64,000 bases of DNA, taken from Vibrio japonicus. GTDB lineage: Bacteria > Pseudomonadota > Gammaproteobacteria > Enterobacterales > Vibrionaceae. Positions 1 to 64,000 of this stretch are shown piece after piece. How positions within the stretch are numbered: position 1 is the first letter of the stretch; the number at the start of each line of letters is the position of its first letter. A program made the translations under genes and the position numbers. The stretch covers positions 744,001 through 808,000 of the forward strand of contig NZ_CP102097.1 of assembly GCF_024582835.1 (NCBI RefSeq). The letters run 5' to 3'. The notes beneath the pieces were generated by a model, which ran no database searches, was not told where the DNA came from, and saw only the letters and a program-made list of their open reading frames with translations.

Positions 1-26
1 AGTCCCACTTCAATAAAGAACGAATG

Positions 27-154
27 GTGACTGAAGTCACAAAAAAGAGGCGTAGACAACGGCAAAGTGTGAAATACACAAAAAACTCGTTGTTGATCAA
101 TAACTGTAGCCCTGCTTTCCAAGTAACATCCTCGGAAAATGGTCACTGGTGACC
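27..154. promoter_or_regulatory. malT upstream region with two GTGAC palindromes
   Basis: Two inverted repeats with the same half-site lie upstream of malT: GTGACTGAAGTCAC at 27-40 and the perfect 14-mer GGTCACTGGTGACC at 141-154. Their centres are about 114 bp apart. A partial CRP-like sequence (TGTGAAATACACAAAA) lies at about 68-83. The repeats are directly visible; that they bind a regulator of malT is inference. Confidence 0.4.
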
Positions 155-220
155 AACATTCAAATGACAACGCTCGACTTTCAACTGTCATATAGAGCGG
201 TTTAGAACAGGGAAAAGAAG

Positions 221-2929
221 ATGTGGATTCCTTCGAAATTAACCCGTCCGGGACGTTTACATAACGCGATTGTTCGCCCGAGAGTTCTTGATTTATTGCA
301 ACAAGCCCCTTGCTATAAGCTGATCCTCTTTCGCTCACCTGCCGGTTATGGCAAAACAACCATGGCTTCTCAGTGGTTGGCAGATAAAATCAATGTCGGT
401 TGGTACAGCATAGATGAGAGTGATAACGACTCCTTTCGATTTATGAACTACCTGCTTCAGGCACTCAACAAAGCGACAAACAACGCATGCCCTAATGCGC
501 AAAAGCTTGCAGAAAAGCGCCAGTTCTCGTCTCTTCACTCCCTTTTTGGCGAAGTGTTTGCGGAACTGTCAGCATTTCACCAAGAGTGTTATTTAGTGTT
601 AGATGACTATCACCTGATCAGTGACGATGAGATTCATGAAGCGATGCGGTTCTTCCTAAAGCATATGCCAGAAAATCTCACGCTTGTCGTCACCAGCCGT
701 TCCGCACCACCACTTGGCACCGCCAATTTACGTGTCCGTGATCTGATGATAGAGATCGGCAATGAAATGCTCGCTTTTGATACCGAAGAAACAACACGAT
801 TTTTCAATCAGCGTGTTGCCGATGGCATTGATGATTCAACCGCAAACAGTCTGAGAAATTACGTTGAGGGGTGGCCTTCTGCACTCCAACTTATTGCCCT
901 TCAAGCTCAGCATCAACACAAGACGTTAGCCCAATCCGCGGAATCGTTTTCTCAATTCAATCATGCCCACTTATGGGATTATTTGGTTGAAGAAGTGTTT
1001 GATCTGCTTGATTCAGAAACGCGTCGATTCCTGTTGCAATGTTCCGTGCTTGATCACTTTAACGACACACTCGTGTCAGCATTAACAGAGCGTGATGACG
1101 CGCTGAGCATGATAGAGTCGCTCAATCGTTTTGGTCTGTTTATCTCCCCATTGGAAGGCGAGCAAAACTGGTATCGCTTCCACAACCTGTTTGCTGAATT
1201 TCTGACTCACGAGCGCTTCGCACGTATCCCACAGCAAGAGAAAGATCTGCACCAAAAGGCGGCGCAGGCGTGGCTAAAACTATCTTCCCCACATCAGGCA
1301 TTGCACCACGCGCAAAAAGCGGACAACAGTCAGTTAACTGCAGACATCATCAGTCAATATGGCTGGAAAATGTTTAACCGCGGCGAACTGCAAACACTAG
1401 AAAAAGCCATTGAGACATTAACGCCAGAGCAACTTTATAGCGACCCTAAACTTTGCATGTTGCAGGCGTGGCTGGCGCAAAGTCAGCACCGCTACAACGA
1501 TGTCGGCGATCTGCTGTCTAAAGCCGATGAGCAAATGAAAGCATTTAACGTCGTATTAAGCAGTCAGGAACAAGGCGAGTTTAACGCACTACGCGCTCAG
1601 GTCGCGATAAACCAGAACGAGCCAGAAAAGGCGCTAGAGCTGGCAGAGTTGTCGCTGAGTCAGCTCAATACCACCGTGTATCACAGTCGTATTGTGGCAA
1701 CCTCGGTCGTGGGTGAAGTGAACCACGTTCTTGGTCACCTGAGCCGCGCACTGCCAATGATGCAGCAGACAGAAAAGCTGGCACGTCAATATCAGGTTTA
1801 TCACCAAGCACTGTGGGCGATGCTACAACAGAGTGAGATTCTGATCGCACAAGGGTACGTTCAGGCCGCGTTTGAAGTACAGGATAATGCATTTAAGTTG
1901 ATTGAAGAGCAGCAATTGCAACAAGTTCCTCTACACGAGTTTTTACTCCGTGTCAGAGCGCAAATCCTGTGGTGTTGGAATCGCTTAGATGAAGCCGAAG
2001 AGTGCGCGTACAAAGGGCTCGACATTTTAGGCAATCATAGTCCGAGTAAGCATTTGCACAGCTATTCAATGCTGGCCCGTATTGCCATTGGTCGCGGTGA
2101 ACTGGACAAAGCGGGCAAATTTATCGAGCAGATCAGCCATTTGCTTAAGCAATCCACTTATCACGTAGACTGGACAGCCAACGCGTCGCTGTCGCTACTC
2201 CTTTTCTGGCAAGCGCGTGGGGATTTAGAATCGATCAAACAGTGGTTAAGCACCACGGTCAAACCCGATCAAGCGTGCAATCACTTTACTCAGTTACAGT
2301 GGCGTAACATCGCTAGGGCGAAAATCAATCTTGGCTTGTATGAAGAAGCCACGCAAACGCTTAACTTCTTGCAAGAGAAAGCGCGTGAAAACCACTTGCT
2401 GACCGACATCAACCGAAACCTCATTGTTGAAACGGTGCTGGCCGTGTCGATGCAAGACGAACACAAAGCGCATCAATGCCTTAAGCACGCTCTAGAGCTA
2501 ACCAATCAAACGGGCATGTTGGGTAACTTTTTGGTCGATGGGGCGAAGATCGGCCCTGCTCTGGAAAAACTCAACCACAAGAATGAACTGGGTGATTTAG
2601 AACGCCATCGCGCTCAACAACTGCTAAAAGAGATCTCCACCACTCAGCGCAGCCGTTCAGTGCACTTTGATGAGGATTTTGTCGAAAAACTGGTTAATCA
2701 TCCGAACATTCCTGAGTTAGTACGCACCAGCCCACTGACTCAGCGTGAATGGCAAGTTTTGGGGCTGATCTACTCCGGCTTTAGTAACGAACAAATCGCT
2801 CAGGAGCTGGATGTGGCGGGCACCACAATCAAAACCCACATTCGTAACCTCTACCAGAAGCTGAATATTGCTAACAGAAAAGAAGCGGTCAAAACCGCCG
2901 AAAATCTGTTGCAGTTAATGGGCTTTTAA
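221..2929 (+). CDS. malT: MalT, ATP- and maltotriose-dependent activator of the maltose regulon
   Basis: This 902-residue protein is a full-length MalT, a STAND-class LuxR-family activator that binds ATP and maltotriose, oligomerises and switches on maltose and maltodextrin genes. It opens with the typical [10 protein letters not shown] sequence. A Walker A motif (SPAGYGKTT) is near residue 40 and a Walker B-like stretch (YLVLDDYH) near 125. The middle is helical repeat sequence expected to sense sugar. The C-terminal 65 residues hold a LuxR-type helix-turn-helix ([20 protein letters not shown]). A terminator follows directly. Identity rests on size, domain order and strongly conserved ends. 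In Vibrio the mal genes often lie nearby, probably just left of this window, but that is not visible. Confidence 0.95.
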
Positions 2930-2945
2930 TTCCAAAAGCAATAAT

Positions 2946-2979
2946 AAAAAAGCGCAGCCAGAACAGCTGCGCTTTTTTT
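2946..2979 (+). terminator. Rho-independent terminator after malT
   Basis: A GC-rich inverted repeat, AGCGCAGC...GCTGCGCT, with a 7-base loop is followed by a run of seven T. It lies 16 bp after the malT stop. Confidence 0.85.
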
Positions 2980-3115
2980 GTGTCACGACACTCTGCGCCC
3001 TTAAATGAGCATATTATTAATTTATCCGAATACTATTCAATAAGATAGGTTATTTATTGCACTCAGTAGAATTGATGCCAAAATAGACGCATATTAAGTA
3101 TAAGGAATATCATTA

Positions 3116-5995
3116 ATGGCTTGGTTTAAGAAAAATGCGCTCACCGCAGTCCTCATCACTGCCCTCTCACCTGTAAGTTTAAGTTACGCAGACATTGGAA
3201 ATACACCTGTGGTAGGGGGCATTTTTAACTCTTCAGAAGTGTTAAAAAACCAAATCACCAATTCACTGAGCTATTCGACCCGTTTCGCTCGCGACATGAC
3301 ACTTTTCACCATTGGTGGAATGACGTTAGAAGCTTATTTACTCACGTTGCCACTGGATTCGAAGACAAAAACCAAGGTGATGGCACAACTGGCAGACCCG
3401 ACTTACGCAATCCCACTGGGCTATTTTCTTTACCAGTTTTATGACCGCTATACAGGCATCAGCGATGAAGACCAGTTCAAAGCGTATTTAAAAACCGTTT
3501 ATGACGATATGGCCTTGAAAGGGTTTGAACACTCACTCTTTTCAATCCAAGACAAAGCGGTAGAAGACGTGAGTAAACACAACAAGGATCAAGCGCATCA
3601 AGAAGGATTAAAAGTCGATGGTGATTTTATTGCTTCCATGGTGACGGTTTATGATGCCCTATTCCAGGTGGGTGAATGGCAGGATATGGATCGTTTGCCG
3701 GATCAGTACACGTACCTGACCAAAAGCGACAATGATCTGGCGCTTGTGAAAAAGATTCAACCGATCGTTGTCGGGATCTTAGCGCAAGTTGCCAACGGCA
3801 TGGATGACGGTGACATGAAGAGTGCCGTATTAGCAATCATTGATGACCACCAGCCTGAGCATGCTGATAAGATCAACAATCGAGCACAAGCAATCACAAT
3901 CAGCTTAATCGACTTTGTACGCCTTAACGTGTTAAAAGCGTATCGCCAATTTGTCTACATCGACGAAAGACAAGATAGATTAAACCGCTGGCTTCAAACC
4001 ACTTTCGATTCAGACCCAGAGCAAGTCATTAAATTTCTTAAGTCTCAGCAAGATCGCCGTTTCGCGGTGCAAATTACCGTTGACGGTTTACAACAAGGAT
4101 TGATGGAAGGCTTAGTTGATCCGGGCAAACCATTCATAAAAACTGCGTATCAAGCTCATCTGGATCACCAGAGAATCACACCACAATTTGAACACGCTCA
4201 ACCAGAACACGTTCAGGACACGCGATTTTTACAGATCCTCTCCGAACAGATTTACAAAGATCCACACTATCTGCCGTTCTTTAAACGACTTTACGCTGAG
4301 CACACAGATTCCATTGCCCGGGTTGGCGTCTCCTCAACACCGACCATCAGTGTGCGTAATCTTCCGATTATAAAGACTGGCGCGAAAGTGTCGGGGGAAC
4401 TCGGCACAGGTATTCCCAACTTCCACTTTGTTGATCGTCACGAAGACAGAGCTTACTACTTCTTTGGCAACGACGCGTTGCAACTTGATCGTCTGATGCA
4501 AAGCAACAAAGTTCAGACGATGTTTGACCGGCTCACCCACCTAAAAACACTCAACTGCAATGCACAGTACGATTGGAATGCGCAGACAAGTTACGATGCA
4601 CTGGTCAATTTAGGGGCCGGAGAAGCGTTACGTGATTTTGGAGAAAAGCGCTGCTTACGCGAGTTAAATGAACGAGCAGAAGTAGAACAGGAACTGACGA
4701 AACAGCGCCAGTCACTCATTAACAACATTGATAGCTACCAAAGCCTACCTGTGTGGGACTTCTACACACGTGTCACACGTAAATGGAAGATTGAGCAAGA
4801 TCTTCAGTCCTATGCCAAGTTAGATGGCAAAGGGATGCCCGACTACACCTTGATTTATAACCCTTGGCCGGATCACTTTGCGCATTTTGTAGGGCCATTC
4901 AGTGATGAAATCATTATGCCAACTGGTGAGCTAAACCGCCTCGATTACTGGATTGGCGAAGTGGAAAAGAGTTTCCAGAATGCAGGTATCTACGAAAATA
5001 CGCTCTTCGGTATGGCGGGCGATCATGGCTTATCACCTGTCTATCATACTCTGAATCCGGAAAAAGCCATTTTTATTCCACTTGAGGCAAAACTCGGCTA
5101 TCCACTGATCATCAGCAAAATATCTTCTGATGAAGGCGAAGGGCCTAAGATTACTAACGCTTTGAATTACCCTAGCAACAAAAATATTGATGTCGTGGTT
5201 GCCTCGACCGCTGGCGGTAACTTCATGTTAGATATGTTTAATTCGAAAAAAGGTTGGGCAACTCAACCAACTTATGAAGAGTTGATCCAGTGGGAACCGC
5301 TCAGCAGCCCCGCGGGGAGCAAAGTCGATATCATCGCAGAAACGCTGAACTATTTGGATGAAAGCCTCGATTACATGGCTGTTCGAAACGCTATTTGTGA
5401 CGAGAAGAATTGTGAGGTTCGCATAATTGCCAACCGAAATGGACAGCGCCAAGACGAAGTGATCCGCAAGCAAGGCGATCGATATTTCTATCAATCACTG
5501 ACTGGCAAGGAAACCCTGTTAGGCGTACAAACTCTCAACCCTTACCTACCCGAGCCTAATAAACAAGAGTTTGAGCAGTTTGGCCAACTCATCGATAAGT
5601 GTTTACACAAACCTGAACAATCTCAGCCAGCAACTTGGTGTAACAGCGCTGAATGGCGCGAGTTAACACGATTTACAGCAAGGCCAGATTCGGTTGTTGA
5701 ACTGGCGCAGCTGTATGCAGAAGATCGAGCAGGCACGATCAACCTGTTCCCAAGAGATGGCATTGGATACAACACCAAAGTTCCAGGGCGTCACGCAGGG
5801 GAGAGCTACTTGGAGAAAGACGCATTCATTGGCTTTTGGGGTAAGCCTATTGGTGATAATGCCGTCCCTCTTAGCATAGAAGCAAACGGATCATTAGCAC
5901 CGACGCTATATGAATACCTAACTGGTCAGCCAGTCAACGCAGGAGAAAATGGCTGGGGTTATCCGTCATTGCTGAACAAACTCGATATTCGGTAA
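3116..5995 (+). CDS. Secreted alkaline-phosphatase-superfamily protein (type I phosphodiesterase/nucleotide pyrophosphatase-like)
   Basis: The protein has 959 residues, with an N-terminal signal peptide (basic MAWFKK, hydrophobic core, likely cleavage after SLSYA), so it should act in the periplasm or outside the cell. The C-terminal half carries metal-site signatures of the AlkP superfamily: a D..H..GP segment (WPDHFAHFVGP, near residue 590) and GDHGLSPV near 638. The first 400 residues are helical and match no family I know. The substrate is unknown; a phospho- or sulfo-diester is plausible. RBS AAGGAA lies 8 bp before the ATG. The gene stands alone between two terminators, so it is probably monocistronic. 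It is much longer than ordinary nucleotide pyrophosphatases because of the extra N-terminal region. Confidence 0.7.
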   Translation: MAWFKKNALTAVLITALSPVSLSYADIGNTPVVGGIFNSSEVLKNQITNSLSYSTRFARDMTLFTIGGMTLEAYLLTLPLDSKTKTKVMAQLADPTYAIPLGYFLYQFYDRYTGISDEDQFKAYLKTVYDDMALKGFEHSLFSIQDKAVEDVSKHNKDQAHQEGLKVDGDFIASMVTVYDALFQVGEWQDMDRLPDQYTYLTKSDNDLALVKKIQPIVVGILAQVANGMDDGDMKSAVLAIIDDHQPEHADKINNRAQAITISLIDFVRLNVLKAYRQFVYIDERQDRLNRWLQTTFDSDPEQVIKFLKSQQDRRFAVQITVDGLQQGLMEGLVDPGKPFIKTAYQAHLDHQRITPQFEHAQPEHVQDTRFLQILSEQIYKDPHYLPFFKRLYAEHTDSIARVGVSSTPTISVRNLPIIKTGAKVSGELGTGIPNFHFVDRHEDRAYYFFGNDALQLDRLMQSNKVQTMFDRLTHLKTLNCNAQYDWNAQTSYDALVNLGAGEALRDFGEKRCLRELNERAEVEQELTKQRQSLINNIDSYQSLPVWDFYTRVTRKWKIEQDLQSYAKLDGKGMPDYTLIYNPWPDHFAHFVGPFSDEIIMPTGELNRLDYWIGEVEKSFQNAGIYENTLFGMAGDHGLSPVYHTLNPEKAIFIPLEAKLGYPLIISKISSDEGEGPKITNALNYPSNKNIDVVVASTAGGNFMLDMFNSKKGWATQPTYEELIQWEPLSSPAGSKVDIIAETLNYLDESLDYMAVRNAICDEKNCEVRIIANRNGQRQDEVIRKQGDRYFYQSLTGKETLLGVQTLNPYLPEPNKQEFEQFGQLIDKCLHKPEQSQPATWCNSAEWRELTRFTARPDSVVELAQLYAEDRAGTINLFPRDGIGYNTKVPGRHAGESYLEKDAFIGFWGKPIGDNAVPLSIEANGSLAPTLYEYLTGQPVNAGENGWGYPSLLNKLDIR

Positions 5996-6028
5996 ATTGG
6001 CTAAGGAAAAGCAATCAGCTAAAAACAC

Positions 6029-6054
6029 AAAAAGCGCCAATTGGCGCTTTTTTT
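6029..6054. terminator. Bidirectional terminator
   Basis: The palindrome AGCGCCAATTGGCGCT is flanked by A5 on the left and T7 on the right, so it can end transcription from the convergent genes on both sides. Confidence 0.8.
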
Positions 6055-6072
6055 ACATCAGTTATCGTCTGA

Positions 6073-6429
6073 TTAGAACTTTTTCGGAGCAAAACCCGTC
6101 ATGACTTCTACCCGAAGTTCTTTACCCAGTTTTGTCATAGGGTGTACAACAACCAACCCACGTACCGATTTCTTTAGCTTACCAAGATCCGCTTGTTCTT
6201 CTTTGGTAATTTCACGCGAGAACGGCATATCCATTAAGCTCTTACGCTCTTTGTTCATGTCGTACTTTTGCTTACCTTTTAGAGAATTGATTTTCTTCTC
6301 TAATTTGTCTGCGTCATCGGTAAATCGTGTTACAAGTTCCTGGTCGCCACGTCCCTTCGCAGCATCCAGCTTACGTTTTGTGGTATCTAGGCGATTATGT
6401 AGTTGCTGAAGTTCTTGCTTAAGGCTCAT
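6073..6429 (-). CDS. yibL: YibL-family ribosome-associated protein
   Basis: I place the start at the ATG giving MSLKQELQQLHNRLD (118 residues). The open frame extends 15 codons further upstream, but that part is not typical. The protein begins with a charged coiled coil (residues 1-60, LHNRLDTTKRKLDAAK) and ends with a basic segment (VRGLVVVHPMTKLGKELR). This matches the YibL family, which in E. coli co-purifies with ribosomes; its molecular role is not established. It stands alone, convergent with the preceding gene. Confidence 0.75.
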   Translation of the reverse strand: MSLKQELQQLHNRLDTTKRKLDAAKGRGDQELVTRFTDDADKLEKKINSLKGKQKYDMNKERKSLMDMPFSREITKEEQADLGKLKKSVRGLVVVHPMTKLGKELRVEVMTGFAPKKF

Positions 6430-6600
6430 GGATACAGTCTCTAGTGAATTCTGAAAAGGCGGCGAGTTTAGCATAAGCCACCCTCACACCCTAATGTTAA
6501 TCTCTGATATCGATTGTAGCATTACGTCAGTTAGACGCGCATACTCAAACTAAGTGGATTCATATTAAATTTATCGCAGCAAGCTGGAAATAAACGGAGA

Positions 6601-6993
6601 ATGAAAGTGCAAAAATTAACCATATTCTATGATGGTACCTGCCCTATTTGCGTAAGAGAAATGAACGCACTGAAGCAACGCGATCAAGGGCATCGACTAA
6701 CGCTGGTGGACACCCATAGCGAGGAATTTGCACGCTATCCGCAAATTGATGCGCAGAAAGCATCAACCGTTCTTCACGCGCTGGATGAACGCAATCGACT
6801 TTTACTCGGATTAGATGTCACTTACCAAGCGTGGAAGTTAGTAGGCAAAGGATGGTTATACGCCCCACTACGCTGGCCAGGCATCAAACCCTTGGCAGAT
6901 TGGTCTTACATAAAGTTCGCCAACAACCGCTATACGATTTCTAAATGGCTTACAGGAAAAAGTAAGTGCAACAACAACCGTTGCTCTCGATAA
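6601..6993 (+). CDS. DCC-family (DUF393) thiol-disulfide oxidoreductase-like protein
   Basis: About 130 residues with the DCC signature near the N terminus: FYDGTCPIC, where a CxxC pair follows an aspartate, reminiscent of a thioredoxin-type active site. The rest, including the WLYAPLRWPGIKPLAD helix, is typical of DUF393. No substrate is known for the family. The annotated ATG lies only about one base after the GGAG motif; the GTG at 6607 (MQKLTIFYDG) has a better 7-base spacing and is the likelier start. The gene ends in a basic, cysteine-containing tail (SKCNNNRCSR), which is unusual. The region after it (6994-7178) shows no obvious terminator. Confidence 0.75.
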   Translation: MKVQKLTIFYDGTCPICVREMNALKQRDQGHRLTLVDTHSEEFARYPQIDAQKASTVLHALDERNRLLLGLDVTYQAWKLVGKGWLYAPLRWPGIKPLADWSYIKFANNRYTISKWLTGKSKCNNNRCSR

Positions 6994-7178
6994 CTCTCAG
7001 TAATCTCAATGACATAGGACTAATGTCTAATATCTCAATTGCATATATCTCTCCTGATTCACAGTCCCAATCCAAAATTCTGGTTAATCTATAAATCAAC
7101 CTAATGAGCTTGCGAATACATAAGCGTCACCGCTGACGTCGCACGTCAAATAGGGATAAATCAAGACAGGAAGTTGGT

Positions 7179-8840
7179 ATGAATCTCTCTATAAAAAGTC
7201 GCCTTTATATTTTGGCGTTAATCCCCCTGCTTGTGATTACAGTTGGCCTGCTAAGTGTTACCTACGTAAAAACCGCCCAACTTAACCACGCACAAGTTGA
7301 ACTGACACAACATCACATGATGGACACCAAAAAATCCGAGCTAAAACAGTTCGTCCAAATGGCTAAGTCATCTATCGCCCCTTTACTTGAACAAGGTGCC
7401 GATTTAGAAACGGCATTACCGATACTAAGAAGCCTAAAGTATGGTGATTCGGGATATATATTTGGTTATGACTCAAGTGGCGTTCGGATTGTAGCCGGAG
7501 ACAGTACGCAAGGCGTCGGTGACAACTTTTGGGATTTGCAGGATAAAAAAGGCAATTTTTTAATTCAAGAATTGATTCGTAATGCTAAGACGGGAGACTA
7601 CACAACGTACTACTTTCCTAGACTTGGTGACACCAAAACCCTACCGAAACTGAGTTACTCTATGTACATTCCAGAATGGGATTTAACCATAGGTACGGGC
7701 TTTTACACTGACGATGTCGATGCCAAGATCCAAGAAATGGAGCAAGCAACGAATTCAGCGTTGCAAGATACTCTATCCGCAATTTTTATCCTTTGTATCA
7801 TCATTTCGACGATCGTGGCGGTATTTGCCGTCATCGTAAACCGAAGCATTATGAATCCGTTAGAGAAGTTTGATGCTTCCATAACTGCATTTGCCACTGG
7901 CGAAGCTGACCTCACCGCGAGAATGGAGAGCTTTAATGCCCCTGAGTTTGCAAAGCTGAGCCACAACTTTAATGCGTTTGTATCAAACCTACAATCCATA
8001 ATTCAAAGTGTAAGTAACGTCAGTCATCAGGTCGTTAGAGAAACAAACAACATGTCTGAAAGAGCCTCACAAGTAGATGAACTCGCCGCTGGTCAGCGCA
8101 AAGAAACAGAGCAAGTGGCGACAGCAATGACAGAACTCACTACAACCGCTAACGAAATATCAAATAATGCGAATCAGGCAGCTCAATCAGCTAAAGAAGT
8201 AGACGAAAGCGCCATAGAAGCCAGAGACATAGTGCAGACAACAGCTCAATCCGTCGAAGCACTGGCCTCAGAAGTCTCTCAAGCGAGCAATGTCATTTCG
8301 GCTCTGGAAAGCAACGTACAAAATATTGCGGTGTCACTTGGTGTGATTCAAGATATTGCTGAGCAAACCAACTTATTGGCGCTAAACGCCGCGATAGAGG
8401 CTGCACGAGCAGGTGAACAAGGTCGAGGCTTTGCCGTGGTCGCTGACGAAGTACGCAAACTTGCCAGTCGAACGCAAGACAGTACAGGCGAGATACATCA
8501 GACGATAGAACAACTAAAAAGTGCGTCAGATGCGGCTGTAAAAGCGATGAGTTCAAGTCAAAGCCTGAGCCACGAAACCGTTCGTGAAGCCAATGCCGCT
8601 GCACAGGCATTAGTGAAGATTCAGGACTCGATCGGCACAATCATGGATATGACTGCCTTAATCGCAACGGCGACCGAAGAGCAAAGCATTGTCGGACAAG
8701 ATATATCGCAGCGCGTTGTCGTTATCTCCGACCAAAGCTATCAATCTGCAGATCTGGCAAACGACAACAAAAACGGCAGCCAAGAACTTAACCGCAGAGC
8801 CACTGAATTGTACGACTTGGTAGACCGATTTACTGTGTAA
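7179..8840 (+). CDS. Methyl-accepting chemotaxis protein with single Cache sensor
   Basis: A 553-residue transmembrane chemoreceptor. TM1 spans about residues 9-30 and TM2 about 193-218. Between them is a periplasmic single-Cache domain with the typical [13 protein letters not shown] and [14 protein letters not shown] segments. A HAMP domain follows TM2 and a full MCP signalling domain ends the protein, with the hairpin tip ([20 protein letters not shown]) that contacts CheA and CheW. There is no C-terminal pentapeptide for CheR/CheB tethering. The ligand cannot be read from sequence; Cache domains of this type often bind small carboxylates or amines. RBS AGGAAG sits upstream, and a bidirectional terminator follows. 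Confidence 0.92.
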
Positions 8841-8860
8841 ATTGCCGTTATAGAAACGAC

Positions 8861-8884
8861 GAAGCCCGCAACTACGCGGGCTTC
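8861..8884. terminator. Terminator between convergent genes
   Basis: GAAGCCCGC and GCGGGCTTC form a 9-bp stem with a 6-base loop, between the chemoreceptor stop and the stop of the convergent LysE gene. Confidence 0.7.
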
Positions 8885-8906
8885 TTACTTTTATTCAAAG
8901 CAACTA

Positions 8907-9527
8907 TTAGCTGACTAATAACCAGATACCCACGCCCATCATCAATGTCCCCGCAATGCGATTCATTAAGCGAACATTCTGAGAATGACCAAGTACTCTT
9001 TTTAAGCCCTTTCCGCCGGTCGCATAGAGTGTCATGCAAACAAATTCAAAGAACAAAATAATGCTGACTAACACAACCAACTGAGGCGCTAATTCTGCTT
9101 TCTGATCAATAAATGGCGGCAGTAGCGAGATCATAAACGCCCACCCTTTTGGGTTAGCAATGGCGGTCACAAATCCTTGAACCACTAAGTTCCAATCGCT
9201 TTGCGGAGCCGCTGCGCTTTCATCCATATTGATGGCGAGCTTTCCGCGAGAGAGCCACATTTGCACGCCTAAGTAAAATAGGTAACTACCACCTAATAGT
9301 TTAAGCGCGACAAACAACCAAGGATAATTGAGCATGACCGCTGCAATGCCGAGTACTGCGGCTACCGCAACCAAACCTACGCCGACCAGTTCACCTGCCA
9401 TCATCCACAGAGTGCGTTTGTACCCCACACTCATCCCAAGCGTAAGAGCAAGTGTCATACACATCCCGGGGGTGATAGACACAAAGAAAAAGGTTGGGAT
9501 AAACATCCCTAGTAATGCGGTATTCAT
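8907..9527 (-). CDS. LysE/RhtB-family amino-acid exporter
   Basis: This 206-residue inner-membrane protein has about six hydrophobic segments and the LysE/RhtB N-terminal signature (FFVSITPGMCMTLALTLGMSVG) plus the conserved NPKGWAF motif near residue 125. Members export amino acids or related metabolites such as homoserine, threonine or lysine, driven by the proton gradient. The substrate cannot be assigned here. It reads leftward from a start at 9527 and shares a terminator region with the convergent chemoreceptor gene. No regulator is adjacent. Confidence 0.88.
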   Translation of the reverse strand: MNTALLGMFIPTFFFVSITPGMCMTLALTLGMSVGYKRTLWMMAGELVGVGLVAVAAVLGIAAVMLNYPWLFVALKLLGGSYLFYLGVQMWLSRGKLAINMDESAAAPQSDWNLVVQGFVTAIANPKGWAFMISLLPPFIDQKAELAPQLVVLVSIILFFEFVCMTLYATGGKGLKRVLGHSQNVRLMNRIAGTLMMGVGIWLLVS

Positions 9528-9718
9528 TGGCTCACAGAGTTTCGAGTTATTGATTGTAAAATCAGATTATCACGGATTGTTGGAATCGGGTGATGAAAAA
9601 TTAGGAGAGATAACATTTACGTGCTTTATGCGGTAAAACAGATAAATGGGAACGTGGCGGACGCAGATGAATTTAGATGAGTAAGGGCGCTGTGCGCCCT
9701 CAATATTGACTATATACG

Positions 9719-9964
9719 CTACTTGGCAGCGTGGAGAATCCTCCCGTGAAGCCCATCTTTCATCGCAGCACGATCATGCTTCATTTGCAGCATCGCTGCG
9801 TCACTCACCGGGGAATCCCTCAGTTCGAGTTTGCGTATTTCTTGATCCAGTAAATCATACTGTTTCATGTCGCTCATAAACGCGGCATCAGACCTAGAAA
9901 GCGATTTGATCGTATCTTGATGTTCAGGAAATTCACTTAACAGAGAATGATCTTCACCTAACAT
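9719..9964 (-). CDS. YdcH-family (DUF465) small protein
   Basis: An 81-residue, soluble, highly charged protein predicted to be two helices forming a coiled-coil hairpin. Segments such as FMSDMKQYDLLDQEIRKLE and the C-terminal HDRAAMKDGLHGRIL match the DUF465/YdcH family in size and pattern. The function of the family is not established. A GC hairpin (GGGCGCTGTGCGCCC, about 9686-9700) just beyond its stop may act as terminator. Confidence 0.8.
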   Translation of the reverse strand: MLGEDHSLLSEFPEHQDTIKSLSRSDAAFMSDMKQYDLLDQEIRKLELRDSPVSDAAMLQMKHDRAAMKDGLHGRILHAAK

Positions 9965-10237
9965 AGTAACCCCTTCATTAGCTCATTGTGGACCATTAAA
10001 AAGACGGTTCTTTGAACAATTTTAGCACTTTCAAAAGAATTCACATGTGAACTCAACTTCGGCTCGCTTTACTCACCAATAAAACGAACGCTATTTCCGC
10101 TTCTATACGCGCCAGTAAACGGTAACGCCAAGTTTAATAAAAGCCATTTTGATGAATGAGAACAACGGGTATCGGTGTAGAAACCATCGCCATATTAAGG
10201 TAGCATTGCCGACCTTTTTTCATACGTAGGAGGTTTT

Positions 10238-11590
10238 ATGTTTATCGGATTCGACTATGGTACAGCTAACTGTTCCGTGGCAATGATGGAGCAAGGAGAG
10301 CCAAGACTTTTAACGCTCGAAAATGACGGTATCTATATTCCTTCGACACTGGCGGCTCCTACACGTGAATCCGTTGCTGAATACCTGTTTAAGTTTCGTG
10401 ATATCAAACCGCTCGACAGCGTTGGTGAACAAGTTCTTCGCCGAGCAATTGCTTTAAACAGAGAAGAATGTATTGATCTAGAAGCATCGGATCTCGCATT
10501 TGGGCACTCAGCCTTAGATCTTTATCTTCAAGATCCTAGCGAAACCTATTACGTAAAATCACCGAAGTCTTTCCTTGGTGCATCTGGTTTACGAGATGTT
10601 CAGGTCAGTTTCTTTGAAGATCTGGTTTGCGCCATGATGGACAACATCAAACGAAATGCGGAAACCGATGCGCAAGCGTGCATCACCGATACAGTGATTG
10701 GTCGCCCTGTTAACTTTCATGGCCGAGACAGTGAAGCTGCAAACCAGCAAGCAGAAAACATATTACTCAAAGCCGCTAAACGGGCAGGCTTTAAAAACAT
10801 TGAGTTCCAATTTGAACCTGTTGCTGCCGGACTAGAATATGAAGCGACACTGACCGAGAACAAAACCGTTCTTGTCGTCGATATCGGTGGTGGTACTACA
10901 GACTGCTCATTAATCGAGATGGGTCCACGCTGGCGAGGCCAATCGAACAGAGCACAAAGCTTACTCGCACATAGCGGTCAACGCGTGGGTGGTAACGATC
11001 TCGACATTGCATTGGCATTTAAACAGCTCATGACGCCATTTGGTCTTGGTAGTAAAACCACAGCAAACATAGCGATGCCGCATATCCAATTTTGGAATCC
11101 GATTGCGATTAACAGCGTAGACGCTCAAGCTGACTTCTATTCTCGCTCTAACTTGGCAACGCTAAATCAACTGAAAAAAGAAGCACAAGAGCCCGAAAAG
11201 CTGGCAAGATTATTAGAAGTATTTCATGAGACACTGGGCTATAGCATCGTACGACATGCTGAAGAAGCTAAAATAGCGCTGTCTGAACACCCGCAATATA
11301 GCGTTGTCATGAACCTGCTCTCAGAGCAATTAGAAGTTGATATTCACTTCGAAGACATGATCAACGCGATAGAGTCTCCAAAACAAAAAATGGCTGAGTT
11401 AGTCAAAGAAGCGGTTATGCAAGGTCGCGTTCAACCCGACGCGATATTTATGACAGGAGGCTCGGCACGCTCTCCTATCTTACGTAGCGCTGTTCAGGAA
11501 ACACTACCCAATATTCCCGTCGTGAGTGGTAATTACTTCGGTTCGGTGACCGCAGGCTTAGCGCGCTGGGCAGAGGTTTGTTTTAAATAG
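10238..11590 (+). CDS. yegD: YegD, Hsp70-like ATPase
   Basis: A 450-residue actin-fold ATPase of the Hsp70 superfamily lacking the peptide-binding domain of DnaK. The N terminus MFIGFDYGTANCSVA is the phosphate-1 loop, VLVVDIGGGTTDCSLIE near residue 215 is phosphate-2, and IFMTGGSARSP near 405 is the adenosine motif. The length matches E. coli YegD, whose physiological role is not clear. A strong RBS (AGGAGG) precedes the ATG. The gene stands alone and ends at a good terminator. Confidence 0.9.
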   Translation: MFIGFDYGTANCSVAMMEQGEPRLLTLENDGIYIPSTLAAPTRESVAEYLFKFRDIKPLDSVGEQVLRRAIALNREECIDLEASDLAFGHSALDLYLQDPSETYYVKSPKSFLGASGLRDVQVSFFEDLVCAMMDNIKRNAETDAQACITDTVIGRPVNFHGRDSEAANQQAENILLKAAKRAGFKNIEFQFEPVAAGLEYEATLTENKTVLVVDIGGGTTDCSLIEMGPRWRGQSNRAQSLLAHSGQRVGGNDLDIALAFKQLMTPFGLGSKTTANIAMPHIQFWNPIAINSVDAQADFYSRSNLATLNQLKKEAQEPEKLARLLEVFHETLGYSIVRHAEEAKIALSEHPQYSVVMNLLSEQLEVDIHFEDMINAIESPKQKMAELVKEAVMQGRVQPDAIFMTGGSARSPILRSAVQETLPNIPVVSGNYFGSVTAGLARWAEVCFK

Positions 11591-11614
11591 CACTAACAAA
11601 ATCTAACCAAGTTT

Positions 11615-11647
11615 AAAAAAGCCAGTCGCGTATACGACTGGCTTTTT
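11615..11647 (+). terminator. Rho-independent terminator after yegD
   Basis: The inverted repeat GCCAGTCG...CGACTGGC has A6 before it and T5 after it, 25 bp beyond the yegD stop. Confidence 0.8.
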
Positions 11648-11712
11648 GTTATGAGATGGTTTTGCCCAAAACATCTTAACTTCTTTTGGTTCTGAGCCAG
11701 AAAAACAGCGAT

Positions 11713-11741
11713 AAAAAAGGGCAACTGAATGCCCTTTATTT
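11713..11741 (-). terminator. Terminator of the leftward envelope cassette
   Basis: On the minus strand AAAGGGCA and TGCCCTTT form a hairpin followed by T6, directly after the last gene of the 11.7-16.1 kb operon. Confidence 0.7.
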
Positions 11742-11746
11742 AGAAG

Positions 11747-12583
11747 TTAACGGATATCGCTAAGAAGCATCGGTTTACCAAAACCTAATAGCCTCGCATT
11801 ACTTTGCTCAAAGTAGCTCTTCCAGAACGATTCTAGGTGGTTCATTTTTTGAGCTGAGACGTACTGATTGCTACTTGGAATAACACCGGTGCCAACAACG
11901 TAAACATCAGCTGCATTGAAGTTTGCGAACATTTGTGCAGAAGACACTTTTTGAATTTCACTTTGTGCATCAATGACACGGGTGCGGTTATTTTTGTAGA
12001 AAGAGGTAATATCCGAGTTTTCAAGCATGTCACTAATTAGCAGCACAACCTTACGTTTAGCGTCAGAGTTACCTAATACTTGGTTGCTGATATCACTCAA
12101 AGTCCCGATCAGTTCTGTGTTGGTTGGTTTGTCCTGTGGCTCAAATGCGCCTTTAAGACCAATACCTACTTTGCTGATCATAAACTTGTGCTGCTTATCC
12201 AAGCATTTATCAAACGCTTTAAGTGCAGACTTTTTGATGTAGTTTCGGTTATCTTGGCTAAGTGGTGCATCCAGTTGGCCTTTAAACACAACTTTTGTGT
12301 AGCTATCTTGAGCAAAAGAGGAAAACTCAACAAGCTGGACTTTGTCACCTGGTTGGATAAAACGTGTCAGACTTTTATAAAGCTCTGATTTAATATCCTG
12401 AGCCAGAGAGTGTGCCATCGTCTTATCAATCAGGATAACCAGTTCTCTCTCGCTAGGTAACTGATAATACTCAGACGAGATATCCGCACTACAGCTTGGT
12501 ACGTCATTACGAACAACGGCTGCATTAGCAAAGTGGCTGCTTAACGCCACTGCAGTTAGAAAAATCTTTGTTACTAATTTCAT
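11747..12583 (-). CDS. Secreted protein with von Willebrand A-like fold, unknown function
   Basis: 278 residues with a clear signal peptide (MKLVTKIFLTAVALSSHFANA). The mature part resembles a VWA domain: a first beta strand LVILIDKT, where the DxSxS metal site is degenerate (DKTMAHS), and a later hydrophobic strand VVLLISDMLENSD carrying an aspartate. Several cysteines (CSADISS, CLDKQ) may form disulfides. It should be periplasmic. It is the last gene of a four-gene leftward operon, 11 bp after the multi-spanning membrane protein. VWA domains usually mediate protein-protein contact, so a role as binding partner of that membrane protein or of the OmpA lipoprotein is a reasonable inference. 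I know no named homologue. Confidence 0.6.
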   Translation of the reverse strand: MKLVTKIFLTAVALSSHFANAAVVRNDVPSCSADISSEYYQLPSERELVILIDKTMAHSLAQDIKSELYKSLTRFIQPGDKVQLVEFSSFAQDSYTKVVFKGQLDAPLSQDNRNYIKKSALKAFDKCLDKQHKFMISKVGIGLKGAFEPQDKPTNTELIGTLSDISNQVLGNSDAKRKVVLLISDMLENSDITSFYKNNRTRVIDAQSEIQKVSSAQMFANFNAADVYVVGTGVIPSSNQYVSAQKMNHLESFWKSYFEQSNARLLGFGKPMLLSDIR

Positions 12584-12594
12584 AATTTATCTTC

Positions 12595-14151
12595 TCAAGA
12601 CATCGCTTGTTGCTGAAGGCGAGCTAAACGCTCCTGAGGGGTTTCAGCTTTTGGCTCGTTATTGATTGCTTTAAGTGCAGCTACGATTTGCTCATCTGTT
12701 AAGCCATCCAGTTCGTTCGCTTTCACTTTCTCGATGATATCTGCGTCAGTTAATCCCGTTTCAATGGCGACAACGCTAGGCTGAGCCTCTTGCACAACTG
12801 GTGATTCCGCAGCGGCTGTTACTGTTTTCGCAACCGGCGCTTGAGCTTGAATCACTTCTGGTGTCTGCTGGTTTTGCAGTTCACGCAACTTATAGTAATT
12901 GATAAAGGTACGAGCAGAAGGCTTGTTCGCAGCGTTCAAAATATTCTTATCACCTGCTAGCTTACGCGCGCTGATTGCAAGTTTGCTCTGCAAGTGGGAG
13001 AGTACGCTCTGTGCAACACGTTCAACACCAGCGCGTTTTGCAGCATGGTAATCAAGATACGCATTTAAGTTTGAGAACTTATGCGTCGCTTTGTATGCCT
13101 TTGATGACTCTTTTCCAGAGAATGTCGTCTTGAACCCTAGGAAAATACTGATCGCTTGCATCGCTACAAAAATGACAGCCAGGATAATGAATGTCATCCA
13201 ACCGCCACGTTTATGCGCCTGGATCGCATCACGAAACGCAGCATCGTCTGCTTCGTCGTTATAGCTAGTAAGCTCTGCTGGTGGCGCATCCGCAAATGGG
13301 TCTTCAATTGAGAATGTTGAACCCATTCCGTCTTGCGTACGACCACTGATTTCTTCAATGGCTAACTTCTCTAACACCTGACCACGTACATACGTCGCAC
13401 CAATACCAACGATAGCAATCACAACGACCGTCAAAATGCTCATTGTCCATGATTTACTGAAGTCAGCATTCGTTTTCGCAAGTCGGTTAGCAATCTGTTT
13501 CCAGCTTGGTTGATTGTCATCTAACTCGTTCGTTTTCGTTGTTAGACCAACTAACTGATCCGTTTCAACATACGCTTCTGTAACAGTTTCGTCGTGACCC
13601 CAACGTAAACGCACCTTGCCGATCTGTTGGTTACGATATATCTCACCACCCATGGCGTGAGTTAAGAAAACCAAAATCATACTTAGTACAATAGCAATCG
13701 CGATAGCGCCCTGAACCTGAATCGCTTCACTTCCATCTTGAATAGTGAATCCTGCAAGAATGTAAGCAAAACCCGCAGCTTCGATCACAACCAAAATTGA
13801 TAAGCCAAGCCAGATGTACCAGCTCATTGGTTTGATGCCTGTATCACCGACTTTATTCAGGTAACGAGCAGATTGTTCGTAGTGATATTCATCTGCGTTA
13901 CAATCATCAAAATAAGGAAGGAAGCTATTACAAACTTCACGTTCCGAATTAAACCAATTTTGGTCATCCATACCAAAGCGTTTACTCAAACGCGCGTTTT
14001 TACCAATAAGTGGGAAACGGTAGTAATACGCCTTTAAATGTAAATTAATGGCAGCCCTGTTATTAAAATAGATAATGACCGCTAAAACTGCGGATACAAT
14101 ACCTGTAACCAGCAGTCTATTAAGTAGAAGCCAACTTGTTAATTCATTCAT
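12595..14151 (-). CDS. Multi-spanning inner-membrane protein of the OmpA/VWA cassette, unknown function
   Basis: 518 residues. Hydrophobic segments lie at about 8-29, 111-135, 149-166, 235-255 and 319-340, giving about five membrane helices. A soluble part of about 80 residues separates TM1 and TM2, and acidic stretches (SIEDPFADAP) lie before the last helix. The last 180 residues are soluble: a basic helical part, then an A/P/Q/V-rich linker and a helical end (LTDADIIEKVKANELDGLTD). It is not MotA or ExbB by pattern. It sits 2 bp after the OmpA-family gene and 11 bp before the VWA-like gene, so the three are probably co-transcribed and may form one envelope-spanning complex; that is inference. 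Confidence 0.6.
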   Translation of the reverse strand: MNELTSWLLLNRLLVTGIVSAVLAVIIYFNNRAAINLHLKAYYYRFPLIGKNARLSKRFGMDDQNWFNSEREVCNSFLPYFDDCNADEYHYEQSARYLNKVGDTGIKPMSWYIWLGLSILVVIEAAGFAYILAGFTIQDGSEAIQVQGAIAIAIVLSMILVFLTHAMGGEIYRNQQIGKVRLRWGHDETVTEAYVETDQLVGLTTKTNELDDNQPSWKQIANRLAKTNADFSKSWTMSILTVVVIAIVGIGATYVRGQVLEKLAIEEISGRTQDGMGSTFSIEDPFADAPPAELTSYNDEADDAAFRDAIQAHKRGGWMTFIILAVIFVAMQAISIFLGFKTTFSGKESSKAYKATHKFSNLNAYLDYHAAKRAGVERVAQSVLSHLQSKLAISARKLAGDKNILNAANKPSARTFINYYKLRELQNQQTPEVIQAQAPVAKTVTAAAESPVVQEAQPSVVAIETGLTDADIIEKVKANELDGLTDEQIVAALKAINNEPKAETPQERLARLQQQAMS

Positions 14152-14153
14152 GA

Positions 14154-15695
14154 TTATGCTTTTCCTGGTTTGTAATCAGCCATCATCAAACCCTTAGGGC
14201 CTTGATAATAGATTTTTCCTGCGAACGCGTTGAACGTTCCATTTTTATGTTTTTTATCTACCGCAATATCAATACATTTAATTGGGTAGTTTTTATCCTT
14301 AATAAACGCACGATAAATAACCCCTTCAGATCCATTGTAGATATTTACATCTACCATTTTCGCGGTCTTCATTGGTTTTGCTTGTCTATTTGAGGAATAA
14401 TTTTTATAAACGGATATGGTTGGGTTTTCAGTAATATCTAAAGTACTTCGATCAACGGCTAAAGGCGCCATGCCGATACCATGTTCATTAACCTTACCCC
14501 ACCAAGCCGTTCGGTTCATGCCTGGTAAATAATCGGTCGTGCTTAGCGTTTTCTCGCTGACTTTATAAAGAGATGTGGTGACGCTTGGTTCATCATAAAC
14601 ACACGATGTTTCTTCCAATGCGCCCGCTACTGCCTGACCAATAATGGAAAAGCTATTGGTTTCTTTCGCACCAATATAAGCAAATAAGTTGTCCTCATTG
14701 CCTTGGTATATTGCACCACCGAAATCGATAAACTGTCTGCTGTTTACGCTTCTTACGTTATCTTTGGCAATCACGTCGCTCACAGCTTTTGCGCTAACAG
14801 AAGACTTACCTTGACCGCTTGCGACCTGTTCTCTAACCGTGCTGCTTTTTTTCGCAATATTGTCTGTTGTGCGGATTTTTGCGTAGCTAGGTTCAGATGC
14901 CTTGTACTTCACATAATTGGTCACGTACTCTGGTTTGTTCGATAGCGTGACAACCTCAATACGTCGGTTATCAGCACGCCCCGCAGTGGTTGTATTCGAC
15001 GCAATCGGCTGTGATTCGCCAGCACCATAGATATAGATGTTCTCTTGAGGGATGCCATTTCGAATTAACTCTTCCGCGACACTCCTTGCACGTTTAAGTG
15101 AGACATCAGCATTAACCTTAGCAGACCCCGTATTATCGGTGTGACCGACAATCAATACCGCGCTGTCACTTGTCTTAACCGTTTCGGCGTAGTTGCTAAA
15201 AAAGCGTTTATGTTTTTGGCTTGAAATAGACGTTTGACCTGTGCGAAAAATATCGCCTTTAACCGTCGCGGATAAGCCGACTATTTCTGACTTTCCAACT
15301 ACATGTTCGATTTTTTCTTTTTGACCCGAATTCTCTGCCGCAATAATGGCTTTTGACTGGACCGCCACCATGCTCTCGACACCATCGCCTTCGGCCGCAC
15401 CAATACGCTCAAACTCAACATCTACACCCTGCTTTTGAGCAGCTTCAGCGAGTTTTGCTTCTCGCTGTGCCCAGTAGTAACCTAGGGAACATCCAACCAA
15501 TGCACCAACACCCGCTCCTATCCATGCTCCCTCATTTCCACCAATCACTTTACCTGCCAAGCCACCGACAATCAGGCCACCGGCACAACCGATCATTGTT
15601 CCGGTACTAATACCACCATAATCACCTGTCGTTGAACAACTTGTTGCAGCGAGAGAAAAGCTAACTGCAATAGCGATTTTTTTATAGTTCTGCAT
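14154..15695 (-). CDS. OmpA-family lipoprotein with glycine-zipper segment
   Basis: 513 residues. The N terminus is a lipoprotein signal (SLAATSC, lipobox cysteine at about residue 20). A glycine-zipper hairpin follows (about 35-75, GLIVGGLAGKVIGG and GAGVGALVGCSLG), which could insert in a membrane. The middle (about 160-265) is a peptidoglycan-binding OmpA_C domain with LIVGHTDNTGS and RADNRRIEVVTL. The remaining 240 residues match nothing I know. An outer-membrane lipoprotein tied to peptidoglycan is the simplest reading. Its start overlaps the preceding gene by 14 bp and the membrane-protein gene follows 2 bp after its stop, indicating tight translational coupling. Confidence 0.75.
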   Translation of the reverse strand: MQNYKKIAIAVSFSLAATSCSTTGDYGGISTGTMIGCAGGLIVGGLAGKVIGGNEGAWIGAGVGALVGCSLGYYWAQREAKLAEAAQKQGVDVEFERIGAAEGDGVESMVAVQSKAIIAAENSGQKEKIEHVVGKSEIVGLSATVKGDIFRTGQTSISSQKHKRFFSNYAETVKTSDSAVLIVGHTDNTGSAKVNADVSLKRARSVAEELIRNGIPQENIYIYGAGESQPIASNTTTAGRADNRRIEVVTLSNKPEYVTNYVKYKASEPSYAKIRTTDNIAKKSSTVREQVASGQGKSSVSAKAVSDVIAKDNVRSVNSRQFIDFGGAIYQGNEDNLFAYIGAKETNSFSIIGQAVAGALEETSCVYDEPSVTTSLYKVSEKTLSTTDYLPGMNRTAWWGKVNEHGIGMAPLAVDRSTLDITENPTISVYKNYSSNRQAKPMKTAKMVDVNIYNGSEGVIYRAFIKDKNYPIKCIDIAVDKKHKNGTFNAFAGKIYYQGPKGLMMADYKPGKA

Positions 15696-16101
15696 TTTTT
15701 CCTACCATGCACGTATATTTAATATTATTTTTTCTGTCATTTGCCCAATTTAAAAAATAACCATCTTGTATTTGCTCTATTTTTAATTCTTGGACAAAAC
15801 CACTTTGTTTTTCTTTCAGCTGATAAACCCAGGTATTATTTTGGTCAGACGCACCAATAATAGAAAAACGATACCGAATTGACTCCGGCATACCGAGCTC
15901 TCTCAGCGGTTCATTAAAAGAGGTTTCTAACGTGATTTCTTTAAGTTCAACAGTGAAATTAAACGTTGTAACCTCTTGGCCGGAACGTATTTCACCAAGA
16001 AAAGAGTGACAAGGAGGCAGAGAATAGTTTGGAAAAAAATAAAACCCTGCCGCAACAGTTACCATTGCAACTGAAGGTATGAAGATAAATTTGTATCGCA
16101 T
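15682..16101 (-). CDS. Small membrane-anchored or secreted protein, first gene of the OmpA/VWA cassette
   Basis: 139 residues. One N-terminal hydrophobic segment (about 8-25, FIPSVAMVTVAAGFYFF) acts as anchor or uncleaved signal, followed by a predominantly beta domain with two cysteines (CHSFLGE and YTCMVGK) that could pair in the periplasm. I do not recognise a family. The gene looks more AT-rich than its neighbours. Its last 14 bp overlap the OmpA-family gene, so it heads the operon, and the promoter should lie in the 0.5 kb upstream. Confidence 0.6.
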   Translation of the reverse strand: MRYKFIFIPSVAMVTVAAGFYFFPNYSLPPCHSFLGEIRSGQEVTTFNFTVELKEITLETSFNEPLRELGMPESIRYRFSIIGASDQNNTWVYQLKEKQSGFVQELKIEQIQDGYFLNWANDRKNNIKYTCMVGKNAEL

Positions 16102-16623
16102 AGGTGTTCTTCGCCCAGTTACCTCAAGACAAGAACATTAAGATAGGTACTTACGGTAATATTAAGATAATTTCCCACAGTAATAGACCCCTAACCAATT
16201 CATTCTTTAAATACAATATATTATTAAAATTATTTTGGTCATTATTGCAAATGAGAAACTGAATGTATAGATAGCGTTTTCACATATCACGTATACATAT
16301 GTGAATTTCTTCTAACTAAAATCACAAATTTGACTTCGCAGATTTGATCTTTATTCAATTTCTTAGACATTACGGTTGCCAAGTTTGGGGATCAGTTTTT
16401 TTTGATACGTGAGTTGACGCTAAACCATTGCCCATTGAAACTTTCACATAAATACAATTTATATTTTCGGTCGGAAGATTAAGAACGATTTGTGTAACCA
16501 GATGTCGTTGATATTGGCGGATTAAGCCCACTTACGGTGTTTTAAGAAGGAATAAATTTAGTGATTAGAGGAGCGCTGATAAGCACAACACGCTTGGTCG
16601 AAAATACTAAGCGTGTTGCAAGG
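16102..16623. promoter_or_regulatory. AT-rich 0.5-kb gap with inverted repeat, promoter region of the envelope cassette
   Basis: There is no convincing gene here. An inverted repeat TCACATAT (16280-16287) / ATATGTGA (16297-16304) with a 9-base spacer lies about 180-200 bp upstream of the cassette start and could be an operator. A second repeat, CAACACGCTT...AAGCGTGTTG (about 16585-16619), is at the 3' end of the DUF342 gene; it lacks a T-run and may act as a 3' stem-loop. Confidence 0.4.
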
Positions 16624-18306
16624 TTAAACATCTTCAGCGTCAAAAGCTTCATCTTCAAGCATTGAACGGCACTCAATCTCGTACTGATTGAATGAAAAAA
16701 TGCTGGCTCCATGAACACGCTTGGTTGTTATTTTCTCATCACCAAATTGCACCGTTACATGAGTAAAGACTTTGCTGGTGGCTTCAATTTTTGCCTCAGC
16801 AAGCGCATCGTTAAGATCCGCCTGATTCACATCTCTCGCCAGTTTCGCCGCTTCAAGCTGGGTACTTGCTTCTAACTTTTGCGATTCTAACTTTTCTTCT
16901 TGCTCAGGCTCACGTTCAGATTTAGGCACTTTCTTCAGCTCTAATTCCTGACGTACGAGCGACATCGTCTCTTCCTGCGCAAGAGTATAGTTTTCCTTTA
17001 ATTTAACCTGACGTTCACGATGCTTGTGAAAATGAGCGAACGCCTCAACGTGAGTTGCTGTATCACCTTCAACGCCCAATTCGACACAGGTCACTGACCC
17101 ACCCACTTTTGCGTGCCCGCCACTTAGTGTTCCTTTCTTCCCAGTGGAGTTAGAAACAACAAGATCTTTTCCACAACGCACTTCGCTGTTCATACAGTGA
17201 ACTTGAAGCTGAATATTTTCCGCCGCTTGCAGTTCGCAAAACTGAGCATACTTGGCATGGATTGAACCACCGGATTTTACAATGCAGCTTTTCGGCTCTC
17301 CTTCAGACACATTGTGGCCAATGATTCCTTTTGCAACGTTAATATCGCCTTTTGCTTGCACATTCGCGGATTCAATAAACCCACCTACCGATATGTTTCC
17401 GGTTGCTCGAACAATCATATCGGATTCGATATTCCCCAGAACAACCACATCACCTTTAAACTTAACGTGCCCCGTTGCAACACCTACATTGGGTAAACAG
17501 ATCGCCTCAGTGACATCAACGCTACGATCATGAATAACAGGCATACCCGACGCCGTCGCAATCAGTAAGTTCGGATTGTCTTGAGATATTTTCGAGCCTT
17601 TTCCTTCCTTGAGAATACAATCTCTGCCTGCCTTGGCTGGAATAACACGTCCTAAAACGGTTGAGCCGGGTTCCCCAGCTGTTGCGGGAATTCTTTCCAT
17701 TAATGGTTCGTCTACCGCAACACTGATCATTTCGCCCAAGTTGAGCATGTCTATCTTGCCACTCGTTTTTTTCTCTTTCGGGGCAAGAATCTGTTTGGTC
17801 GGATCCTTTACCAAGGGTTTCAACAGAGTATCCTTTCCATTGATAGGATGTTTGCCTCGAGCCACCGGCTGCGAGAATGTTTCGCCAGGTTTTAGGGTAT
17901 GGCTCATAACTAGGACTTTTTTTAGTGCTAGTTTGTTAATTCCCTTCACAACATGAGAATCGGCAAGTGCACTAACAATCTGGTGACCAACAAGCGGGTT
18001 GCCTTTATAAGCGCCAGTGATAACCATGGTGGCTAGCATGTCGTTTTCAGAAATAACGATTTCAAGTTCTACGTCTTTCACTTCGGCGATTTGGATTCCA
18101 TGGTAGGCTTCGCTTTTACGAGCCTTTGCCAGTTTCAAAAATCTCTCTGCCTCATCTGACGATACGAAATAGTCTTCTGCGCCTATACTGCTCAACGCAA
18201 CACCGAGTCCTTGTGTGTCTAGGTTACTTTCTATTTCTGTTTGAGGATCTAACTTCGCAATCACTCTGCGTTTATCCTCGGATAATTCCAGCAACGTTTC
18301 CCACAT
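16624..18306 (-). CDS. DUF342 (FapA-like) polymer-forming domain protein
   Basis: 560 residues. The N-terminal third matches the DUF342 N-terminal part, and the middle (about 230-420) is a right-handed beta-helix with repeated G-D-V/I turns (VVVLGNIESDMIVRATGNIS, VQAKGDINVAKGIIG). The C-terminal third has a long, very acidic/basic coiled coil (QELELKKVPKSEREPEQEEK) and a short beta end. No signal peptide is seen, so it is cytoplasmic. Members are common in Vibrio and related genera; their role is poorly defined, with links to cell-surface signalling or chemotaxis in some. It is transcribed alone, with parS2 sites lying upstream. Confidence 0.8.
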   Translation of the reverse strand: MWETLLELSEDKRRVIAKLDPQTEIESNLDTQGLGVALSSIGAEDYFVSSDEAERFLKLAKARKSEAYHGIQIAEVKDVELEIVISENDMLATMVITGAYKGNPLVGHQIVSALADSHVVKGINKLALKKVLVMSHTLKPGETFSQPVARGKHPINGKDTLLKPLVKDPTKQILAPKEKKTSGKIDMLNLGEMISVAVDEPLMERIPATAGEPGSTVLGRVIPAKAGRDCILKEGKGSKISQDNPNLLIATASGMPVIHDRSVDVTEAICLPNVGVATGHVKFKGDVVVLGNIESDMIVRATGNISVGGFIESANVQAKGDINVAKGIIGHNVSEGEPKSCIVKSGGSIHAKYAQFCELQAAENIQLQVHCMNSEVRCGKDLVVSNSTGKKGTLSGGHAKVGGSVTCVELGVEGDTATHVEAFAHFHKHRERQVKLKENYTLAQEETMSLVRQELELKKVPKSEREPEQEEKLESQKLEASTQLEAAKLARDVNQADLNDALAEAKIEATSKVFTHVTVQFGDEKITTKRVHGASIFSFNQYEIECRSMLEDEAFDAEDV

Positions 18307-18469
18307 ATACCACTAACCCATTAACAGCCTGTCTAGATTAAGTGTATTCAATTTTTGTTACTTACTAAATCGAAAGTACTACAAATTAGAGCGCAGTCAC
18401 TGAATAGGATTGTACTTTCAACAGAGCTCAGAAATGCCCGTTAAAGGTGATTTGTAAACTGTTTTTGGA

Positions 18470-18482
18470 TTTACACTGTAAA
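18470..18482. other. parS2 partition site
   Basis: TTTACACTGTAAA is an exact match to the palindromic core TTTACANTGTAAA known as the chromosome-2 ParB2 site in V. cholerae. It lies between the DUF342 gene and tmcA. Confidence 0.88.
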
Positions 18483-18495
18483 ACCTGTAAATGAT

Positions 18496-18508
18496 TTTAC
18501 AGTGTAAA
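18496..18508. other. parS2 partition site
   Basis: TTTACAGTGTAAA matches the parS2 core exactly and begins 26 bp after the start of the previous site. Confidence 0.88.
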
Positions 18509-18517
18509 TTGGTGTAC

Positions 18518-20563
18518 TTAGCGAGGAGTACTGGTTTGTGTTTTACAGTGTAAATTAGAGTACGCGATAATTGGTGAGAGCAGAACACTTAAATCTGAAC
18601 GGAGCTGCTGTTCAACTTGCTTTCTACCCGCCAACGAAAACTCTCTTGCACACTGCTCCCAGCTATATTGCTGTATCAACTTTCGAATAACTAGGTCACT
18701 GGCGGAATTAATCAATACGGGACAAGACTTCCAGTAGCTATCTAACATCGGTGCAACGCTATCAAAACTTGCACCGCCCAACGTGTAGTTCTCTACAAGT
18801 GGAATAAAATGAGTATGCGCAACTTCCGAATTGTCGCCATCGACCAACGCACGTACCAAGTCTATCTCTAAGTCTTGAAACAGAGAAGAAAGAGAGAAAT
18901 GCATAAACTGGCGGAAGTAGCATTTCACATGATTCAGCCAAGTATCCTGTGCTGATACCATAATTAAAGAATGCGTGCCGCTAGACTGCTCTCGAGTGCT
19001 GCCCAATTTGACTGGCGTAAAGCCGCATTTTTTCCAGAACGACACTAACTCGCTCGTTGCTCCAAAACTCGTGGAATAGAAATCCGCAGAGCTTATCTCT
19101 TTAAGCTGACTCAATAGCCGCTCCCCTACCCCTTGGTTTTGTCTCTGAGGATGAACAGCTATTCTCATTATGCGTATACTGCTCAGGCGAGCTGCATCGG
19201 CAACACCCAGCTGATTGGCTAACGTGGTCGCAACAAGGTGCCCTTTTGGACGACGTTTTCCTAGCTGTATCTGGGCGATCGTATCAGAATCTAGCCCGCC
19301 CTCTTGAACCGTTAGAATGCAACCGACGCAAATGTCTCCAGCAAAAGCCGCGTAAAGCTGTATTGTTTCGTCAGCAAGTAGAAGCATCAAATCATTGGGG
19401 GAAGTCTGATAATGGGCGTTCACCAACAACGCAAAGCAAGAACGCAACTTTTGAGGTTGTTCAAATAACTGCTGCTTGCTGATGTGGTTCAAAGAGATAT
19501 CACTTGTATCTGTAGAACCCAACTCATCGAGTTCTGCATCTAAAAGAAACGAATCAAAATGCCAATCTTCTAATGGGTCAGAAACGTTCCAGCGAATCGG
19601 TTGATCGAGGTGGATGTGGTTATAGCCAGGTCGATGTTTCGCAAGCCAAGCTTGAAATTTAAGAGTGAATCCTCGACCGCACCCTTCGTATCCGTGAACC
19701 GTTGTAGAGAATACTGCTCGGTGATAATGATCGACCATTTTTTTCAGCATAGGAATAGGGATGGCTGATGCTTCATCAACAAAAATGCAGTCACAGTATG
19801 GCGTGGAACGTAGTAATTCATCGGGTGCGACAAACTCTAGAATGGAGCCTTCAAAACGGATTTTGTTTTTCTCGCCTATTGCTTGTGGTAATAGACGAAG
19901 CGCATGTTCGAACACTGGCTGAATAGTAGCAATGCTTGGCGCAGTGACAATAATATGCATCGTTCGACTTTGCATAAGTTGAGCGGCTGCGATTCCGAGT
20001 GCACTGCTCTTCCCTCGCCCTCTATCCGCTGTAATAACGAGAGGACGTTTTCGACGACCTTCGATAACTTTTCTGACGCCTTCTACGGCTCGATTTTGTT
20101 GTGCGTAAGGTTCTAAACTGGAGGGACGGCAATTAGGGACCTTGGGTAGCGCTTCGTGTTGCCTAACAACGACTAACTTTTCTAATGCACGATCTAACCA
20201 TTGCTCATCGAAGGAACATGAAGGCGAGCAGTTAGGCAGAATGACCACGAGCCCTCCCCCAACAACACACCCAATTGCAGCGCTAAAACTATTGGCGTCA
20301 AAACCTTCACTAAGATCGCAAATAAGAAGCTGGCACTCTTGTCCCAATAACTGCTGACCTTTTGAAATAGCCACTCCCTTTGTGGTGAAAGAAAGCACCT
20401 CACCACCTAGCTGGAAGATATGACTACCGATTTTTTCATTCGCAAGCTGCTTGAGCCATTCTAATTGCCACTCCCTATCCCCGCGTAAAACAACGCCGTA
20501 GCGATGATGATCAGCGGAGGCCGCACTGAAAAGCTGGTGAATGTATTTTTGGGTGACAACCAT
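18518..20563 (-). CDS. tmcA: TmcA, tRNA(Met) cytidine acetyltransferase
   Basis: TmcA makes N4-acetylcytidine at the wobble base of elongator tRNA-Met using acetyl-CoA and ATP. I start at the ATG giving MVVTQKYIHQLF (681 residues); the open frame continues 12 codons upstream but that part is atypical. Domains run: N-terminal DUF1726-type region, RNA-helicase-like ATPase with Walker A (ADRGRGKSSALG, near 180) and Walker B (DCIFVDEASAIP, near 260), then a GNAT acetyltransferase domain (RIMRIAVHPQRQNQGVGERL, near 465) and a C-terminal tRNA-binding tail. A third parS2 site (18542-18554) lies inside the last codons. Confidence 0.93.
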   Translation of the reverse strand: MVVTQKYIHQLFSAASADHHRYGVVLRGDREWQLEWLKQLANEKIGSHIFQLGGEVLSFTTKGVAISKGQQLLGQECQLLICDLSEGFDANSFSAAIGCVVGGGLVVILPNCSPSCSFDEQWLDRALEKLVVVRQHEALPKVPNCRPSSLEPYAQQNRAVEGVRKVIEGRRKRPLVITADRGRGKSSALGIAAAQLMQSRTMHIIVTAPSIATIQPVFEHALRLLPQAIGEKNKIRFEGSILEFVAPDELLRSTPYCDCIFVDEASAIPIPMLKKMVDHYHRAVFSTTVHGYEGCGRGFTLKFQAWLAKHRPGYNHIHLDQPIRWNVSDPLEDWHFDSFLLDAELDELGSTDTSDISLNHISKQQLFEQPQKLRSCFALLVNAHYQTSPNDLMLLLADETIQLYAAFAGDICVGCILTVQEGGLDSDTIAQIQLGKRRPKGHLVATTLANQLGVADAARLSSIRIMRIAVHPQRQNQGVGERLLSQLKEISSADFYSTSFGATSELVSFWKKCGFTPVKLGSTREQSSGTHSLIMVSAQDTWLNHVKCYFRQFMHFSLSSLFQDLEIDLVRALVDGDNSEVAHTHFIPLVENYTLGGASFDSVAPMLDSYWKSCPVLINSASDLVIRKLIQQYSWEQCAREFSLAGRKQVEQQLRSDLSVLLSPIIAYSNLHCKTQTSTPR
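18542..18554. other. parS2 site inside the tmcA coding sequence
   Basis: TTTACAGTGTAAA matches the parS2 core exactly, within the C-terminal codons of tmcA (encoding LHCKTQ on the minus strand). It forms a cluster with the two sites at 18470 and 18496. Confidence 0.85.
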
Positions 20564-20610
20564 GATGAACTCAAACGAAATATAAAGTATGAAGAGCAAT
20601 ATTATGGCAT

Positions 20611-20636
20611 AAAAAAAGCCGCTCTCGGCGGCTTTT
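20611..20636 (-). terminator. Terminator of the parA2-parB2 operon
   Basis: On the minus strand AAAAGCCGCC and GGCGGC-type pairing (GCCGC/GCGGC) precedes a run of seven T, 23 bp after the parB2 stop. Confidence 0.8.
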
Positions 20637-20658
20637 GATATCTGTCTGGGATAAGTAA

Positions 20659-21630
20659 CTACTTAAGCTTACTCGAAACGAAATCGAGAATTTCTTGCAT
20701 AAGTAACTCATCGACTTTCTTGAGATTCAAAGACAAATCGTTTCCTTTGCGAACATAGCTTGCTCGACCTTTCACTAAATCTGTTTTAGAGACCGTCTTT
20801 GCTTTGCTCGGAGCCAGTTCTTCAATCCACGCTTCGATTGTTTCTGTCACATCCTTCGTAATGCGAGCTACACCTTGCGCCGAACTACGCTGCCAAACAA
20901 AGCCATCATCTGACTCGCATTTTCCTAGTAGTACAGAACGCTTTTCATCATTTAATGTATTGTACTGCTTATGAAGCTTCACGATCGTAGGACGACCTAA
21001 ATCCGCGACATTCGGGTACGCTTGAAGAAGCTCAAGAGGTAAATCTGCAGCTTTCAGTGCACCACTCACTAACGCCTCACTGCACTGGAACATTTTCGCC
21101 AAAGCTTTCTGATCTTCCGCTTCCCCACTCTCTAACTTGGCAAGCATTTCTTTGCCTTTTTCAAAAAGTGACAACGGCTTATGGGCATTTGCCACGTCAG
21201 AAAGAAACTTAGCGTGTTCCCCACTGATGTTTTCGCCTACATAAATTAAGAACTCTTTTTCAGCCAAGATACATGACATTCGACGGCGGCTACCGTCAAG
21301 GACTTCAATCTTGCCATCTTCTCTTCTTCGACCAACCGCTGGGTACTGCTGTCCGCGTTCTCTGAGCGTGACTAAAACATCCGACAATGCATGCTCATTC
21401 AGGAACGATTGCTCACGTGCGTTTTCTGAAAAGACGATGGTATTTTCACTGACTTCATTTGCCGGGATACGAATGAGTTCAAACTGAACCGTATCTTCAC
21501 CGGCAACAGCCAATTCAATCACTTGAGCCTGCTCTTTCGCAGCCTGTTGAGCTTGCTGAGGCGTTGTTACATGGCGCTTGTTCGCCTTACCAAATAATCT
21601 TGCGTTTAAATCTGAAGTTTTAATTGCCAT
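20659..21630 (-). CDS. parB2: ParB2, chromosome-2 partition protein
   Basis: A 323-residue ParB/Spo0J-family protein that binds parS2 sites, spreads along DNA and stimulates the ParA2 ATPase to segregate the chromosome-2 origin. The N-terminal ParB domain carries the CTP-binding region (REDGKIEVLDGSRRRMSC, near 105). A helix-turn-helix follows (about 175-200, LAKMFQCSEALVSGALKAAD), and the C-terminal part should dimerise. The divergent N terminus fits the plasmid-like chromosome-2 type rather than chromosome-1 ParB. It lies 7 bp after parA2 in the same operon, close to ori2. Five parS2 matches in this window are its probable targets. Confidence 0.93.
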   Translation of the reverse strand: MAIKTSDLNARLFGKANKRHVTTPQQAQQAAKEQAQVIELAVAGEDTVQFELIRIPANEVSENTIVFSENAREQSFLNEHALSDVLVTLRERGQQYPAVGRRREDGKIEVLDGSRRRMSCILAEKEFLIYVGENISGEHAKFLSDVANAHKPLSLFEKGKEMLAKLESGEAEDQKALAKMFQCSEALVSGALKAADLPLELLQAYPNVADLGRPTIVKLHKQYNTLNDEKRSVLLGKCESDDGFVWQRSSAQGVARITKDVTETIEAWIEELAPSKAKTVSKTDLVKGRASYVRKGNDLSLNLKKVDELLMQEILDFVSSKLK

Positions 21631-21637
21631 TACCTAA

Positions 21638-22861
21638 TTACCCCTGATTTAGTGATGTCCAATGACTATGAAGTACACGCTCTAGCTCTAATGCACTTTT
21701 CTGCACCGCATCTTGCGCGGTCGCGAGCGTTTTCTTACCACCTTCAAAATCACTTGTTGTTAAGTCAAATACGGTACTGTACGTATCCGCACACGTTTCG
21801 AATGCTCGACTGCGAGGAATTGTCGCCATCATAACTTGATCACCTAGCAAATAGTTCATCTCAGTCAGGACTGCGACTTGCTTTTTGTTGTCATCCTCAA
21901 ACATGGTAGGCATCAGGCGAACAAACTCTAGCCCTTGCCAATCATCTGGGAACATTTCATATACCGTCGGCAAGTGTTGGAAAAAGTTAACCGTAGAAGC
22001 CCAGTCCAAACGCTTAGCAGCACACGGAATAAGTAACGCATTCGATGCGTACATTGCGTTCCAAACTAGCGGGTCTACGTGTGGACCTGTATCGATCATA
22101 ATAACGTCAAAATCATCCGCTATTTTGTCGATCAGTTTTTCTTTAAGTAGCTTAACAATGTCTAGAGACTGGTTTTGAGACAAATTCTGCCACGCTTCTG
22201 CATTAAACATCGCATCTTCAGGGAACGCAGACACTGTCTTCAAGTTTGGATATTGCGTAGGTAGAAGGACATTCTTACGCAGGAACTCCGCGTCTACTTC
22301 TGTCCCCTCTGGCACGTTGTCCAGCATAACATCGACAGCAGAATAGATATTTTCATGATCCGTTGTACTAATTTGCGGGTTCAGGAACAAACGAAGTGAA
22401 CCTTGTGGATCAAGGTCAACCAAACAAATACGGTAACGTTTATCTAAATTTAACGCTAAGCAAGCCGCTAAATGCACGGCTGTCATGGATTTACCTGTAC
22501 CACCCTTTTGGTTCTGTACGTTGATAATCCATGGTTTATTGTCACCATGTTTCTTACGCTCATGGAATTTTGGCACGCCAGCCGCGTCCATCAACATATG
22601 CGCTTCTTGAAGCGAAATTGAATAGTGATTGGCATTATTTTTTGTAAACTGGTGACCTGACTCTTCTAACTTGCTGATAGCGTCATCCAGTTTACGTCGG
22701 GTTAAACCTGAGCGAGTTTCCATCAATGCCTTTGACATTGGCGGAAAGTGATCATCGCTTCGTTCTTCCAAAACAATCTCAATACGATCAGCTTGCACCT
22801 GTGCTGTTTGCTCAGCTAACTGAATGAGACTCTCAATGGTTTGTTCTCTTTTCATTGCCAA
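21638..22861 (-). CDS. parA2: ParA2, chromosome-2 partition ATPase
   Basis: A 407-residue ParA of the plasmid P1/F type. About 100 N-terminal residues hold a winged-helix-like DNA-binding region (MSKALMETRSGLTRRKLDDA). The deviant Walker A motif QKGGTGKSMTAVHLA lies near 118 and Walker B-like VIMIDTGPHVD near 255. ParA2 forms ATP-dependent filaments on DNA that move ParB2-bound origins. Plasmid-type ParAs with this N-terminal extension usually also repress their own promoter. The promoter should lie in the ori2 region directly upstream (22862 onward), where a parS2 site sits at 23076. Confidence 0.95.
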   Translation of the reverse strand: MAMKREQTIESLIQLAEQTAQVQADRIEIVLEERSDDHFPPMSKALMETRSGLTRRKLDDAISKLEESGHQFTKNNANHYSISLQEAHMLMDAAGVPKFHERKKHGDNKPWIINVQNQKGGTGKSMTAVHLAACLALNLDKRYRICLVDLDPQGSLRLFLNPQISTTDHENIYSAVDVMLDNVPEGTEVDAEFLRKNVLLPTQYPNLKTVSAFPEDAMFNAEAWQNLSQNQSLDIVKLLKEKLIDKIADDFDVIMIDTGPHVDPLVWNAMYASNALLIPCAAKRLDWASTVNFFQHLPTVYEMFPDDWQGLEFVRLMPTMFEDDNKKQVAVLTEMNYLLGDQVMMATIPRSRAFETCADTYSTVFDLTTSDFEGGKKTLATAQDAVQKSALELERVLHSHWTSLNQG

Positions 22862-23075
22862 ATTCCGTTATTAATGACTTAGTTACGATTGTACAGCATT
22901 GCAATCTATAGACAATAAAAAGGTGAACAATCACTTATAGATGAAAATCACATTAAATAGAAAACTTTCATTACTTTTAATGTCGGTGAACAAAAAGTAG
23001 CAAAATTGACAGGTTATTTTTGATTGGTAAACCCTAGCTAACAGGTAAACTTTTAAAGTGTTACATTGTCACTAA

Positions 23076-23088
23076 TTTACAATGTAAA
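23076..23088. other. parS2 site in ori2
   Basis: TTTACAATGTAAA is an exact match to the parS2 core, about 215 bp upstream of the parA2 start. It could also serve in regulation of parAB. Confidence 0.85.
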
Positions 23089-23111
23089 CATATTTAACGG
23101 TAATTTTTCCC

Positions 23112-23142
23112 GGAACGATTAACTTTAGTACATATTTTACGG
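23112..23142 (+). repeat. 39-mer-like RctB control element, copy 1
   Basis: A 31-bp core begins GGAACGATT and ends TTTTACGG. It shares ends and exact spacing with the element at 23410 and ends with the shorter one at 24049. In V. cholerae, 39-mers titrate RctB and inhibit initiation. I recognised these by mutual comparison, not by matching a stored consensus. Confidence 0.55.
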
Positions 23143-23251
23143 GAGATGTCATTTTGACAAGCAAAAACAAATCTCACAACCAGATTAAAAGCACCAAGCT
23201 AAACCAAGGAACCGCGCACAGTATGGAATAGGGGAAAGTATTCTCTCGTAT

Positions 23252-23394
23252 CGAAACGATGATCAAGGGTATAATCATGATCATGCTTTCGGGCATTATT
23301 ATCGTTATAGGAACAATGATCAAGGCAAGAAGCGAATGGTTCGATAGGGAAGTGGGCTTGATCGAAACGACTGAAAGATCGGAACAATGATCAA
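23252..23394. repeat. Mixed-orientation RctB 12-mer-like iterons (inc2 part)
   Basis: Inverted copies (reading TTGATCATCGTTTC or TTGATCATTGTTCC on the minus strand) lie at 23252-23266, 23310-23323 and 23381-23394, and a forward copy TGATCATGCTTTC at 23278-23290. Each contains GATC, whose Dam methylation is needed for RctB binding in V. cholerae. A degenerate copy (TTGATCGAAAC) is near 23359. Confidence 0.75.
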
Positions 23395-23409
23395 GATGTA
23401 TATCGTTCC

Positions 23410-23440
23410 GGAAGCATGGAAAAGTAGAGACTAATTACGG
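23410..23440 (+). repeat. 39-mer-like RctB control element, copy 2
   Basis: A 31-bp core begins GGAAGCATG and ends ATTACGG. It is flanked on the left by TATCGTTCC, and its spacing between ends is identical to copy 1. Confidence 0.5.
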
Positions 23441-23538
23441 AAGAATGCAGTTGGATTAGGGCTTGAGGGCTATATCTACTGGTTTTAAGCCAAAATCGGG
23501 CAGACAGGGCGTTGAATGACAACTTACATTGATATTCA

Positions 23539-23551
23539 TGATCATGCTTTC
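23539..23551 (+). repeat. Single RctB 12-mer-like iteron left of DnaA box 1
   Basis: TGATCATGCTTTC, identical to the array copies, stands alone 26 bp before the first DnaA box. Confidence 0.75.
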
Positions 23552-23576
23552 GGCATCAATGCCTAAAACCGTGATT

Positions 23577-23585
23577 TGTGGATAA
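23577..23585 (-). promoter_or_regulatory. DnaA box 1
   Basis: TGTGGATAA, the reverse complement of the perfect box TTATCCACA. V. cholerae ori2 likewise needs DnaA together with RctB. Confidence 0.85.
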
Positions 23586-23659
23586 CCTTTTTATCACGTC
23601 ATTCGAAGCACTAATCTTACGATCGTATGCGCGAAGTTTAATGACGAACTCACCTACCT

Positions 23660-23672
23660 TGATCATTCTTTC
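23660..23672 (+). repeat. RctB 12-mer-like iteron between the DnaA boxes
   Basis: TGATCATTCTTTC differs by one base from the common copy. Confidence 0.7.
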
Positions 23673-23734
23673 GGGAAATTTAATCACTGCTTTGTGTATA
23701 TTCACTCGATCAAATTGAAAGTTATTCAAGCCCT

Positions 23735-23743
23735 TGTGGATAA
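23735..23743 (-). promoter_or_regulatory. DnaA box 2
   Basis: A second exact TGTGGATAA, 16 bp before the phased iteron array and in the same orientation as box 1. Confidence 0.85.
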
Positions 23744-23758
23744 CGTGTTCGAACTTGA

Positions 23759-23885
23759 TGATCATACTTCTGAGATTACTTTGATCATGCGTTCTAATTG
23801 TTGATGATCATGGTTTCGACTAATTTTGATCATGCTTTCAAGCATTTATTGATCATGCTTTCGTTTAAATCATGATCATGCTTTC
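23759..23885 (+). repeat. Six phased RctB iterons (core of ori2)
   Basis: Six direct repeats of TGATCATGCTTTC-type 13-mers start at 23759, 23782, 23805, 23827, 23850 and 23873, a spacing of 23, 23, 22, 23 and 23 bp (about two helical turns). The last three are identical; the first three each vary at one or two positions. Every copy contains GATC. This matches the six 12-mers of minimal ori2 in V. cholerae, to which RctB binds to melt the neighbouring AT-rich DNA. Confidence 0.92.
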
Positions 23886-23904
23886 AGAGCGTCAAAAAAA
23901 AACC

Positions 23905-24048
23905 TAATATTTTACAGTGAGTTATAAGTAAAACCTTAGCCAGATCAATAGATCATATAATCATTTAAGATCATATTAATCAGAAAGATCAGTTATTTAA
24001 AAACAATAAGTTTTTCTTTATTTATGATCTTTTTTTCTTTATTCTTCG
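23905..24048. other. AT-rich DNA unwinding element of ori2
   Basis: The stretch between the iterons and rctB is very AT-rich, with T-runs and several spaced GATC sites (for example at 23944, 23952, 23968, 23984 and 24027, approximate). A degenerate parS2 half (TTTACAGTG) is at 23911. GATC clusters in an unwinding element usually allow SeqA sequestration. Confidence 0.75.
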
Positions 24049-24069
24049 GGAACTATAGCGATATTACGG
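24049..24069 (+). promoter_or_regulatory. 29-mer-like RctB site in the rctB promoter
   Basis: The 21-bp core GGAACTATAGCG...ATATTACGG has the same ends as the two 39-mer-like elements but is exactly 10 bp shorter between them, as the V. cholerae 29-mer is relative to the 39-mer. It ends 22 bp before the rctB start, so RctB binding here would repress its own gene. Confidence 0.6.
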
Positions 24070-24091
24070 CCAGTGTGATACGGATCTAATA

Positions 24092-26062
24092 ATGAGTTCG
24101 GAAGAAAAAATACTGATCAAAGCCCCAAGAAGCCACAAAGATGGACACTTGTTTGAGGTTTCAGAGACAGCAGTCAATTGGATAGAACAATACCAGCACT
24201 TTAAAGGGGTGACGAAGAGTATAGTAGAACTTCTGAACCTTATCTCTTTGAGAGGATTCAGTAGCAAAGATGGCCTTGTTTCCACAACAGAACTGATCGA
24301 AGCAACAGATGGCCACGTAACACGTGCGGCGATTCAACAACGCCTCAGAGCCGCTGTAAACGTCGGATTATTCCACCAGGTCCCTGTACGATTCGAAGAA
24401 GGGCTGGCGGGCAAAACCATGCTGCACCGCTTTGTTAATCCGAACAAACTCATCTCTGTACTTGGTGCAACCAGTTTGGTTACAGAGTCGGTAAAGCAAA
24501 GCGAAAAACAGAAACGATCAAAAGCGCTCGCTCAGACACAAGTTAATAAACGTTTGCTTAATGAACATGGCTTAAACACGCCACCGGTCATGAAAGACGA
24601 GGCCGATCAATTTGTCGTTTCACCGACTAATTGGGCAGGGATCATCGACCAAGCGCTTGCGCCGCCGCGTACTCGCAAACAATACCAAAAGAGCATGGTG
24701 TCGATCTCTGGAACACGTGCCGTGATTGAAACACGATCTTCAAAGAACATCATGACCGTTGATGATCTCATGACTCTGTTTGCCTTGTTCACACTGACTG
24801 TTCAATACCAAGAGCACCACCAGCATCAATATCAGCTCGATGGTACGCAAGTGCCCAACAAAACACCGTTGTATATCACCGATATTTTGTCTCTTCGAGG
24901 CAAGAAGGATAGTGGTCCTGCTCGCGATTCTATTCGAGACAGTATAGATCGAATTGAGTTCACAGATTTTCAGTTGCACGAACTCACTGGTCGATGGCTT
25001 AGTGAAAACATGCCAGAAGGCTTTAAGAGCGATCGTTTCAGATTTTTGGCCCGTACCATTACTGCATCCGAAGAAGCCCCTACAGAGGGCGCTGACGGCG
25101 AAATTCGCATTAAACCGAACCTATACATCCTAGTTTGGGAGCCATCGTTTTACGAAGAGCTACTAACCAGAGATTATTTCTTCCTGTTTCCGCCTGAGAT
25201 CCTGAAGCAGCACACATTGGTTTTCCAGTTATACAGTTATTTCCGAACCCGAATGTCGCGTCGCCATACGGATGAAATGCTGCTGAGTGAGTTGAATCAA
25301 AAACTGGCACGAAATATCGAATGGCGTCGGTTCTCTATGGATTTGATCCGCGAACTGAAGAGACTATCGGATGGAAAAGCGAGTGAAGATCTTTTTGTTG
25401 TGAACTTATGGGGTTACCACTTAACGATCTCTGCGATTGAAGAGAAAGGGAAGATCAAAGACTATAACTTTGATATCAAGTGTGATGCCGAAGAAGTGCT
25501 ACGTTATTCTCGCGCCCGAACGACAAACGCGGGTAAACGAAACATGGCGCCGACTCTGCCTAACCCGTTGCGTAATGAAATGGTGACAAAACAGCAACTC
25601 GAAGAAATGTCGCAAATCATTGACGGCGAGTTCGAACCGATCCAGAGAAAAGAGCGTTCACCAAAAGGAAAATTGGGTCGACGAGTGAAGTTGCGTAAAC
25701 ACTTGGTTGAGATCAATGCTGACGAGATTACTATTACTCTATCCAAATATACCTCTCCAGGCGCTCTAGAACGCTCTATAACGGCTTTGGCGGCTATGAC
25801 TGGGCATTCCCATAGCTCAATTCAAGAAGAGTGCTTAGAGCTAATCGACAAGCTGGATTACCTGAGAGTAGGGGAGGAGGCGATTCCTTATGAAACACTC
25901 AGCAAAATGGTTGAGTTGTACAACAGTCAAAGTGAAAACAAACACCTCTCGATCGAACGTCTGATTGCTGGTTTAGCTGTACGCCGAAAAGTATGTAAGC
26001 AGGTGATGGAAGGGCATTTGGATGAGATGGTCTTCCGAGCGCTCGATGAAGTGGCTGTCTAA
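24092..26062 (+). CDS. rctB: RctB, chromosome-2 replication initiator
   Basis: 656 residues, close to the 658 of V. cholerae RctB, and positioned directly after ori2 on the strand leading away from parAB. RctB is unique to Vibrionaceae; it binds methylated 12-mer iterons to initiate replication and 39-mers to restrain it, and responds to the crtS site on chromosome 1. Its winged-helix domains are not obvious by motif. Visible features include a basic linker near 480-545 (KERSPKGKLGRRVKLRKH) and many R/K-rich helices. Position and size make the call; the N terminus MSSEEKILIKAPRSHKDGHL starts at the first ATG after the promoter element. Confidence 0.95.
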   Translation: MSSEEKILIKAPRSHKDGHLFEVSETAVNWIEQYQHFKGVTKSIVELLNLISLRGFSSKDGLVSTTELIEATDGHVTRAAIQQRLRAAVNVGLFHQVPVRFEEGLAGKTMLHRFVNPNKLISVLGATSLVTESVKQSEKQKRSKALAQTQVNKRLLNEHGLNTPPVMKDEADQFVVSPTNWAGIIDQALAPPRTRKQYQKSMVSISGTRAVIETRSSKNIMTVDDLMTLFALFTLTVQYQEHHQHQYQLDGTQVPNKTPLYITDILSLRGKKDSGPARDSIRDSIDRIEFTDFQLHELTGRWLSENMPEGFKSDRFRFLARTITASEEAPTEGADGEIRIKPNLYILVWEPSFYEELLTRDYFFLFPPEILKQHTLVFQLYSYFRTRMSRRHTDEMLLSELNQKLARNIEWRRFSMDLIRELKRLSDGKASEDLFVVNLWGYHLTISAIEEKGKIKDYNFDIKCDAEEVLRYSRARTTNAGKRNMAPTLPNPLRNEMVTKQQLEEMSQIIDGEFEPIQRKERSPKGKLGRRVKLRKHLVEINADEITITLSKYTSPGALERSITALAAMTGHSHSSIQEECLELIDKLDYLRVGEEAIPYETLSKMVELYNSQSENKHLSIERLIAGLAVRRKVCKQVMEGHLDEMVFRALDEVAV

Positions 26063-26460
26063 GGGATATGTCCAACATTTAGAGCCAGCAGAGGATGCAG
26101 GCTTTTTATTTGCTTCTTTTTATTGCTTAAAGTGTCGCACAACTCTCAAAATTGTATAAAACAGAGATAGTAAACATTTCCTAGACATTTAGCTGACAGT
26201 GGACTGACATTGAGTGTACGGTAAGCCGATAATCTGGTTCGCGAATAGACAACCTTTGCCCTTTCTTATTTGATATGGGATTGCATTATCCCTGATAGAT
26301 TGGCTCATATTGTTACATTCATTCTGAATATTTTTGCGAGTTCTATGAACTCGCTTTTTTTTGCCTGTCATTCAGAATCTCAGAGCTTCGGAGTCACCTG
26401 GGTGTACAGGTCATGTGATAAATGACACTTGATCATGCTTCCAAGATCTTTTCCTTTTAC
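26063..26460. other. Gap downstream of rctB with possible RNA gene and iteron
   Basis: No convincing protein gene lies here. A strong plus-strand terminator (26336-26362) stands 274 bp after the rctB stop, far enough that it may end a separate short transcript instead of, or as well as, the rctB mRNA. An RctB iteron-like site lies at 26430. I could not identify a clear promoter. Confidence 0.4.
26336..26362 (+). terminator. Rho-independent terminator downstream of rctB
   Basis: GCGAGTTC-TAT-GAACTCGC, a perfect 8-bp stem with a 3-base loop, is followed by eight T on the plus strand. Confidence 0.85.
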
Positions 26461-26882
26461 TTAGTGTCTCGACACATAGCCTTGATCATCGTTTCGGGGT
26501 TCATTCCAAGATTGCGCCGCCATGAAGTGGACATGCGCTTCAATTAACTGATGAGACTTAATTTGCCAGTTTGCGTGCGTTTGCTGATTGCAAAACTCTA
26601 AGCTAAGAACGGCTAAGTGCTGCAAGCGTTTCATACACCAATCTTTTAACGCCAGTTCACTACGTGGCTCACACACTACTTGTTGAAGTTTGCTGTATGC
26701 CAACTGTAGATATTGGTACGCTCTTTCTGGCGCGTTATAGCGTGAGTTGAGGTAGATACGTAGGCAGCCATCCAGCCAATAGCTAAGTGCTTGGCTTTGT
26801 GTTTCGGTGATTTCGGGCCCCCAGATATCATCAGGAGCATTAAGGATCAGGCATTCGATACAATCAACTTGATCATGCTTCC
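26430..26882 (+). repeat. Three extra RctB 12-mer-like sites right of rctB
   Basis: TGATCATGCTTCC at 26430-26442 and again at 26870-26882, and TGATCATCGTTTC at 26483-26495, all in plus orientation. The third is the same sequence as the inverted copy at 23252. Two of the three lie inside the coding sequence of the leftward 157-residue gene. Confidence 0.6.
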
Positions 26883-26934
26883 GATTTTCGTAGCAGTCAC
26901 GGATCTGCTCTACCCACGTATCTAATTTCATCAT
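26461..26934 (-). CDS. Hypothetical protein next to rctB
   Basis: A 157-residue soluble, helical protein that I do not recognise, with many aromatic, Q and C residues (YLQLAYSKLQQVVCEP, LQHLAVLSLEFCNQQ), suggestive of a helical-repeat or bundle fold. Its start overlaps the stop of the upstream ABC ATPase gene by 4 bp (ATGA), so it is the third cistron of that Fur-box operon. It also contains two RctB iteron-like sequences, near its first and last codons, which may constrain its codons. The start could be either of the two adjacent ATGs. Confidence 0.6.
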   Translation of the reverse strand: MMKLDTWVEQIRDCYENRKHDQVDCIECLILNAPDDIWGPEITETQSQALSYWLDGCLRIYLNSRYNAPERAYQYLQLAYSKLQQVVCEPRSELALKDWCMKRLQHLAVLSLEFCNQQTHANWQIKSHQLIEAHVHFMAAQSWNEPRNDDQGYVSRH

Positions 26935-27863
26935 GCGGCATTAACCCAGTGTTTTACAAAATGATTTTGACCAACTTGATCATAGCCTTGTGTGACAACG
27001 GTACTGGTTGATCGAATAATTTCTGCATCTTGTAAGTAGTTTGGTTCACTTTCCACGAGTTTTCCAAACGGTAGGTCTGGATCGGGAACCGCAGAGATCA
27101 GTAGGCGAGTATACGGATGTTGCGGATCCGTTAAGATTGCTTGAGTATCTCCCCACTCAACAATTTGTCCCTGGTACATCACAGCGGTTTCTTCCGCGAT
27201 GTAATGCGCTGTCGCAAGATCATGTGTGATATACAAAAAGCCGATACCTAGCTCTTCCTTCATCCGTTGCATCAGGTTTAACACGCCTAAACGAATGGAC
27301 ACATCTAACATCGACGTCGGTTCGTCAGCGAGGATGACTTCAGCCCCCACCGCAAGAGCACGTGCCAAATTCACCCGTTGACGTTGTCCGCCACTCAATT
27401 GGTGTGGATACTTTTCCAATGTGTCGGGCGCTAACTCGACGAGGTCGATCAATTCTTGTAAACGGTTAGGGATCTCTCGTTCGCTGGCCACTTGTTTATG
27501 AATTTTCAGCGGGCGGGTAAGATGATGTGCGATGGTGTGAGTTGGGTTAAGTGAACCAAACGGGTCTTGAAAAACCATTTGGACTTTACTGCGGTATTCT
27601 TGAAGCTCCGCTCGGCTTTGTATGTGGTCGACATTCTTGCCGTTAAACAAGATTTCGCCAGATGTTGCCGGATAGACTTTTGTAATCAGGCGTGCACAGG
27701 TGCTTTTACCGCATCCTGACTCCCCAACAAGCGCGAGAGTGCGTCCTTTGTACAAATCAAAGCTCACGCCTTGAAGTGCCTTAAATCGGTCTTCAGAGGC
27801 AAAACCACCGCCAATCGTGAATTCTTTAACGACATTGTTGAGTGAAATAATTGGATTGCTCAT
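26931..27863 (-). CDS. Peptide/nickel-type ABC transporter ATP-binding protein (DppF/OppF-like)
   Basis: A 310-residue ATPase with Walker A (LVGESGCGKSTCARL, near 45), Q-loop (VFQDPFGSLNP), ABC signature (HQLSGGQRQRVNLARAL, near 158) and Walker B (VILADEPTSMLD). It keeps the C-terminal extension typical of oligopeptide transporters (QHPYTRLLISAVPDPD). It overlaps its partner by 4 bp, so the two should form a heterodimeric ATP-hydrolysing unit on the cytoplasmic side of an importer. No permease or binding-protein gene is present in the window. The upstream Fur box suggests an iron-linked substrate, for example a siderophore or its breakdown product. Confidence 0.88.
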   Translation of the reverse strand: MSNPIISLNNVVKEFTIGGGFASEDRFKALQGVSFDLYKGRTLALVGESGCGKSTCARLITKVYPATSGEILFNGKNVDHIQSRAELQEYRSKVQMVFQDPFGSLNPTHTIAHHLTRPLKIHKQVASEREIPNRLQELIDLVELAPDTLEKYPHQLSGGQRQRVNLARALAVGAEVILADEPTSMLDVSIRLGVLNLMQRMKEELGIGFLYITHDLATAHYIAEETAVMYQGQIVEWGDTQAILTDPQHPYTRLLISAVPDPDLPFGKLVESEPNYLQDAEIIRSTSTVVTQGYDQVGQNHFVKHWVNAA

Positions 27864-28708
27864 AGCGTCGCTCCTTGCGCTTGGTGCTTCCCTTCGTGAA
27901 TGTTAGGGAAAGAGGCCCAAAGTTTTTGAGTGTATGCGTGTTGAGGATGGTTACGAATGTTCTTTGATTCATTGATTTCCACAATTTCACCGTGCCTCAT
28001 AATGGCAATTCGGTCACACAGCTGGCTCATCAGCGCCAAATCATGAGTAATGAACAAAATCGAAAATCCAAACTCTTCCCGAAGTTGATAAATCTGTTGA
28101 AGAATCTCCCGCTGAACGACCACATCCAATGCCGTGGTGGGTTCATCCATAATGATCATCTTGGGATTTAGGGATAGGGCGATGGCGATAACTAAACGCT
28201 GACGCATGCCGCCGCTGAATTGATGAGGATATTCTGTTATACGATCTCGTGGGATGTTGACGAGATCGAGGAGTTTTTCAGCTTTCTGTTTAGCCACTTC
28301 ATCACTGAGCCCTTGATGATGCCGTAAAACATCTGAAAACTGTTCCAAAACGGTCAGAACCGGGTTTAAGGAGTTCATTGCGCTTTGAAACACCATTGCG
28401 ATCTCGCTCCATCGAATCGCGTTCATTTCCTTATCTGAAAGCGCTAATAGATCTTTCCCTTCAAAGATTATCCGCCCTCCAGAAATAAACGCAGGTGGCT
28501 TGTGAAGTCGGTTGATCGCAAACGCGATGGTGCTTTTACCGCAACCAGATTCGCCCGCAAGGCCAAAGATTTCTCCTCTACCTATATCGAAATTTACACT
28601 GTTAACCGCTCTGAAATCGCCGTTGTCAGTAATGTAATCGACGCAGAGATCTCTAATTTGAATGATGGGGTCAGCATGAAAGGCATGCTCGGTATCTTGA
28701 TTATCCAT
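27860..28708 (-). CDS. Peptide/nickel-type ABC transporter ATP-binding protein (DppD/OppD-like)
   Basis: 282 residues, the first cistron. Walker A (LAGESGCGKSTIAFAIN), signature (FSGGMRQRLVIAIAL), Walker B (MIIMDEPTTALDV) and switch histidine (ITHDLALMSQ) are all intact. It is shorter than DppD (about 327), ending at HAYTQKLWASFPNIHEG, and lacks the C-terminal cysteines that bind a 4Fe-4S cluster in some homologues. It overlaps the DppF-like gene by 4 bp. A near-consensus Fur box is 24 bp upstream of the ATG, so expression should rise on iron starvation. Its membrane partners must be encoded elsewhere. Confidence 0.87.
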   Translation of the reverse strand: MDNQDTEHAFHADPIIQIRDLCVDYITDNGDFRAVNSVNFDIGRGEIFGLAGESGCGKSTIAFAINRLHKPPAFISGGRIIFEGKDLLALSDKEMNAIRWSEIAMVFQSAMNSLNPVLTVLEQFSDVLRHHQGLSDEVAKQKAEKLLDLVNIPRDRITEYPHQFSGGMRQRLVIAIALSLNPKMIIMDEPTTALDVVVQREILQQIYQLREEFGFSILFITHDLALMSQLCDRIAIMRHGEIVEINESKNIRNHPQHAYTQKLWASFPNIHEGKHQAQGATL

Positions 28709-28731
28709 AATCTCACTTACTCAATTCAAAA

Positions 28732-28750
28732 GATAATGATTATCATTAAC
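28732..28750. promoter_or_regulatory. Fur box of the ABC ATPase operon
   Basis: GATAATGATTATCATTAAC matches the 19-bp consensus GATAATGATAATCATTATC at 17 positions. It lies 24-42 bp upstream of the DppD-like start, overlapping the expected promoter. Confidence 0.85.
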
Positions 28751-29079
28751 CCTTATTTCGAGAGTGAAAAGAAGTGTGAATTAAAAAAGTGAACTGACTC
28801 GAAAAGTATCCTTCGGATTATGAAACATTACAGTTTTAGGGGGAGACGTTCAGGAGGGAATAGAAGAAAAAATGCGAACTAGATCTAACTAGAAAATGTA
28901 GGGACGATTTTCTAAATGTACCGCCAGATTTTTGCCGCAGCAAAGCTTATTTATAGAAAAATAGTTAATAATTCCTGAACTAGTAGCAGCTTCACATTCT
29001 AGATCTAAAATTCTTAACAAGGGTATCGTGGTTTTGCTACAGATTAGCTGTCCCTTGCATGGTTTGTTCGGAGGTTACA
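28751..29079. other. Gap between the Fur-box operon and a small conserved gene
   Basis: AT-rich, with no gene seen. TCTAGATCTAAA-type sequences occur at about 28880 and 29000 (AGATCTAAC, AGATCTAAAATTC). The promoter of the small rightward gene should be here, but I cannot point to it. Confidence 0.3.
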
Positions 29080-29277
29080 ATGTCCATTAATTCTATTGAC
29101 CATGATGAAATGACTAAAATTGCTGAAACGTGGGACTTCACGGAAGAAGTCGAGTTACAAAAGCCAGTCAGAAGTGTTAAATCAGCGGAAGCTCGTCGTC
29201 GTATCGAAGCATTGAGAGAGATCCGAGAAAGTGGTTTAACGATTGAAGAGGCGAAGGAATTAGGTCTGATCCATTAG
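29080..29277 (+). CDS. Small PA3496-like protein
   Basis: 65 residues from the ATG at 29080, chosen because GGAGG lies 5 bp before it; the frame opens 7 codons earlier without an RBS. The basic/acidic core SAEARRRIEALREIRE followed by LTIEEAKELGLIH resembles the PA3496 family of short gammaproteobacterial proteins. The family is described as putative envelope integrity proteins, but no mechanism is known. Monocistronic, followed by a terminator. Confidence 0.6.
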   Translation: MSINSIDHDEMTKIAETWDFTEEVELQKPVRSVKSAEARRRIEALREIRESGLTIEEAKELGLIH

Positions 29278-29303
29278 CCCTGTACCCACAAATGCAAATA
29301 CGT

Positions 29304-29335
29304 AAGGGTGGCGAAGTTAGCCACCCTTTGTTTTT
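29304..29335 (+). terminator. Rho-independent terminator
   Basis: AAGGGTGGC...GCCACCCTT with a 7-base loop, then TTGTTTTT, 26 bp after the small gene's stop. Confidence 0.8.
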
Positions 29336-29442
29336 CGATGTTTTTTGATCTGATCCGCTACCCAATTCTCGATTCTTTCTAAACATTCCTTTTTGATGTG
29401 GTATATTTCTATTCCATATTTTTACAGATGCAGAACGTTCCT

Positions 29443-29652
29443 ATGTCGATTAACCTTTCAAACCTTCCACCAGAAGAGAAGAACAAGGTTGAACTTGATA
29501 AACAAGCTTCATTTTTGGTGTGGAAGCTTAGAGAAGCGAAAGCAGGCCCTGATGAGATTAATCAGGCAGCGGATAAAATCAGAGATGAAAACGAAAGGTC
29601 GTTCTTCTTAGAATCTGTGGCTAAATATAAGCGAGTGATGGGCGTAGCTTGA
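29443..29652 (+). CDS. DUF3283-like small protein
   Basis: 69 residues from the ATG giving MSINLSNLPPEEKNKVELDK; in-frame ATGs at 29428 and 29398 are also possible and none has a strong RBS. The protein is soluble and helical (FLVWKLREAKAGPDEINQAA, SVAKYKRVMGVA). It resembles a short DUF3283 family common in Vibrio, with no known function. Confidence 0.6.
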   Translation: MSINLSNLPPEEKNKVELDKQASFLVWKLREAKAGPDEINQAADKIRDENERSFFLESVAKYKRVMGVA

Positions 29653-29743
29653 GCCCCATTTCTTTGCAAATCGCGAAAAATTGAAATGATTCCGCTTTTT
29701 GCTAAAATCCTTCGCGTTAAATTGAACTAGAGAGAACATCCCG

Positions 29744-30460
29744 ATGGGAAGAAGTTTTGAAGTGCGCAAAGCCTCAATGGCGAAAACAGCTGGCGCAAAA
29801 ATTAAAGTTTATTCCAAATACGGTAAAGAAATTTACATGTGCGCGAAAAATGGCGGTGCAGACCCTGACATGAACTTGTCTCTGAAGCACCTGATCGCAA
29901 AAGCGAAAAAAGACCAAGTTCCAGCACACGTTATCGACAAAGCAATTGATAAAGCAAGTGGTGGCGGCGGTGAAGATTACGTTCCTGCGCGTTACGAAGG
30001 CTTTGGTCCAGGTGGTACAAGTGTCATCGTTGATTGTTTAACAGATAACGGTAACCGTACTTTCCAAGACGTTCGCCAGTGTTTTGTAAAAACAGGCGCG
30101 AAAATTGGTGTGGAAGGTTCTGTTTCTCACATGTTCGATCACCAAGCTGTATTCCAGTTCAAAGGCGATGACGACGAAGCAGTATTAGAAGCGCTAATGA
30201 TGGAAGACGTTGATGTGACTGACGTTGAACTTGAAGATGGTGTGATCACAGTGTTTGCTCCTCACACTGAGTTCTTCAAAACAAAGACAGCGCTAAACGG
30301 TGCATTCCCAGAGCTGACTCTTGACGTAGAAGAGATCACCTTCGTTCCTCAAACTCACACGCCAGTAGCGGGTGAAGACGCAGAGAAATTCCAGAAGTTC
30401 CTGGATATGCTTGATGATTGTGATGACGTACAGCAGGTTTACCACAACGCTGAACTGTAA
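29744..30460 (+). CDS. yeeN: YebC/TACO1-family protein (YeeN-type paralogue)
   Basis: 238 residues with the YebC-family N terminus ([19 protein letters not shown]), the conserved core ([40 protein letters not shown]) and the full three-domain length. The MGRSFE start and shortened N-terminal helix fit the YeeN branch rather than YebC (MAGHSKW). YebC proteins were long annotated as regulators; recent work ties members of the family to translation of difficult motifs such as polyproline. A terminator follows. Confidence 0.85.
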
Positions 30461-30477
30461 TGCACAACTGAAGATTG

Positions 30478-30503
30478 AAAACCGAGCTAAGCTCGGTTTT
30501 TTT
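30478..30503 (+). terminator. Rho-independent terminator after the YebC-family gene
   Basis: AAACCGAGC-TAA-GCTCGGTTTTTTT, 18 bp after the stop. Confidence 0.85.
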
Positions 30504-30561
30504 ATATCTAAAAACAGTATGTTCATGCCATTTTTGCCAGCTTTGAGATACTTAAAGACAG

Positions 30562-30574
30562 TTTACAGTGTAAA
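30562..30574. other. parS2 site right of ori2
   Basis: TTTACAGTGTAAA is an exact match to the core, lying in an even longer imperfect palindrome (CAGTTTACAGTGTAAAACTG, 30559-30578). It is about 6.5 kb right of ori2, between the YebC-family gene and yhfG. Confidence 0.87.
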
Positions 30575-30733
30575 ACTGTTCAATTTTTAACTTAAAACAA
30601 GACTAACATCAGAGTCCCTAAAACACAGGCCATCAAGATGGAGAAAGCTTGATGGCAACGGGAGGAGGGGTGCTGTAGAAGCAATGACCATTGTGAGTTA
30701 AACTTAACCACGTAATCCAAAGCAGGGGTATTT

Positions 30734-30892
30734 ATGTCCAATTCATCTTCTGATTCAACGACAAAAAAGAAAAAAACATTTTTACCAAAACCTGAAAACT
30801 ACAAAGTTAGTCTAAAATATGAGGGCATGTCGCTGAAGGAAGAGTGTGAAAATCGCTCGATAGCTGAGTTAAAAAGGAAGTATGCGAGATAA
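30734..30892 (+). CDS. yhfG: YhfG, antitoxin of the Fic toxin
   Basis: A 52-residue protein read directly from the bases (start MSNSSSDSTTKKKKTF, end IAELKRKYAR), with RBS AGGGG 6 bp upstream. It matches YhfG antitoxins in size, basic character, the NYKVSLKYEGM core and the KRKYAR end. The segment SLKYEG fits the (S/T)xxxE(G/N) inhibitory motif, whose glutamate enters the Fic active site and blocks ATP binding. Its stop overlaps the fic start by 11 bp, the usual coupling of antitoxin before toxin. Confidence 0.85.
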   Translation: MSNSSSDSTTKKKKTFLPKPENYKVSLKYEGMSLKEECENRSIAELKRKYAR

Positions 30893-31475
30893 ATATGGCG
30901 CTTATCATGATAGATACTGTTACCCAGATAGCGACGTTCTGACTAACTTGCTCAATCTTAGGGACGGTGACGAATTGGCTGAGGCTGAAATAGCGTTTAC
31001 GGCAGAACGTTATCGTACTTATCAAAGTGAACTCACTTCCATCGACCAATTTACTTTCTCTCATCTACAACACTTACATACCTATCTTTTCCAAGACTTG
31101 TATCACTGGGCTGGTCAACTGCGCGAAGTGGATATTTCAAAAGGTGACACACGTTTTTGCACCGTTCCGAGAATCGCCGTTGAAGGGGAGACGCTGTTTC
31201 AGATTATTCCTACGCTCGCCAACATACACGATCAAGAAAAACTAATTGAAGAAGTCGCGTCACTGTTTTGTGAAATTAATTTGCTCCATCCCTTCAGAGA
31301 GGGGAATGGCCGAGTACAGCGCTTTTTCTTCGAAGAGATGTTGTTTGTTCTTGGTTACGATCTGACCTGGCCTGATTTGACGAAAGACCAGTGGATAGAA
31401 GCGAATATAGCAGGTGTCTATCTCGACTTAGAACCACTAAAAGCGATTTTTCGTCAGGCGATAGCCAAGTTGTAG
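30882..31475 (+). CDS. fic: Fic-family AMP-transferase toxin
   Basis: 197 residues with the complete Fic active-site motif HPFREGNGR (LLHPFREGNGRVQRFFFEEM, near 130) and the upstream RTYQSELTSIDQFTFSHLQ region of the Fic fold. The catalytic histidine, phosphate-binding loop and arginine are intact, so it should transfer AMP from ATP to a target; for related Fic toxins the targets include gyrase and topoisomerase IV subunits. It has no own inhibitory helix at the N terminus, so control should come from YhfG, encoded just before it with an 11-bp overlap. An inverted repeat without a T-run follows at 31511-31534. Confidence 0.9.
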   Translation: MRDKYGAYHDRYCYPDSDVLTNLLNLRDGDELAEAEIAFTAERYRTYQSELTSIDQFTFSHLQHLHTYLFQDLYHWAGQLREVDISKGDTRFCTVPRIAVEGETLFQIIPTLANIHDQEKLIEEVASLFCEINLLHPFREGNGRVQRFFFEEMLFVLGYDLTWPDLTKDQWIEANIAGVYLDLEPLKAIFRQAIAKL

Positions 31476-31590
31476 ACGCGCTATACCTTGCCAATGTGAA
31501 ATGAGACAAACGCCAAGACATTATTGCCTTGGCGTAAGGGATTAATTGCTCACGTTGTTGTATTTACTTCGATTGGTATGACTACTGTGC

Positions 31591-32490
31591 CTAAGGGGTG
31601 CTGTTGAGAACTGGCTTGACTCTACTTTTCTTAATGGCGACTAAGACTTGTGGCAGTAAAGACATCAAAATCATCCCAGCCATCAAACTGTATTGAGTTA
31701 GCGTAAAGTTTTCACCCAGCAACAGCAGTCCTGACACAATCCCTGCGACAGGGTTTGCGATACCACCAAAAGCAAAATCTACGATGCTCATACGTTGGAG
31801 CAACCAAACATACAGAGCGTATCCCAGTGCTGTGTTTAACACCGCAACCCAGCTTAACCCCAAAGCATTTTGTATAGAGAAATGGTTTACAGCATTGGCA
31901 TATTTTTCAGGTTCCACCAAGGCATGCCCTCCTGCAACGATTGATAACACCATCCCACCCAGGAGCAACTGCCACGTCAGGATTTTCCACCAATGCATTT
32001 GTGTGCCTAGTGATTGAGTGATAGAACTGCCCACGATGATGCATGTAATGGCCCCAATCATCGCTGCCAGCCCCAATGGACTTAGGCTGATTGAACTTGG
32101 ATCAAACAGCTTCCATGCCAGCAAGATCAAAGCTGCGCCGGAGAAGGCTTGAGCCACGCTAGGTTTCTGTTTGTTTTTGATCCAATGAAAGAGTATCGCA
32201 AACACGGGAACCGAGACCATTCCAACCCCTGAAATGGCAGATGGTAGGGTAAGAGCCATAACGAAAATTAGCGCAAAGAAGGCGGCAATGTTAATGGTTC
32301 CTAATGTCAGCAGAACTTTCCACTCACCTTTGGATGGAAGAGTGGGCTTTATCATCAAGAGTAATAGTCCTGCCGGCAGTGCTCTTAGCACACCTAGCAG
32401 GAATGGCGGCCAGTCACTTAACGAAAACTGAGTCACCGCGTATGTTGTTCCCCAGAAGAATGAAGGGATCATAGCAAGCAATATGTTCAT
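31591..32490 (-). CDS. EamA/DMT-superfamily transporter
   Basis: 299 residues with about ten hydrophobic segments in two EamA halves (N-terminal MNILLAMIPSFFWGTTYAVT; second half NTALGYALYVWLLQRMSIVD with the conserved FGGIANPVAGIVSG). DMT transporters usually export amino acids, metabolites or drugs. It diverges from a MarR-family gene, and the 116-bp spacer carries two near-identical operator-like repeats, so it is probably repressed by that regulator until an unknown effector is present. It ends in a charged tail (KKSRVKPVLNSTP). Confidence 0.87.
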   Translation of the reverse strand: MNILLAMIPSFFWGTTYAVTQFSLSDWPPFLLGVLRALPAGLLLLMIKPTLPSKGEWKVLLTLGTINIAAFFALIFVMALTLPSAISGVGMVSVPVFAILFHWIKNKQKPSVAQAFSGAALILLAWKLFDPSSISLSPLGLAAMIGAITCIIVGSSITQSLGTQMHWWKILTWQLLLGGMVLSIVAGGHALVEPEKYANAVNHFSIQNALGLSWVAVLNTALGYALYVWLLQRMSIVDFAFGGIANPVAGIVSGLLLLGENFTLTQYSLMAGMILMSLLPQVLVAIKKSRVKPVLNSTP

Positions 32491-32496
32491 GTTACT

Positions 32497-32573
32497 TATC
32501 TTTATATTGAGATAGTTTGTTCAAAATGTACGCGCTATTAGATGAGTTGTAAAGTATCTTTATGTTAAGATAG
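32497..32573. promoter_or_regulatory. Twin MarR-type operators between the DMT and marR genes
   Basis: TATCTTTATATTGAGATAG (32497-32515) and TATCTTTATGTTAAGATAG (32555-32573) are imperfect palindromes identical at 17 of 19 positions, with starts 58 bp apart. One abuts the transporter start, the other ends 33 bp before the MarR start. Such an arrangement fits one repressor controlling both promoters. Confidence 0.75.
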
Positions 32574-32606
32574 TTGGCAGTATTTGTTTGCTATGGAAAC
32601 GTAGTT

Positions 32607-33089
32607 ATGGACGTTGTTGATCGAGTGACAGAGCAGTGGGCTCAGGAAAAACCAGAGCTAAAAACAGAGCCAATGGCCATCATGGGGCGTATTTTACGCA
32701 TCGCTAAGCACATGGAAAACGAAGTGGCAAAGCTTCATAAGCGCTATGGTCTAAAGTTCGGTGAATTTGATGTATTGGCGACATTGCGTCGCAGTGGAGA
32801 GCCTTTCTCTTTAACACCGTCCGCGTTAATGGGCTCTATGTTATTGACGTCGGGGGCGATGACCAATCGCTTGGATAAGCTGGAATCTAAAGGACTGATC
32901 GCCCGAACACACAGCAAAGAGGATCGTCGTAGCGTGAGTGTTAAATTGACGCAAGAAGGGACAAAACTTATTGATGAGATGATGCAGGTTCATGTTGATT
33001 TGCAACACTCGCTGATTAAAGGGATGAGCCCGAAACAAAAGACAGAGTTAAACCAATATTTAAAAGTCTGTTTGGCTGAGTTTGAATAG
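32607..33089 (+). CDS. MarR-family transcriptional regulator
   Basis: 160 residues from the ATG at 32607; an upstream TTG at 32574 keeps the frame but runs out of the second operator, so it is less likely. It has the winged-helix MarR domain: recognition region LTPSALMGSMLLTSGAMTNR and wing LIARTHSKEDRRSVSVKLTQEG. It should bind the twin repeats in its own promoter region and control itself and the divergent DMT exporter. The ligand is unknown. A GC-rich stem (33100-33121, CCCCCA...CGGGGG) follows the stop. Confidence 0.87.
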   Translation: MDVVDRVTEQWAQEKPELKTEPMAIMGRILRIAKHMENEVAKLHKRYGLKFGEFDVLATLRRSGEPFSLTPSALMGSMLLTSGAMTNRLDKLESKGLIARTHSKEDRRSVSVKLTQEGTKLIDEMMQVHVDLQHSLIKGMSPKQKTELNQYLKVCLAEFE

Positions 33090-33210
33090 CCACCAGCAAG
33101 TTCCCCCATTTTTCGGGGGAGGGTGTCATGTCAATAAAGTCCCATTTAATGGGGGCATCTGTACAGAACATATCAGCTTTTTATACGTGTTTAGATGTGC
33201 TCAATAAAAG

Positions 33211-33234
33211 AAAACCCACTGTAAAAAGTGGGTT
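33211..33234 (-). terminator. Terminator of the Usp gene
   Basis: ACCCACT...AGTGGGT on the minus strand, followed by TTTTCTTTT, 33 bp beyond the usp stop. Confidence 0.7.
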
Positions 33235-33266
33235 GTCGGGCATCATAGTTATCGTATGTTTGGTGA

Positions 33267-33692
33267 TTAAGACTCAATAGGAACCACCAGAATATCAACT
33301 GGTGACTTATTAATGAGATGCTGAGAGTAGGAGATGATGCGACTCCAAAAGTCTTGGTGATGGCCGCAAATCAACAAATCTACACCGTTGCCAGCGATCA
33401 CTTCGTGTAGCTTGCCGCTTAACTCACCTGTACCCACAATGATCTTTTTCACGGGGTATTCGGTATTAGCATCAAACTCTCTAAGCTGCTCCAACGTATG
33501 CTCATTGACGGGTCTCAGGTCAGGGTTCGCCTTGATATCCACTAAATCAGGATAAATCTCCCCATGAGTCCCATCGATGTGAACAAACGAAAGCTCTGAA
33601 CCGAGTTGGTTCGCCAAGAAAACTGCTCGATCAATAAGGATATTGCTTTGCTCTGAAAGCTCTATAGCAACCATGATGTGTTTGTATTGCAT
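33267..33692 (-). CDS. Universal stress protein A family
   Basis: 141 residues from the ATG giving MQYKHIMVAIELSEQSNI, chosen for the family length and the AAGGGG RBS; the frame stays open 38 codons further. It has the UspA fold signatures: N-terminal beta strand HIMVAIELS, and the GNGVDLLICGHHQDFWSRI nucleotide-binding loop, where the usual G2xG9GS pattern is partly altered. The closest type is the UspA/UspAB branch of gammaproteobacteria. An FNR-like half-perfect sequence, TTGATCTCGATTTA, lies at 33758-33771, but I do not rely on it. Confidence 0.87.
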   Translation of the reverse strand: MQYKHIMVAIELSEQSNILIDRAVFLANQLGSELSFVHIDGTHGEIYPDLVDIKANPDLRPVNEHTLEQLREFDANTEYPVKKIIVGTGELSGKLHEVIAGNGVDLLICGHHQDFWSRIISYSQHLINKSPVDILVVPIES

Positions 33693-34038
33693 ATCCAACC
33701 CCTTCTCTGAAATAGACAATGTAAGCTTAGTCTTATTTACGGAAAAATGGTGTTGGATTGATCTCGATTTACTCATTAATTCTCCGCTCATCTTATTGAG
33801 CTGCATTACTTTTTCTACCGATATGTTCTTTTGCCCACCATTGAATGTTCTTAGGTTCTTTTTCTTATTTAAATGGTGATTGGTTTGGTTTTTTTGTTTG
33901 ATGACAGATGATCAGTTGTTGAGTGGTTACTTTCTTATTGGGTGAGAAATATTGCGCTGATTTCTTTATGTATTCTTACTCTTTGAGAATAAAATTTGTT
34001 AAGGAATCCACGTGACGATACAACATGAGTAGAACTCG
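33693..34038. other. Gap between divergent usp and IclR genes
   Basis: A 346-bp AT-rich stretch holding both promoters. Apart from the weak FNR-like sequence at 33758 I see no repeat or hairpin that stands out. Confidence 0.3.
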
Positions 34039-34764
34039 ATGAAACACAGTAATGGGCAAGTCAATGAAAAGGTACTCCAACTTTTAATGCAAGTCGCGGT
34101 CAACGAAGACCCGGTGACGGCCAAGCAGTTGAGCGAACAGGTGGGAACGCCAATCAGTAGCTTGTATCGCCATATAAAGCTTTTAAAAGAATGGAACCTT
34201 ATCGAAGAAAGTCCAAGTGACAAAACCTTGATCATAGGTCCGGCTGCATTGATGCTGATGCGAAGCTACAAAAGCAATCAGCACGACTTAGATGCCATTG
34301 ATTTGGTGCTAAATCGATTGCAAAAGCAGACGGGTGAAATGTCAGCGTATATGGTACCTGTCGGTTATCGCGCTTTGTGTGTCAGCAGAAAAGAGAGTAT
34401 GCAGGCGCTTCGTTGCAGCTACGTCCAGGGTCAAAGTCAACCCCTGCTACGAGGCGCCTCATCCCGAGTGATGCTTGCTTATATGCCCGCTTTGCGTTGT
34501 GAAAAGATTCTGCGTTATTTCGGAGAGTCCGACAACATTAGTGTTTGGCATCAAGAGCTAGAGCAAATTCGAAACCAAGGCTATGCAGTGAGTACTTCAG
34601 AGATTGACCCGGGGGTTTCTGGCATCAGTGCCCCAGTGATGAAAGGAAGTAAACTTATCGGGGCCGTTTCGGTTATGGCACCTGTTCATCGATTTCAGAT
34701 CAATCAACAAAGAATCATACTACATGTACTTCAAGCAGCTAGGGCTTTGCCCCCAGAAAGGTAA
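34039..34764 (+). CDS. IclR-family transcriptional regulator
   Basis: 241 residues: N-terminal winged helix (NEDPVTAKQLSEQVGTPISS, near 20-45) and a C-terminal IclR effector domain (VPVGYRALCVSRKESMQALR; LLRGASSRVMLAYMP; GVSGISAPVM). IclR regulators usually sense a small metabolite of the pathway they control. The stop overlaps by one base the ATG of the arginase-fold gene (TAATG), so the two are translationally coupled and probably share a function. No strong RBS precedes the chosen ATG; the match with the family start is reasonable. Confidence 0.85.
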   Translation: MKHSNGQVNEKVLQLLMQVAVNEDPVTAKQLSEQVGTPISSLYRHIKLLKEWNLIEESPSDKTLIIGPAALMLMRSYKSNQHDLDAIDLVLNRLQKQTGEMSAYMVPVGYRALCVSRKESMQALRCSYVQGQSQPLLRGASSRVMLAYMPALRCEKILRYFGESDNISVWHQELEQIRNQGYAVSTSEIDPGVSGISAPVMKGSKLIGAVSVMAPVHRFQINQQRIILHVLQAARALPPER

Positions 34765-35603
34765 TGGAAATGTTTGGGCTATTTCGACGCAAGAAATCTG
34801 AGAATATTACTGGACTTCCACTCCATCAACTCACTTTGGTTAGTGTGAGTGAGCGGCTCAAACCGACTAAGCTGGTTGACTTTGAAATGGCTGATCAGAG
34901 CTTACAAGAAGTATATGAATGGCTAGCCCAACAAGATAAGTACTGTTGGGTGAATGGTGGACATTACAACCTAAATGAACAGCAGGTAGGAAAGTATCAG
35001 CTGCATCTGAGTAATTATTTAGGCGATCAAACATTGCCCGTGGTTCTGACTAACAACACAGAGACTTTACTGCACAGCTTGCCGTTACTTATTTCGCCAA
35101 GAAAAGAGCTGGGAGTTGTGCACATTGGACGCAGCTTTGAGTTGAACGCCACGTTAGAGCCTGAAAAGGGCACCGCATTTCACTTTGCGCTTTCACGTTA
35201 TAGCGAGTGTCGGTTGTTTGGACTTGGCTTAGACAAAGCGCATCTTGACAGCAGAACGCTAGAGTATGCGGAAGATCTGGGGTGCGATTGGTTTGCGTTA
35301 GAAGAGTGCTGTTTTGGACAAAGATTCCAGATCAAGCACCAGTTAGCAAGTTATCTCGCACACTGTGACGATATTATTCTCAATATTGATCTTGACTGTC
35401 TTTGCCCTGTTTCTCGCTTAGAGGCAGGTTCAGCGATTGATATACAGGTCGTGAATCGAATTATTCGCCAATTGCTTATTTCGGGGAAAGTTCGCCAGAT
35501 TCAGCTGGTGGGTTACAAAGATAAGCATCTTTACTCTAAAGGAACCGCTAACCTTCTTCATGAATTAGCGCAGACTTATTTGATGACTCACCGAGCGGCT
35601 TAA
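34764..35603 (+). CDS. Arginase/formiminoglutamase-fold protein with degenerate metal site
   Basis: 279 residues of the ureohydrolase superfamily, but altered at key positions. The first metal motif, GGDH or GGGHE in active enzymes, reads VNGGHYN (near 72). The second, usually DAHxD, reads HIGRSFELN (near 125), losing both aspartates and the histidine. The third keeps D-x-D (NIDLDCLCP, near 213) but lacks the rest. The canonical agmatinase at 43975 shows all motifs intact. Hydrolysis by the normal two-manganese mechanism therefore looks unlikely; a sensor or regulatory role alongside the coupled IclR gene is inference. Confidence 0.75.
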   Translation: MEMFGLFRRKKSENITGLPLHQLTLVSVSERLKPTKLVDFEMADQSLQEVYEWLAQQDKYCWVNGGHYNLNEQQVGKYQLHLSNYLGDQTLPVVLTNNTETLLHSLPLLISPRKELGVVHIGRSFELNATLEPEKGTAFHFALSRYSECRLFGLGLDKAHLDSRTLEYAEDLGCDWFALEECCFGQRFQIKHQLASYLAHCDDIILNIDLDCLCPVSRLEAGSAIDIQVVNRIIRQLLISGKVRQIQLVGYKDKHLYSKGTANLLHELAQTYLMTHRAA

Positions 35604-35623
35604 TTCGGCCGGAGTAAATATAC

Positions 35624-35650
35624 AAAAGCTGGCATTGATGCCAGCTTAGT
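35624..35650 (+). terminator. Hairpin after the arginase-fold gene
   Basis: AAGCTGGCA-TTGA-TGCCAGCTT is a strong 9-bp stem 21 bp after the stop; no long T-run follows, so termination strength is uncertain. Confidence 0.6.
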
Positions 35651-35666
35651 GTTGGTTTAGCACATT

Positions 35667-35753
35667 TTAAGATGCTTTGTTCGCGCTTTTACTTGAGTCT
35701 TTCCAGTATTGAATACGAACGCGATGCAATTGTGCTCTTCTCATTTTTTTCAT
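35667..35753 (-). CDS. Possible 28-residue basic peptide
   Basis: A short minus-strand frame reads MKKMRRAQLHRVRIQYW followed by KDSSKSANKAS, preceded by an AGGGAA RBS 5 bp before the ATG. It is strongly basic and has no hydrophobic segment. It lies in the 459-bp gap between the arginase-fold gene and phoX, which otherwise shows only AT-rich phoX promoter DNA. I do not recognise a family. The good RBS is the main support; chance cannot be excluded. Confidence 0.4.
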   Translation of the reverse strand: MKKMRRAQLHRVRIQYWKDSSKSANKAS

Positions 35754-36062
35754 GATATTCCCTCAAAACAAAATACAGCTCTTCACTGAGCTCAATACGA
35801 ATACAGTTCCTCATGAACACGATTTAATTTAGCCAGCAAATTTCGTTATGGCTAGATCCTAGATCACATTTTATTGCATAAATGTCTTACATTACGCAGC
35901 AAAGTTGAAGTTCAGCGCGTTTTCATAAGTTTGTCATGTAACTCAAGGAAAGACGAACCTTCGAATTAATATTTAAGAAACAATAGCTTAATAAATCTTT
36001 CATATTGACTACCTAATATCTGCTCGCTATTTAATAAAAATTACTCAAGCAAGGAGTCAGTG

Positions 36063-37943
36063 ATGTGGAATCGTGATGAGCAAGATTCACAGTTTAGCCA
36101 GATGATCGAAGCGAGATTATCTCGCCGTCGTTTCTTAGTAGGTACTGCAGCAGTAAGTGCAGGCGCTTTTCTTTCTTTAAACCCGATCGCAAAAGCATTT
36201 GCCGCAGACAAAAAAAGCGCGCTGCTAAACTTTGAGTCGGTTCCGGCATCAACAGCGGACGAAATTATCGTACCGAAAGGCTACAAAGCGAAACCACTAT
36301 TGTCTTGGGGAGATCCGATCTTTCCAAATGCACCAGAGTTTGATCAAAGTGGTAAACAAGACTCCAAAGCTCAACAAAGTCAGTTTGGCGATAATACCGA
36401 CGGTATGAGCCTGTTCCCGATCAGCGATGATCGCGCGGTGATCGCCGTAAACAACGAATACACCAACTATGAATATCTGTTTGATCATGGCGGTAAAGCA
36501 ATGACAGCAGATGATGTCTTGAAAGCGCAAGCGGCACATGGTGTCACTGTTTTTGAAATTGTTAAGTCTGGTGGTGAGTGGAAGCTAGACAAGGGCGGTA
36601 AACGTAACCGCCGTATTACCGCAAACACCGAGATGATGCTGACAGGCCCAGCGGCAGGTCATGATCTGATGAAAACTGAATTAGATAAATCAGGCATGAA
36701 ACCGTTTGGTACCTTCAACAACTGTGCAAACGGTCAGACCCCTTGGGGAACGTACCTGACGTGTGAAGAGAACTTCCACGGTTATTTCGGTACACGAGAT
36801 GAAAGCGCTGAGATTTCTGATGATCATAAACGCTACGGTGTAAAAGCCGCACCAAGCAGCTATCAATGGCACGACTCTGACGAGCGTTTTGATGTGGCGA
36901 AGCATCCAAATGAGCCTCATCGATTCGGCTGGATCGTGGAAATCGACCCACACAACCCAGAATCAACGCCACTAAAACGCACTGCGCTAGGCCGATTCAA
37001 GCATGAGAATGCTGCGGTAGTGATCAATGACGATGGGCATGTTGTCGTTTATCTTGGTGATGATGAGCGTGGTGAGCACATATACAAATTCGTTTCTAAG
37101 AACAAATACAAACCTGGCAACGACAAGGCTAACCGCGACCTGCTAGAAGAAGGCACGTTGTATGTTGCGAAATTCAGCATGGACGACAAAGAGCTGGCAG
37201 GTAAAGGTGAGTGGATTGAACTGACTTACGGCAAAAATGGTTTAACAAAAGAAAACGGCTTTAACGATCAGGCAGAAGTGATGATCTTCGCTCGTCGCGC
37301 TGCAACTCATGTTGGCGGAACCACCATGGATCGCCCAGAGTGGGTTGCTGTGCACCCTGATAACAAACATGTTTTCTGTACACTGACTAACAACAAAAAC
37401 CGTGGCGTGAAAGAAAACCAACCTGTTGGTGGACCAAACCCACGAGCAGAAAACAACTACGGTCAGATTGTTCGCTGGTTACCACATGGTGGAGATCACA
37501 CGAGCAACAGCTTTGAGTGGGACCTATACCTAATCGCGGGTAACCCAGTGGTTCACAAAGGTACGGCTTACGCGGGTAGTGAAAACATCACACCTGAAAA
37601 TATGTTTAACAGCCCGGATGGTATCGGCTTTGATAAAGCTGGTCGTTTGTGGATTCAAACAGACGGTAAGTACTCAAATGAAGGGGATTTCGCCGGTCAG
37701 GGCAACAACCAGATGTTATGTGGTGACCCAATGACAGGTGAAGTTCGTCGATTCCTAACGGGTCCAATCGCATGTGAAATCACGGGTTTGACGTTCTCAG
37801 CTGACTATAAAACCATGTTTGTTGGCGTACAACACCCAGGGGAAGATGGCGCGCCATCGCATTTCCCTGCTGGTGGTAACACGAAGCCACGCTCGACCAT
37901 CGTAGCGATTACGCGAGAAGATGGCGGTGTTATTGGCGCGTAG
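36063..37943 (+). CDS. PhoX-family alkaline phosphatase (DUF839), Tat-exported
   Basis: About 626 residues with a twin-arginine signal (SRRRFLVGTAAVSAGAF, near 24-40), consistent with export as a folded metalloenzyme. The body matches the PhoX/DUF839 family (ALNFESVPA start of mature part; TCEENFHGYFG; GRFKHENAAVV; PDGIGFDKAGRLWIQTDG). PhoX enzymes are calcium-iron phosphomonoesterases of the periplasm that release phosphate. I prefer the ATG at 36063, 6 bp after AAGGAG, over the GTG at 36060. No Pho box is evident by eye. A terminator follows. Confidence 0.88.
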   Translation: MWNRDEQDSQFSQMIEARLSRRRFLVGTAAVSAGAFLSLNPIAKAFAADKKSALLNFESVPASTADEIIVPKGYKAKPLLSWGDPIFPNAPEFDQSGKQDSKAQQSQFGDNTDGMSLFPISDDRAVIAVNNEYTNYEYLFDHGGKAMTADDVLKAQAAHGVTVFEIVKSGGEWKLDKGGKRNRRITANTEMMLTGPAAGHDLMKTELDKSGMKPFGTFNNCANGQTPWGTYLTCEENFHGYFGTRDESAEISDDHKRYGVKAAPSSYQWHDSDERFDVAKHPNEPHRFGWIVEIDPHNPESTPLKRTALGRFKHENAAVVINDDGHVVVYLGDDERGEHIYKFVSKNKYKPGNDKANRDLLEEGTLYVAKFSMDDKELAGKGEWIELTYGKNGLTKENGFNDQAEVMIFARRAATHVGGTTMDRPEWVAVHPDNKHVFCTLTNNKNRGVKENQPVGGPNPRAENNYGQIVRWLPHGGDHTSNSFEWDLYLIAGNPVVHKGTAYAGSENITPENMFNSPDGIGFDKAGRLWIQTDGKYSNEGDFAGQGNNQMLCGDPMTGEVRRFLTGPIACEITGLTFSADYKTMFVGVQHPGEDGAPSHFPAGGNTKPRSTIVAITREDGGVIGA

Positions 37944-37967
37944 TTGTTAAATTAAAACCAGTAGTTC

Positions 37968-37991
37968 AAAGGGGCGTTCAGCCCCTTTTTT
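37968..37991 (+). terminator. Rho-independent terminator after phoX
   Basis: AAAGGGGC-GTTCA-GCCCCTTTTTT, 25 bp beyond the stop. Confidence 0.85.
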
Positions 37992-38314
37992 GATATATGA
38001 AATTTATGTAACAAAATACATAAAAAGTTGTGACAGTCTCTTTATATGATACTAAATGTAGTTGCTTCCATCATACGGTAACACTATATTGAAATGGTAC
38101 CTCAATAATTCTAGGGTGTAGAGACCGATAAAACGTTACAAGTTAATACAATAAACTGAGCGCAATAGAGACACAGGTTTTAACAAATTCTTGTTATTAA
38201 GCGTGAATCCGAACGTAAAAGAATAAAGTATTGCACAACGGCCTTTAACTTCTTCCGAAGCTGCACCTTGGGTTAGCTAGGTATTGGTGTTTAACCACAA
38301 GAGGAGGTTAGGGT
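37992..38314. other. Leader region of a small membrane-peptide gene
   Basis: About 320 bp with no gene. Two inverted repeats are seen: AACAAATTCTTGTT near 38179, and GGTTAGC...TTAACC (38270-38296), the latter just before the GAGGAGG RBS of the small gene, where it could affect translation. Confidence 0.3.
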
Positions 38315-38467
38315 ATGGTTTCAGTCATTTTATTTGCATTAGCCATCGTTGTTTTCTTTTGCTGTTGGACGGTCCAACACGGACTGCCCCTTTTAGGTAT
38401 GAAATTAGATGAGTCCGATCAGTTACTCCTTACGGAAGTACTAGGTGAAGAGATTCTCGAAGCGTAA
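38315..38467 (+). CDS. Small single-span membrane protein, 50 residues
   Basis: Read directly from the bases: an N-terminal hydrophobic helix (MVSVILFALAIVVFFCCW) followed by an acidic tail (KLDESDQLLLTE and VLGEEILEA). A strong RBS GAGGAGG stands 8 bp before the ATG and a good terminator begins 11 bp after the stop, so this is very probably a real gene despite its size. I do not recognise a family. An inner-membrane peptide with a cytoplasmic or periplasmic acidic tail that modulates a larger membrane protein would be a reasonable guess. Confidence 0.65.
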   Translation: MVSVILFALAIVVFFCCWTVQHGLPLLGMKLDESDQLLLTEVLGEEILEA

Positions 38468-38477
38468 ACGCGAGTGG

Positions 38478-38502
38478 AAAAAGGAGCTTTCGGCTCCTTT
38501 TG
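38478..38502 (+). terminator. Rho-independent terminator
   Basis: AAAAAGGAGC-TTTCG-GCTCCTTTT, ending the small membrane-protein transcript. Confidence 0.8.
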
Positions 38503-38603
38503 TCGTTTTTGGTGCTACATCATTTTTCATCATTCCCACCTCGCGTTTTTTAGAAAAATGTAGGTGCATTGGCGTTTCACTTACTGCTATTATTTGTTGG
38601 ATA

Positions 38604-38690
38604 TAGTCGGGGAGCCTGAAGGCTGAGATCGCATTGCGAGACCCGTAGAACCTGATTCAGTTAGCACTGGCGTAGGGAACTATTCGCATC
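38604..38690 (+). ncRNA. TPP riboswitch (THI element) upstream of thiD
   Basis: The THI-box sequences are present in order: GGGGAGCC-TGAAGGCTGAGA, ACCCGTAGAACCTGAT, and TTAGCACTGGCGTAGGGAAC. It binds thiamine pyrophosphate. Downstream, GCATCAA...TTGATGC (about 38686-38712) can form a hairpin that may be the expression platform. It ends about 100 bp before thiD. Confidence 0.93.
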
Positions 38691-38790
38691 AAGTTACATT
38701 CTGGTTTGATGCACTCGCTATAAGTGGAACTTCTTTCATTCCTCTACTTTGGCAGAGTCAGTTCTTATACGTCTTGTAGTAGGAGCGACA

Positions 38791-39621
38791 ATGCCACATT
38801 CACAAGACACCACTCCCATTGTATTGACGATCGCTGGGTCCGACAGCGGCGGTGGGGCAGGAATCCAAGCCGATATTAAAGCCATCTCAGCGACGGGTAG
38901 TTATGCCTGTTCCGTGATTACAGCGATTACATCGCAAAATACGTTGGGTGTCTCTGCCATTCATCCTATACCGCTGGAACATATCGAAAGCCAGCTTGAT
39001 GCGGTTTTTTCTGATTTGAACGTGGTAGCGGTCAAAATAGGGATGCTAGCCGACGCTGAAATCATCAAGTTAGTTGCGCGTAAGCTCAAGCAATACACGC
39101 CTAAACATTTGGTGATTGACCCTGTTATGGTCGCGACAAGTGGCGATCTATTGCTGGAGCAAAATGCGATTTGCACGCTTAAACAAGAGTTAATCCCGAT
39201 GGCTGATTTGTTAACACCTAATCTTCCTGAAGGGGCGGCTCTAGTGGGTAAGTCTGTCCCTCAGAACGAAGATGAAATGGGAGCCTTAATAGAAGATTTA
39301 CGCGCGTTAGGAGCGAAATCGGTTCTACTAAAAGGTGGCCATCTGGAACATGATAGAAATAGCAATGATCTGCTGATAATGGAACAGAGCTATGAATTAC
39401 TGAGAGCAAAACGGTACGACACCAAAAATACCCATGGAACGGGCTGTACGCTTTCTTCAGCTATCGCATCGTATCTTGCTCAAGGAAATAGGCTGCATAA
39501 AGCGGTGTATCTTGGAAAGCAGTATATCTCACAAGCGATTTCTCATTCGGATGAGTTGGAAGTTGGGAAGGGGCATGGCCCGGTACATCATTTTTTTCCT
39601 GGCCATGTGAATGTGCGCTAA
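38791..39621 (+). CDS. thiD: ThiD, hydroxymethylpyrimidine/phosphomethylpyrimidine kinase
   Basis: 276 residues from the ATG at 38791 (RBS GGAG 6 bp upstream); the open frame begins 14 codons earlier without an RBS. ThiD phosphorylates hydroxymethylpyrimidine twice, giving HMP-PP for thiamine synthesis. Signatures of the ribokinase-like fold: VLTIAGSDSGGGAGIQADIK at the start, VIDPVMVATSG near 110, and the catalytic loop KNTHGTGCTLSSAIASYLA near 210. The TPP riboswitch directly upstream confirms its pathway. No other thi gene is adjacent. Confidence 0.95.
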   Translation: MPHSQDTTPIVLTIAGSDSGGGAGIQADIKAISATGSYACSVITAITSQNTLGVSAIHPIPLEHIESQLDAVFSDLNVVAVKIGMLADAEIIKLVARKLKQYTPKHLVIDPVMVATSGDLLLEQNAICTLKQELIPMADLLTPNLPEGAALVGKSVPQNEDEMGALIEDLRALGAKSVLLKGGHLEHDRNSNDLLIMEQSYELLRAKRYDTKNTHGTGCTLSSAIASYLAQGNRLHKAVYLGKQYISQAISHSDELEVGKGHGPVHHFFPGHVNVR

Positions 39622-39671
39622 CGAATGGTTGGATGTGGTGGCACTGTAGTCCATCGTTAGTCAGCTAGATT

Positions 39672-39722
39672 CTACTCCGTTGTTTTAATCAGTTGTTTCA
39701 ATCAATCAAACAGCGGAGTGAC
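39672..39722 (-). terminator. Imperfect inverted repeat, possible terminator
   Basis: CACTCCGCTGTTTGATT and its partner AAACAACGGAGTAG on the minus strand form a long imperfect stem between thiD and the convergent 96-residue gene. The T-run is weak. Confidence 0.4.
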
Positions 39723-39735
39723 TTATTTCTCGCCG

Positions 39736-40026
39736 TTACAAATCGCGCATGAGAGTTTCATACTCTTCATTCGCTTCCACAATCAGTGTGCTGAGTTCAT
39801 TCGCATCTTTATCGTTTAACTCTACTGCCCATTTATCTCTATTTTTATTGCAGTGTAATCGTGTTTTGCCGGTGAGTTTTTCAAATTCAACGTCGCACAG
39901 ATCCGCTTGATGATGCTTTTGAAGTTCAACAATCTCAACGTCTAAAAGTCCGATGGGATTGACTTCAATATTCACATGGAAGCGTTTTGTGTCGTTAAGC
40001 TCATAGTGCCGATGTACAGAAATCAT
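39736..40026 (-). CDS. Hypothetical 96-residue protein
   Basis: A small soluble acidic protein that I do not recognise. It looks like an alternating beta-strand pattern (RFHVNIEVNPIGLLDVEIVE, KTRLHCNKNRDKWAVELND) followed by a helix (ANELSTLIVEANEEYETLM). Start at MISVHRHYEL with AGGAGA upstream (minus strand). It stands alone, convergent with thiD. Confidence 0.65.
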   Translation of the reverse strand: MISVHRHYELNDTKRFHVNIEVNPIGLLDVEIVELQKHHQADLCDVEFEKLTGKTRLHCNKNRDKWAVELNDKDANELSTLIVEANEEYETLMRDL

Positions 40027-40295
40027 TTGTCTCTCCTTACCTAGCTTGCTTTCGCTCTACTCAAGTGTAGGACAGCGTATTAAACAGGAATATTAAATTA
40101 TTGCTAAATTTGACCCTGGTTAAGAAATAAGCAAATTTATTTTCATCATAGGCCTGCTTGTTTGATTCACCTAGATAGCGTTGGGGTGGTGAGATTGTTC
40201 TACATGGCGAGTTTTGAAGAGCGTTGACTTAAAAAATCTTACATTGCCAGTGTTGCATTGTGTCAATAGTTCTATTAATTTGGAAATATTGTTAA

Positions 40296-40649
40296 ATGCA
40301 GGATTTGCTGATGGAACTAGAAGTTGTCGCTAAAGCTTTAAAAGAGTTAGGTCACCCGACTCGCTTGGCCATATATAAAACCATAGTGAAGGCAGGCTAT
40401 AAAGGCGTTTCTGTCGGCGTGATTCAGGAAAAACTGAGCGTACCTGGTTCAACCTTATCACATCACATTTCCAGTCTTGCTTCTGCTGGTTTGCTGAGCC
40501 AGCGCCGCGAAGGCCGAACGTTATACTGTGTGGCAGAATACCAATGCCTAGACAGTGTTATTGGCTTTCTAAAGGCAGAATGTTGCTGCGAAGATGACGA
40601 TAATGCTCAAAACTCATGTACGGCATTGGATATGTCCCAAAGCGAATAA
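40296..40649 (+). CDS. ArsR/SmtB-family regulator
   Basis: 117 residues with the ArsR winged helix (ALKELGHPTRLAIYKTIVKA; VPGSTLSHHISSLASAGLLS; RREGRTLYCVAEY). The C terminus carries a cysteine cluster followed by acids (LKAECCCEDDDN), plausible metal or thiol-sensing ligands but not the classic ELCV metal motif in helix 3. The start may be the ATG at 40296 or the one at 40311. No arsenic or metal genes are adjacent, so its targets are unknown; autoregulation is usual for the family. Confidence 0.83.
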   Translation: MQDLLMELEVVAKALKELGHPTRLAIYKTIVKAGYKGVSVGVIQEKLSVPGSTLSHHISSLASAGLLSQRREGRTLYCVAEYQCLDSVIGFLKAECCCEDDDNAQNSCTALDMSQSE

Positions 40650-40671
40650 ATCAATCTAAGTGTGTAAATGT

Positions 40672-40704
40672 AAAGGCGTTGGTTTTTTACCCATCGCCTT
40701 TTTT
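40672..40704 (+). terminator. Rho-independent terminator after the ArsR gene
   Basis: AAAGGCG...CGCCTTTTTT with a 16-base loop containing its own T-run. Confidence 0.7.
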
Positions 40705-40734
40705 GCGTTTCTGGCGAGCAAAAACTTGTAAAAA

Positions 40735-40747
40735 AGAACGAACGTGC
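40735..40747. promoter_or_regulatory. TetR operator-like 13-mer, copy 1
   Basis: AGAACGAACGTGC, the reverse complement of GCACGTTCGTTCT. It matches copy 2 at 12 of 13 positions and lies 34 bp before the TetR gene. Confidence 0.65.
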
Positions 40748-40781
40748 TAAAACTAAATAGAGTACATCGAGAGAGTGCCGA

Positions 40782-41369
40782 ATGAGTAAAGGAAAAATCA
40801 CCAAAGAAAACATTCTAAGCAAGGCATTTGAACTTGCCAGCGAAAATGGCTTAGAAAGCTTAACTATTGGCGAATTGGCTAAGCGTTGTGGAATGTCGAA
40901 AAGTGGCCTGTTCGCGCACTTTAATTCCAAAGAGAACTTACAAGTGGAAGTGCTCAATTACGCGAATCAAACCTTTACTCAGCGGGTGATTGCGCCAGCA
41001 AGAGAGCTCAGCACACAAACCGTGGAAAGTAAGCTCAACGCGCTGTTGGATAATTGGCTAGGCTGGAACCACTCATTTCAGGGCAGTTGTATGTTTTTGG
41101 ATTCATGGAAAGAAGCAAGTGTGGAACCAACGTCAACTCAGCAGGCACTAAAGAAAACGATCTCTACGTGGATCGAGTATTTGCGTATTCAGATATCTAA
41201 AGGGATAGAAAATAAAGAGTTTCGCTCCGATCTAGACCCTAAACAGGCCACGTTTGAGTTGTATGGTCTGTATCTGAGTTCTCACCTTTTCTATTCTATT
41301 TATGGAAAAGAGGCCAGCTCAGAGCATTTTTGGAACGGAGTAAACACGTTGATGAAGAGCTGGAAGTAG
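40782..41369 (+). CDS. TetR-family regulator
   Basis: 195 residues: N-terminal TetR helix-turn-helix (ENILSKAFELASENGLES; IGELAKRCGMSKSGLFAHFN) and a helical ligand domain with the FARRF/TetR_C-type tail (SCMFLDSWKEASVEPTSTQQ). It lies upstream of, and in line with, an alpha/beta hydrolase gene that carries the same operator-like 13-mer, so hydrolase and regulator are likely controlled together. A weak hairpin (AAGCTGAG...CTCGGCTT, about 41380-41402) separates them. Confidence 0.87.
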   Translation: MSKGKITKENILSKAFELASENGLESLTIGELAKRCGMSKSGLFAHFNSKENLQVEVLNYANQTFTQRVIAPARELSTQTVESKLNALLDNWLGWNHSFQGSCMFLDSWKEASVEPTSTQQALKKTISTWIEYLRIQISKGIENKEFRSDLDPKQATFELYGLYLSSHLFYSIYGKEASSEHFWNGVNTLMKSWK

Positions 41370-41419
41370 GATTTATCCAAGCTGAGCGTTAGTCTCGGCT
41401 TATTATTTAACTAAAAATA

Positions 41420-41432
41420 GCACGGTCGTTCT
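41420..41432. promoter_or_regulatory. TetR operator-like 13-mer, copy 2
   Basis: GCACGGTCGTTCT, 28 bp before the hydrolase ATG. With flanks, TAGCACGnTCGTTCTnTTT is shared with copy 1 in the opposite orientation. Confidence 0.65.
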
Positions 41433-41460
41433 ATTTGTGGGCGGGCGGGTTAAGGACAAG

Positions 41461-42315
41461 ATGATGAGTGACAAGATTTATTTCAATACATCCAATAAGT
41501 TCAATCTTAAAAAGAGTTTGATCAATATTAGCACTCGGCTGCACCACACTCTGACGCCAAAGCATGCTGAGCAAACGGCACGTAAACTGTTGCTGACTCC
41601 TGCTCGGGCGATACCGAAAAATGCAGAGCCTGAAGGTCTAATTAAAGGTGAGGTTCAGTCCAAAGAAGGTGTACTAAAAACCTACAAGCTGGGAAGTGGG
41701 CCAGTGTGGGTACTTACTCACGGTTGGTCAGGCAGTGCTAGCCAGTTTTATCCGTTGATGGCGCATATCGCGAGCAAAGGTTTTACTGCGCTTGCGTATG
41801 ATCATCCTGCTCATGGCCAAAGTGAAGGCGCTTACGGCCACATTCCTGCCTTTGTCCTTGGATTAGAAGCGATTCTGGATAGTGTGGAGGATGTCGCGGG
41901 ATTGGTTGGACACAGCATGGGAACGGCGTCAGCGATTGAATGTCGCCACCAAAAATTGGTAGGTAAGCCTATGCTACTGATTGCGCCAGTGCTGGATTAC
42001 CTTGATAACCTATTTGGCAGTGTTGCGCGTTCTGGTTATTCAATGCGACTGTTCAATGCGGTGGTATCTAAGGTAGAAGAGCAGTACCACTATCCGATGC
42101 AATCTATTGACCCATTCAATAAACTGAAACTCCGCCAAGGCGAGACTATTATAGTTCATGACCAAGACGATAAATTTACGCAGTTCTCTGTGTCTGAAAA
42201 AGCGGCACAAGAAATAGAGAATGTCAGCTTGGTGGCGACCAAAGGGCAAGGTCATGGGCGAGTGATGAAGTGTCAGCAAGTCATGGATAGTTTTAATGAG
42301 TTGGTGACTAAGTAA
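41461..42315 (+). CDS. Alpha/beta hydrolase
   Basis: About 284 residues from the ATG at 41461 (41464 is also possible; the frame opens at 41437 inside the operator region). It has the hydrolase core: oxyanion-hole HG (VLTHGWSGSASQFYP), nucleophile elbow GHSMG near 147, acid residue in VHDQDDKFTQ and histidine in GQGHGR. This is a serine hydrolase or esterase of unknown substrate, without a signal peptide and so cytoplasmic. The TetR regulator upstream and the shared operator suggest induction by its substrate or a related lipid-like compound (inference). Confidence 0.87.
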   Translation: MMSDKIYFNTSNKFNLKKSLINISTRLHHTLTPKHAEQTARKLLLTPARAIPKNAEPEGLIKGEVQSKEGVLKTYKLGSGPVWVLTHGWSGSASQFYPLMAHIASKGFTALAYDHPAHGQSEGAYGHIPAFVLGLEAILDSVEDVAGLVGHSMGTASAIECRHQKLVGKPMLLIAPVLDYLDNLFGSVARSGYSMRLFNAVVSKVEEQYHYPMQSIDPFNKLKLRQGETIIVHDQDDKFTQFSVSEKAAQEIENVSLVATKGQGHGRVMKCQQVMDSFNELVTK

Positions 42316-42474
42316 TCACTTTTTGTATGGGTTAGTGAGTGTTTTATTCACATAGGCTACATCCATACCCATGAACTTGATACGGTTAACAAATTCGATA
42401 ATGAAAAATATTTCTCTAAGGGGTTGTGTGGGATCATTCGCGCTGCCACAAGGCCCTCTTAAGGAAATATAATA

Positions 42475-43863
42475 ATGAATAGAAATGATAGTGTCCCTTT
42501 ACCTAATAATACCCGAGAATGGTTTTTTAACCGCAACAGTATGATTGTTTTAGCTGATGTCATCCTGTTTGCTGTGTTGTATTTTACGCTACCGTTTGAG
42601 CCTCAAGTTGTTCTGGGCTTAAGCATGCTAGTGTTCATCGCGATTCTTTGGTTAACGGAAGCCCTGCATGTCACAGTAACCGCGATTCTTGTTCCGATTA
42701 TGGCGGTGTTATTTGGGGTGTTTGACACTCAAACCGCATTAAACAACTTCTCTAACTCGATCATTTTTCTCTTTTTAGGTGGTTTTGCCCTTGCTGCGGC
42801 CATGCACCGACAAGGGTTGGATAAAGTGATTGCCGACAAAGTGCTCACTTTGGCGCAAGGGAAAATGAGTGTTGCCGTATTTATGTTGTTTGGGGTTACC
42901 GCTGGCCTGTCGATGTGGATCAGTAACACGGCAACAACAGCGATGATGTTGCCACTGGTACTTGGCGTATTGAGCAAAGTGAACTCAGAAAGCGGTCACA
43001 AAACGTATGTGTTTGTTTTATTGGGTATTGCTTATAGCGCGAGTATTGGTGGTATTGCCACAGTGGTGGGCAGCCCGCCGAATGCGATTGCGGCCGCTGA
43101 AGTGGGTTTAACATTCACTGAGTGGATGAGCTTTGGTTTACCGACAGCGCTTATCATGCTGCCGATTATGGTGGCTGTGCTTTATTTTGTGCTGAAACCA
43201 GATTTGGATGGAAAATTTGAACTGAACCACGAGCCTGTTACATGGGATAAAGGAAAAGTGGTGACGTTAGCGATCTTCTCCGCAACGGTTTTCTGCTGGA
43301 TATTCAGCAAACCGATTAACGCAATGCTTGGTGGATACGCTAAGTTCGATACGATTGTTGCGCTAAGTGCGATTATTGCTGTGAGCTTTGCACGCGTCGT
43401 TCACTGGAAAGATATCGAAAAAACCGCTGACTGGGGTGTGTTACTTCTGTTTGGTGGCGGTATCTGTTTGAGTAACGTATTGAAGGCAACTGGGACCAGC
43501 GTATTCTTAGCCAATGAGTTGAGCAACCTGATTTCCCACCTTGGTATTTTCTTCATTATCGCGGTCATTGCTGTGTTCGTTGTGTTCTTGACGGAATTTG
43601 CGAGTAACACGGCCAGCGCTGCGTTGCTGATCCCCGTGTTCGCTACCGTGGCAGAAGCCTTTGGTATGTCGCCAGTGGTGCTTTCTGTACTGATTGCGGT
43701 ATCGGCTTCATGTGCGTTTATGCTGCCAGTTGCGACACCTCCGAATGCCATTGTGTTTGGTTCTGGTCACGTGAAACAGAGCGAAATGATGCGTGTCGGT
43801 GTTATCTTGAATCTTGTCTGTATTGTGATACTGACGTTTATCGCAATGACGTTTTGGGCGTGA
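42475..43863 (+). CDS. SLC13/DASS sodium-coupled dicarboxylate transporter (VcINDY type)
   Basis: 462 residues, the same length as VcINDY from V. cholerae chromosome 2, the sodium-succinate symporter with known structure. It has about eleven membrane segments and both hairpin SNT motifs that bind substrate and sodium ([12 protein letters not shown] near 157; [12 protein letters not shown] near 375), plus [15 protein letters not shown] near 420. It should import C4-dicarboxylates such as succinate, malate or fumarate. RBS AAGGAA precedes the ATG. No two-component regulator is adjacent. Confidence 0.92.
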
Positions 43864-43914
43864 TTTATTTTTCGCATGAAAGTGTAATTGATACACCTTG
43901 ATACCGATCCAAAA

Positions 43915-43935
43915 GAGGGAGCCGCTGGCTCCCTC
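43915..43935. terminator. Terminator between convergent genes
   Basis: GAGGGAGCC-GCT-GGCTCCCTC, a perfect 9-bp stem between the SLC13 gene and speB. Confidence 0.65.
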
Positions 43936-43974
43936 ATATCGTTTAGGTGTTTCTGATTTTAATCGAGAGCTTAC

Positions 43975-44901
43975 TTATTTCTCATCTCGATTACTTGCCC
44001 AGGCGTACATGAGTTCCAAGGCAATGGTTGCGCCAGCCAATGCGGTAACATCGCTGTGATCATAGGGAGGTGATACTTCGACCACATCCATACCAACAAT
44101 GTTAACGCCAGCCAGTCCGCGGATGATCTTCAACACTTTATCGGAGTTCAAACCGCCACATACTGGCGTACCTGTACCCGGTGCAAAAGCTGGGTCAAGG
44201 CAGTCGATATCGAATGTTACGTATACTGGCTTGTTGCCCACAATGTCTCGAATACGAGCAACGATAGACTCTGAACTTAGCTCGTTGGCTTCCATCGCAT
44301 TAATCACGTTAAAACCGTGGTGTTCATGCTCATATTGAGTTCGGATACCAATTTGCACTGAATGCTTAGGCGAAATAAGCCCTTCATTCGGCGCGTGGTA
44401 GAACATTGTTCCATGGTCATAAGCACTGCCGTTCGCATAGGTATCGGTATGCGCATCAAAATGAATCAACGCCATTTCACCGTGGTGCTTTGCGTAAGCG
44501 CGTAAAATTGGCAGCGTAATAAAGTGGTCGCCGCCCAATCCCAACATCGTTTTACCGCTTTTTAGAATCTCGTTAGTCGCCGCTTCTAAACGATAGGTAA
44601 AATCTTCTGCGTCACCACAGTCAAATACTAAGTCACCCGCGTCGATCACTTTCGCGCGTTTAAACACGTTAAAGTCCCAAGGAAACTTTTTCCCTTCCCA
44701 TGCCAGGTTCACAGATGCACGACGAATGGCATCTGGCCCCATACGTGCACCTGGTCTTCCAGAGGTTGCCATATCTAATGGTACGCCGAGTACAACCAAA
44801 TCGGCGTCTGTATCCACTGGGTTGCGCAGATAAGGCCGGCGCATAAAACTCATCGAGTTGGAATACAGTGAATAATCCGTTTTGCTAAATACATCGTTCA
44901 T
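43975..44901 (-). CDS. speB: SpeB, agmatinase
   Basis: 308 residues, hydrolysing agmatine to putrescine and urea. All two-manganese ligands of the family are present: [12 protein letters not shown] (near 120), [11 protein letters not shown] (near 148) and [16 protein letters not shown] (near 230). It begins immediately after the speA stop on the same strand, so the two form an operon converting arginine to putrescine in the cytoplasm. This intact enzyme contrasts with the degenerate arginase-fold protein at 34764. Confidence 0.96.
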
Positions 44902-46824
44902 TTAGAAATCCTCTAAATAGGTGTAACCACTCAAGCCTTGTTCAAGCTCGTCCAGCACGCTTTGCTGCTCGTCTTCAGAAACGCGCTGAGTGACCAACTC
45001 TTGGTAGTGATTACGAATGCGGTCGACGTCAATATGAACGTAGCGCATCATGTCTTCTACACTGTCGCCCACATCAATGCGTTCAATAATCGACTCGCCT
45101 TGTTCATTGACCGTAATCACCGCACTGTGCGTGTCACCAAACAGGTTGTGCATATCGCCCAGAATTTCCTGGTAAGCGCCGACAAGGAAAAATCCCATTA
45201 GGTACGGTTTGTCTTTGTTCCAAGCCGGTACTGGTAACGTGGTTTCAATACCTTGGCCGTCAACATACTGCTCAATTGCGCCATCTGAGTCACAAGTAAT
45301 GTCGAGCATCACGGCGCGTCGTTCTTCTGCTTCTTCTAGGCCGGAAAGCGGTAGCACAGGGAATACCTGGTCAATACCCCAAGAGTCCGGTAGCGACTGA
45401 AATAGCGAGAAGTTCACAAAGAACTTATCGGCCAAGCGCTCGCTCAACTCATCCAATATCGGACGGTGGAATCGGTTCTTGGTACTCATTTGGTGGCTTA
45501 GCTCAAAATAAATGCGCAGAGAAAGCTGCTCTGCCCACGCTCTCTGCTGCAAGTTCAATACGCCAGTTGCAAACTGAGAGTGAACTTCTGCCAAGTCACT
45601 TTGTGTATCGTTGTAAATCTCAATCAATGCACGAGCATCACCGTCATCTTGAAGATGTTCCCAGTTGCGCCACATATTTTGTAGCAGCAACGGTGCATCA
45701 GGCTCAGGTGCATGTACTTGCTCTGGGTAATAGGCCTCTGTACCAATCACGTTGGTGATCAACACCGCGTGATGAGCCGTCAGTGAACGACCAGACTCAG
45801 AAATAATCGTTGGCATTGGTTGTTCATATTGCTTACACACATCACCCACGGTATGTACGATATTACGTGCGTATTCGATCAACCCGTAGTTCATGGAGTT
45901 GGATGACTGGCTGCGAGTTCCGTCATAATCCACCGCTAAACCGCCACCAATATCGAAGTACTGGATATGTGCACCCATTTCACGCAATTCACAGTAGAAA
46001 CGCGCCGATTCGTTCACACCGTTGCGAATATCACGAATGTTCGCCATCTGAGAGCCAAGGTGGAAGTGAACCAGTTGCAACGCATCTAATTGATCTTCTT
46101 GCTTTAAACGTTCGATAACGGTTAGCACTTGCGATGCTGCCAAGCCAAACTTCGACTTTTCACCGCCGCTTGATTGCCATTTCCCAGCACCTTGAGAAGC
46201 AAGGCGAATACGAATGCCCATGCGCGGCTTTACACCCAAGCTTTTTGCTTCTTTTAGGACTAAGTCCAGTTCTGACAATTTTTCCAAAACGATGAAGACT
46301 TTGTGCCCCAGTTTTTCGCCAATCAAAGCAAGACGAATGTACTCTCTGTCTTTGTAACCGTTACACACGATAACCGAGCTGGCTTTTTGTGCTAGCGCTA
46401 ACACTGCTAACAATTCAGGTTTGCTGCCTGCTTCTAAGCCTAGCTGCTTCGTTTCAAGTTGAGCTTGGCTGGCTAAAATCTCATCGACAACTTCTTTCTG
46501 TTGGTTCACTTTTATCGGGTATACCAACAGGTACTGGTTCGTGTACTGGTACTCGTCAATCGCTTGGTTGAAAGCGTTACAAATACCATGAACGCGCTGA
46601 TGCAAAATCTGTGGGAAGCGCACTAACACAGGAAGATTCAGCTGGTGGTCTTCAAGCTGAGACACAATGTGACTTAGCGGTACTTGGTGTTCTTGCCCGT
46701 AAGTAGGTGAAACGTAAACTTCACCTTGATTGTCTATGCCGTAAAAACCGTGGCTCCAGTGTTGAATGTTGTAGTCAGCGCGTACGCGGTCGAGTTTGGA
46801 AATTGTTTCCACATCTAATCTCAC
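44902..46824 (-). CDS. speA: SpeA, biosynthetic arginine decarboxylase
   Basis: 640 residues of the PLP-dependent fold III family, producing agmatine from arginine. Lysine anchoring motif YPIKVNQQ is near 102; HFHLGSQ near 255; the cysteine-containing [13 protein letters not shown] near 505. The chosen start is a GTG ([10 protein letters not shown]), and a second GTG lies four codons in; neither has a good RBS, so the true start is uncertain. It is directly followed by speB without a gap. Confidence 0.95.
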
Positions 46825-47092
46825 AATGAAGAGAGAGAATAAAACATGAATCAGAAGGACCTGAAATCATACCCAACACGGGGTTGTAAGTTGGTTGGAT
46901 GAGACCACCGTGTGAAGCGAATTAACGGATAAAAAGGGTTGTGAGTCTAACAAAATAGTTTGTCCTTCATGATTAAAGGCATTTGTGTAAACACGAAAAG
47001 ACGACCGAATATTGATCTGTTTCAAATAGGAAAATGGCGAAGTGATCAACCGCTGACGATACTAATAGTGTAACTTGATAAGGAGAGCTCAC

Positions 47093-47344
47093 ATGAGAAA
47101 CGAACTTGATCCCACCAAAGTATTGCAAGCTTATGAGACTGTCATGGAAAAAGGTACACCCACGGAATACGGCAAAATCTACGAAGGGGTGGAAGCTTTT
47201 TCAGATTATGACGGTTACAACGTTTATATGCGTGGTAATGGTGTAGAGCTTAAAGTGGGTTTTCACAACACTTACCATCTTGAATATGACCAAGAGCACT
47301 TGCGTGATAGCTTCTTGAAAAAAGTGGCCATGTTAGCGAAGTAA
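47093..47344 (+). CDS. DUF3081-like small protein
   Basis: 83 residues from the ATG at 47093, with AAGGAGA 6 bp upstream; the frame opens six codons earlier. The pattern VLQAYETVMEKGTPTE, DYDGYNVYMRGNG and GFHNTYHLEYDQ fits the DUF3081 family of short gammaproteobacterial proteins without known function. It stands alone between speA and maoP. Confidence 0.65.
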   Translation: MRNELDPTKVLQAYETVMEKGTPTEYGKIYEGVEAFSDYDGYNVYMRGNGVELKVGFHNTYHLEYDQEHLRDSFLKKVAMLAK

Positions 47345-47438
47345 GGCTGGCTAAGTAACGTTGGTCAAATAACGCAAGGAACGCAGAGCCAAAATGAACA
47401 AAGCCCCTTTGCTTTCGCTCGGGGGCTCTGGAGAAAGA

Positions 47439-47795
47439 TTAGTCTTCTTCAACCAATACTGAATCTTCAGAAAAATCGTCAGATGCATCAGGCTTATTAC
47501 GGCCGTTCAAAGTATGGAAGCGTTTACGACCACGGGCTAGTTGGATGTATTTCAACCAAATTCGCTCTAATTTTGTTTTTGCTTTACCTGGGTTTTCGAT
47601 CACTTTTACGAAGTGTTTCTCTTCTGCGTTTTCGGGGGTCAAATCACCCATTTCCAAGCCAAGCATCGTATCGCCGTATTGAATTAGAATTTCTTCTTCT
47701 GCAAGCGTAAAATCACCTGACTTAGCAAAGCCTCTTGGAAATTTGCTGTTATCGTAAAAACGTTTTTTGCCGTGACGGAATTGAGTGTCAGACAT
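47439..47795 (-). CDS. maoP: MaoP (DUF413/YifE), macrodomain-Ori organiser homologue
   Basis: 118 residues. The family motifs are present: KKRFYDNSKFPRGFAKSGDF at the start, ENAEEKHFVKVIENPGKA in the middle, and RIWLKYIQLARGRKRFHTLN near the end. In E. coli MaoP acts with the maoS site to build the Ori macrodomain and is encoded divergently from hdfR; here the same divergent pair is kept. It carries an acidic C-terminal tail (SDDFSEDSVLVEED) beyond the E. coli length. Its location on chromosome 2 is notable. Confidence 0.87.
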   Translation of the reverse strand: MSDTQFRHGKKRFYDNSKFPRGFAKSGDFTLAEEEILIQYGDTMLGLEMGDLTPENAEEKHFVKVIENPGKAKTKLERIWLKYIQLARGRKRFHTLNGRNKPDASDDFSEDSVLVEED

Positions 47796-48003
47796 TTTAG
47801 TAGCCTCTATAAACCTACATTAATTAATTACCCTGAACGGTACAAAGCGAAAATTAGGCGTAAATTTAACAAAAGAAAAACAAAACCTTTTTATCATATC
47901 AATCAAATAATTTTGTCGAACTTAGGTAGCAATTTGTTGAATCGACGCTAAGTAATCTTGCAATCTTTGTTACCCTTGGAAGATTGCACCCTGAGGAAAA
48001 ACG

Positions 48004-48897
48004 ATGGACGTAAAAGTCTTTAGAACATTTTTAGAGCTTGCCAATGTTCGCCATTTTGGTCGTGCTGCGGAGAACCTTTACATCACACAAGCCGCTGTTA
48101 GTGCTCGAATTAAGCAGCTTGAGAGTTACTTTGATGCACAGCTTTTTATCCGTGACAGAAATAATATAAAACTCACGTCAGCGGGTGAGCGCTTAATTGG
48201 CTACGCTGAGGTTATGGTTTCGACGTTGCAGCAAGCCAAACTTGAGCTTTCACTGGAAAGTGGTAAAGCGTTGCAACTTACCTTGGGTGGGACACCTAAT
48301 GTTTGGGATGCCTACTTGCAAAACTGTTTGAGCTTAGTGACCGATGAATTCGAAGGTTATGGCTTTATGGCCGAGATCTTTAGCCGAGAGTCACTGACCA
48401 GAAACTTGCAGGAAAGAACGTTGGATATGGCGTTTGCGTTTGATCCCATAAAGGCGGATGAGCTCAACTGTAAGCAAGTTGCTGATGTTGTTTTGATTTT
48501 GGTATCGACCAAGGAAATGGATTTAGAAGGCGTCTTCTCTGAAAAGTACGTTTATGTTGATTGGGGCACTAAATTTGCCTCTGAGCACGCAGAAAGGCAT
48601 CCAAAAATCCCAGCACCGTATTTAAGAACATCGACTGCTCGTATTGCTATGGACTTCATTTTGGAAAAAGGTGGAAGTGCTTACTTACCTGCATCGTTAG
48701 TTGAACCCTTCCTAGCCAGTGGTCAATTGCATAAAGTGCAGGGTGTGGCTGATTGGTGTCGCCCGATATATTTGAGTTATCGTAAAGCCAGTACATCTAT
48801 CGAAGCGATTGAGCAACTGGAAGGGCTGGTAAAAACCATTGATCCAGTGACTGCCTACAGTTTGCAGCAGATGGCGGATGTTCCATCAGGGGAATAG
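48004..48897 (+). CDS. hdfR: HdfR-type LysR-family regulator
   Basis: 297 residues. The N-terminal helix-turn-helix (MDVKVFRTFLELANVRHFGR, AAENLYITQAAVSARIKQLE, RNNIKLTSAGERLIGYAE) is very close to E. coli HdfR, which represses flhDC there; the C-terminal half is a ligand-binding domain. The divergent arrangement with maoP, as in E. coli, supports orthology. Vibrio has no flhDC, so its targets must differ. A terminator follows. Confidence 0.83.
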   Translation: MDVKVFRTFLELANVRHFGRAAENLYITQAAVSARIKQLESYFDAQLFIRDRNNIKLTSAGERLIGYAEVMVSTLQQAKLELSLESGKALQLTLGGTPNVWDAYLQNCLSLVTDEFEGYGFMAEIFSRESLTRNLQERTLDMAFAFDPIKADELNCKQVADVVLILVSTKEMDLEGVFSEKYVYVDWGTKFASEHAERHPKIPAPYLRTSTARIAMDFILEKGGSAYLPASLVEPFLASGQLHKVQGVADWCRPIYLSYRKASTSIEAIEQLEGLVKTIDPVTAYSLQQMADVPSGE

Positions 48898-48907
48898 TTT
48901 AGATAAT

Positions 48908-48936
48908 AAAAAACCTCGATAACACGAGGTTTTTTT
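48908..48936 (+). terminator. Rho-independent terminator after hdfR
   Basis: AAAAAACCTCG-ATAACA-CGAGGTTTTTTT; symmetrical enough to serve the convergent azoR as well. Confidence 0.85.
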
Positions 48937-48960
48937 GTTCTTTACCAGGCAATGGGAGAG

Positions 48961-49542
48961 TTAAACTAACTCAGTTAGCTGAGCGCGTGCTTGCTCTCGC
49001 GCTTGTGTCGCTGCGTCATCGCCCATATTTAGCGCTTCTGCGTAAACAAACTCTACGTCAGTAATACCAATAAACCCAAGCATGGTCGTCAAGTAGCTCT
49101 CAATCGAGTTGCGTGGTGAGTCTTTGTGCAATCCACCGCGAGTTGTCACGATGATGGCTTTCTTATTTTCAATCAGTCCAACTGGACCATTTTCAGTGTA
49201 TGAGAAAGTAACACCAGCACGAGCAATCAAATCGAACCAGTTCTTTAGTTGTGTTGGCACCATGAAGTTGTACATTGGCGCGCCAATAAGGATTTGATCG
49301 GCTGTTTTTAGCTCTTCAATCAATGTATTTGAAAGGTTTAGAACGGCTTTTTGTTCATCCGAAAGATCATCAGGTGAACCACGAAGGGCGGTTGCTACGT
49401 CCATATCTAGGACAGGAACTGGATTTGCTGCTAGGTCACGTTCAATGATGCCTGTTTTGCTTTCCAATACGTGATTAATCAGCTGGTTAGATTGTGAGTG
49501 CTCGCCTAAGATGCTTGATTTAAGTACTAGTGTCGTTGCCAT
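48961..49542 (-). CDS. azoR: AzoR, FMN-dependent NADH:quinone/azo oxidoreductase
   Basis: 193 residues from the ATG giving [18 protein letters not shown]; an ATG two codons earlier is also possible, and the longer frame lacks support. AzoR is a flavodoxin-fold homodimer that reduces quinones and azo dyes, giving resistance to thiol-specific stress. It has the FMN-binding loop at the N terminus ([11 protein letters not shown]), the [16 protein letters not shown] segment near 100 and VTTRGG near 145. It is located alone and convergent with hdfR. Confidence 0.92.
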
Positions 49543-49683
49543 AGTCATCTCTCTTATTCTGTTTGATATGTGTATCAAGAACGTGTTTGTTTATGTTGAG
49601 ATAGAGTTTATGGCGAATGAATGAACGATAAAACGGTAGGAATTTGAGCAACCAATTCGAAAAATTTGAACATGATCAAACTA

Positions 49684-49730
49684 AAAAAGCCAACTAAGCA
49701 CTGACGAAGCTTAATTGGCTTTCATTTTTC
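49684..49730 (-). terminator. Imperfect hairpin at the end of a small gene
   Basis: AGCCAATTAAGC...GCTTAGTTGGCTTTTTTA on the minus strand, just after the 49732 gene's stop. Confidence 0.55.
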
Positions 49731-49731
49731 G

Positions 49732-49941
49732 CTACAGACTCATCAAGCTTTCTATTGAATCTTCAATGGATAAGTTATTGTAGCTGTGCGTTTTTTTGCC
49801 ATCAGAGGCCTCAATCTTAATGTTGGAAATGTTGCTGATTCCATGTTGATCGATAAGCCCGAGACTTTGTTCAACATTATCAAACGTGATTGAGTTTTTA
49901 TTCTTAAGCACAATTGTGCAAGTGCACAGGTTCATAGCCAA
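49732..49941 (-). CDS. Hypothetical 67-69-residue protein
   Basis: A small soluble protein that I do not recognise. The N terminus MNLCTCTIVLKNKNSITF has two cysteines in a CxC arrangement within a beta strand; the rest alternates short strands and helices and ends with SIEDSIESLMSL. The start could be at 49941 or two codons later (MNLCTC, 49935); an AGGACG RBS lies upstream on the minus strand. It is followed by a hairpin, supporting expression. Confidence 0.5.
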   Translation of the reverse strand: MAMNLCTCTIVLKNKNSITFDNVEQSLGLIDQHGISNISNIKIEASDGKKTHSYNNLSIEDSIESLMSL

Positions 49942-50078
49942 CGTCCTTTTTTATTATGTTGTGAGGCTCTAATTTAGATGAGTTTACAACTTTAGCCAAC
50001 TTTATTGAGTTCCGAAAATGGCTAGTTTTTGGGGGTAATTGGTTTAAACTTGCTCTATGTCCTTTAAATAGCAAGGAA

Positions 50079-51446
50079 ATGAGCGTGGTAGAGTTATCAC
50101 CTTTAGCGTTAAAAGAATTCCAAAGTGCACGAATGGCGAGAGATGCACGATTCGATGGTCGTTTCTATATAGCGGTTAAAACGACAGGGATATTTTGTCG
50201 GCCTATATGCCCTGCGAATTTGCCCAGAGAAGAGAATGTTGAGTATTTCCTAGACAAAGCTCAAGCGCTACAGGCGGGTTATCGCCCGTGTTTGCGATGT
50301 CGTCCGGACAGTGCGCCGAGCTCTTGGGCTTGGAAAGGGGTAGAGACGACGTTTCTGAGAGCGTTGAAACTCATTGAGCGTGGTGAATTACAAACGGCAA
50401 GTCTAGCGGAATTGTCAGACAGACTTGGTATTAGCGATCGTTATCTCAGGCAATTGTTTCAGGATCATTTAGGGATGTCTCCTAAGCAATACGCCTTGTA
50501 TCACCAATTGATGTTTGCCAAACAGCTTATTCATTCCAGTTCTTTGCCGATCTCAGAGATCGCTTTTGCTAGCGGATTTCAGAGTATCAGACGATTCAAT
50601 GATGCATTTAAGAAGGTGATCAAGTTAACGCCGAGTCAGGTTCGTAAGGACGAGCAAGCTCAAACGGAGGTCAGCTATATCGATCTTGCGTTTAAAGGTG
50701 CGTTAGATTGGCAACATATGTTGGACTTTTATCGGCTCAGGGCGATTGAGGGAATCGAATCCATAGATGATGTCAGCTACCAACGTTCGTTTACGATCGC
50801 GAATAACCCAGGCTGGTTTAAGATTTATCCAGTAAAAACAGGCGTGATGAGGGTCGAGTTTAACTTAGAGGATACCCGCCAACTTAAAACGTTGGTGAAT
50901 CAGCTAAGGCGGATGTTTGATTTAGATACCGATATCCTGCACATCGAGCAGCAACTGAGTCAACTTGCGCCTCAGTTTATCGAGCGTACTGGCATTCGGA
51001 TTCCGGGCGTCTGGAGCACTTGGGAAGCGGGAGTACGCGCAATTTTAGGACAGCAGGTCTCTATCAAAGCGGCAATTGGTCAGCTGAACCTATTAGTTCA
51101 CACTCTGCAGCCAAATGGCGCTAGCCACTTTCCAACGCCAGAGGAAGTGAGCCAAGCGGACTTAAGCTTTCTTCGAATGCCTCAAAGCCGAAAAGAGACG
51201 TTGGCGCGTTTTGCTCGCTTTGTGACTGAGAATCCAGAAAGCACGCCCGAGCAATGGCTACAGATTAAAGGGATAGGCCCTTGGACAGTGAATTATGCAC
51301 GTTTAAGAGGGGCGTCTGAGCCAAACTGTTTTTTAGCCGGCGATCTAGTGGTGAAGAAAGCGATAGAGAAGTTTCCTTCCATTACCACTGACAGCGTGTC
51401 TCCATGGGGGAGCTACGCCACTTTTCATTGTTGGAGTCACGCATGA
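50079..51446 (+). CDS. Ada-AlkA fusion: methylated-DNA sensor/AraC activator with 3-methyladenine glycosylase
   Basis: 455 residues in three parts. An Ada N-terminal zinc domain (about 15-80) has four cysteines (GIFCRPICPANLP; YRPCLRCRPDSAP) that can accept a methyl group. An AraC helix-turn-helix follows (about 100-190, LSDRLGISDRYLRQLF). The C-terminal AlkA glycosylase has the helix-hairpin-helix and catalytic aspartate (IKGIGPWTVNYARLRG; CFLAGDLVVKKAI). It should sense alkylation damage, activate repair genes and remove alkylated purines. The ATG at 50079 is almost on the RBS; GTG at 50085 is better spaced. It overlaps ogt by 4 bp. Confidence 0.92.
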   Translation: MSVVELSPLALKEFQSARMARDARFDGRFYIAVKTTGIFCRPICPANLPREENVEYFLDKAQALQAGYRPCLRCRPDSAPSSWAWKGVETTFLRALKLIERGELQTASLAELSDRLGISDRYLRQLFQDHLGMSPKQYALYHQLMFAKQLIHSSSLPISEIAFASGFQSIRRFNDAFKKVIKLTPSQVRKDEQAQTEVSYIDLAFKGALDWQHMLDFYRLRAIEGIESIDDVSYQRSFTIANNPGWFKIYPVKTGVMRVEFNLEDTRQLKTLVNQLRRMFDLDTDILHIEQQLSQLAPQFIERTGIRIPGVWSTWEAGVRAILGQQVSIKAAIGQLNLLVHTLQPNGASHFPTPEEVSQADLSFLRMPQSRKETLARFARFVTENPESTPEQWLQIKGIGPWTVNYARLRGASEPNCFLAGDLVVKKAIEKFPSITTDSVSPWGSYATFHCWSHA

Positions 51447-51925
51447 ACACTGTCTACACAATTATTGATACCCCGCTTGGAAAAATGACGATTCAAGCAA
51501 ACCAAGAAGGGTTACTTGGAGCATGGTTCGAAACGCAAACCACACAGCCTGAAAGCTTAGGTAAGTTTGATGAAAACGAACCCATACTTCTGACGGCAGC
51601 CACACAACTGAGTGAGTATTTCTGCGGTAAAAGGAGCGATTTTTCGTTGCCACTTGCGGCAAAAGGGACACCGTTTCAAATGCAGGTATGGCAAGCACTT
51701 ACTACCATTCCATACGGTGAAACATGGAGCTATCAGGATCTTGCAAATGCGATTGGTAACCCTAAAGCGGTGCGTGCTGTCGGTTTGGCAAATGGTAAAA
51801 ACCCCATATCGGTGATTGTCCCATGCCACCGTGTTATCGGCAAAAATGGCAAGTTGACCGGATACGCGGGTGGTGTCGAGCGAAAGAAAAAATTGCTGAG
51901 CCTTGAACAAGCCCTGGAAGAATAG
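51443..51925 (+). CDS. ogt: Ogt, methylated-DNA-protein cysteine S-methyltransferase
   Basis: 160 residues from the ATG at 51443, overlapping the Ada-AlkA stop (ATGA). The acceptor-cysteine motif PCHRVIG (VPCHRVIGKNGKLTGYAGG) and the recognition helix region YQDLANAIGNPKAVRAVGLA are intact. It transfers a methyl group irreversibly from O6-methylguanine to its cysteine. Together with the fusion gene before it, it supplies all functions of the E. coli Ada/AlkA adaptive response in two cistrons. Confidence 0.95.
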   Translation: MNTVYTIIDTPLGKMTIQANQEGLLGAWFETQTTQPESLGKFDENEPILLTAATQLSEYFCGKRSDFSLPLAAKGTPFQMQVWQALTTIPYGETWSYQDLANAIGNPKAVRAVGLANGKNPISVIVPCHRVIGKNGKLTGYAGGVERKKKLLSLEQALEE

Positions 51926-51953
51926 CAAGGAGGAGTGTTTATCCTCCTCCTTG
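51926..51953. terminator. Hairpin between ogt and nhaD
   Basis: CAAGGAGGA...TCCTCCTCCTTG, a strong stem between convergent genes; no long T-run. Confidence 0.6.
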
Positions 51954-51971
51954 AAAATTAGAGATTAGACC

Positions 51972-53408
51972 TTAGTTAAACAAATGAGCATTGAGTGTCA
52001 TGTGGACGAAAATGCTCATCATGTAGCCTATGGCTATCACAGGCATCCACTTCACGTGACCAAAGAATGTGTACTTACCATGCGCTGCGCCCATGAGTGC
52101 CACGCCTGCAGCTGAACCGATGGAAAGTAAACTACCACCCACGCCAGCGGTTAACGTGACCAAAAGCCAGTTCCCTGTCGACATCGCAGGTTCCATGGTG
52201 AGTACGGCAAACATAACGGGAATGTTGTCGACAATGGCAGATAAAATACCCACCATCACATTTGCCCAGACAGGGTCCCATTGAGTGTACATGACTTCAG
52301 ATATGACGCTTAAATAGCCCAATAAGCTTAAACCTCCTACACACATCACGACGCCATAGAAAAAGAGTAAAGTGTCCCATTCCGCGTGAGCGACTCGCTT
52401 AAATACATCGAACGCGACAACTGAGCCCAGTCGTTTTAAGGCGGCCTCATTACCGTTTTCAATCGCCTTGGTCGCTTTTTTGTGCAGTGACGCTTTAAGC
52501 GTTTTACGCAAGAAGAAACCAAAAAATTGAAGGTAGGCTAAACCCATCATCATGCCTATTACAGGCGGGAAGTGAAGCACAGCATGGAAGGCAACGGCGC
52601 TGGCGATGGTCAAAATGAATAAGGCCACAATACGGCGAGCGCCACGTTTTAGTTCAACGTGTTGATGGACTACGTTTGGCTTCATTCTCGGAACAAATAG
52701 AGACATGATAAAAGCCGGAACAAGGTAGTTTACGACGGAAGGTAAAAATAACGGTAAAAACTCAGTAAAAGTGACATGCCCAGCCTGCCATACCATCAGA
52801 GTGGTGATATCACCGAATGGGCTAAATGCGCCCCCTGCGTTTGCTGCAATAACGATGTTGATACAGCTCAGGTTGATAAACTTTTGATTGTCACCTGCCA
52901 CTTTCATGATGACAGCGCACATAAGCAGTGCTGTTGTTAAGTTATCCGCAATGGGTGAAATAAAGAATGCGAGTAACCCTGTAAGCCAGAAAAGCGCTTT
53001 AAAGTTAAACCCTTTGCTCACCATCCAGGCTTGCAGTGCGTCAAACAGCCTCCTTTCCTCCATCGCGTTGATATAAGTCATCGCAACAAGTAGGAATAAA
53101 AGCAGTTCAGCATACTCCAATAAGTTATGTTCCAGTGCCGCTTTAGCAACTTCTACTTGACCGTGTTGAGAGTAAACATAACCAATCATTGCCCAAATCA
53201 CCCCTGCCGCCAGCAAAACGGGCTTGGACTTTTTCAGTTGCAGATACTCTTCGAGCATAACAAGAGCATAGGCTATGGCAAAGATGATAAGAGCCGCGTA
53301 ACCAATTGTAGATTGCGTAAGCGGAATGGCTTCGTGAGTGGCATTGGCTGCCAAACTCGGTAAAGGGAGGAACAGCAAGATAAGGAAGAGGAACCACGGC
53401 AATTGCAT
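51972..53408 (-). CDS. nhaD: NhaD, sodium/proton antiporter
   Basis: 478 residues with a signal-like first helix and about eleven to twelve membrane segments. It matches the NhaD branch of the ion-transporter superfamily, known from V. cholerae and V. parahaemolyticus: YAELLLFLLVAMTYINAMEE, SPIADNLTTALLM, ANAGGAFSPFGDITTLMVW and IVDNIPVMFAVL. It exports Na+ or Li+ in exchange for protons at alkaline pH. It stands alone; the 225 bp upstream has no obvious regulatory site. Confidence 0.92.
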   Translation of the reverse strand: MQLPWFLFLILLFLPLPSLAANATHEAIPLTQSTIGYAALIIFAIAYALVMLEEYLQLKKSKPVLLAAGVIWAMIGYVYSQHGQVEVAKAALEHNLLEYAELLLFLLVAMTYINAMEERRLFDALQAWMVSKGFNFKALFWLTGLLAFFISPIADNLTTALLMCAVIMKVAGDNQKFINLSCINIVIAANAGGAFSPFGDITTLMVWQAGHVTFTEFLPLFLPSVVNYLVPAFIMSLFVPRMKPNVVHQHVELKRGARRIVALFILTIASAVAFHAVLHFPPVIGMMMGLAYLQFFGFFLRKTLKASLHKKATKAIENGNEAALKRLGSVVAFDVFKRVAHAEWDTLLFFYGVVMCVGGLSLLGYLSVISEVMYTQWDPVWANVMVGILSAIVDNIPVMFAVLTMEPAMSTGNWLLVTLTAGVGGSLLSIGSAAGVALMGAAHGKYTFFGHVKWMPVIAIGYMMSIFVHMTLNAHLFN

Positions 53409-53633
53409 ACTTTCACTCCATGAATGAAGGTTATTGTTATGATGAATTCATTCTAGTCAGGATTGAAAAATGGAGATGTGAGATAGATTGGATATGATTG
53501 AAATATCATCATTTTATAACAGAGTCTACAAAGTGATAGGTTTTGGAGGCAGTATGATGATGGTGAGTGTCGGTGGCACTGCGGTTCGATTTAAGGTCTA
53601 ATAAGCGGCTTGTCGAAAGTAAGGAATGAGTAA

Positions 53634-54089
53634 ATGAAAATTTGGGTAGATGCTGATGCATGTCCTGTTGTGATTAGAGATATCTTATATCGTGCTTCTG
53701 AAAGAACAGGCGTAGAAGTGACTTTGGTGGCCAATCAGTTTATTCGTACACCAGCATCACCTAAAGTGACTATGTTGCAAGTCCAGCAAGGTTTTGATGT
53801 CGCGGACAACGAAATTGTTAAACGCTGTGAAATAGGCGACTTAGTGATCACCAGCGATATCCCTCTAGCCGATGAAGTGATCACCAAAGGGGGTCATGCG
53901 CTCAGTTCGCGTGGAGAGCTGTTCACTAAAGAGAACATAAAATCGCGCTTGAACATTCGCGACTTTATGGAAACCATGCGCAGCAGCGGCATTCAAACTG
54001 GAGGCCCAGCACCGTTAAACCAGTCCGACCGTCAGCAGTTTGCTAACCACTTAGACAAATGGTTAGTTCAGTGGAAAAGAGCAAACTAG
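53634..54089 (+). CDS. UPF0178 family protein (YaiI/YqxD)
   Basis: 151 residues with the family start [18 protein letters not shown] and the conserved core [23 protein letters not shown]. The pattern of acidic residues at strand ends resembles the NYN/PIN-like nuclease fold, but no activity is established for the family. RBS AAGGAA is 9 bp upstream. It is monocistronic. Confidence 0.87.
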
Positions 54090-54225
54090 ATCGGTTGTGT
54101 TCTAACGAGCCCACAATTAACTCCAGAGCGCGAAAAACAAAGGGTCGTGATAGTTGTTGGTATCGCGACTCCGAGCGAAAATGTTGGATATGTTGTTCTA
54201 ACCCACTGCACTAAATAAGGGTGTG

Positions 54226-54678
54226 TCAGTCATTAGCAGCCGCACTCGTCAGGTTGCTTAGTACCCCACTGACCTTATTTAACACTTCGTCACAACCTTC
54301 AATATTATGGCGCTCTTTTAGGTACATCGGGTTGTTGTATGCAAGCCAGGTCTTGCCGTCGGAATCTTCATAGACCAATACCTTTTGAGGCAAGTCGATC
54401 GCAACTTCCTGAGCGCACATCATTAGAGGTGTCCCAACTTTTGGATTGCCAAACACGATCACCTCAGTTGGTCTTAACACCATATCAACCTTAGCCGCGT
54501 TTGCTTGGTGGTTGATTCGTGCAAACACATTCAAACCTTTTCCTTGTGCGATAGAAACAAACTTATCCGCTGTCTCTTGTGCCGAATGTTGACTCGCAAC
54601 TTTGATTACGCTTTCTTCAGCTAATGTTGTAAACGACACTAACGCTGTGACTAATCCAATGTTGATTATTTTGATCAT
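54226..54678 (-). CDS. Periplasmic DUF302 protein
   Basis: 150 residues from the ATG at 54678, chosen because it begins a signal peptide (MIKIINIGLVTALVSFTTLA); the frame continues 31 codons further upstream without such a sequence. The mature part carries the DUF302 signatures ARINHQANA, VIVFGNPKVGTPLM and LPQKVLVYEDSDGKTWLAYN. The family's structure is known but its function is not. It lies next to nasA but ends separately. Confidence 0.85.
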   Translation of the reverse strand: MIKIINIGLVTALVSFTTLAEESVIKVASQHSAQETADKFVSIAQGKGLNVFARINHQANAAKVDMVLRPTEVIVFGNPKVGTPLMMCAQEVAIDLPQKVLVYEDSDGKTWLAYNNPMYLKERHNIEGCDEVLNKVSGVLSNLTSAAAND

Positions 54679-54800
54679 TTTCAAGGTCCTTACTCGTTGT
54701 TTGCTACGGAAACTATAGAAGCCCACAGCAGTAGTTGCGAACTTGTTTGCATAAACAACGAATAGGCGCATTGATTCATCGGCTCAAGTGATTCATGCAC

Positions 54801-57299
54801 TCATAAAACCGCCAGAATCTCTGACTCACTTTCTGCAGAGAATCGTGCAGTGAGGATATTACTTAGCTCGTTGATCGGGTGTACGCCTTGGATCGATTGA
54901 ACATGGATTGCCTGCATTACTTTATCTTCGACAAATGTAATAAACCGATACAAAGCCTCGTCTTCACTTGATTCATGGCTTACTACTCGGTCGACGTTGT
55001 GTTTCAGTTGCGACTTTAGATAGCTTGCGAGCTCATAGGCGTTGAGAGTCGATTCGATATGGTACAAATAACCTTCCGCAATTTTTTGCCTTGCCCAGTA
55101 ATCTAGCGAGTTAAAGTTCATAACGGTTCTTGAGGCGAAGCTCGCACGGCTTTGGTGTTTGCACACCGTCAGTGCAACTGGGGAGTGTTTGAATTCGGGT
55201 TGCCCAGAATGATTGTCTGTGTGCGGTGCGATTAGATTGCACGGCTTACTGTTTTTTGCAGTCGCGTTGTTCCAATGGATAGGCATGAACAGTTGGTTTG
55301 GTTGAATTTGCTCAGTGATTTCTGCCCGAGCCAAACACTCGCCGTGTGCATTGTGTAGTTTGATCATTTGATTCCGCTGCACACTGTGTTCTTTGGCTGT
55401 TTTCGGGTGTATTTGGACATAAGGTTCAGATTTGTGTTCGCCCAAGCGTGCCGATAAACCGGTTCGCGACATCGTGTGCCATTGATCTCGCGTTCTTCCG
55501 GTGTTGAGCAGCAAAGGGTATCTGGAATCGCATGTTGTTTTTGGAGGTTGATGGCGCACCGGAACGAAATTGGCTTTGTTATCTGGAGTATAAAAATGCC
55601 CGTCGCTGAACAGCCTTTGGTTTATGACCTCTTTTTGTACTTGCGTCACTGGCCATTGCTGGGGGACTAATTGGCTGTAGCCTTGTTCGTCAAGCTGCGT
55701 TAAACCAATGAGGGTAAAATCCCGCTCTCCGTTTCGATTCCCTTGAGTGGACAGCTCTGCGTATTCGCGAAATATCTCCCCTTCATGACGATACGTAAAA
55801 GCATCGCGATAGCCCATCTTGCACGCTACTTGGCTGATGATCCACCAGTCGGGTTTGGCCATTCCAGGGCTTGGCATAATGCGGCGCTGACGGGAGATTC
55901 GTCTTTCTGAGTTGGTCAATGTTCCCGACTTCTCACTCCAACCTTGTGCAGGCAATACCAAATCCGCCATCCGGGTCGTCTCGGTATCCGCAATGCAATC
56001 TGACACGACAACAAATGGACATGTTTTCAGTGCCTTTTTGATTTTTGCCGAGTCGGGCAGGCTAACCATCGGGTTGGTCGCCATAATCCAGACCGCTTTG
56101 ATTTTTCCCTCTGCCATCGCGTCAAACAGATCGACGGCTTTTAAGCCCGGTTTGGTGGCTAAGTTTTCGGTCTGCCAAAAGTTGCTGATTAACGCGTGGT
56201 GCTCTGGGTTATCAAATTCCATGTGCGACGCAAGGGTGTTGGCAAGTGCGCCGACCTCTCGACCTCCCATTGCGTTGGGTTGACCTGTAACTGAGAACGG
56301 GCCACTCCCAACTTGTCCGATTTTGCCTGATGCTAAGTGACAATTAAGGATACTGTTTACTTTGTCCGACCCAATGCTCGATTGGTTGACGCCTTGAGAG
56401 TAGACCGTGACCACGTTGCTTGTTGTAGAAAAATCTTTAAAAAATCGCATCAGTTCGCTTTGCGTGAGTCCTGTCGCTGCCTCAAGTAGATCGCTGTCTG
56501 ACTCAGCAGCGGTTAGGGCTTTCTCGAGTTGATTGGTGTGTGATTGAATGAAGTCTTGATCGAGATAATTGTGTCGACTTAAAAAACTCAGAAGACCATT
56601 GAATAGTGCCACATCGGAGCCGGATTTGAGTGCTAAGTGATAGTCAGCGATGGTACAGCTTTCGGTTTCTCGTGGGTCAATGACGACGATTTTTAATTCA
56701 GGGTTGTTTTGTTTAGCGCTACGCAGGCGTTGGAACAAAACCGGATGACACCATGCGAGGTTTGAGCCGACCATTACGATCATTTCGGCATGTTCCAAGT
56801 CTTCATAGCAAACAGGCACGCTATCGGAGCCAAACGCCCGCTTGTGACCGACCACCGACGACGCCATACAAAGGCGCGAGTTGCTGTCGATATTGCTGGT
56901 ACCAATAAAGCCTTTGATCAATTTGTTGGCGACGTAGTAGTCCTCAGTAAGCAGCTGTCCTGAAACATAGAACGCAACAGAATCCGGGCCGTATCGTTCA
57001 ATGGCTTGGGTAAATTGCTCTGCGACCATTTGTGTCGCATTCTCCCAATTTAGCTCTTCATCGTCGGTTTGTTGGTCGCCAGTTTGTGACTTTTTTGTCG
57101 GTGCCAATATGCGTCCATCGTGAATAATGGTGTCGCCAAGCGCAATACCTTTCGTGCACAGTTTTCCATAATTTGAAGGGTGGCTTTGGTCACCTCTGAT
57201 CTCAAGTTCTCCCGTTAATTTAGGACGAGCTTCAACCCCACAGCCCACACCGCAATACGCGCAGGTTGTTTTAATCCAACCATCGTTCACTAATGACAT
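54801..57299 (-). CDS. nasA: NasA, assimilatory nitrate reductase catalytic subunit
   Basis: 832 residues of the Mo-bisMGD oxidoreductase family, reducing nitrate to nitrite in the cytoplasm. The N-terminal 4Fe-4S cysteines (TCAYCGVGCGVEA, then LCTKG) and the cofactor-binding region (SNIDSNSRLCMASSVVGHKR; ATNPMVSLPDS; LNTGRTRDQWHTMSRTG) are intact. Its C-terminal tail has no cysteine cluster, so the BFD-type 2Fe-2S domain found in Klebsiella NasA is missing and electrons must arrive by another partner. It is divergent from the cobA-nir operon, with its own sigma-54 promoter. Confidence 0.93.
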   Translation of the reverse strand: MSLVNDGWIKTTCAYCGVGCGVEARPKLTGELEIRGDQSHPSNYGKLCTKGIALGDTIIHDGRILAPTKKSQTGDQQTDDEELNWENATQMVAEQFTQAIERYGPDSVAFYVSGQLLTEDYYVANKLIKGFIGTSNIDSNSRLCMASSVVGHKRAFGSDSVPVCYEDLEHAEMIVMVGSNLAWCHPVLFQRLRSAKQNNPELKIVVIDPRETESCTIADYHLALKSGSDVALFNGLLSFLSRHNYLDQDFIQSHTNQLEKALTAAESDSDLLEAATGLTQSELMRFFKDFSTTSNVVTVYSQGVNQSSIGSDKVNSILNCHLASGKIGQVGSGPFSVTGQPNAMGGREVGALANTLASHMEFDNPEHHALISNFWQTENLATKPGLKAVDLFDAMAEGKIKAVWIMATNPMVSLPDSAKIKKALKTCPFVVVSDCIADTETTRMADLVLPAQGWSEKSGTLTNSERRISRQRRIMPSPGMAKPDWWIISQVACKMGYRDAFTYRHEGEIFREYAELSTQGNRNGERDFTLIGLTQLDEQGYSQLVPQQWPVTQVQKEVINQRLFSDGHFYTPDNKANFVPVRHQPPKTTCDSRYPLLLNTGRTRDQWHTMSRTGLSARLGEHKSEPYVQIHPKTAKEHSVQRNQMIKLHNAHGECLARAEITEQIQPNQLFMPIHWNNATAKNSKPCNLIAPHTDNHSGQPEFKHSPVALTVCKHQSRASFASRTVMNFNSLDYWARQKIAEGYLYHIESTLNAYELASYLKSQLKHNVDRVVSHESSEDEALYRFITFVEDKVMQAIHVQSIQGVHPINELSNILTARFSAESESEILAVL

Positions 57300-57356
57300 A
57301 TTGTTTGCTCCCGAAACTAAAAATGATTCAATTTGTTTTCATAATTGGTGTTTTAA

Positions 57357-57371
57357 GCAACATGTAAGCCA
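57357..57371 (-). promoter_or_regulatory. Sigma-54 promoter of nasA
   Basis: On the minus strand TGGCTTACATGTTGC has the GG and GC dinucleotides separated by exactly 10 bp and both TGGC and TTGC elements. It is about 58 bp upstream of the nasA start. Confidence 0.75.
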
Positions 57372-57491
57372 AGCGATTGAACTTTAAAGTTTTCGTTTTT
57401 AATGTGTTTTAAAACAATGTGTTATATTTTCATCTACCCCTAAAGTGGTAGGTGTGATTTGATAGTAAATAGAGATAAATATTACTTCTTT

Positions 57492-57526
57492 TGCACTGAA
57501 GTGATCCAAATTGCACCATGAGTGCT
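57492..57526. promoter_or_regulatory. Pair of NtrC-type enhancer sites
   Basis: TGCACCATGAGTGCT (57512-57526) differs by one base from the dyad TGCAC-N5-GTGCA; TGCACTGAAGTGATC (57492-57506) is weaker. Their starts are 20 bp apart, two helical turns, as in tandem NtrC sites. They lie between the two sigma-54 promoters, about 120 bp from the nasA -24 and 140 bp from the cobA -24. Confidence 0.7.
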
Positions 57527-57648
57527 CAAATTATGTGGTTTTGAAAAAGAAATTAAGCGCGTTATGGAACGGAAATTACGTGCTTTATATTTATAACTTG
57601 TTGATTAACAGGTTCTTATTAAATTATTTTTTGCTTTTATTTTTAGTG

Positions 57649-57664
57649 TGGCATTCAAGTTGCT
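57649..57664 (+). promoter_or_regulatory. Sigma-54 promoter of the cobA-nirBD operon
   Basis: TGGCATTCAAGTTGCT has GG and GC separated by exactly 10 bp, with TGGCA and TTGCT elements, 44 bp before the cobA ATG. Confidence 0.8.
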
Positions 57665-57707
57665 TCGGTGAATTCATCAAAATTCGTTGAATTGCAGGAA
57701 ACACGCT

Positions 57708-58535
57708 ATGAAGACAAATCTAACTCAAGCGGGTCTTACCCAAACGGGAATCGTTACTTTAGTAGGGGCTGGCCCCGGAGACCCAGATCTACTAACCGTA
57801 AAAGCGGCAAGAGCTATTGGGCAAGCCAAGCTGATTGTCTTCGATAACTTAGTGAGTGAAGAAATTCGTTCGTTGTTTCCAGATACAGCGACCAAGTTGT
57901 ACGTTGGTAAAGCCAAAGGTAACCACAGCTTAACTCAGGATGAAATCAACCAACTGATGATCAGATACGCACAGTCTGGTGTCGATGTTTGTCGCGTAAA
58001 AGGTGGCGATGCATTTGTGTTTGGCCGCGGTGGTGAAGAGATGCTGTTACTGGCCAAGAAGGGTATTTCGGTCGAAGTGATCCCCGGTATTACTGCCGCG
58101 TCGGGTTGTTCAACTTACGCCAATATTCCCCTGACTCACCGAGGGTTGGCTCAGGGATGTACGTTTATTACCGCACATGCGGACAAAGAACTGACGGCAA
58201 ATTGGTCAGCACTCGCGACGCTTAACCAAACCTTGGTGATTTACATGGGATTGAGTAAGACCGAGATGATCAGTGACGCACTGATTGCAAACGGTATGGA
58301 CGCAAACACTCCAGTCGCGTTTATCGAAAACGGTTGTACCCAAAACCAACGTGTTTTTACTGGCCGATTGGCCGAACTCACTCTAATAAAAGAGCAAAAC
58401 CAAATTCAGTCTCCAGCGCTGATTGTGATTGGCGAAGTCGTGACTGTCGCCAACCAAATGCACTGGCTAGAGCAACTTAGCGAACGTTCAGGCAGTACGG
58501 ATACTGCACCGCAACAGATGAAGCTGACAGCGTAG
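57708..58535 (+). CDS. cobA: CobA, uroporphyrinogen-III C-methyltransferase
   Basis: 275 residues from the ATG at 57708 (RBS AGGAA); the seven codons before it overlap the promoter start and are not used. It uses two S-adenosylmethionine molecules to make precorrin-2, the siroheme precursor needed by NirB. Signatures: VGAGPGDPDLLTVKAARAI, CRVKGGDAFVFGRGGEE, and VIPGITAASGCSTYANIPLT. It is the SUMT-only type, without the CysG dehydrogenase/ferrochelatase part. It is the first gene of the sigma-54 operon. Confidence 0.93.
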   Translation: MKTNLTQAGLTQTGIVTLVGAGPGDPDLLTVKAARAIGQAKLIVFDNLVSEEIRSLFPDTATKLYVGKAKGNHSLTQDEINQLMIRYAQSGVDVCRVKGGDAFVFGRGGEEMLLLAKKGISVEVIPGITAASGCSTYANIPLTHRGLAQGCTFITAHADKELTANWSALATLNQTLVIYMGLSKTEMISDALIANGMDANTPVAFIENGCTQNQRVFTGRLAELTLIKEQNQIQSPALIVIGEVVTVANQMHWLEQLSERSGSTDTAPQQMKLTA

Positions 58536-58624
58536 TTTTCAGAAACAGTAACTAAGCAGGAAAAGTACACAGCAAGAACTACGCAGCAAGAATGATTACG
58601 CATTTACGATTAGGGAAATAAAGT

Positions 58625-61186
58625 ATGAGTAAACAAAGAGTCGTCGTCGTGGGCAACGGGATGGTTGGCCACAAGTTTATCGAAACAATGATCCAACGAG
58701 AGCGAGATGATGTTGAGGTGATTACCTTTTCAGAAGAGTCACGCTTGGCTTACGACCGTGTTCAATTAACGTCTTATCTTAGCGGTAAAACGGCAGATGA
58801 TTTAGCGCTGACGGACGAAGCGTATTACGAGAAAAATGGCGTTAAGTATGTGGTTAATGAGAAAGTTGTTCAGCTTGATACTACAGAGAAAAATGTCATC
58901 ACCGCAAGTGGACGTGTAGAGGCATATGACAAATTAGTGTTGGCAACAGGATCTTTTCCTTTTGTCCCACCGATTCCGGGCAACGATCAGGAACATTGCT
59001 TTGTCTATCGTACGATTGAAGATCTGGACGCGATCGAACTATCAAGCAAGCAGAGCCAAAGTGGTGTTGTAATTGGCGGAGGTTTGTTGGGGCTAGAGGC
59101 CGCTAATGCGATCAAAAACCTAGGATTGGAAACGCACGTTGTAGAGTTTGCACCGCGACTCATGGCCGTACAGCTCGAAGACGGTGGCGGTGCGTTGCTG
59201 CGTCGTAAAATAGAAGGCATGGGTGTGGCCGTTCATACCGAGAAAGCGACCACAGAGATCGTTGCTGGTGAAAGTGCTCGTTATCGCATGAACTTTACGG
59301 ATGGCTCCCATTTAGAAACAGACATGATTGTTTTTTCGGCAGGTATACGACCGCAAGACGAGCTGGCTCGTAGCAGCGATATAGAGATCGGCGAACGTGG
59401 CGGGATTGTCATCAACAACTACTGCCAAACAAGCCAGCCTGATGTTTATGCCATCGGTGAATGCGCATTGTGGCAAAGCCAAATATTTGGTTTGGTCGCA
59501 CCGGGATATCAAATGGCGAAAGTTGCGGTTGGCCACCTGCTTGGCGATGAACTTCCAGCAGAGTTTACCGGTGCTGACATGAGCACCAAGCTCAAGCTAC
59601 TCGGCGTTGATGTGGCGAGTATTGGTGAAGTGCACGGTCGTACTGAAGGCGCGCAGTCGTATACGTACAACGATGAAATTGAACAAGTCTACAAACGCCT
59701 GATTGTTTCAGCAGACGGTAGCAAAATCGTTGGTGCCGTTTTGGTTGGGGACGCAGAAGCGTATGGCACTTTATTGCAACTGAAGCAAAATGATATGCCG
59801 TTGCCGTCTAACCCATCGGTTTTGATTTTGCCTAATGCGGCGGAAGATGACTCAGCCGCGATGGGAATCGATGCACTCCCAGACACAGCGATGATTTGTT
59901 CTTGTTTTGATGTTAGTAAAGGCGATATCAAACAAGCCGTCGCCGCAGGATGCACCACAATGGCGGAACTAAAATCGAGCACTAACGCGTCTACGGGGTG
60001 TGGCGGCTGTTCAGCACTGGCAAAACAGGTTTTGGATAACGAGTTGTTAAGCCTTGGCGTTGAAGTGAACAACGACCTGTGTGAACACTTTGCTTATTCA
60101 CGCCAAGAGTTGAGTGACATTATTCGAGTCAACCAGATCAAAACCTTTGATGAACTGCTGCATAGCCACGGTTCTGGGCTGGGTTGTGAAGTGTGTAAGC
60201 CCACTATTGGCTCTATTTTGGCGTCATACTGGAATGACTATATTCTCGACGACAAACATGTCGAACTCCAAGACAGTAATGATATCTACCTCGGTAACAT
60301 TCAGAAAGACGGCACTTACTCTGTTGTACCGCGTGTTGCTGGTGGTGAAATTACCCCTGAAAAACTGATCGTATTGGGTGAAGTGGCGAAAGAATTTGAC
60401 CTCTACACCAAAATCACGGGTGGTCAGCGTATCGATTTGTTTGGCGCACAGCTCAATGATTTACCGCTGATCTGGAAGCGATTGGTTGACGCTGGGTTTG
60501 AGACTGGCCACGCCTACGGTAAGTCTGTACGTACGGTTAAATCTTGCGTGGGTAGCACTTGGTGTCGTTTTGGTGTGGGCGATAGTGTCGGCTTCGCAAT
60601 CGACATCGAAAATCGCTACAAAGGCTTACGTTCTCCGCACAAAATCAAGTTTGCGGTTTCAGGCTGCACGCGCGAATGTGCCGAAGCGCAGTCGAAAGAT
60701 ATCGGCGTGATCGCGACTGAAAACGGTTGGAACCTGTACGTTTGTGGTAACGGTGGTATGCGCCCTCGCCATGCTGACTTGTTCGCTTCTGACTTGGATG
60801 ACATCACGCTTATTCAATACATCGACCGCATTTTGATGTTTTATATCCGCACCGCTGACCGCTTGCAGCGTACTTCCGTATGGCTTGAAAACCTCGAAGG
60901 TGGTTTGGATTACCTTAAGAAAGTCGTCATCGAAGATAAGCTCGGCTTGTGTGAAGAACTCGAAAATGAGATGGCGGCCAATATCGCCAAATATCAGTGT
61001 GAATGGAAAACAACACTCGAATCACCAGAGAAACTCAAACGCTTTAACCACTTCATCAACAGCGATAAACGTGATGAGCGACTGAAGTTTATCTCAATGC
61101 GCGATCAGCGTTTTCCTGAGCCCTCGAAGATCAAGAGCCAGAGAAAGAGCGAACAACAAAAGATTGAAGTGGTGGAAGTGCAATAA
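58625..61186 (+). CDS. nirB: NirB, NADH-dependent assimilatory nitrite reductase large subunit
   Basis: 853 residues, full length. It carries FAD and NAD domains (VVVGNGMVGHKF; VVIGGGLLGLEAANAIK), a BFD-type 2Fe-2S domain with cysteines at CSCFDVSK and STGCGGCSALAKQ (about 420-460), a second ferredoxin-like region, and a sulfite/nitrite reductase domain with the 4Fe-4S-siroheme cysteines in KSCVGSTWCRFG and SGCTRECAEAQS (about 640-685). It reduces nitrite to ammonia with six electrons from NADH in the cytoplasm. cobA precedes and nirD follows in the operon. Confidence 0.96.
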   Translation: MSKQRVVVVGNGMVGHKFIETMIQRERDDVEVITFSEESRLAYDRVQLTSYLSGKTADDLALTDEAYYEKNGVKYVVNEKVVQLDTTEKNVITASGRVEAYDKLVLATGSFPFVPPIPGNDQEHCFVYRTIEDLDAIELSSKQSQSGVVIGGGLLGLEAANAIKNLGLETHVVEFAPRLMAVQLEDGGGALLRRKIEGMGVAVHTEKATTEIVAGESARYRMNFTDGSHLETDMIVFSAGIRPQDELARSSDIEIGERGGIVINNYCQTSQPDVYAIGECALWQSQIFGLVAPGYQMAKVAVGHLLGDELPAEFTGADMSTKLKLLGVDVASIGEVHGRTEGAQSYTYNDEIEQVYKRLIVSADGSKIVGAVLVGDAEAYGTLLQLKQNDMPLPSNPSVLILPNAAEDDSAAMGIDALPDTAMICSCFDVSKGDIKQAVAAGCTTMAELKSSTNASTGCGGCSALAKQVLDNELLSLGVEVNNDLCEHFAYSRQELSDIIRVNQIKTFDELLHSHGSGLGCEVCKPTIGSILASYWNDYILDDKHVELQDSNDIYLGNIQKDGTYSVVPRVAGGEITPEKLIVLGEVAKEFDLYTKITGGQRIDLFGAQLNDLPLIWKRLVDAGFETGHAYGKSVRTVKSCVGSTWCRFGVGDSVGFAIDIENRYKGLRSPHKIKFAVSGCTRECAEAQSKDIGVIATENGWNLYVCGNGGMRPRHADLFASDLDDITLIQYIDRILMFYIRTADRLQRTSVWLENLEGGLDYLKKVVIEDKLGLCEELENEMAANIAKYQCEWKTTLESPEKLKRFNHFINSDKRDERLKFISMRDQRFPEPSKIKSQRKSEQQKIEVVEVQ

Positions 61187-61246
61187 CCGCGACTTCAACC
61201 TACCCAAAGATTACTTAATACGATTTAGCATCAAAGGAGACTCACA

Positions 61247-61591
61247 ATGGAAAACTGGGTAACCATCTGTCAGGTATCTGACTTAGTACCTAATGCCGGG
61301 GTATGTGCATTGGTCGTCGATCAGCAAGTGGCGATATTTAGCTGCACCCGTACTGGCTCGCTTTATGCGGTGTCAAATTATGACCCAATCGGCGATGCCA
61401 ATGTACTATCGCGAGGCATTATCGGCTCACTCGACGGTCAGCCTTATGTGGCTTCCCCGCTCTACAAACAGCACTTCCACTTGGAAACCGGCGTTTGTTT
61501 AGAAGAACCGCATTATCAAATTAAAACCTATCCTGTCCGTGAATATCACGGCTCAATACAGGTTCAATCGGCGCTTTCGCAAGCCGCCTAA
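61247..61591 (+). CDS. nirD: NirD, nitrite reductase small subunit
   Basis: 114 residues with a Rieske-like fold but without the Rieske cluster's full CxH...CxxH ligands, as is normal for NirD (VDQQVAIFSCTRTGSLYAVS; ASPLYKQHFHLETGVCLEE). It binds NirB and is needed for nitrite reduction. It has RBS AGGAGA and sits 60 bp after nirB. Confidence 0.93.
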   Translation: MENWVTICQVSDLVPNAGVCALVVDQQVAIFSCTRTGSLYAVSNYDPIGDANVLSRGIIGSLDGQPYVASPLYKQHFHLETGVCLEEPHYQIKTYPVREYHGSIQVQSALSQAA

Positions 61592-61603
61592 CGACCTTTA
61601 GTT

Positions 61604-61629
61604 GCGCCAACCAGACTTTGCGTTGGCGC
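61604..61629 (+). promoter_or_regulatory. Intercistronic hairpin between nirD and the transporter gene
   Basis: GCGCCAAC...GTTGGCGC, an 8-bp GC-rich stem with a 10-base loop and no T-run. It may stabilise the upstream mRNA or reduce read-through. Confidence 0.5.
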
Positions 61630-61663
61630 GCCTTGAAATGGATGACTTAAAAAGGACTGACAC

Positions 61664-63133
61664 ATGGAAAGCAGTAAATTCTCTATTTTTTCATTCAAAG
61701 GGAAGATGAAAATCTTGCACCTGAGCTGGATGGCTTTTTTCATCACGTTTGTTGTGTGGTTTAACTTTGCGCCGCTGTTGCAAATGGTGAAAGAAACCCT
61801 CGGACTGACCACTGAGGAAATCAAAACGCTCTTGATTCTCAATGTGGCACTCACGATACCAGCGCGAGTCGTGATAGGTATGCTCACGGATAAATATGGT
61901 CCTCGGATCGTGTATTCCGCTCTACTTGCGGTCTGCTCAATCCCTTGTTTTATGTTCGCTTTCGCAGACTCGTTTATTCAAGCCGCTATCGCACGCTTCT
62001 TGCTTGGCTTTATCGGCGCAGGTTTTGTGATTGGTATTCGCCTCGTATCGGAGTGGTTTCCCCACAATGAGCTGGGTACGGCCGAAGGCATTTACGGCGG
62101 TTGGGGCAACTTTGGTTCAGCAGCCGCAGCTTTCACACTACCGACAGCAGCTCTGATGTTTGGTGGCGAAGACGGTTGGCGCTACGCGATTGCGGTCACG
62201 GGTGTGATGAGCTTAGTGTTCTCTGTGATTTTCTATCGTAGCGTGTCCGATACACCAAAAGGTTCTACTTACTTCAAACCTAAGCACTTATCTGCGATGG
62301 AGGTGACCTCGAAAGGCGACTTCTTCTTTCTATTGCTGATGAAAGTGCCGATGTATGCCGTGTTAGCACTACTGGCATGGAAGCTGTCTGACGCAGGTAT
62401 CGGAATGTTGTCTGACATCGCAGTAAACTCGATTTACGCGGGTTTGATTGCGCTGTATTTGGTTGAAGTAGCACAAGTCTGGAAGGTGAATAAAACCGTA
62501 TTTGAAAAGCCCGTTGAAGAGATGCATCAGTACAAATTCAAACAAGTGGCGGTACTGAACGTGCTCTACTTTGCGACCTTTGGATCTGAACTGGCGGTCG
62601 TTTCAATGTTGCCATTGTTTTTCTCAGAAACATTTGAGCTTTCGCCAGTATTGGCAGGCATGGTGGCATCGGCGTATGCCTTTATGAACTTGATGTCGAG
62701 ACCGGGTGGTGGTTGGATTTCGGATCGCTATGGCCGTAAACCTACGCTACTGATTTTAACCGCAGGTCTTGCGGTGGGCTACTTCGTGATGGGACAAGTG
62801 GGCAGTGAATGGCCGATTTGGCTGGCGGTAGCGGCGGCGATGGCATGCTCGTTCTTTGTTCAAGCGGGCGAGGGTGCGGTGTTTGCCACAGTGCCGCTGA
62901 TTAAGCGTCGTATGACGGGCCAAATCGCTGGCATGACGGGTGCTTACGGTAACGTTGGTGCGGTGACTTACCTGACCATTCTGTCGTTTGTTGACTACCA
63001 AACGTTTTTCTTTGTCATCGCAGGTACGGCAGTTATTGGTTTTATTGCGCTAATGTTTATGGAAGAGCCAAACGGTAAGATCGCTGAAGTGAACGAAGAT
63101 GGTAGCGTGACGCTGATTGACGTCTCGAATTAA
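61664..63133 (+). CDS. NarK/NasA-family nitrate/nitrite transporter
   Basis: 489 residues, a major-facilitator protein with about twelve membrane segments. It has the nitrate-nitrite porter pattern: [20 protein letters not shown] at the start, the [19 protein letters not shown] nitrate signature near 145, and a second G-rich signature [20 protein letters not shown] near 425. It should import nitrate for NasA. It is the fourth gene of the sigma-54 operon, followed by a terminator-like hairpin and a PP2C-type gene. Confidence 0.93.
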
Positions 63134-63199
63134 GAGATTATGAAATCGGGAGATGCGTGAGTCGCGAAGAATCCCCCGTTCGTGTCTGACGCATCGTTC

Positions 63200-63225
63200 A
63201 AAAGCTCAATGTCAATTGGGCTTTT
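63200..63225 (+). terminator. Hairpin with T-run after the nitrate transporter
   Basis: AAAAGCTCAAT-GTC-AATTGGGCTTTT followed by TTG and TTC; possibly partial termination before the PP2C gene. Confidence 0.65.
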
Positions 63226-63255
63226 GTTCTTCCACCATTTTAACGAAGAGCGTCT

Positions 63256-64000
63256 ATGAATCTGAGCAAAAATAAGCATTTCCCCCAGCTTTCATTGGAG
63301 CATGGAGGAACATCGTTAACAGGCACACGCGCCGAAAACCAAGATGCCATTCTGGTCAAAGTCCCCCATGACACTAACGTATTGGCACACAAAGGTATTG
63401 TCGCCTGTATCGCGGACGGCGTCAGTTGCAGCGATCATAGTCAAAAGGCCAGTCATACCGCTGTGGTGCAGTTTATTACTGACTACTACGCAACGCCCGA
63501 TAGCTGGAGTGTTAAACGTTCAGCCAGCCAAATTCTGACGTCTCTCAATTCATGGTTATATGAAGAGGGAAGTAAACAAGGGCTATCACACAACGGTTTG
63601 GTGACCACCTTTAGTGCCATCATTTTTAAATCTAACACTGCGCATTTGTTTCACGTTGGTGATACGCGTATTTATCGACTCAGAGGCAATAAATTACATC
63701 GACTCACAAACGATCATCAGCGAACCAATTTCGGTAAAAGTGCTTATCTGACACGCGCTCTCGGTATGGATAACAAACTGGATGTGGACTATCAGACACT
63801 GTCATTGAGAGAAGGGGATAGGTTTGTTCTAACCTCAGACGGTGTCCACGACTATCTAGACCATCAAATGCTGACTGATATGGTGGCATCGACTACTGAA
63901 GACATATCAAAGCTCACTCAAAAACTGTGTGAGTATGCACTGAGCAGTGACAGTCAAGATAATCTGAGCTGTTTAATTATCGATATTCGCCAATTGCCCG
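63256..64000 (+). CDS. PP2C-type Ser/Thr phosphatase, partial (probable phosphatase-kinase fusion)
   Basis: The open frame runs from the ATG at 63256 to the window edge (248 codons), so the gene is truncated by the boundary. I read it directly: MNLSKNKHFPQLSL start, GTRAENQDA near 25, CIADGVSCSDHSQKAS near 55, HVGDTRIYRL near 137, LTSDGVHDYL near 196 and SQDNLSCLIIDI near 235. These are PP2C motifs with the metal-binding aspartates. Genes at this place, beside nirBD and the nitrate transporter, often encode bifunctional phosphatase-Ser/Thr kinases; the kinase half would lie beyond the window. Confidence 0.83.
   Translation, partial: MNLSKNKHFPQLSLEHGGTSLTGTRAENQDAILVKVPHDTNVLAHKGIVACIADGVSCSDHSQKASHTAVVQFITDYYATPDSWSVKRSASQILTSLNSWLYEEGSKQGLSHNGLVTTFSAIIFKSNTAHLFHVGDTRIYRLRGNKLHRLTNDHQRTNFGKSAYLTRALGMDNKLDVDYQTLSLREGDRFVLTSDGVHDYLDHQMLTDMVASTTEDISKLTQKLCEYALSSDSQDNLSCLIIDIRQLP

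Follow-up and report, generated by a model that had tools for sequence, protein, structure and literature searches.

The 64,000-nucleotide stretch of Vibrio japonicus DNA analysed here, referred to as the window, lies on contig 2 of a genome of 3 contigs and 4.2 Mb. It contains four adjacent genes, A to D, whose products a preliminary description read as the parts of a trans-envelope assembly. The locus raises the question of whether these genes form a unit that is inherited and works together, and of which role such a unit could play in the cell envelope.

Organization of the locus

All cassette genes lie on the minus strand: A at 15682..16101 (139 aa, with an N-terminal hydrophobic stretch and two cysteines), B at 14154..15695 (513 aa), C at 12595..14151 (518 aa) and D at 11747..12583 (278 aa). 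Their spacing is as tight as first described, with an overlap of 14 bp between A and B, a gap of 2 bp between B and C, and one of 11 bp between C and D. The single terminator claimed for the group can be seen in the sequence as a hairpin with a T-rich tail directly 3' of D (about 11712-11737, minus strand), likely the terminator of the operon; the pattern scan, however, omitted this hairpin, and the 6 terminator-like sites that it lists do not exceed chance (4.3 expected). A second hairpin, at about 11616-11648, faces a convergent Hsp70-type gene. As to promoters, the pattern scan found 6 versus 10.6 expected, which is not above chance, and in an alignment of the regions upstream of A the window copy lacked a clear shared promoter.

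In the window, the cassette is flanked by the Hsp70-type gene (10238-11590) and a FapA-type gene (16624-18306). These two genes are approximately 97 kb apart in G012 and more than 1 Mb apart in G017, which indicates that gene order around the cassette varies between species. Since they are far apart in the relatives examined, the window's flanks cannot be used for an empty-site comparison.

Conservation of the B-C-D unit

We compared 84 loci (L001-L070, L078-L084, L184-L188, L190 and L191, L001 being the window), in which three places are represented twice (L002/L078, L003/L082 and L004/L081). Profiles detected the order B-C-D in 74 of them, C-D-B in 4, C-D in 5 and B-C in 1; the B-C locus and three of the five C-D loci end at a contig end, and L068 and L084 contain C and D without B. 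Co-occurrence in other genomes, on which the preliminary description had staked its proposal, held for B, C and D, all three of which are found in 78/84 loci. Moreover, in draws at the class and phylum levels, every convincing relative (12/12) carried B and D together with C. The proposed four-gene unit was not borne out: among the loci compared, several of which are too short to show it, A is present only in the window, L011 and L078-L080, that is, besides the window, in three relatives of the same genus and in Photobacterium galatheae. A is presumably an optional extra part, and the conserved unit is composed of B, C and D. In one of these 12 relatives (L186, a fuller reading of L172; G539), an ORF that gives the impression of a transposase lies between C and D (5928-6773), the cassette being otherwise complete.

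The pairwise identities of B, C and D correlate with one another (r 0.87-0.90) over 52 loci, obtained from 63 usable ones by dropping near-identical loci as well as L055 and L069. None of 1000 permutations gave values as high, a control that leaves shared ancestry in, so that co-inheritance alone would also be compatible with the correlation. As far as protein identities go, the three genes have diverged in parallel across loci. Overall, B, C and D are linked across distant Proteobacteria and Campylobacterota.

Distribution and mobility

Gene C is sparsely distributed. Counting the window's genome each time, it was detected in 4/61 relatives, 8/227 genomes of the genus, 6/370 genomes of the class (one of them spurious) and 9/397 genomes of the phylum; the match dropped at class level, in G486, scored 15-16 bits in an ORF without neighbouring B or D. 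Among plasmid records, 19/72,556 matched; several of these replicons are very large, and one looks like a chromosome at 4.9 Mb. Sixty loci obtained from one genome scan with a single peptide pattern belong to Gamma-, Beta- and Alphaproteobacteria and Campylobacterota, together with one short metagenome contig labelled Emticicia. No match was found in phage records and viral contigs, nor in E. coli genomes, for which the query was limited to DNA from the copy in Pantoea.

Within the genus, copies of C with 68% and with 27-34% identity sit in different species. In G017, a block of A to E lies between frdD and efp, and in G005, G006, G011 and G018 the same flanks are only 150-204 bp apart, an empty site; this comparison covered eight loci, the other four of which, including the window's own genome, aligned on the efp side only. 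By gene order, G152 and G161 carry the block in two different gaps of the same neighbourhood, and a base-level alignment of one of these sites matched on one side only. In addition, a tyrosine integrase gene lies 0.7 kb away from one copy, and another copy is located between TraG/D-type and methylase-helicase genes; a transposase is absent from the conserved gene set. Altogether, B-C-D occurs as cargo at different sites and is horizontally mobile.

Predicted features of the three proteins

Pfam and NCBIfam assign names to B alone among the cassette proteins. It had been described as an OmpA lipoprotein with a glycine zipper. The OmpA domain (residues 150-244; 14964..15248, minus strand) matches PF00691 with an E-value of 4.3e-19 and clears the curated cut-off with 69.1 bits vs 27.2. 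The zipper (residues 32-77; 15465..15602, minus strand) was found with Pfam models that score near their cut-offs (PF13488, 25.7 bits vs 25; PF13441, 26.4 vs 28.9). The lipoprotein signal, like the signal peptide of D, was judged by sequence pattern: residues 17-20 read ATSC, a lipobox-like motif that would place the lipidated cysteine at Cys20, and the strict lipobox pattern fits 41/66 B proteins, none of which (0/41) has an Asp at +2. The Asp of the GHTD motif and the second Arg of the NRR motif are kept in 65/66 rows of the B family, the remaining row being gapped, and the first Arg of NRR in 64/66, with one row gapped; we take these Asp and Arg positions to be the peptidoglycan pocket of OmpA domains. 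B carries, at the level of sequence, the conserved residues of a peptidoglycan-binding OmpA domain, and binding itself is predicted.

The C-terminal region of B (residues 255-513; 14157..14933, minus strand) is a conserved domain without a family match, in which two cysteines are invariant across 19 sequences. Pfam gave only chance-level matches to the same number of these regions, the profile search against solved structures returned nothing significant, and a profile search with the region retrieved three proteins, two with an OmpA domain and one fragment 99% identical to the window's B.

Regarding C, its predicted five helices, already proposed in the preliminary description, are agreed on by the structure model (pLDDT 88.7, pTM 0.72) and the charge pattern over 68 sequences, with mean net charges of +1.8, +1.8 and +2.8 for the inner segments and of -1.1 and -5.1 for the outer loops. 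This fits a topology with the N terminus outside, five helices and a long tail inside, as expected for an inner-membrane hub with a cytoplasmic extension. The acidic loop between helices 4 and 5 (residues 256-317; 13201..13386, minus strand; mean net charge -5.1) is predicted to form a periplasmic helical hairpin, its helices spanning residues 236-274 and 292-342 in the model. In one protein search, in which the 8000 best candidates were scored, 88 protein clusters passed as homologues of C; the tail of 12/88 contains CxxC...CxxC, and for all twelve of these a zinc-ribbon match is among the precomputed Pfam annotations. A fold search with the C model returned only middling helical-bundle rows, and a profile search against solved structures nothing significant. 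C forms a protein family of its own.

The preliminary guess that D is VWA-like agrees with its predicted fold and with structure searches, whose matches include the pilus adhesins Mfa5 and streptococcal pilus proteins. According to the model, D is a VWA-fold protein that Pfam misses: in the window's D no Pfam VWA model scored above its cut-off, VWA_CoxE matches 3/63 members (best E 0.0023), and a profile search against solved structures found nothing significant, while some sources label its relatives 'VWFA' or 'VWA domain-containing protein'. D-type clusters above threshold numbered 868 among 8000 scored candidates. The modelled fold does not say what D binds, and adhesion is a candidate role.

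The canonical MIDAS motif of VWA domains is DxSxS. D lacks it, having instead D53-x-T55 invariant in 57 sequences, with the first Ser replaced by Thr. The same sequences share invariant S184, D185, E188 and S190 within an SDMLENS motif (residues 184-190; 12014..12034, minus strand), in which D185 presumably stands where VWA folds have the final Asp of their metal site; judging by conservation, S88 and D185 may complete a variant metal site. C31 and C127 are likewise invariant in the 57 sequences and could form a disulphide. In the D model only an N-terminal helix (3-15) precedes the VWA fold. An AxA pattern in 55/69 family members makes the predicted signal cleavage likely; alternatively, this helix could be an uncleaved anchor.

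Accessory and neighbouring genes

Three relatives of the same genus carry a further gene, E, after D (L078:11514-13250, L079:11547-13283 and L080:11504-13243). Its product, of about 578 aa, has zinc-ribbon motifs as well as hydrophobic stretches; a split relative is found in Shewanella (L069, 10596-12385), and a search of the window's genome, which had no positive control of its own, gave no match. Recurrent partners of the cassette were otherwise limited to local synteny plus a small number of genes for zinc-ribbon, LemA, cold-shock-type or DUF4870/Yip1-type proteins; the first three kinds of neighbour come from few loci each, which also supplied the search probes. The zinc-ribbon pattern occurred in 7/526 genes near the cassette (<3 kb) vs 3/464 far from it, an unconvincing difference. 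Small proteins with membrane stretches and a cold-shock-like look adjoin the cassette in three distant hosts (L017:10417-11163, L191:5949-6404 and L084:8051-8869). Those of L017 and L191 match each other (phmmer), and that of L084 gives the impression of being cold-shock-like.

A model for the B-C-D system

The cassette is genuine, conserved and mobile, and the sources searched contain no description of it. Sequence and structure models would place one of its proteins at the outer membrane and peptidoglycan, another beyond the cytoplasm and the third in the inner membrane, in support of the peptidoglycan-type anchor, membrane hub and exported VWA-fold protein named at the outset. We give an even chance to the proposal that the three genes B-C-D move horizontally as one system and that their products assemble a device across the envelope. 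In the most economical model, the device is a bridge that reports changes at the outer membrane or peptidoglycan to the cytoplasm. B would sit in the outer membrane and grip the peptidoglycan; D would be exported and perhaps braced by a disulphide linking its two invariant cysteines; it would connect its natural partners, B's orphan domain and the acidic hairpin that C would expose in the periplasm. Displacement of the outer membrane or peptidoglycan would be relayed to C, and the output would pass through its cytoplasmic tail, via the zinc ribbon that some copies have or via separate zinc-ribbon or LemA neighbours. On the whole the device would probably protect, be it from damage to the envelope or from an invading element. 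The best reading of the role is one of sensing or protection across the envelope, which we find about evenly balanced between right and wrong.

A compact, envelope-spanning mobile operon of this kind lends itself to direct tests of a role in defence, stress or competition. Its membrane core, C, is an unnamed protein family. Searches with C, D and the C-terminal domain of B matched no family in Pfam, nor did the window's proteins C and D in NCBIfam, yet the set has spread through Proteobacteria and Campylobacterota.

Defence genes and alternative roles

Anti-phage or anti-plasmid immunity, following the logic of Zorya (peptidoglycan-anchored sensing across the envelope) with an unrelated membrane core, is one candidate. 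It is favoured by the patchy, mobile distribution, by the lack of matches in phage records and viral contigs and, among the matches listed, by defence genes approximately 8 kb or less from the cassette in six loci: GajA (L053), JetA (L043), an Avs2-like protein (L081), a type I restriction subunit together with PDC-S14 (L011), Cas1 (L084) and a PtuA-like ATPase (L005). These came from a PADLOC scan around up to 57 loci, L068 having been left out of the 58 listed because the gene caller called no cassette gene there. The scan covered 296/601 flanking proteins of at least 120 aa, drawn at random as 148 near and 148 far, all <900 aa; the control consisted of 263 size-filtered proteins from 20 random regions of seven genomes, not matched one to one, and the tables list the best 25 of 75 and the best 25 of 86 families. 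In our judgement, the matches listed include convincing defence genes for seven proteins in six loci, vs none in the control. The enrichment is not robust, however: among the matches listed, counts by locus (6/57 vs 0/20) give a Fisher p of 0.33, and counts by protein (7/296 vs 0 or 1/263) a p of 0.016 or 0.07, so that the statistics of the defence association are weak. Also against immunity, PADLOC has no match for A, C or D, and A-D include no nuclease or other evident effector. On balance, we regard an immune function as possible, but would sooner expect it to prove wrong.

Several matches did not enter these counts. IetA (L040), which looks to us like FtsH, MzaA (L057, matched at its C terminus only) and mad3 were dropped as generic on the cassette side, as were mad, RtcR, dCTPase, IetA, BrxH, DpdF, PsyrT, SngC, AriA and DrmC on the control side, where a ZorF-like DUF2894 match (E 1.2e-80) was counted as doubtful. 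Cyclase and PDC-S18 matches near the cassette, whose locus of origin is untraced, were left uncounted. In L084 (G217; 387-7651 and 8983-11321), C and D stand without B approximately 8 kb from cas1, and by sequence impression the ORFs between look CRISPR-related.

A second candidate, which we hold to be as tentative as immunity, is a role unrelated to phages in envelope stabilisation or stress sensing, in which the outer membrane and peptidoglycan would be held to the inner membrane and damage reported. An OmpA-type anchor, a VWA protein and a membrane hub suit this role, and some loci adjoin LemA, zinc-ribbon or DUF4870/Yip1-type membrane proteins; against it, each of these neighbour families occurs in few loci, and presence in a few per cent of species suits a housekeeping function poorly. 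A bolder version of the protective bridge, to which we assign a rather low probability, is that B-C-D founds a distinct class of systems for trans-envelope immunity or for surveillance of the envelope, working without an ion motor, in which a VWA arm tethered to the outer membrane or peptidoglycan would report a mechanical or chemical breach and the zinc-ribbon side of the new five-helix hub would start the response.

A secretion or surface-adhesion apparatus, with D as its exported sticky part, draws on the use of VWA folds in bacterial pilus adhesins and on the pilus proteins among the structure matches of D, but the conserved set includes no outer-membrane channel, ATPase, sortase or chaperone gene, and D is single-domain, its relatives measuring 259-290 aa among the matches listed (120/868, in a search that admits a limited length range only); we consider this improbable. 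A force transducer of the TolQ/ExbB/MotA kind, powered by ions and fitted with a VWA output arm, would have a parallel in published TM-tethered VWA proteins encoded beside tolQ-like genes (PMC12204202), but is very hard to reconcile with C, for which hhalign gave probabilities of 0.2% against TolQ, 0.2% against MotA and 0.3% against long ExbB, vs 95.4% for TolQ against MotA as the positive control. Lastly, it is scarcely credible that B, C and D are chance neighbours without joint function, as all three stay together in 78/84 loci over several classes and the second gene order keeps the linkage.

Comparison with known systems

Searches of families, structures and literature matched no described system, as the preliminary description had stated. 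Full-text searches found no description of the cassette within their coverage, outside which lie most subscription papers and preprints; the passages considered from one paper, PMC12419801, have no bearing on it.

What the cassette has in common with Tol-Pal and the YiaD/Pal-type lipoproteins is a lipoprotein-type protein that carries an OmpA domain; its glycine zipper is shared with YiaD. B differs from YiaD and Pal in its extra conserved C-terminal domain, and the conserved set differs from Tol-Pal in having no TolQ-, TolR-, TolA- or TolB-type gene. Membership of B in the YiaD family (NF053611) was rejected, its 131.2 bits being below the equivalog cut-off of 175.

Zorya (ZorA-ZorB) resembles the cassette in combining an inner-membrane protein with a peptidoglycan-binding OmpA-type protein, in its accessory carriage and in a membrane part with a long cytoplasmic extension. 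Experiments on Zorya described in PMC11890865 establish that an OmpA-type protein can act in anti-phage defence by binding peptidoglycan, so the principle has precedent. Membership in Zorya nevertheless fails for want of a MotA-like ZorA and of the N-terminal motor helix of ZorB: C is not MotA-like (hhalign 0.2% against MotA and TolQ) and has no PADLOC match, and B begins with a predicted lipoprotein-type signal without Asp rather than a motor helix. Matches of B to the ZorB models of PADLOC are confined to its OmpA stretch (best 1.3e-12, residues 173-254), no protein among A-D matches its ZorC, ZorD or ZorE models, and the cassette adds a VWA-fold protein.

The clusters of VWA force transducers in PMC12204202 also encode a VWA fold beside a polytopic membrane protein. 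Their VWA proteins are TM-tethered and encoded beside tolQ-like genes, whereas D looks exported, with a tether possible; C is not TolQ-like, and a predicted OmpA lipoprotein belongs to the cassette set. These clusters are the nearest parallel in the literature found; their membrane partner sets them apart from B-C-D, as the tether probably does too.
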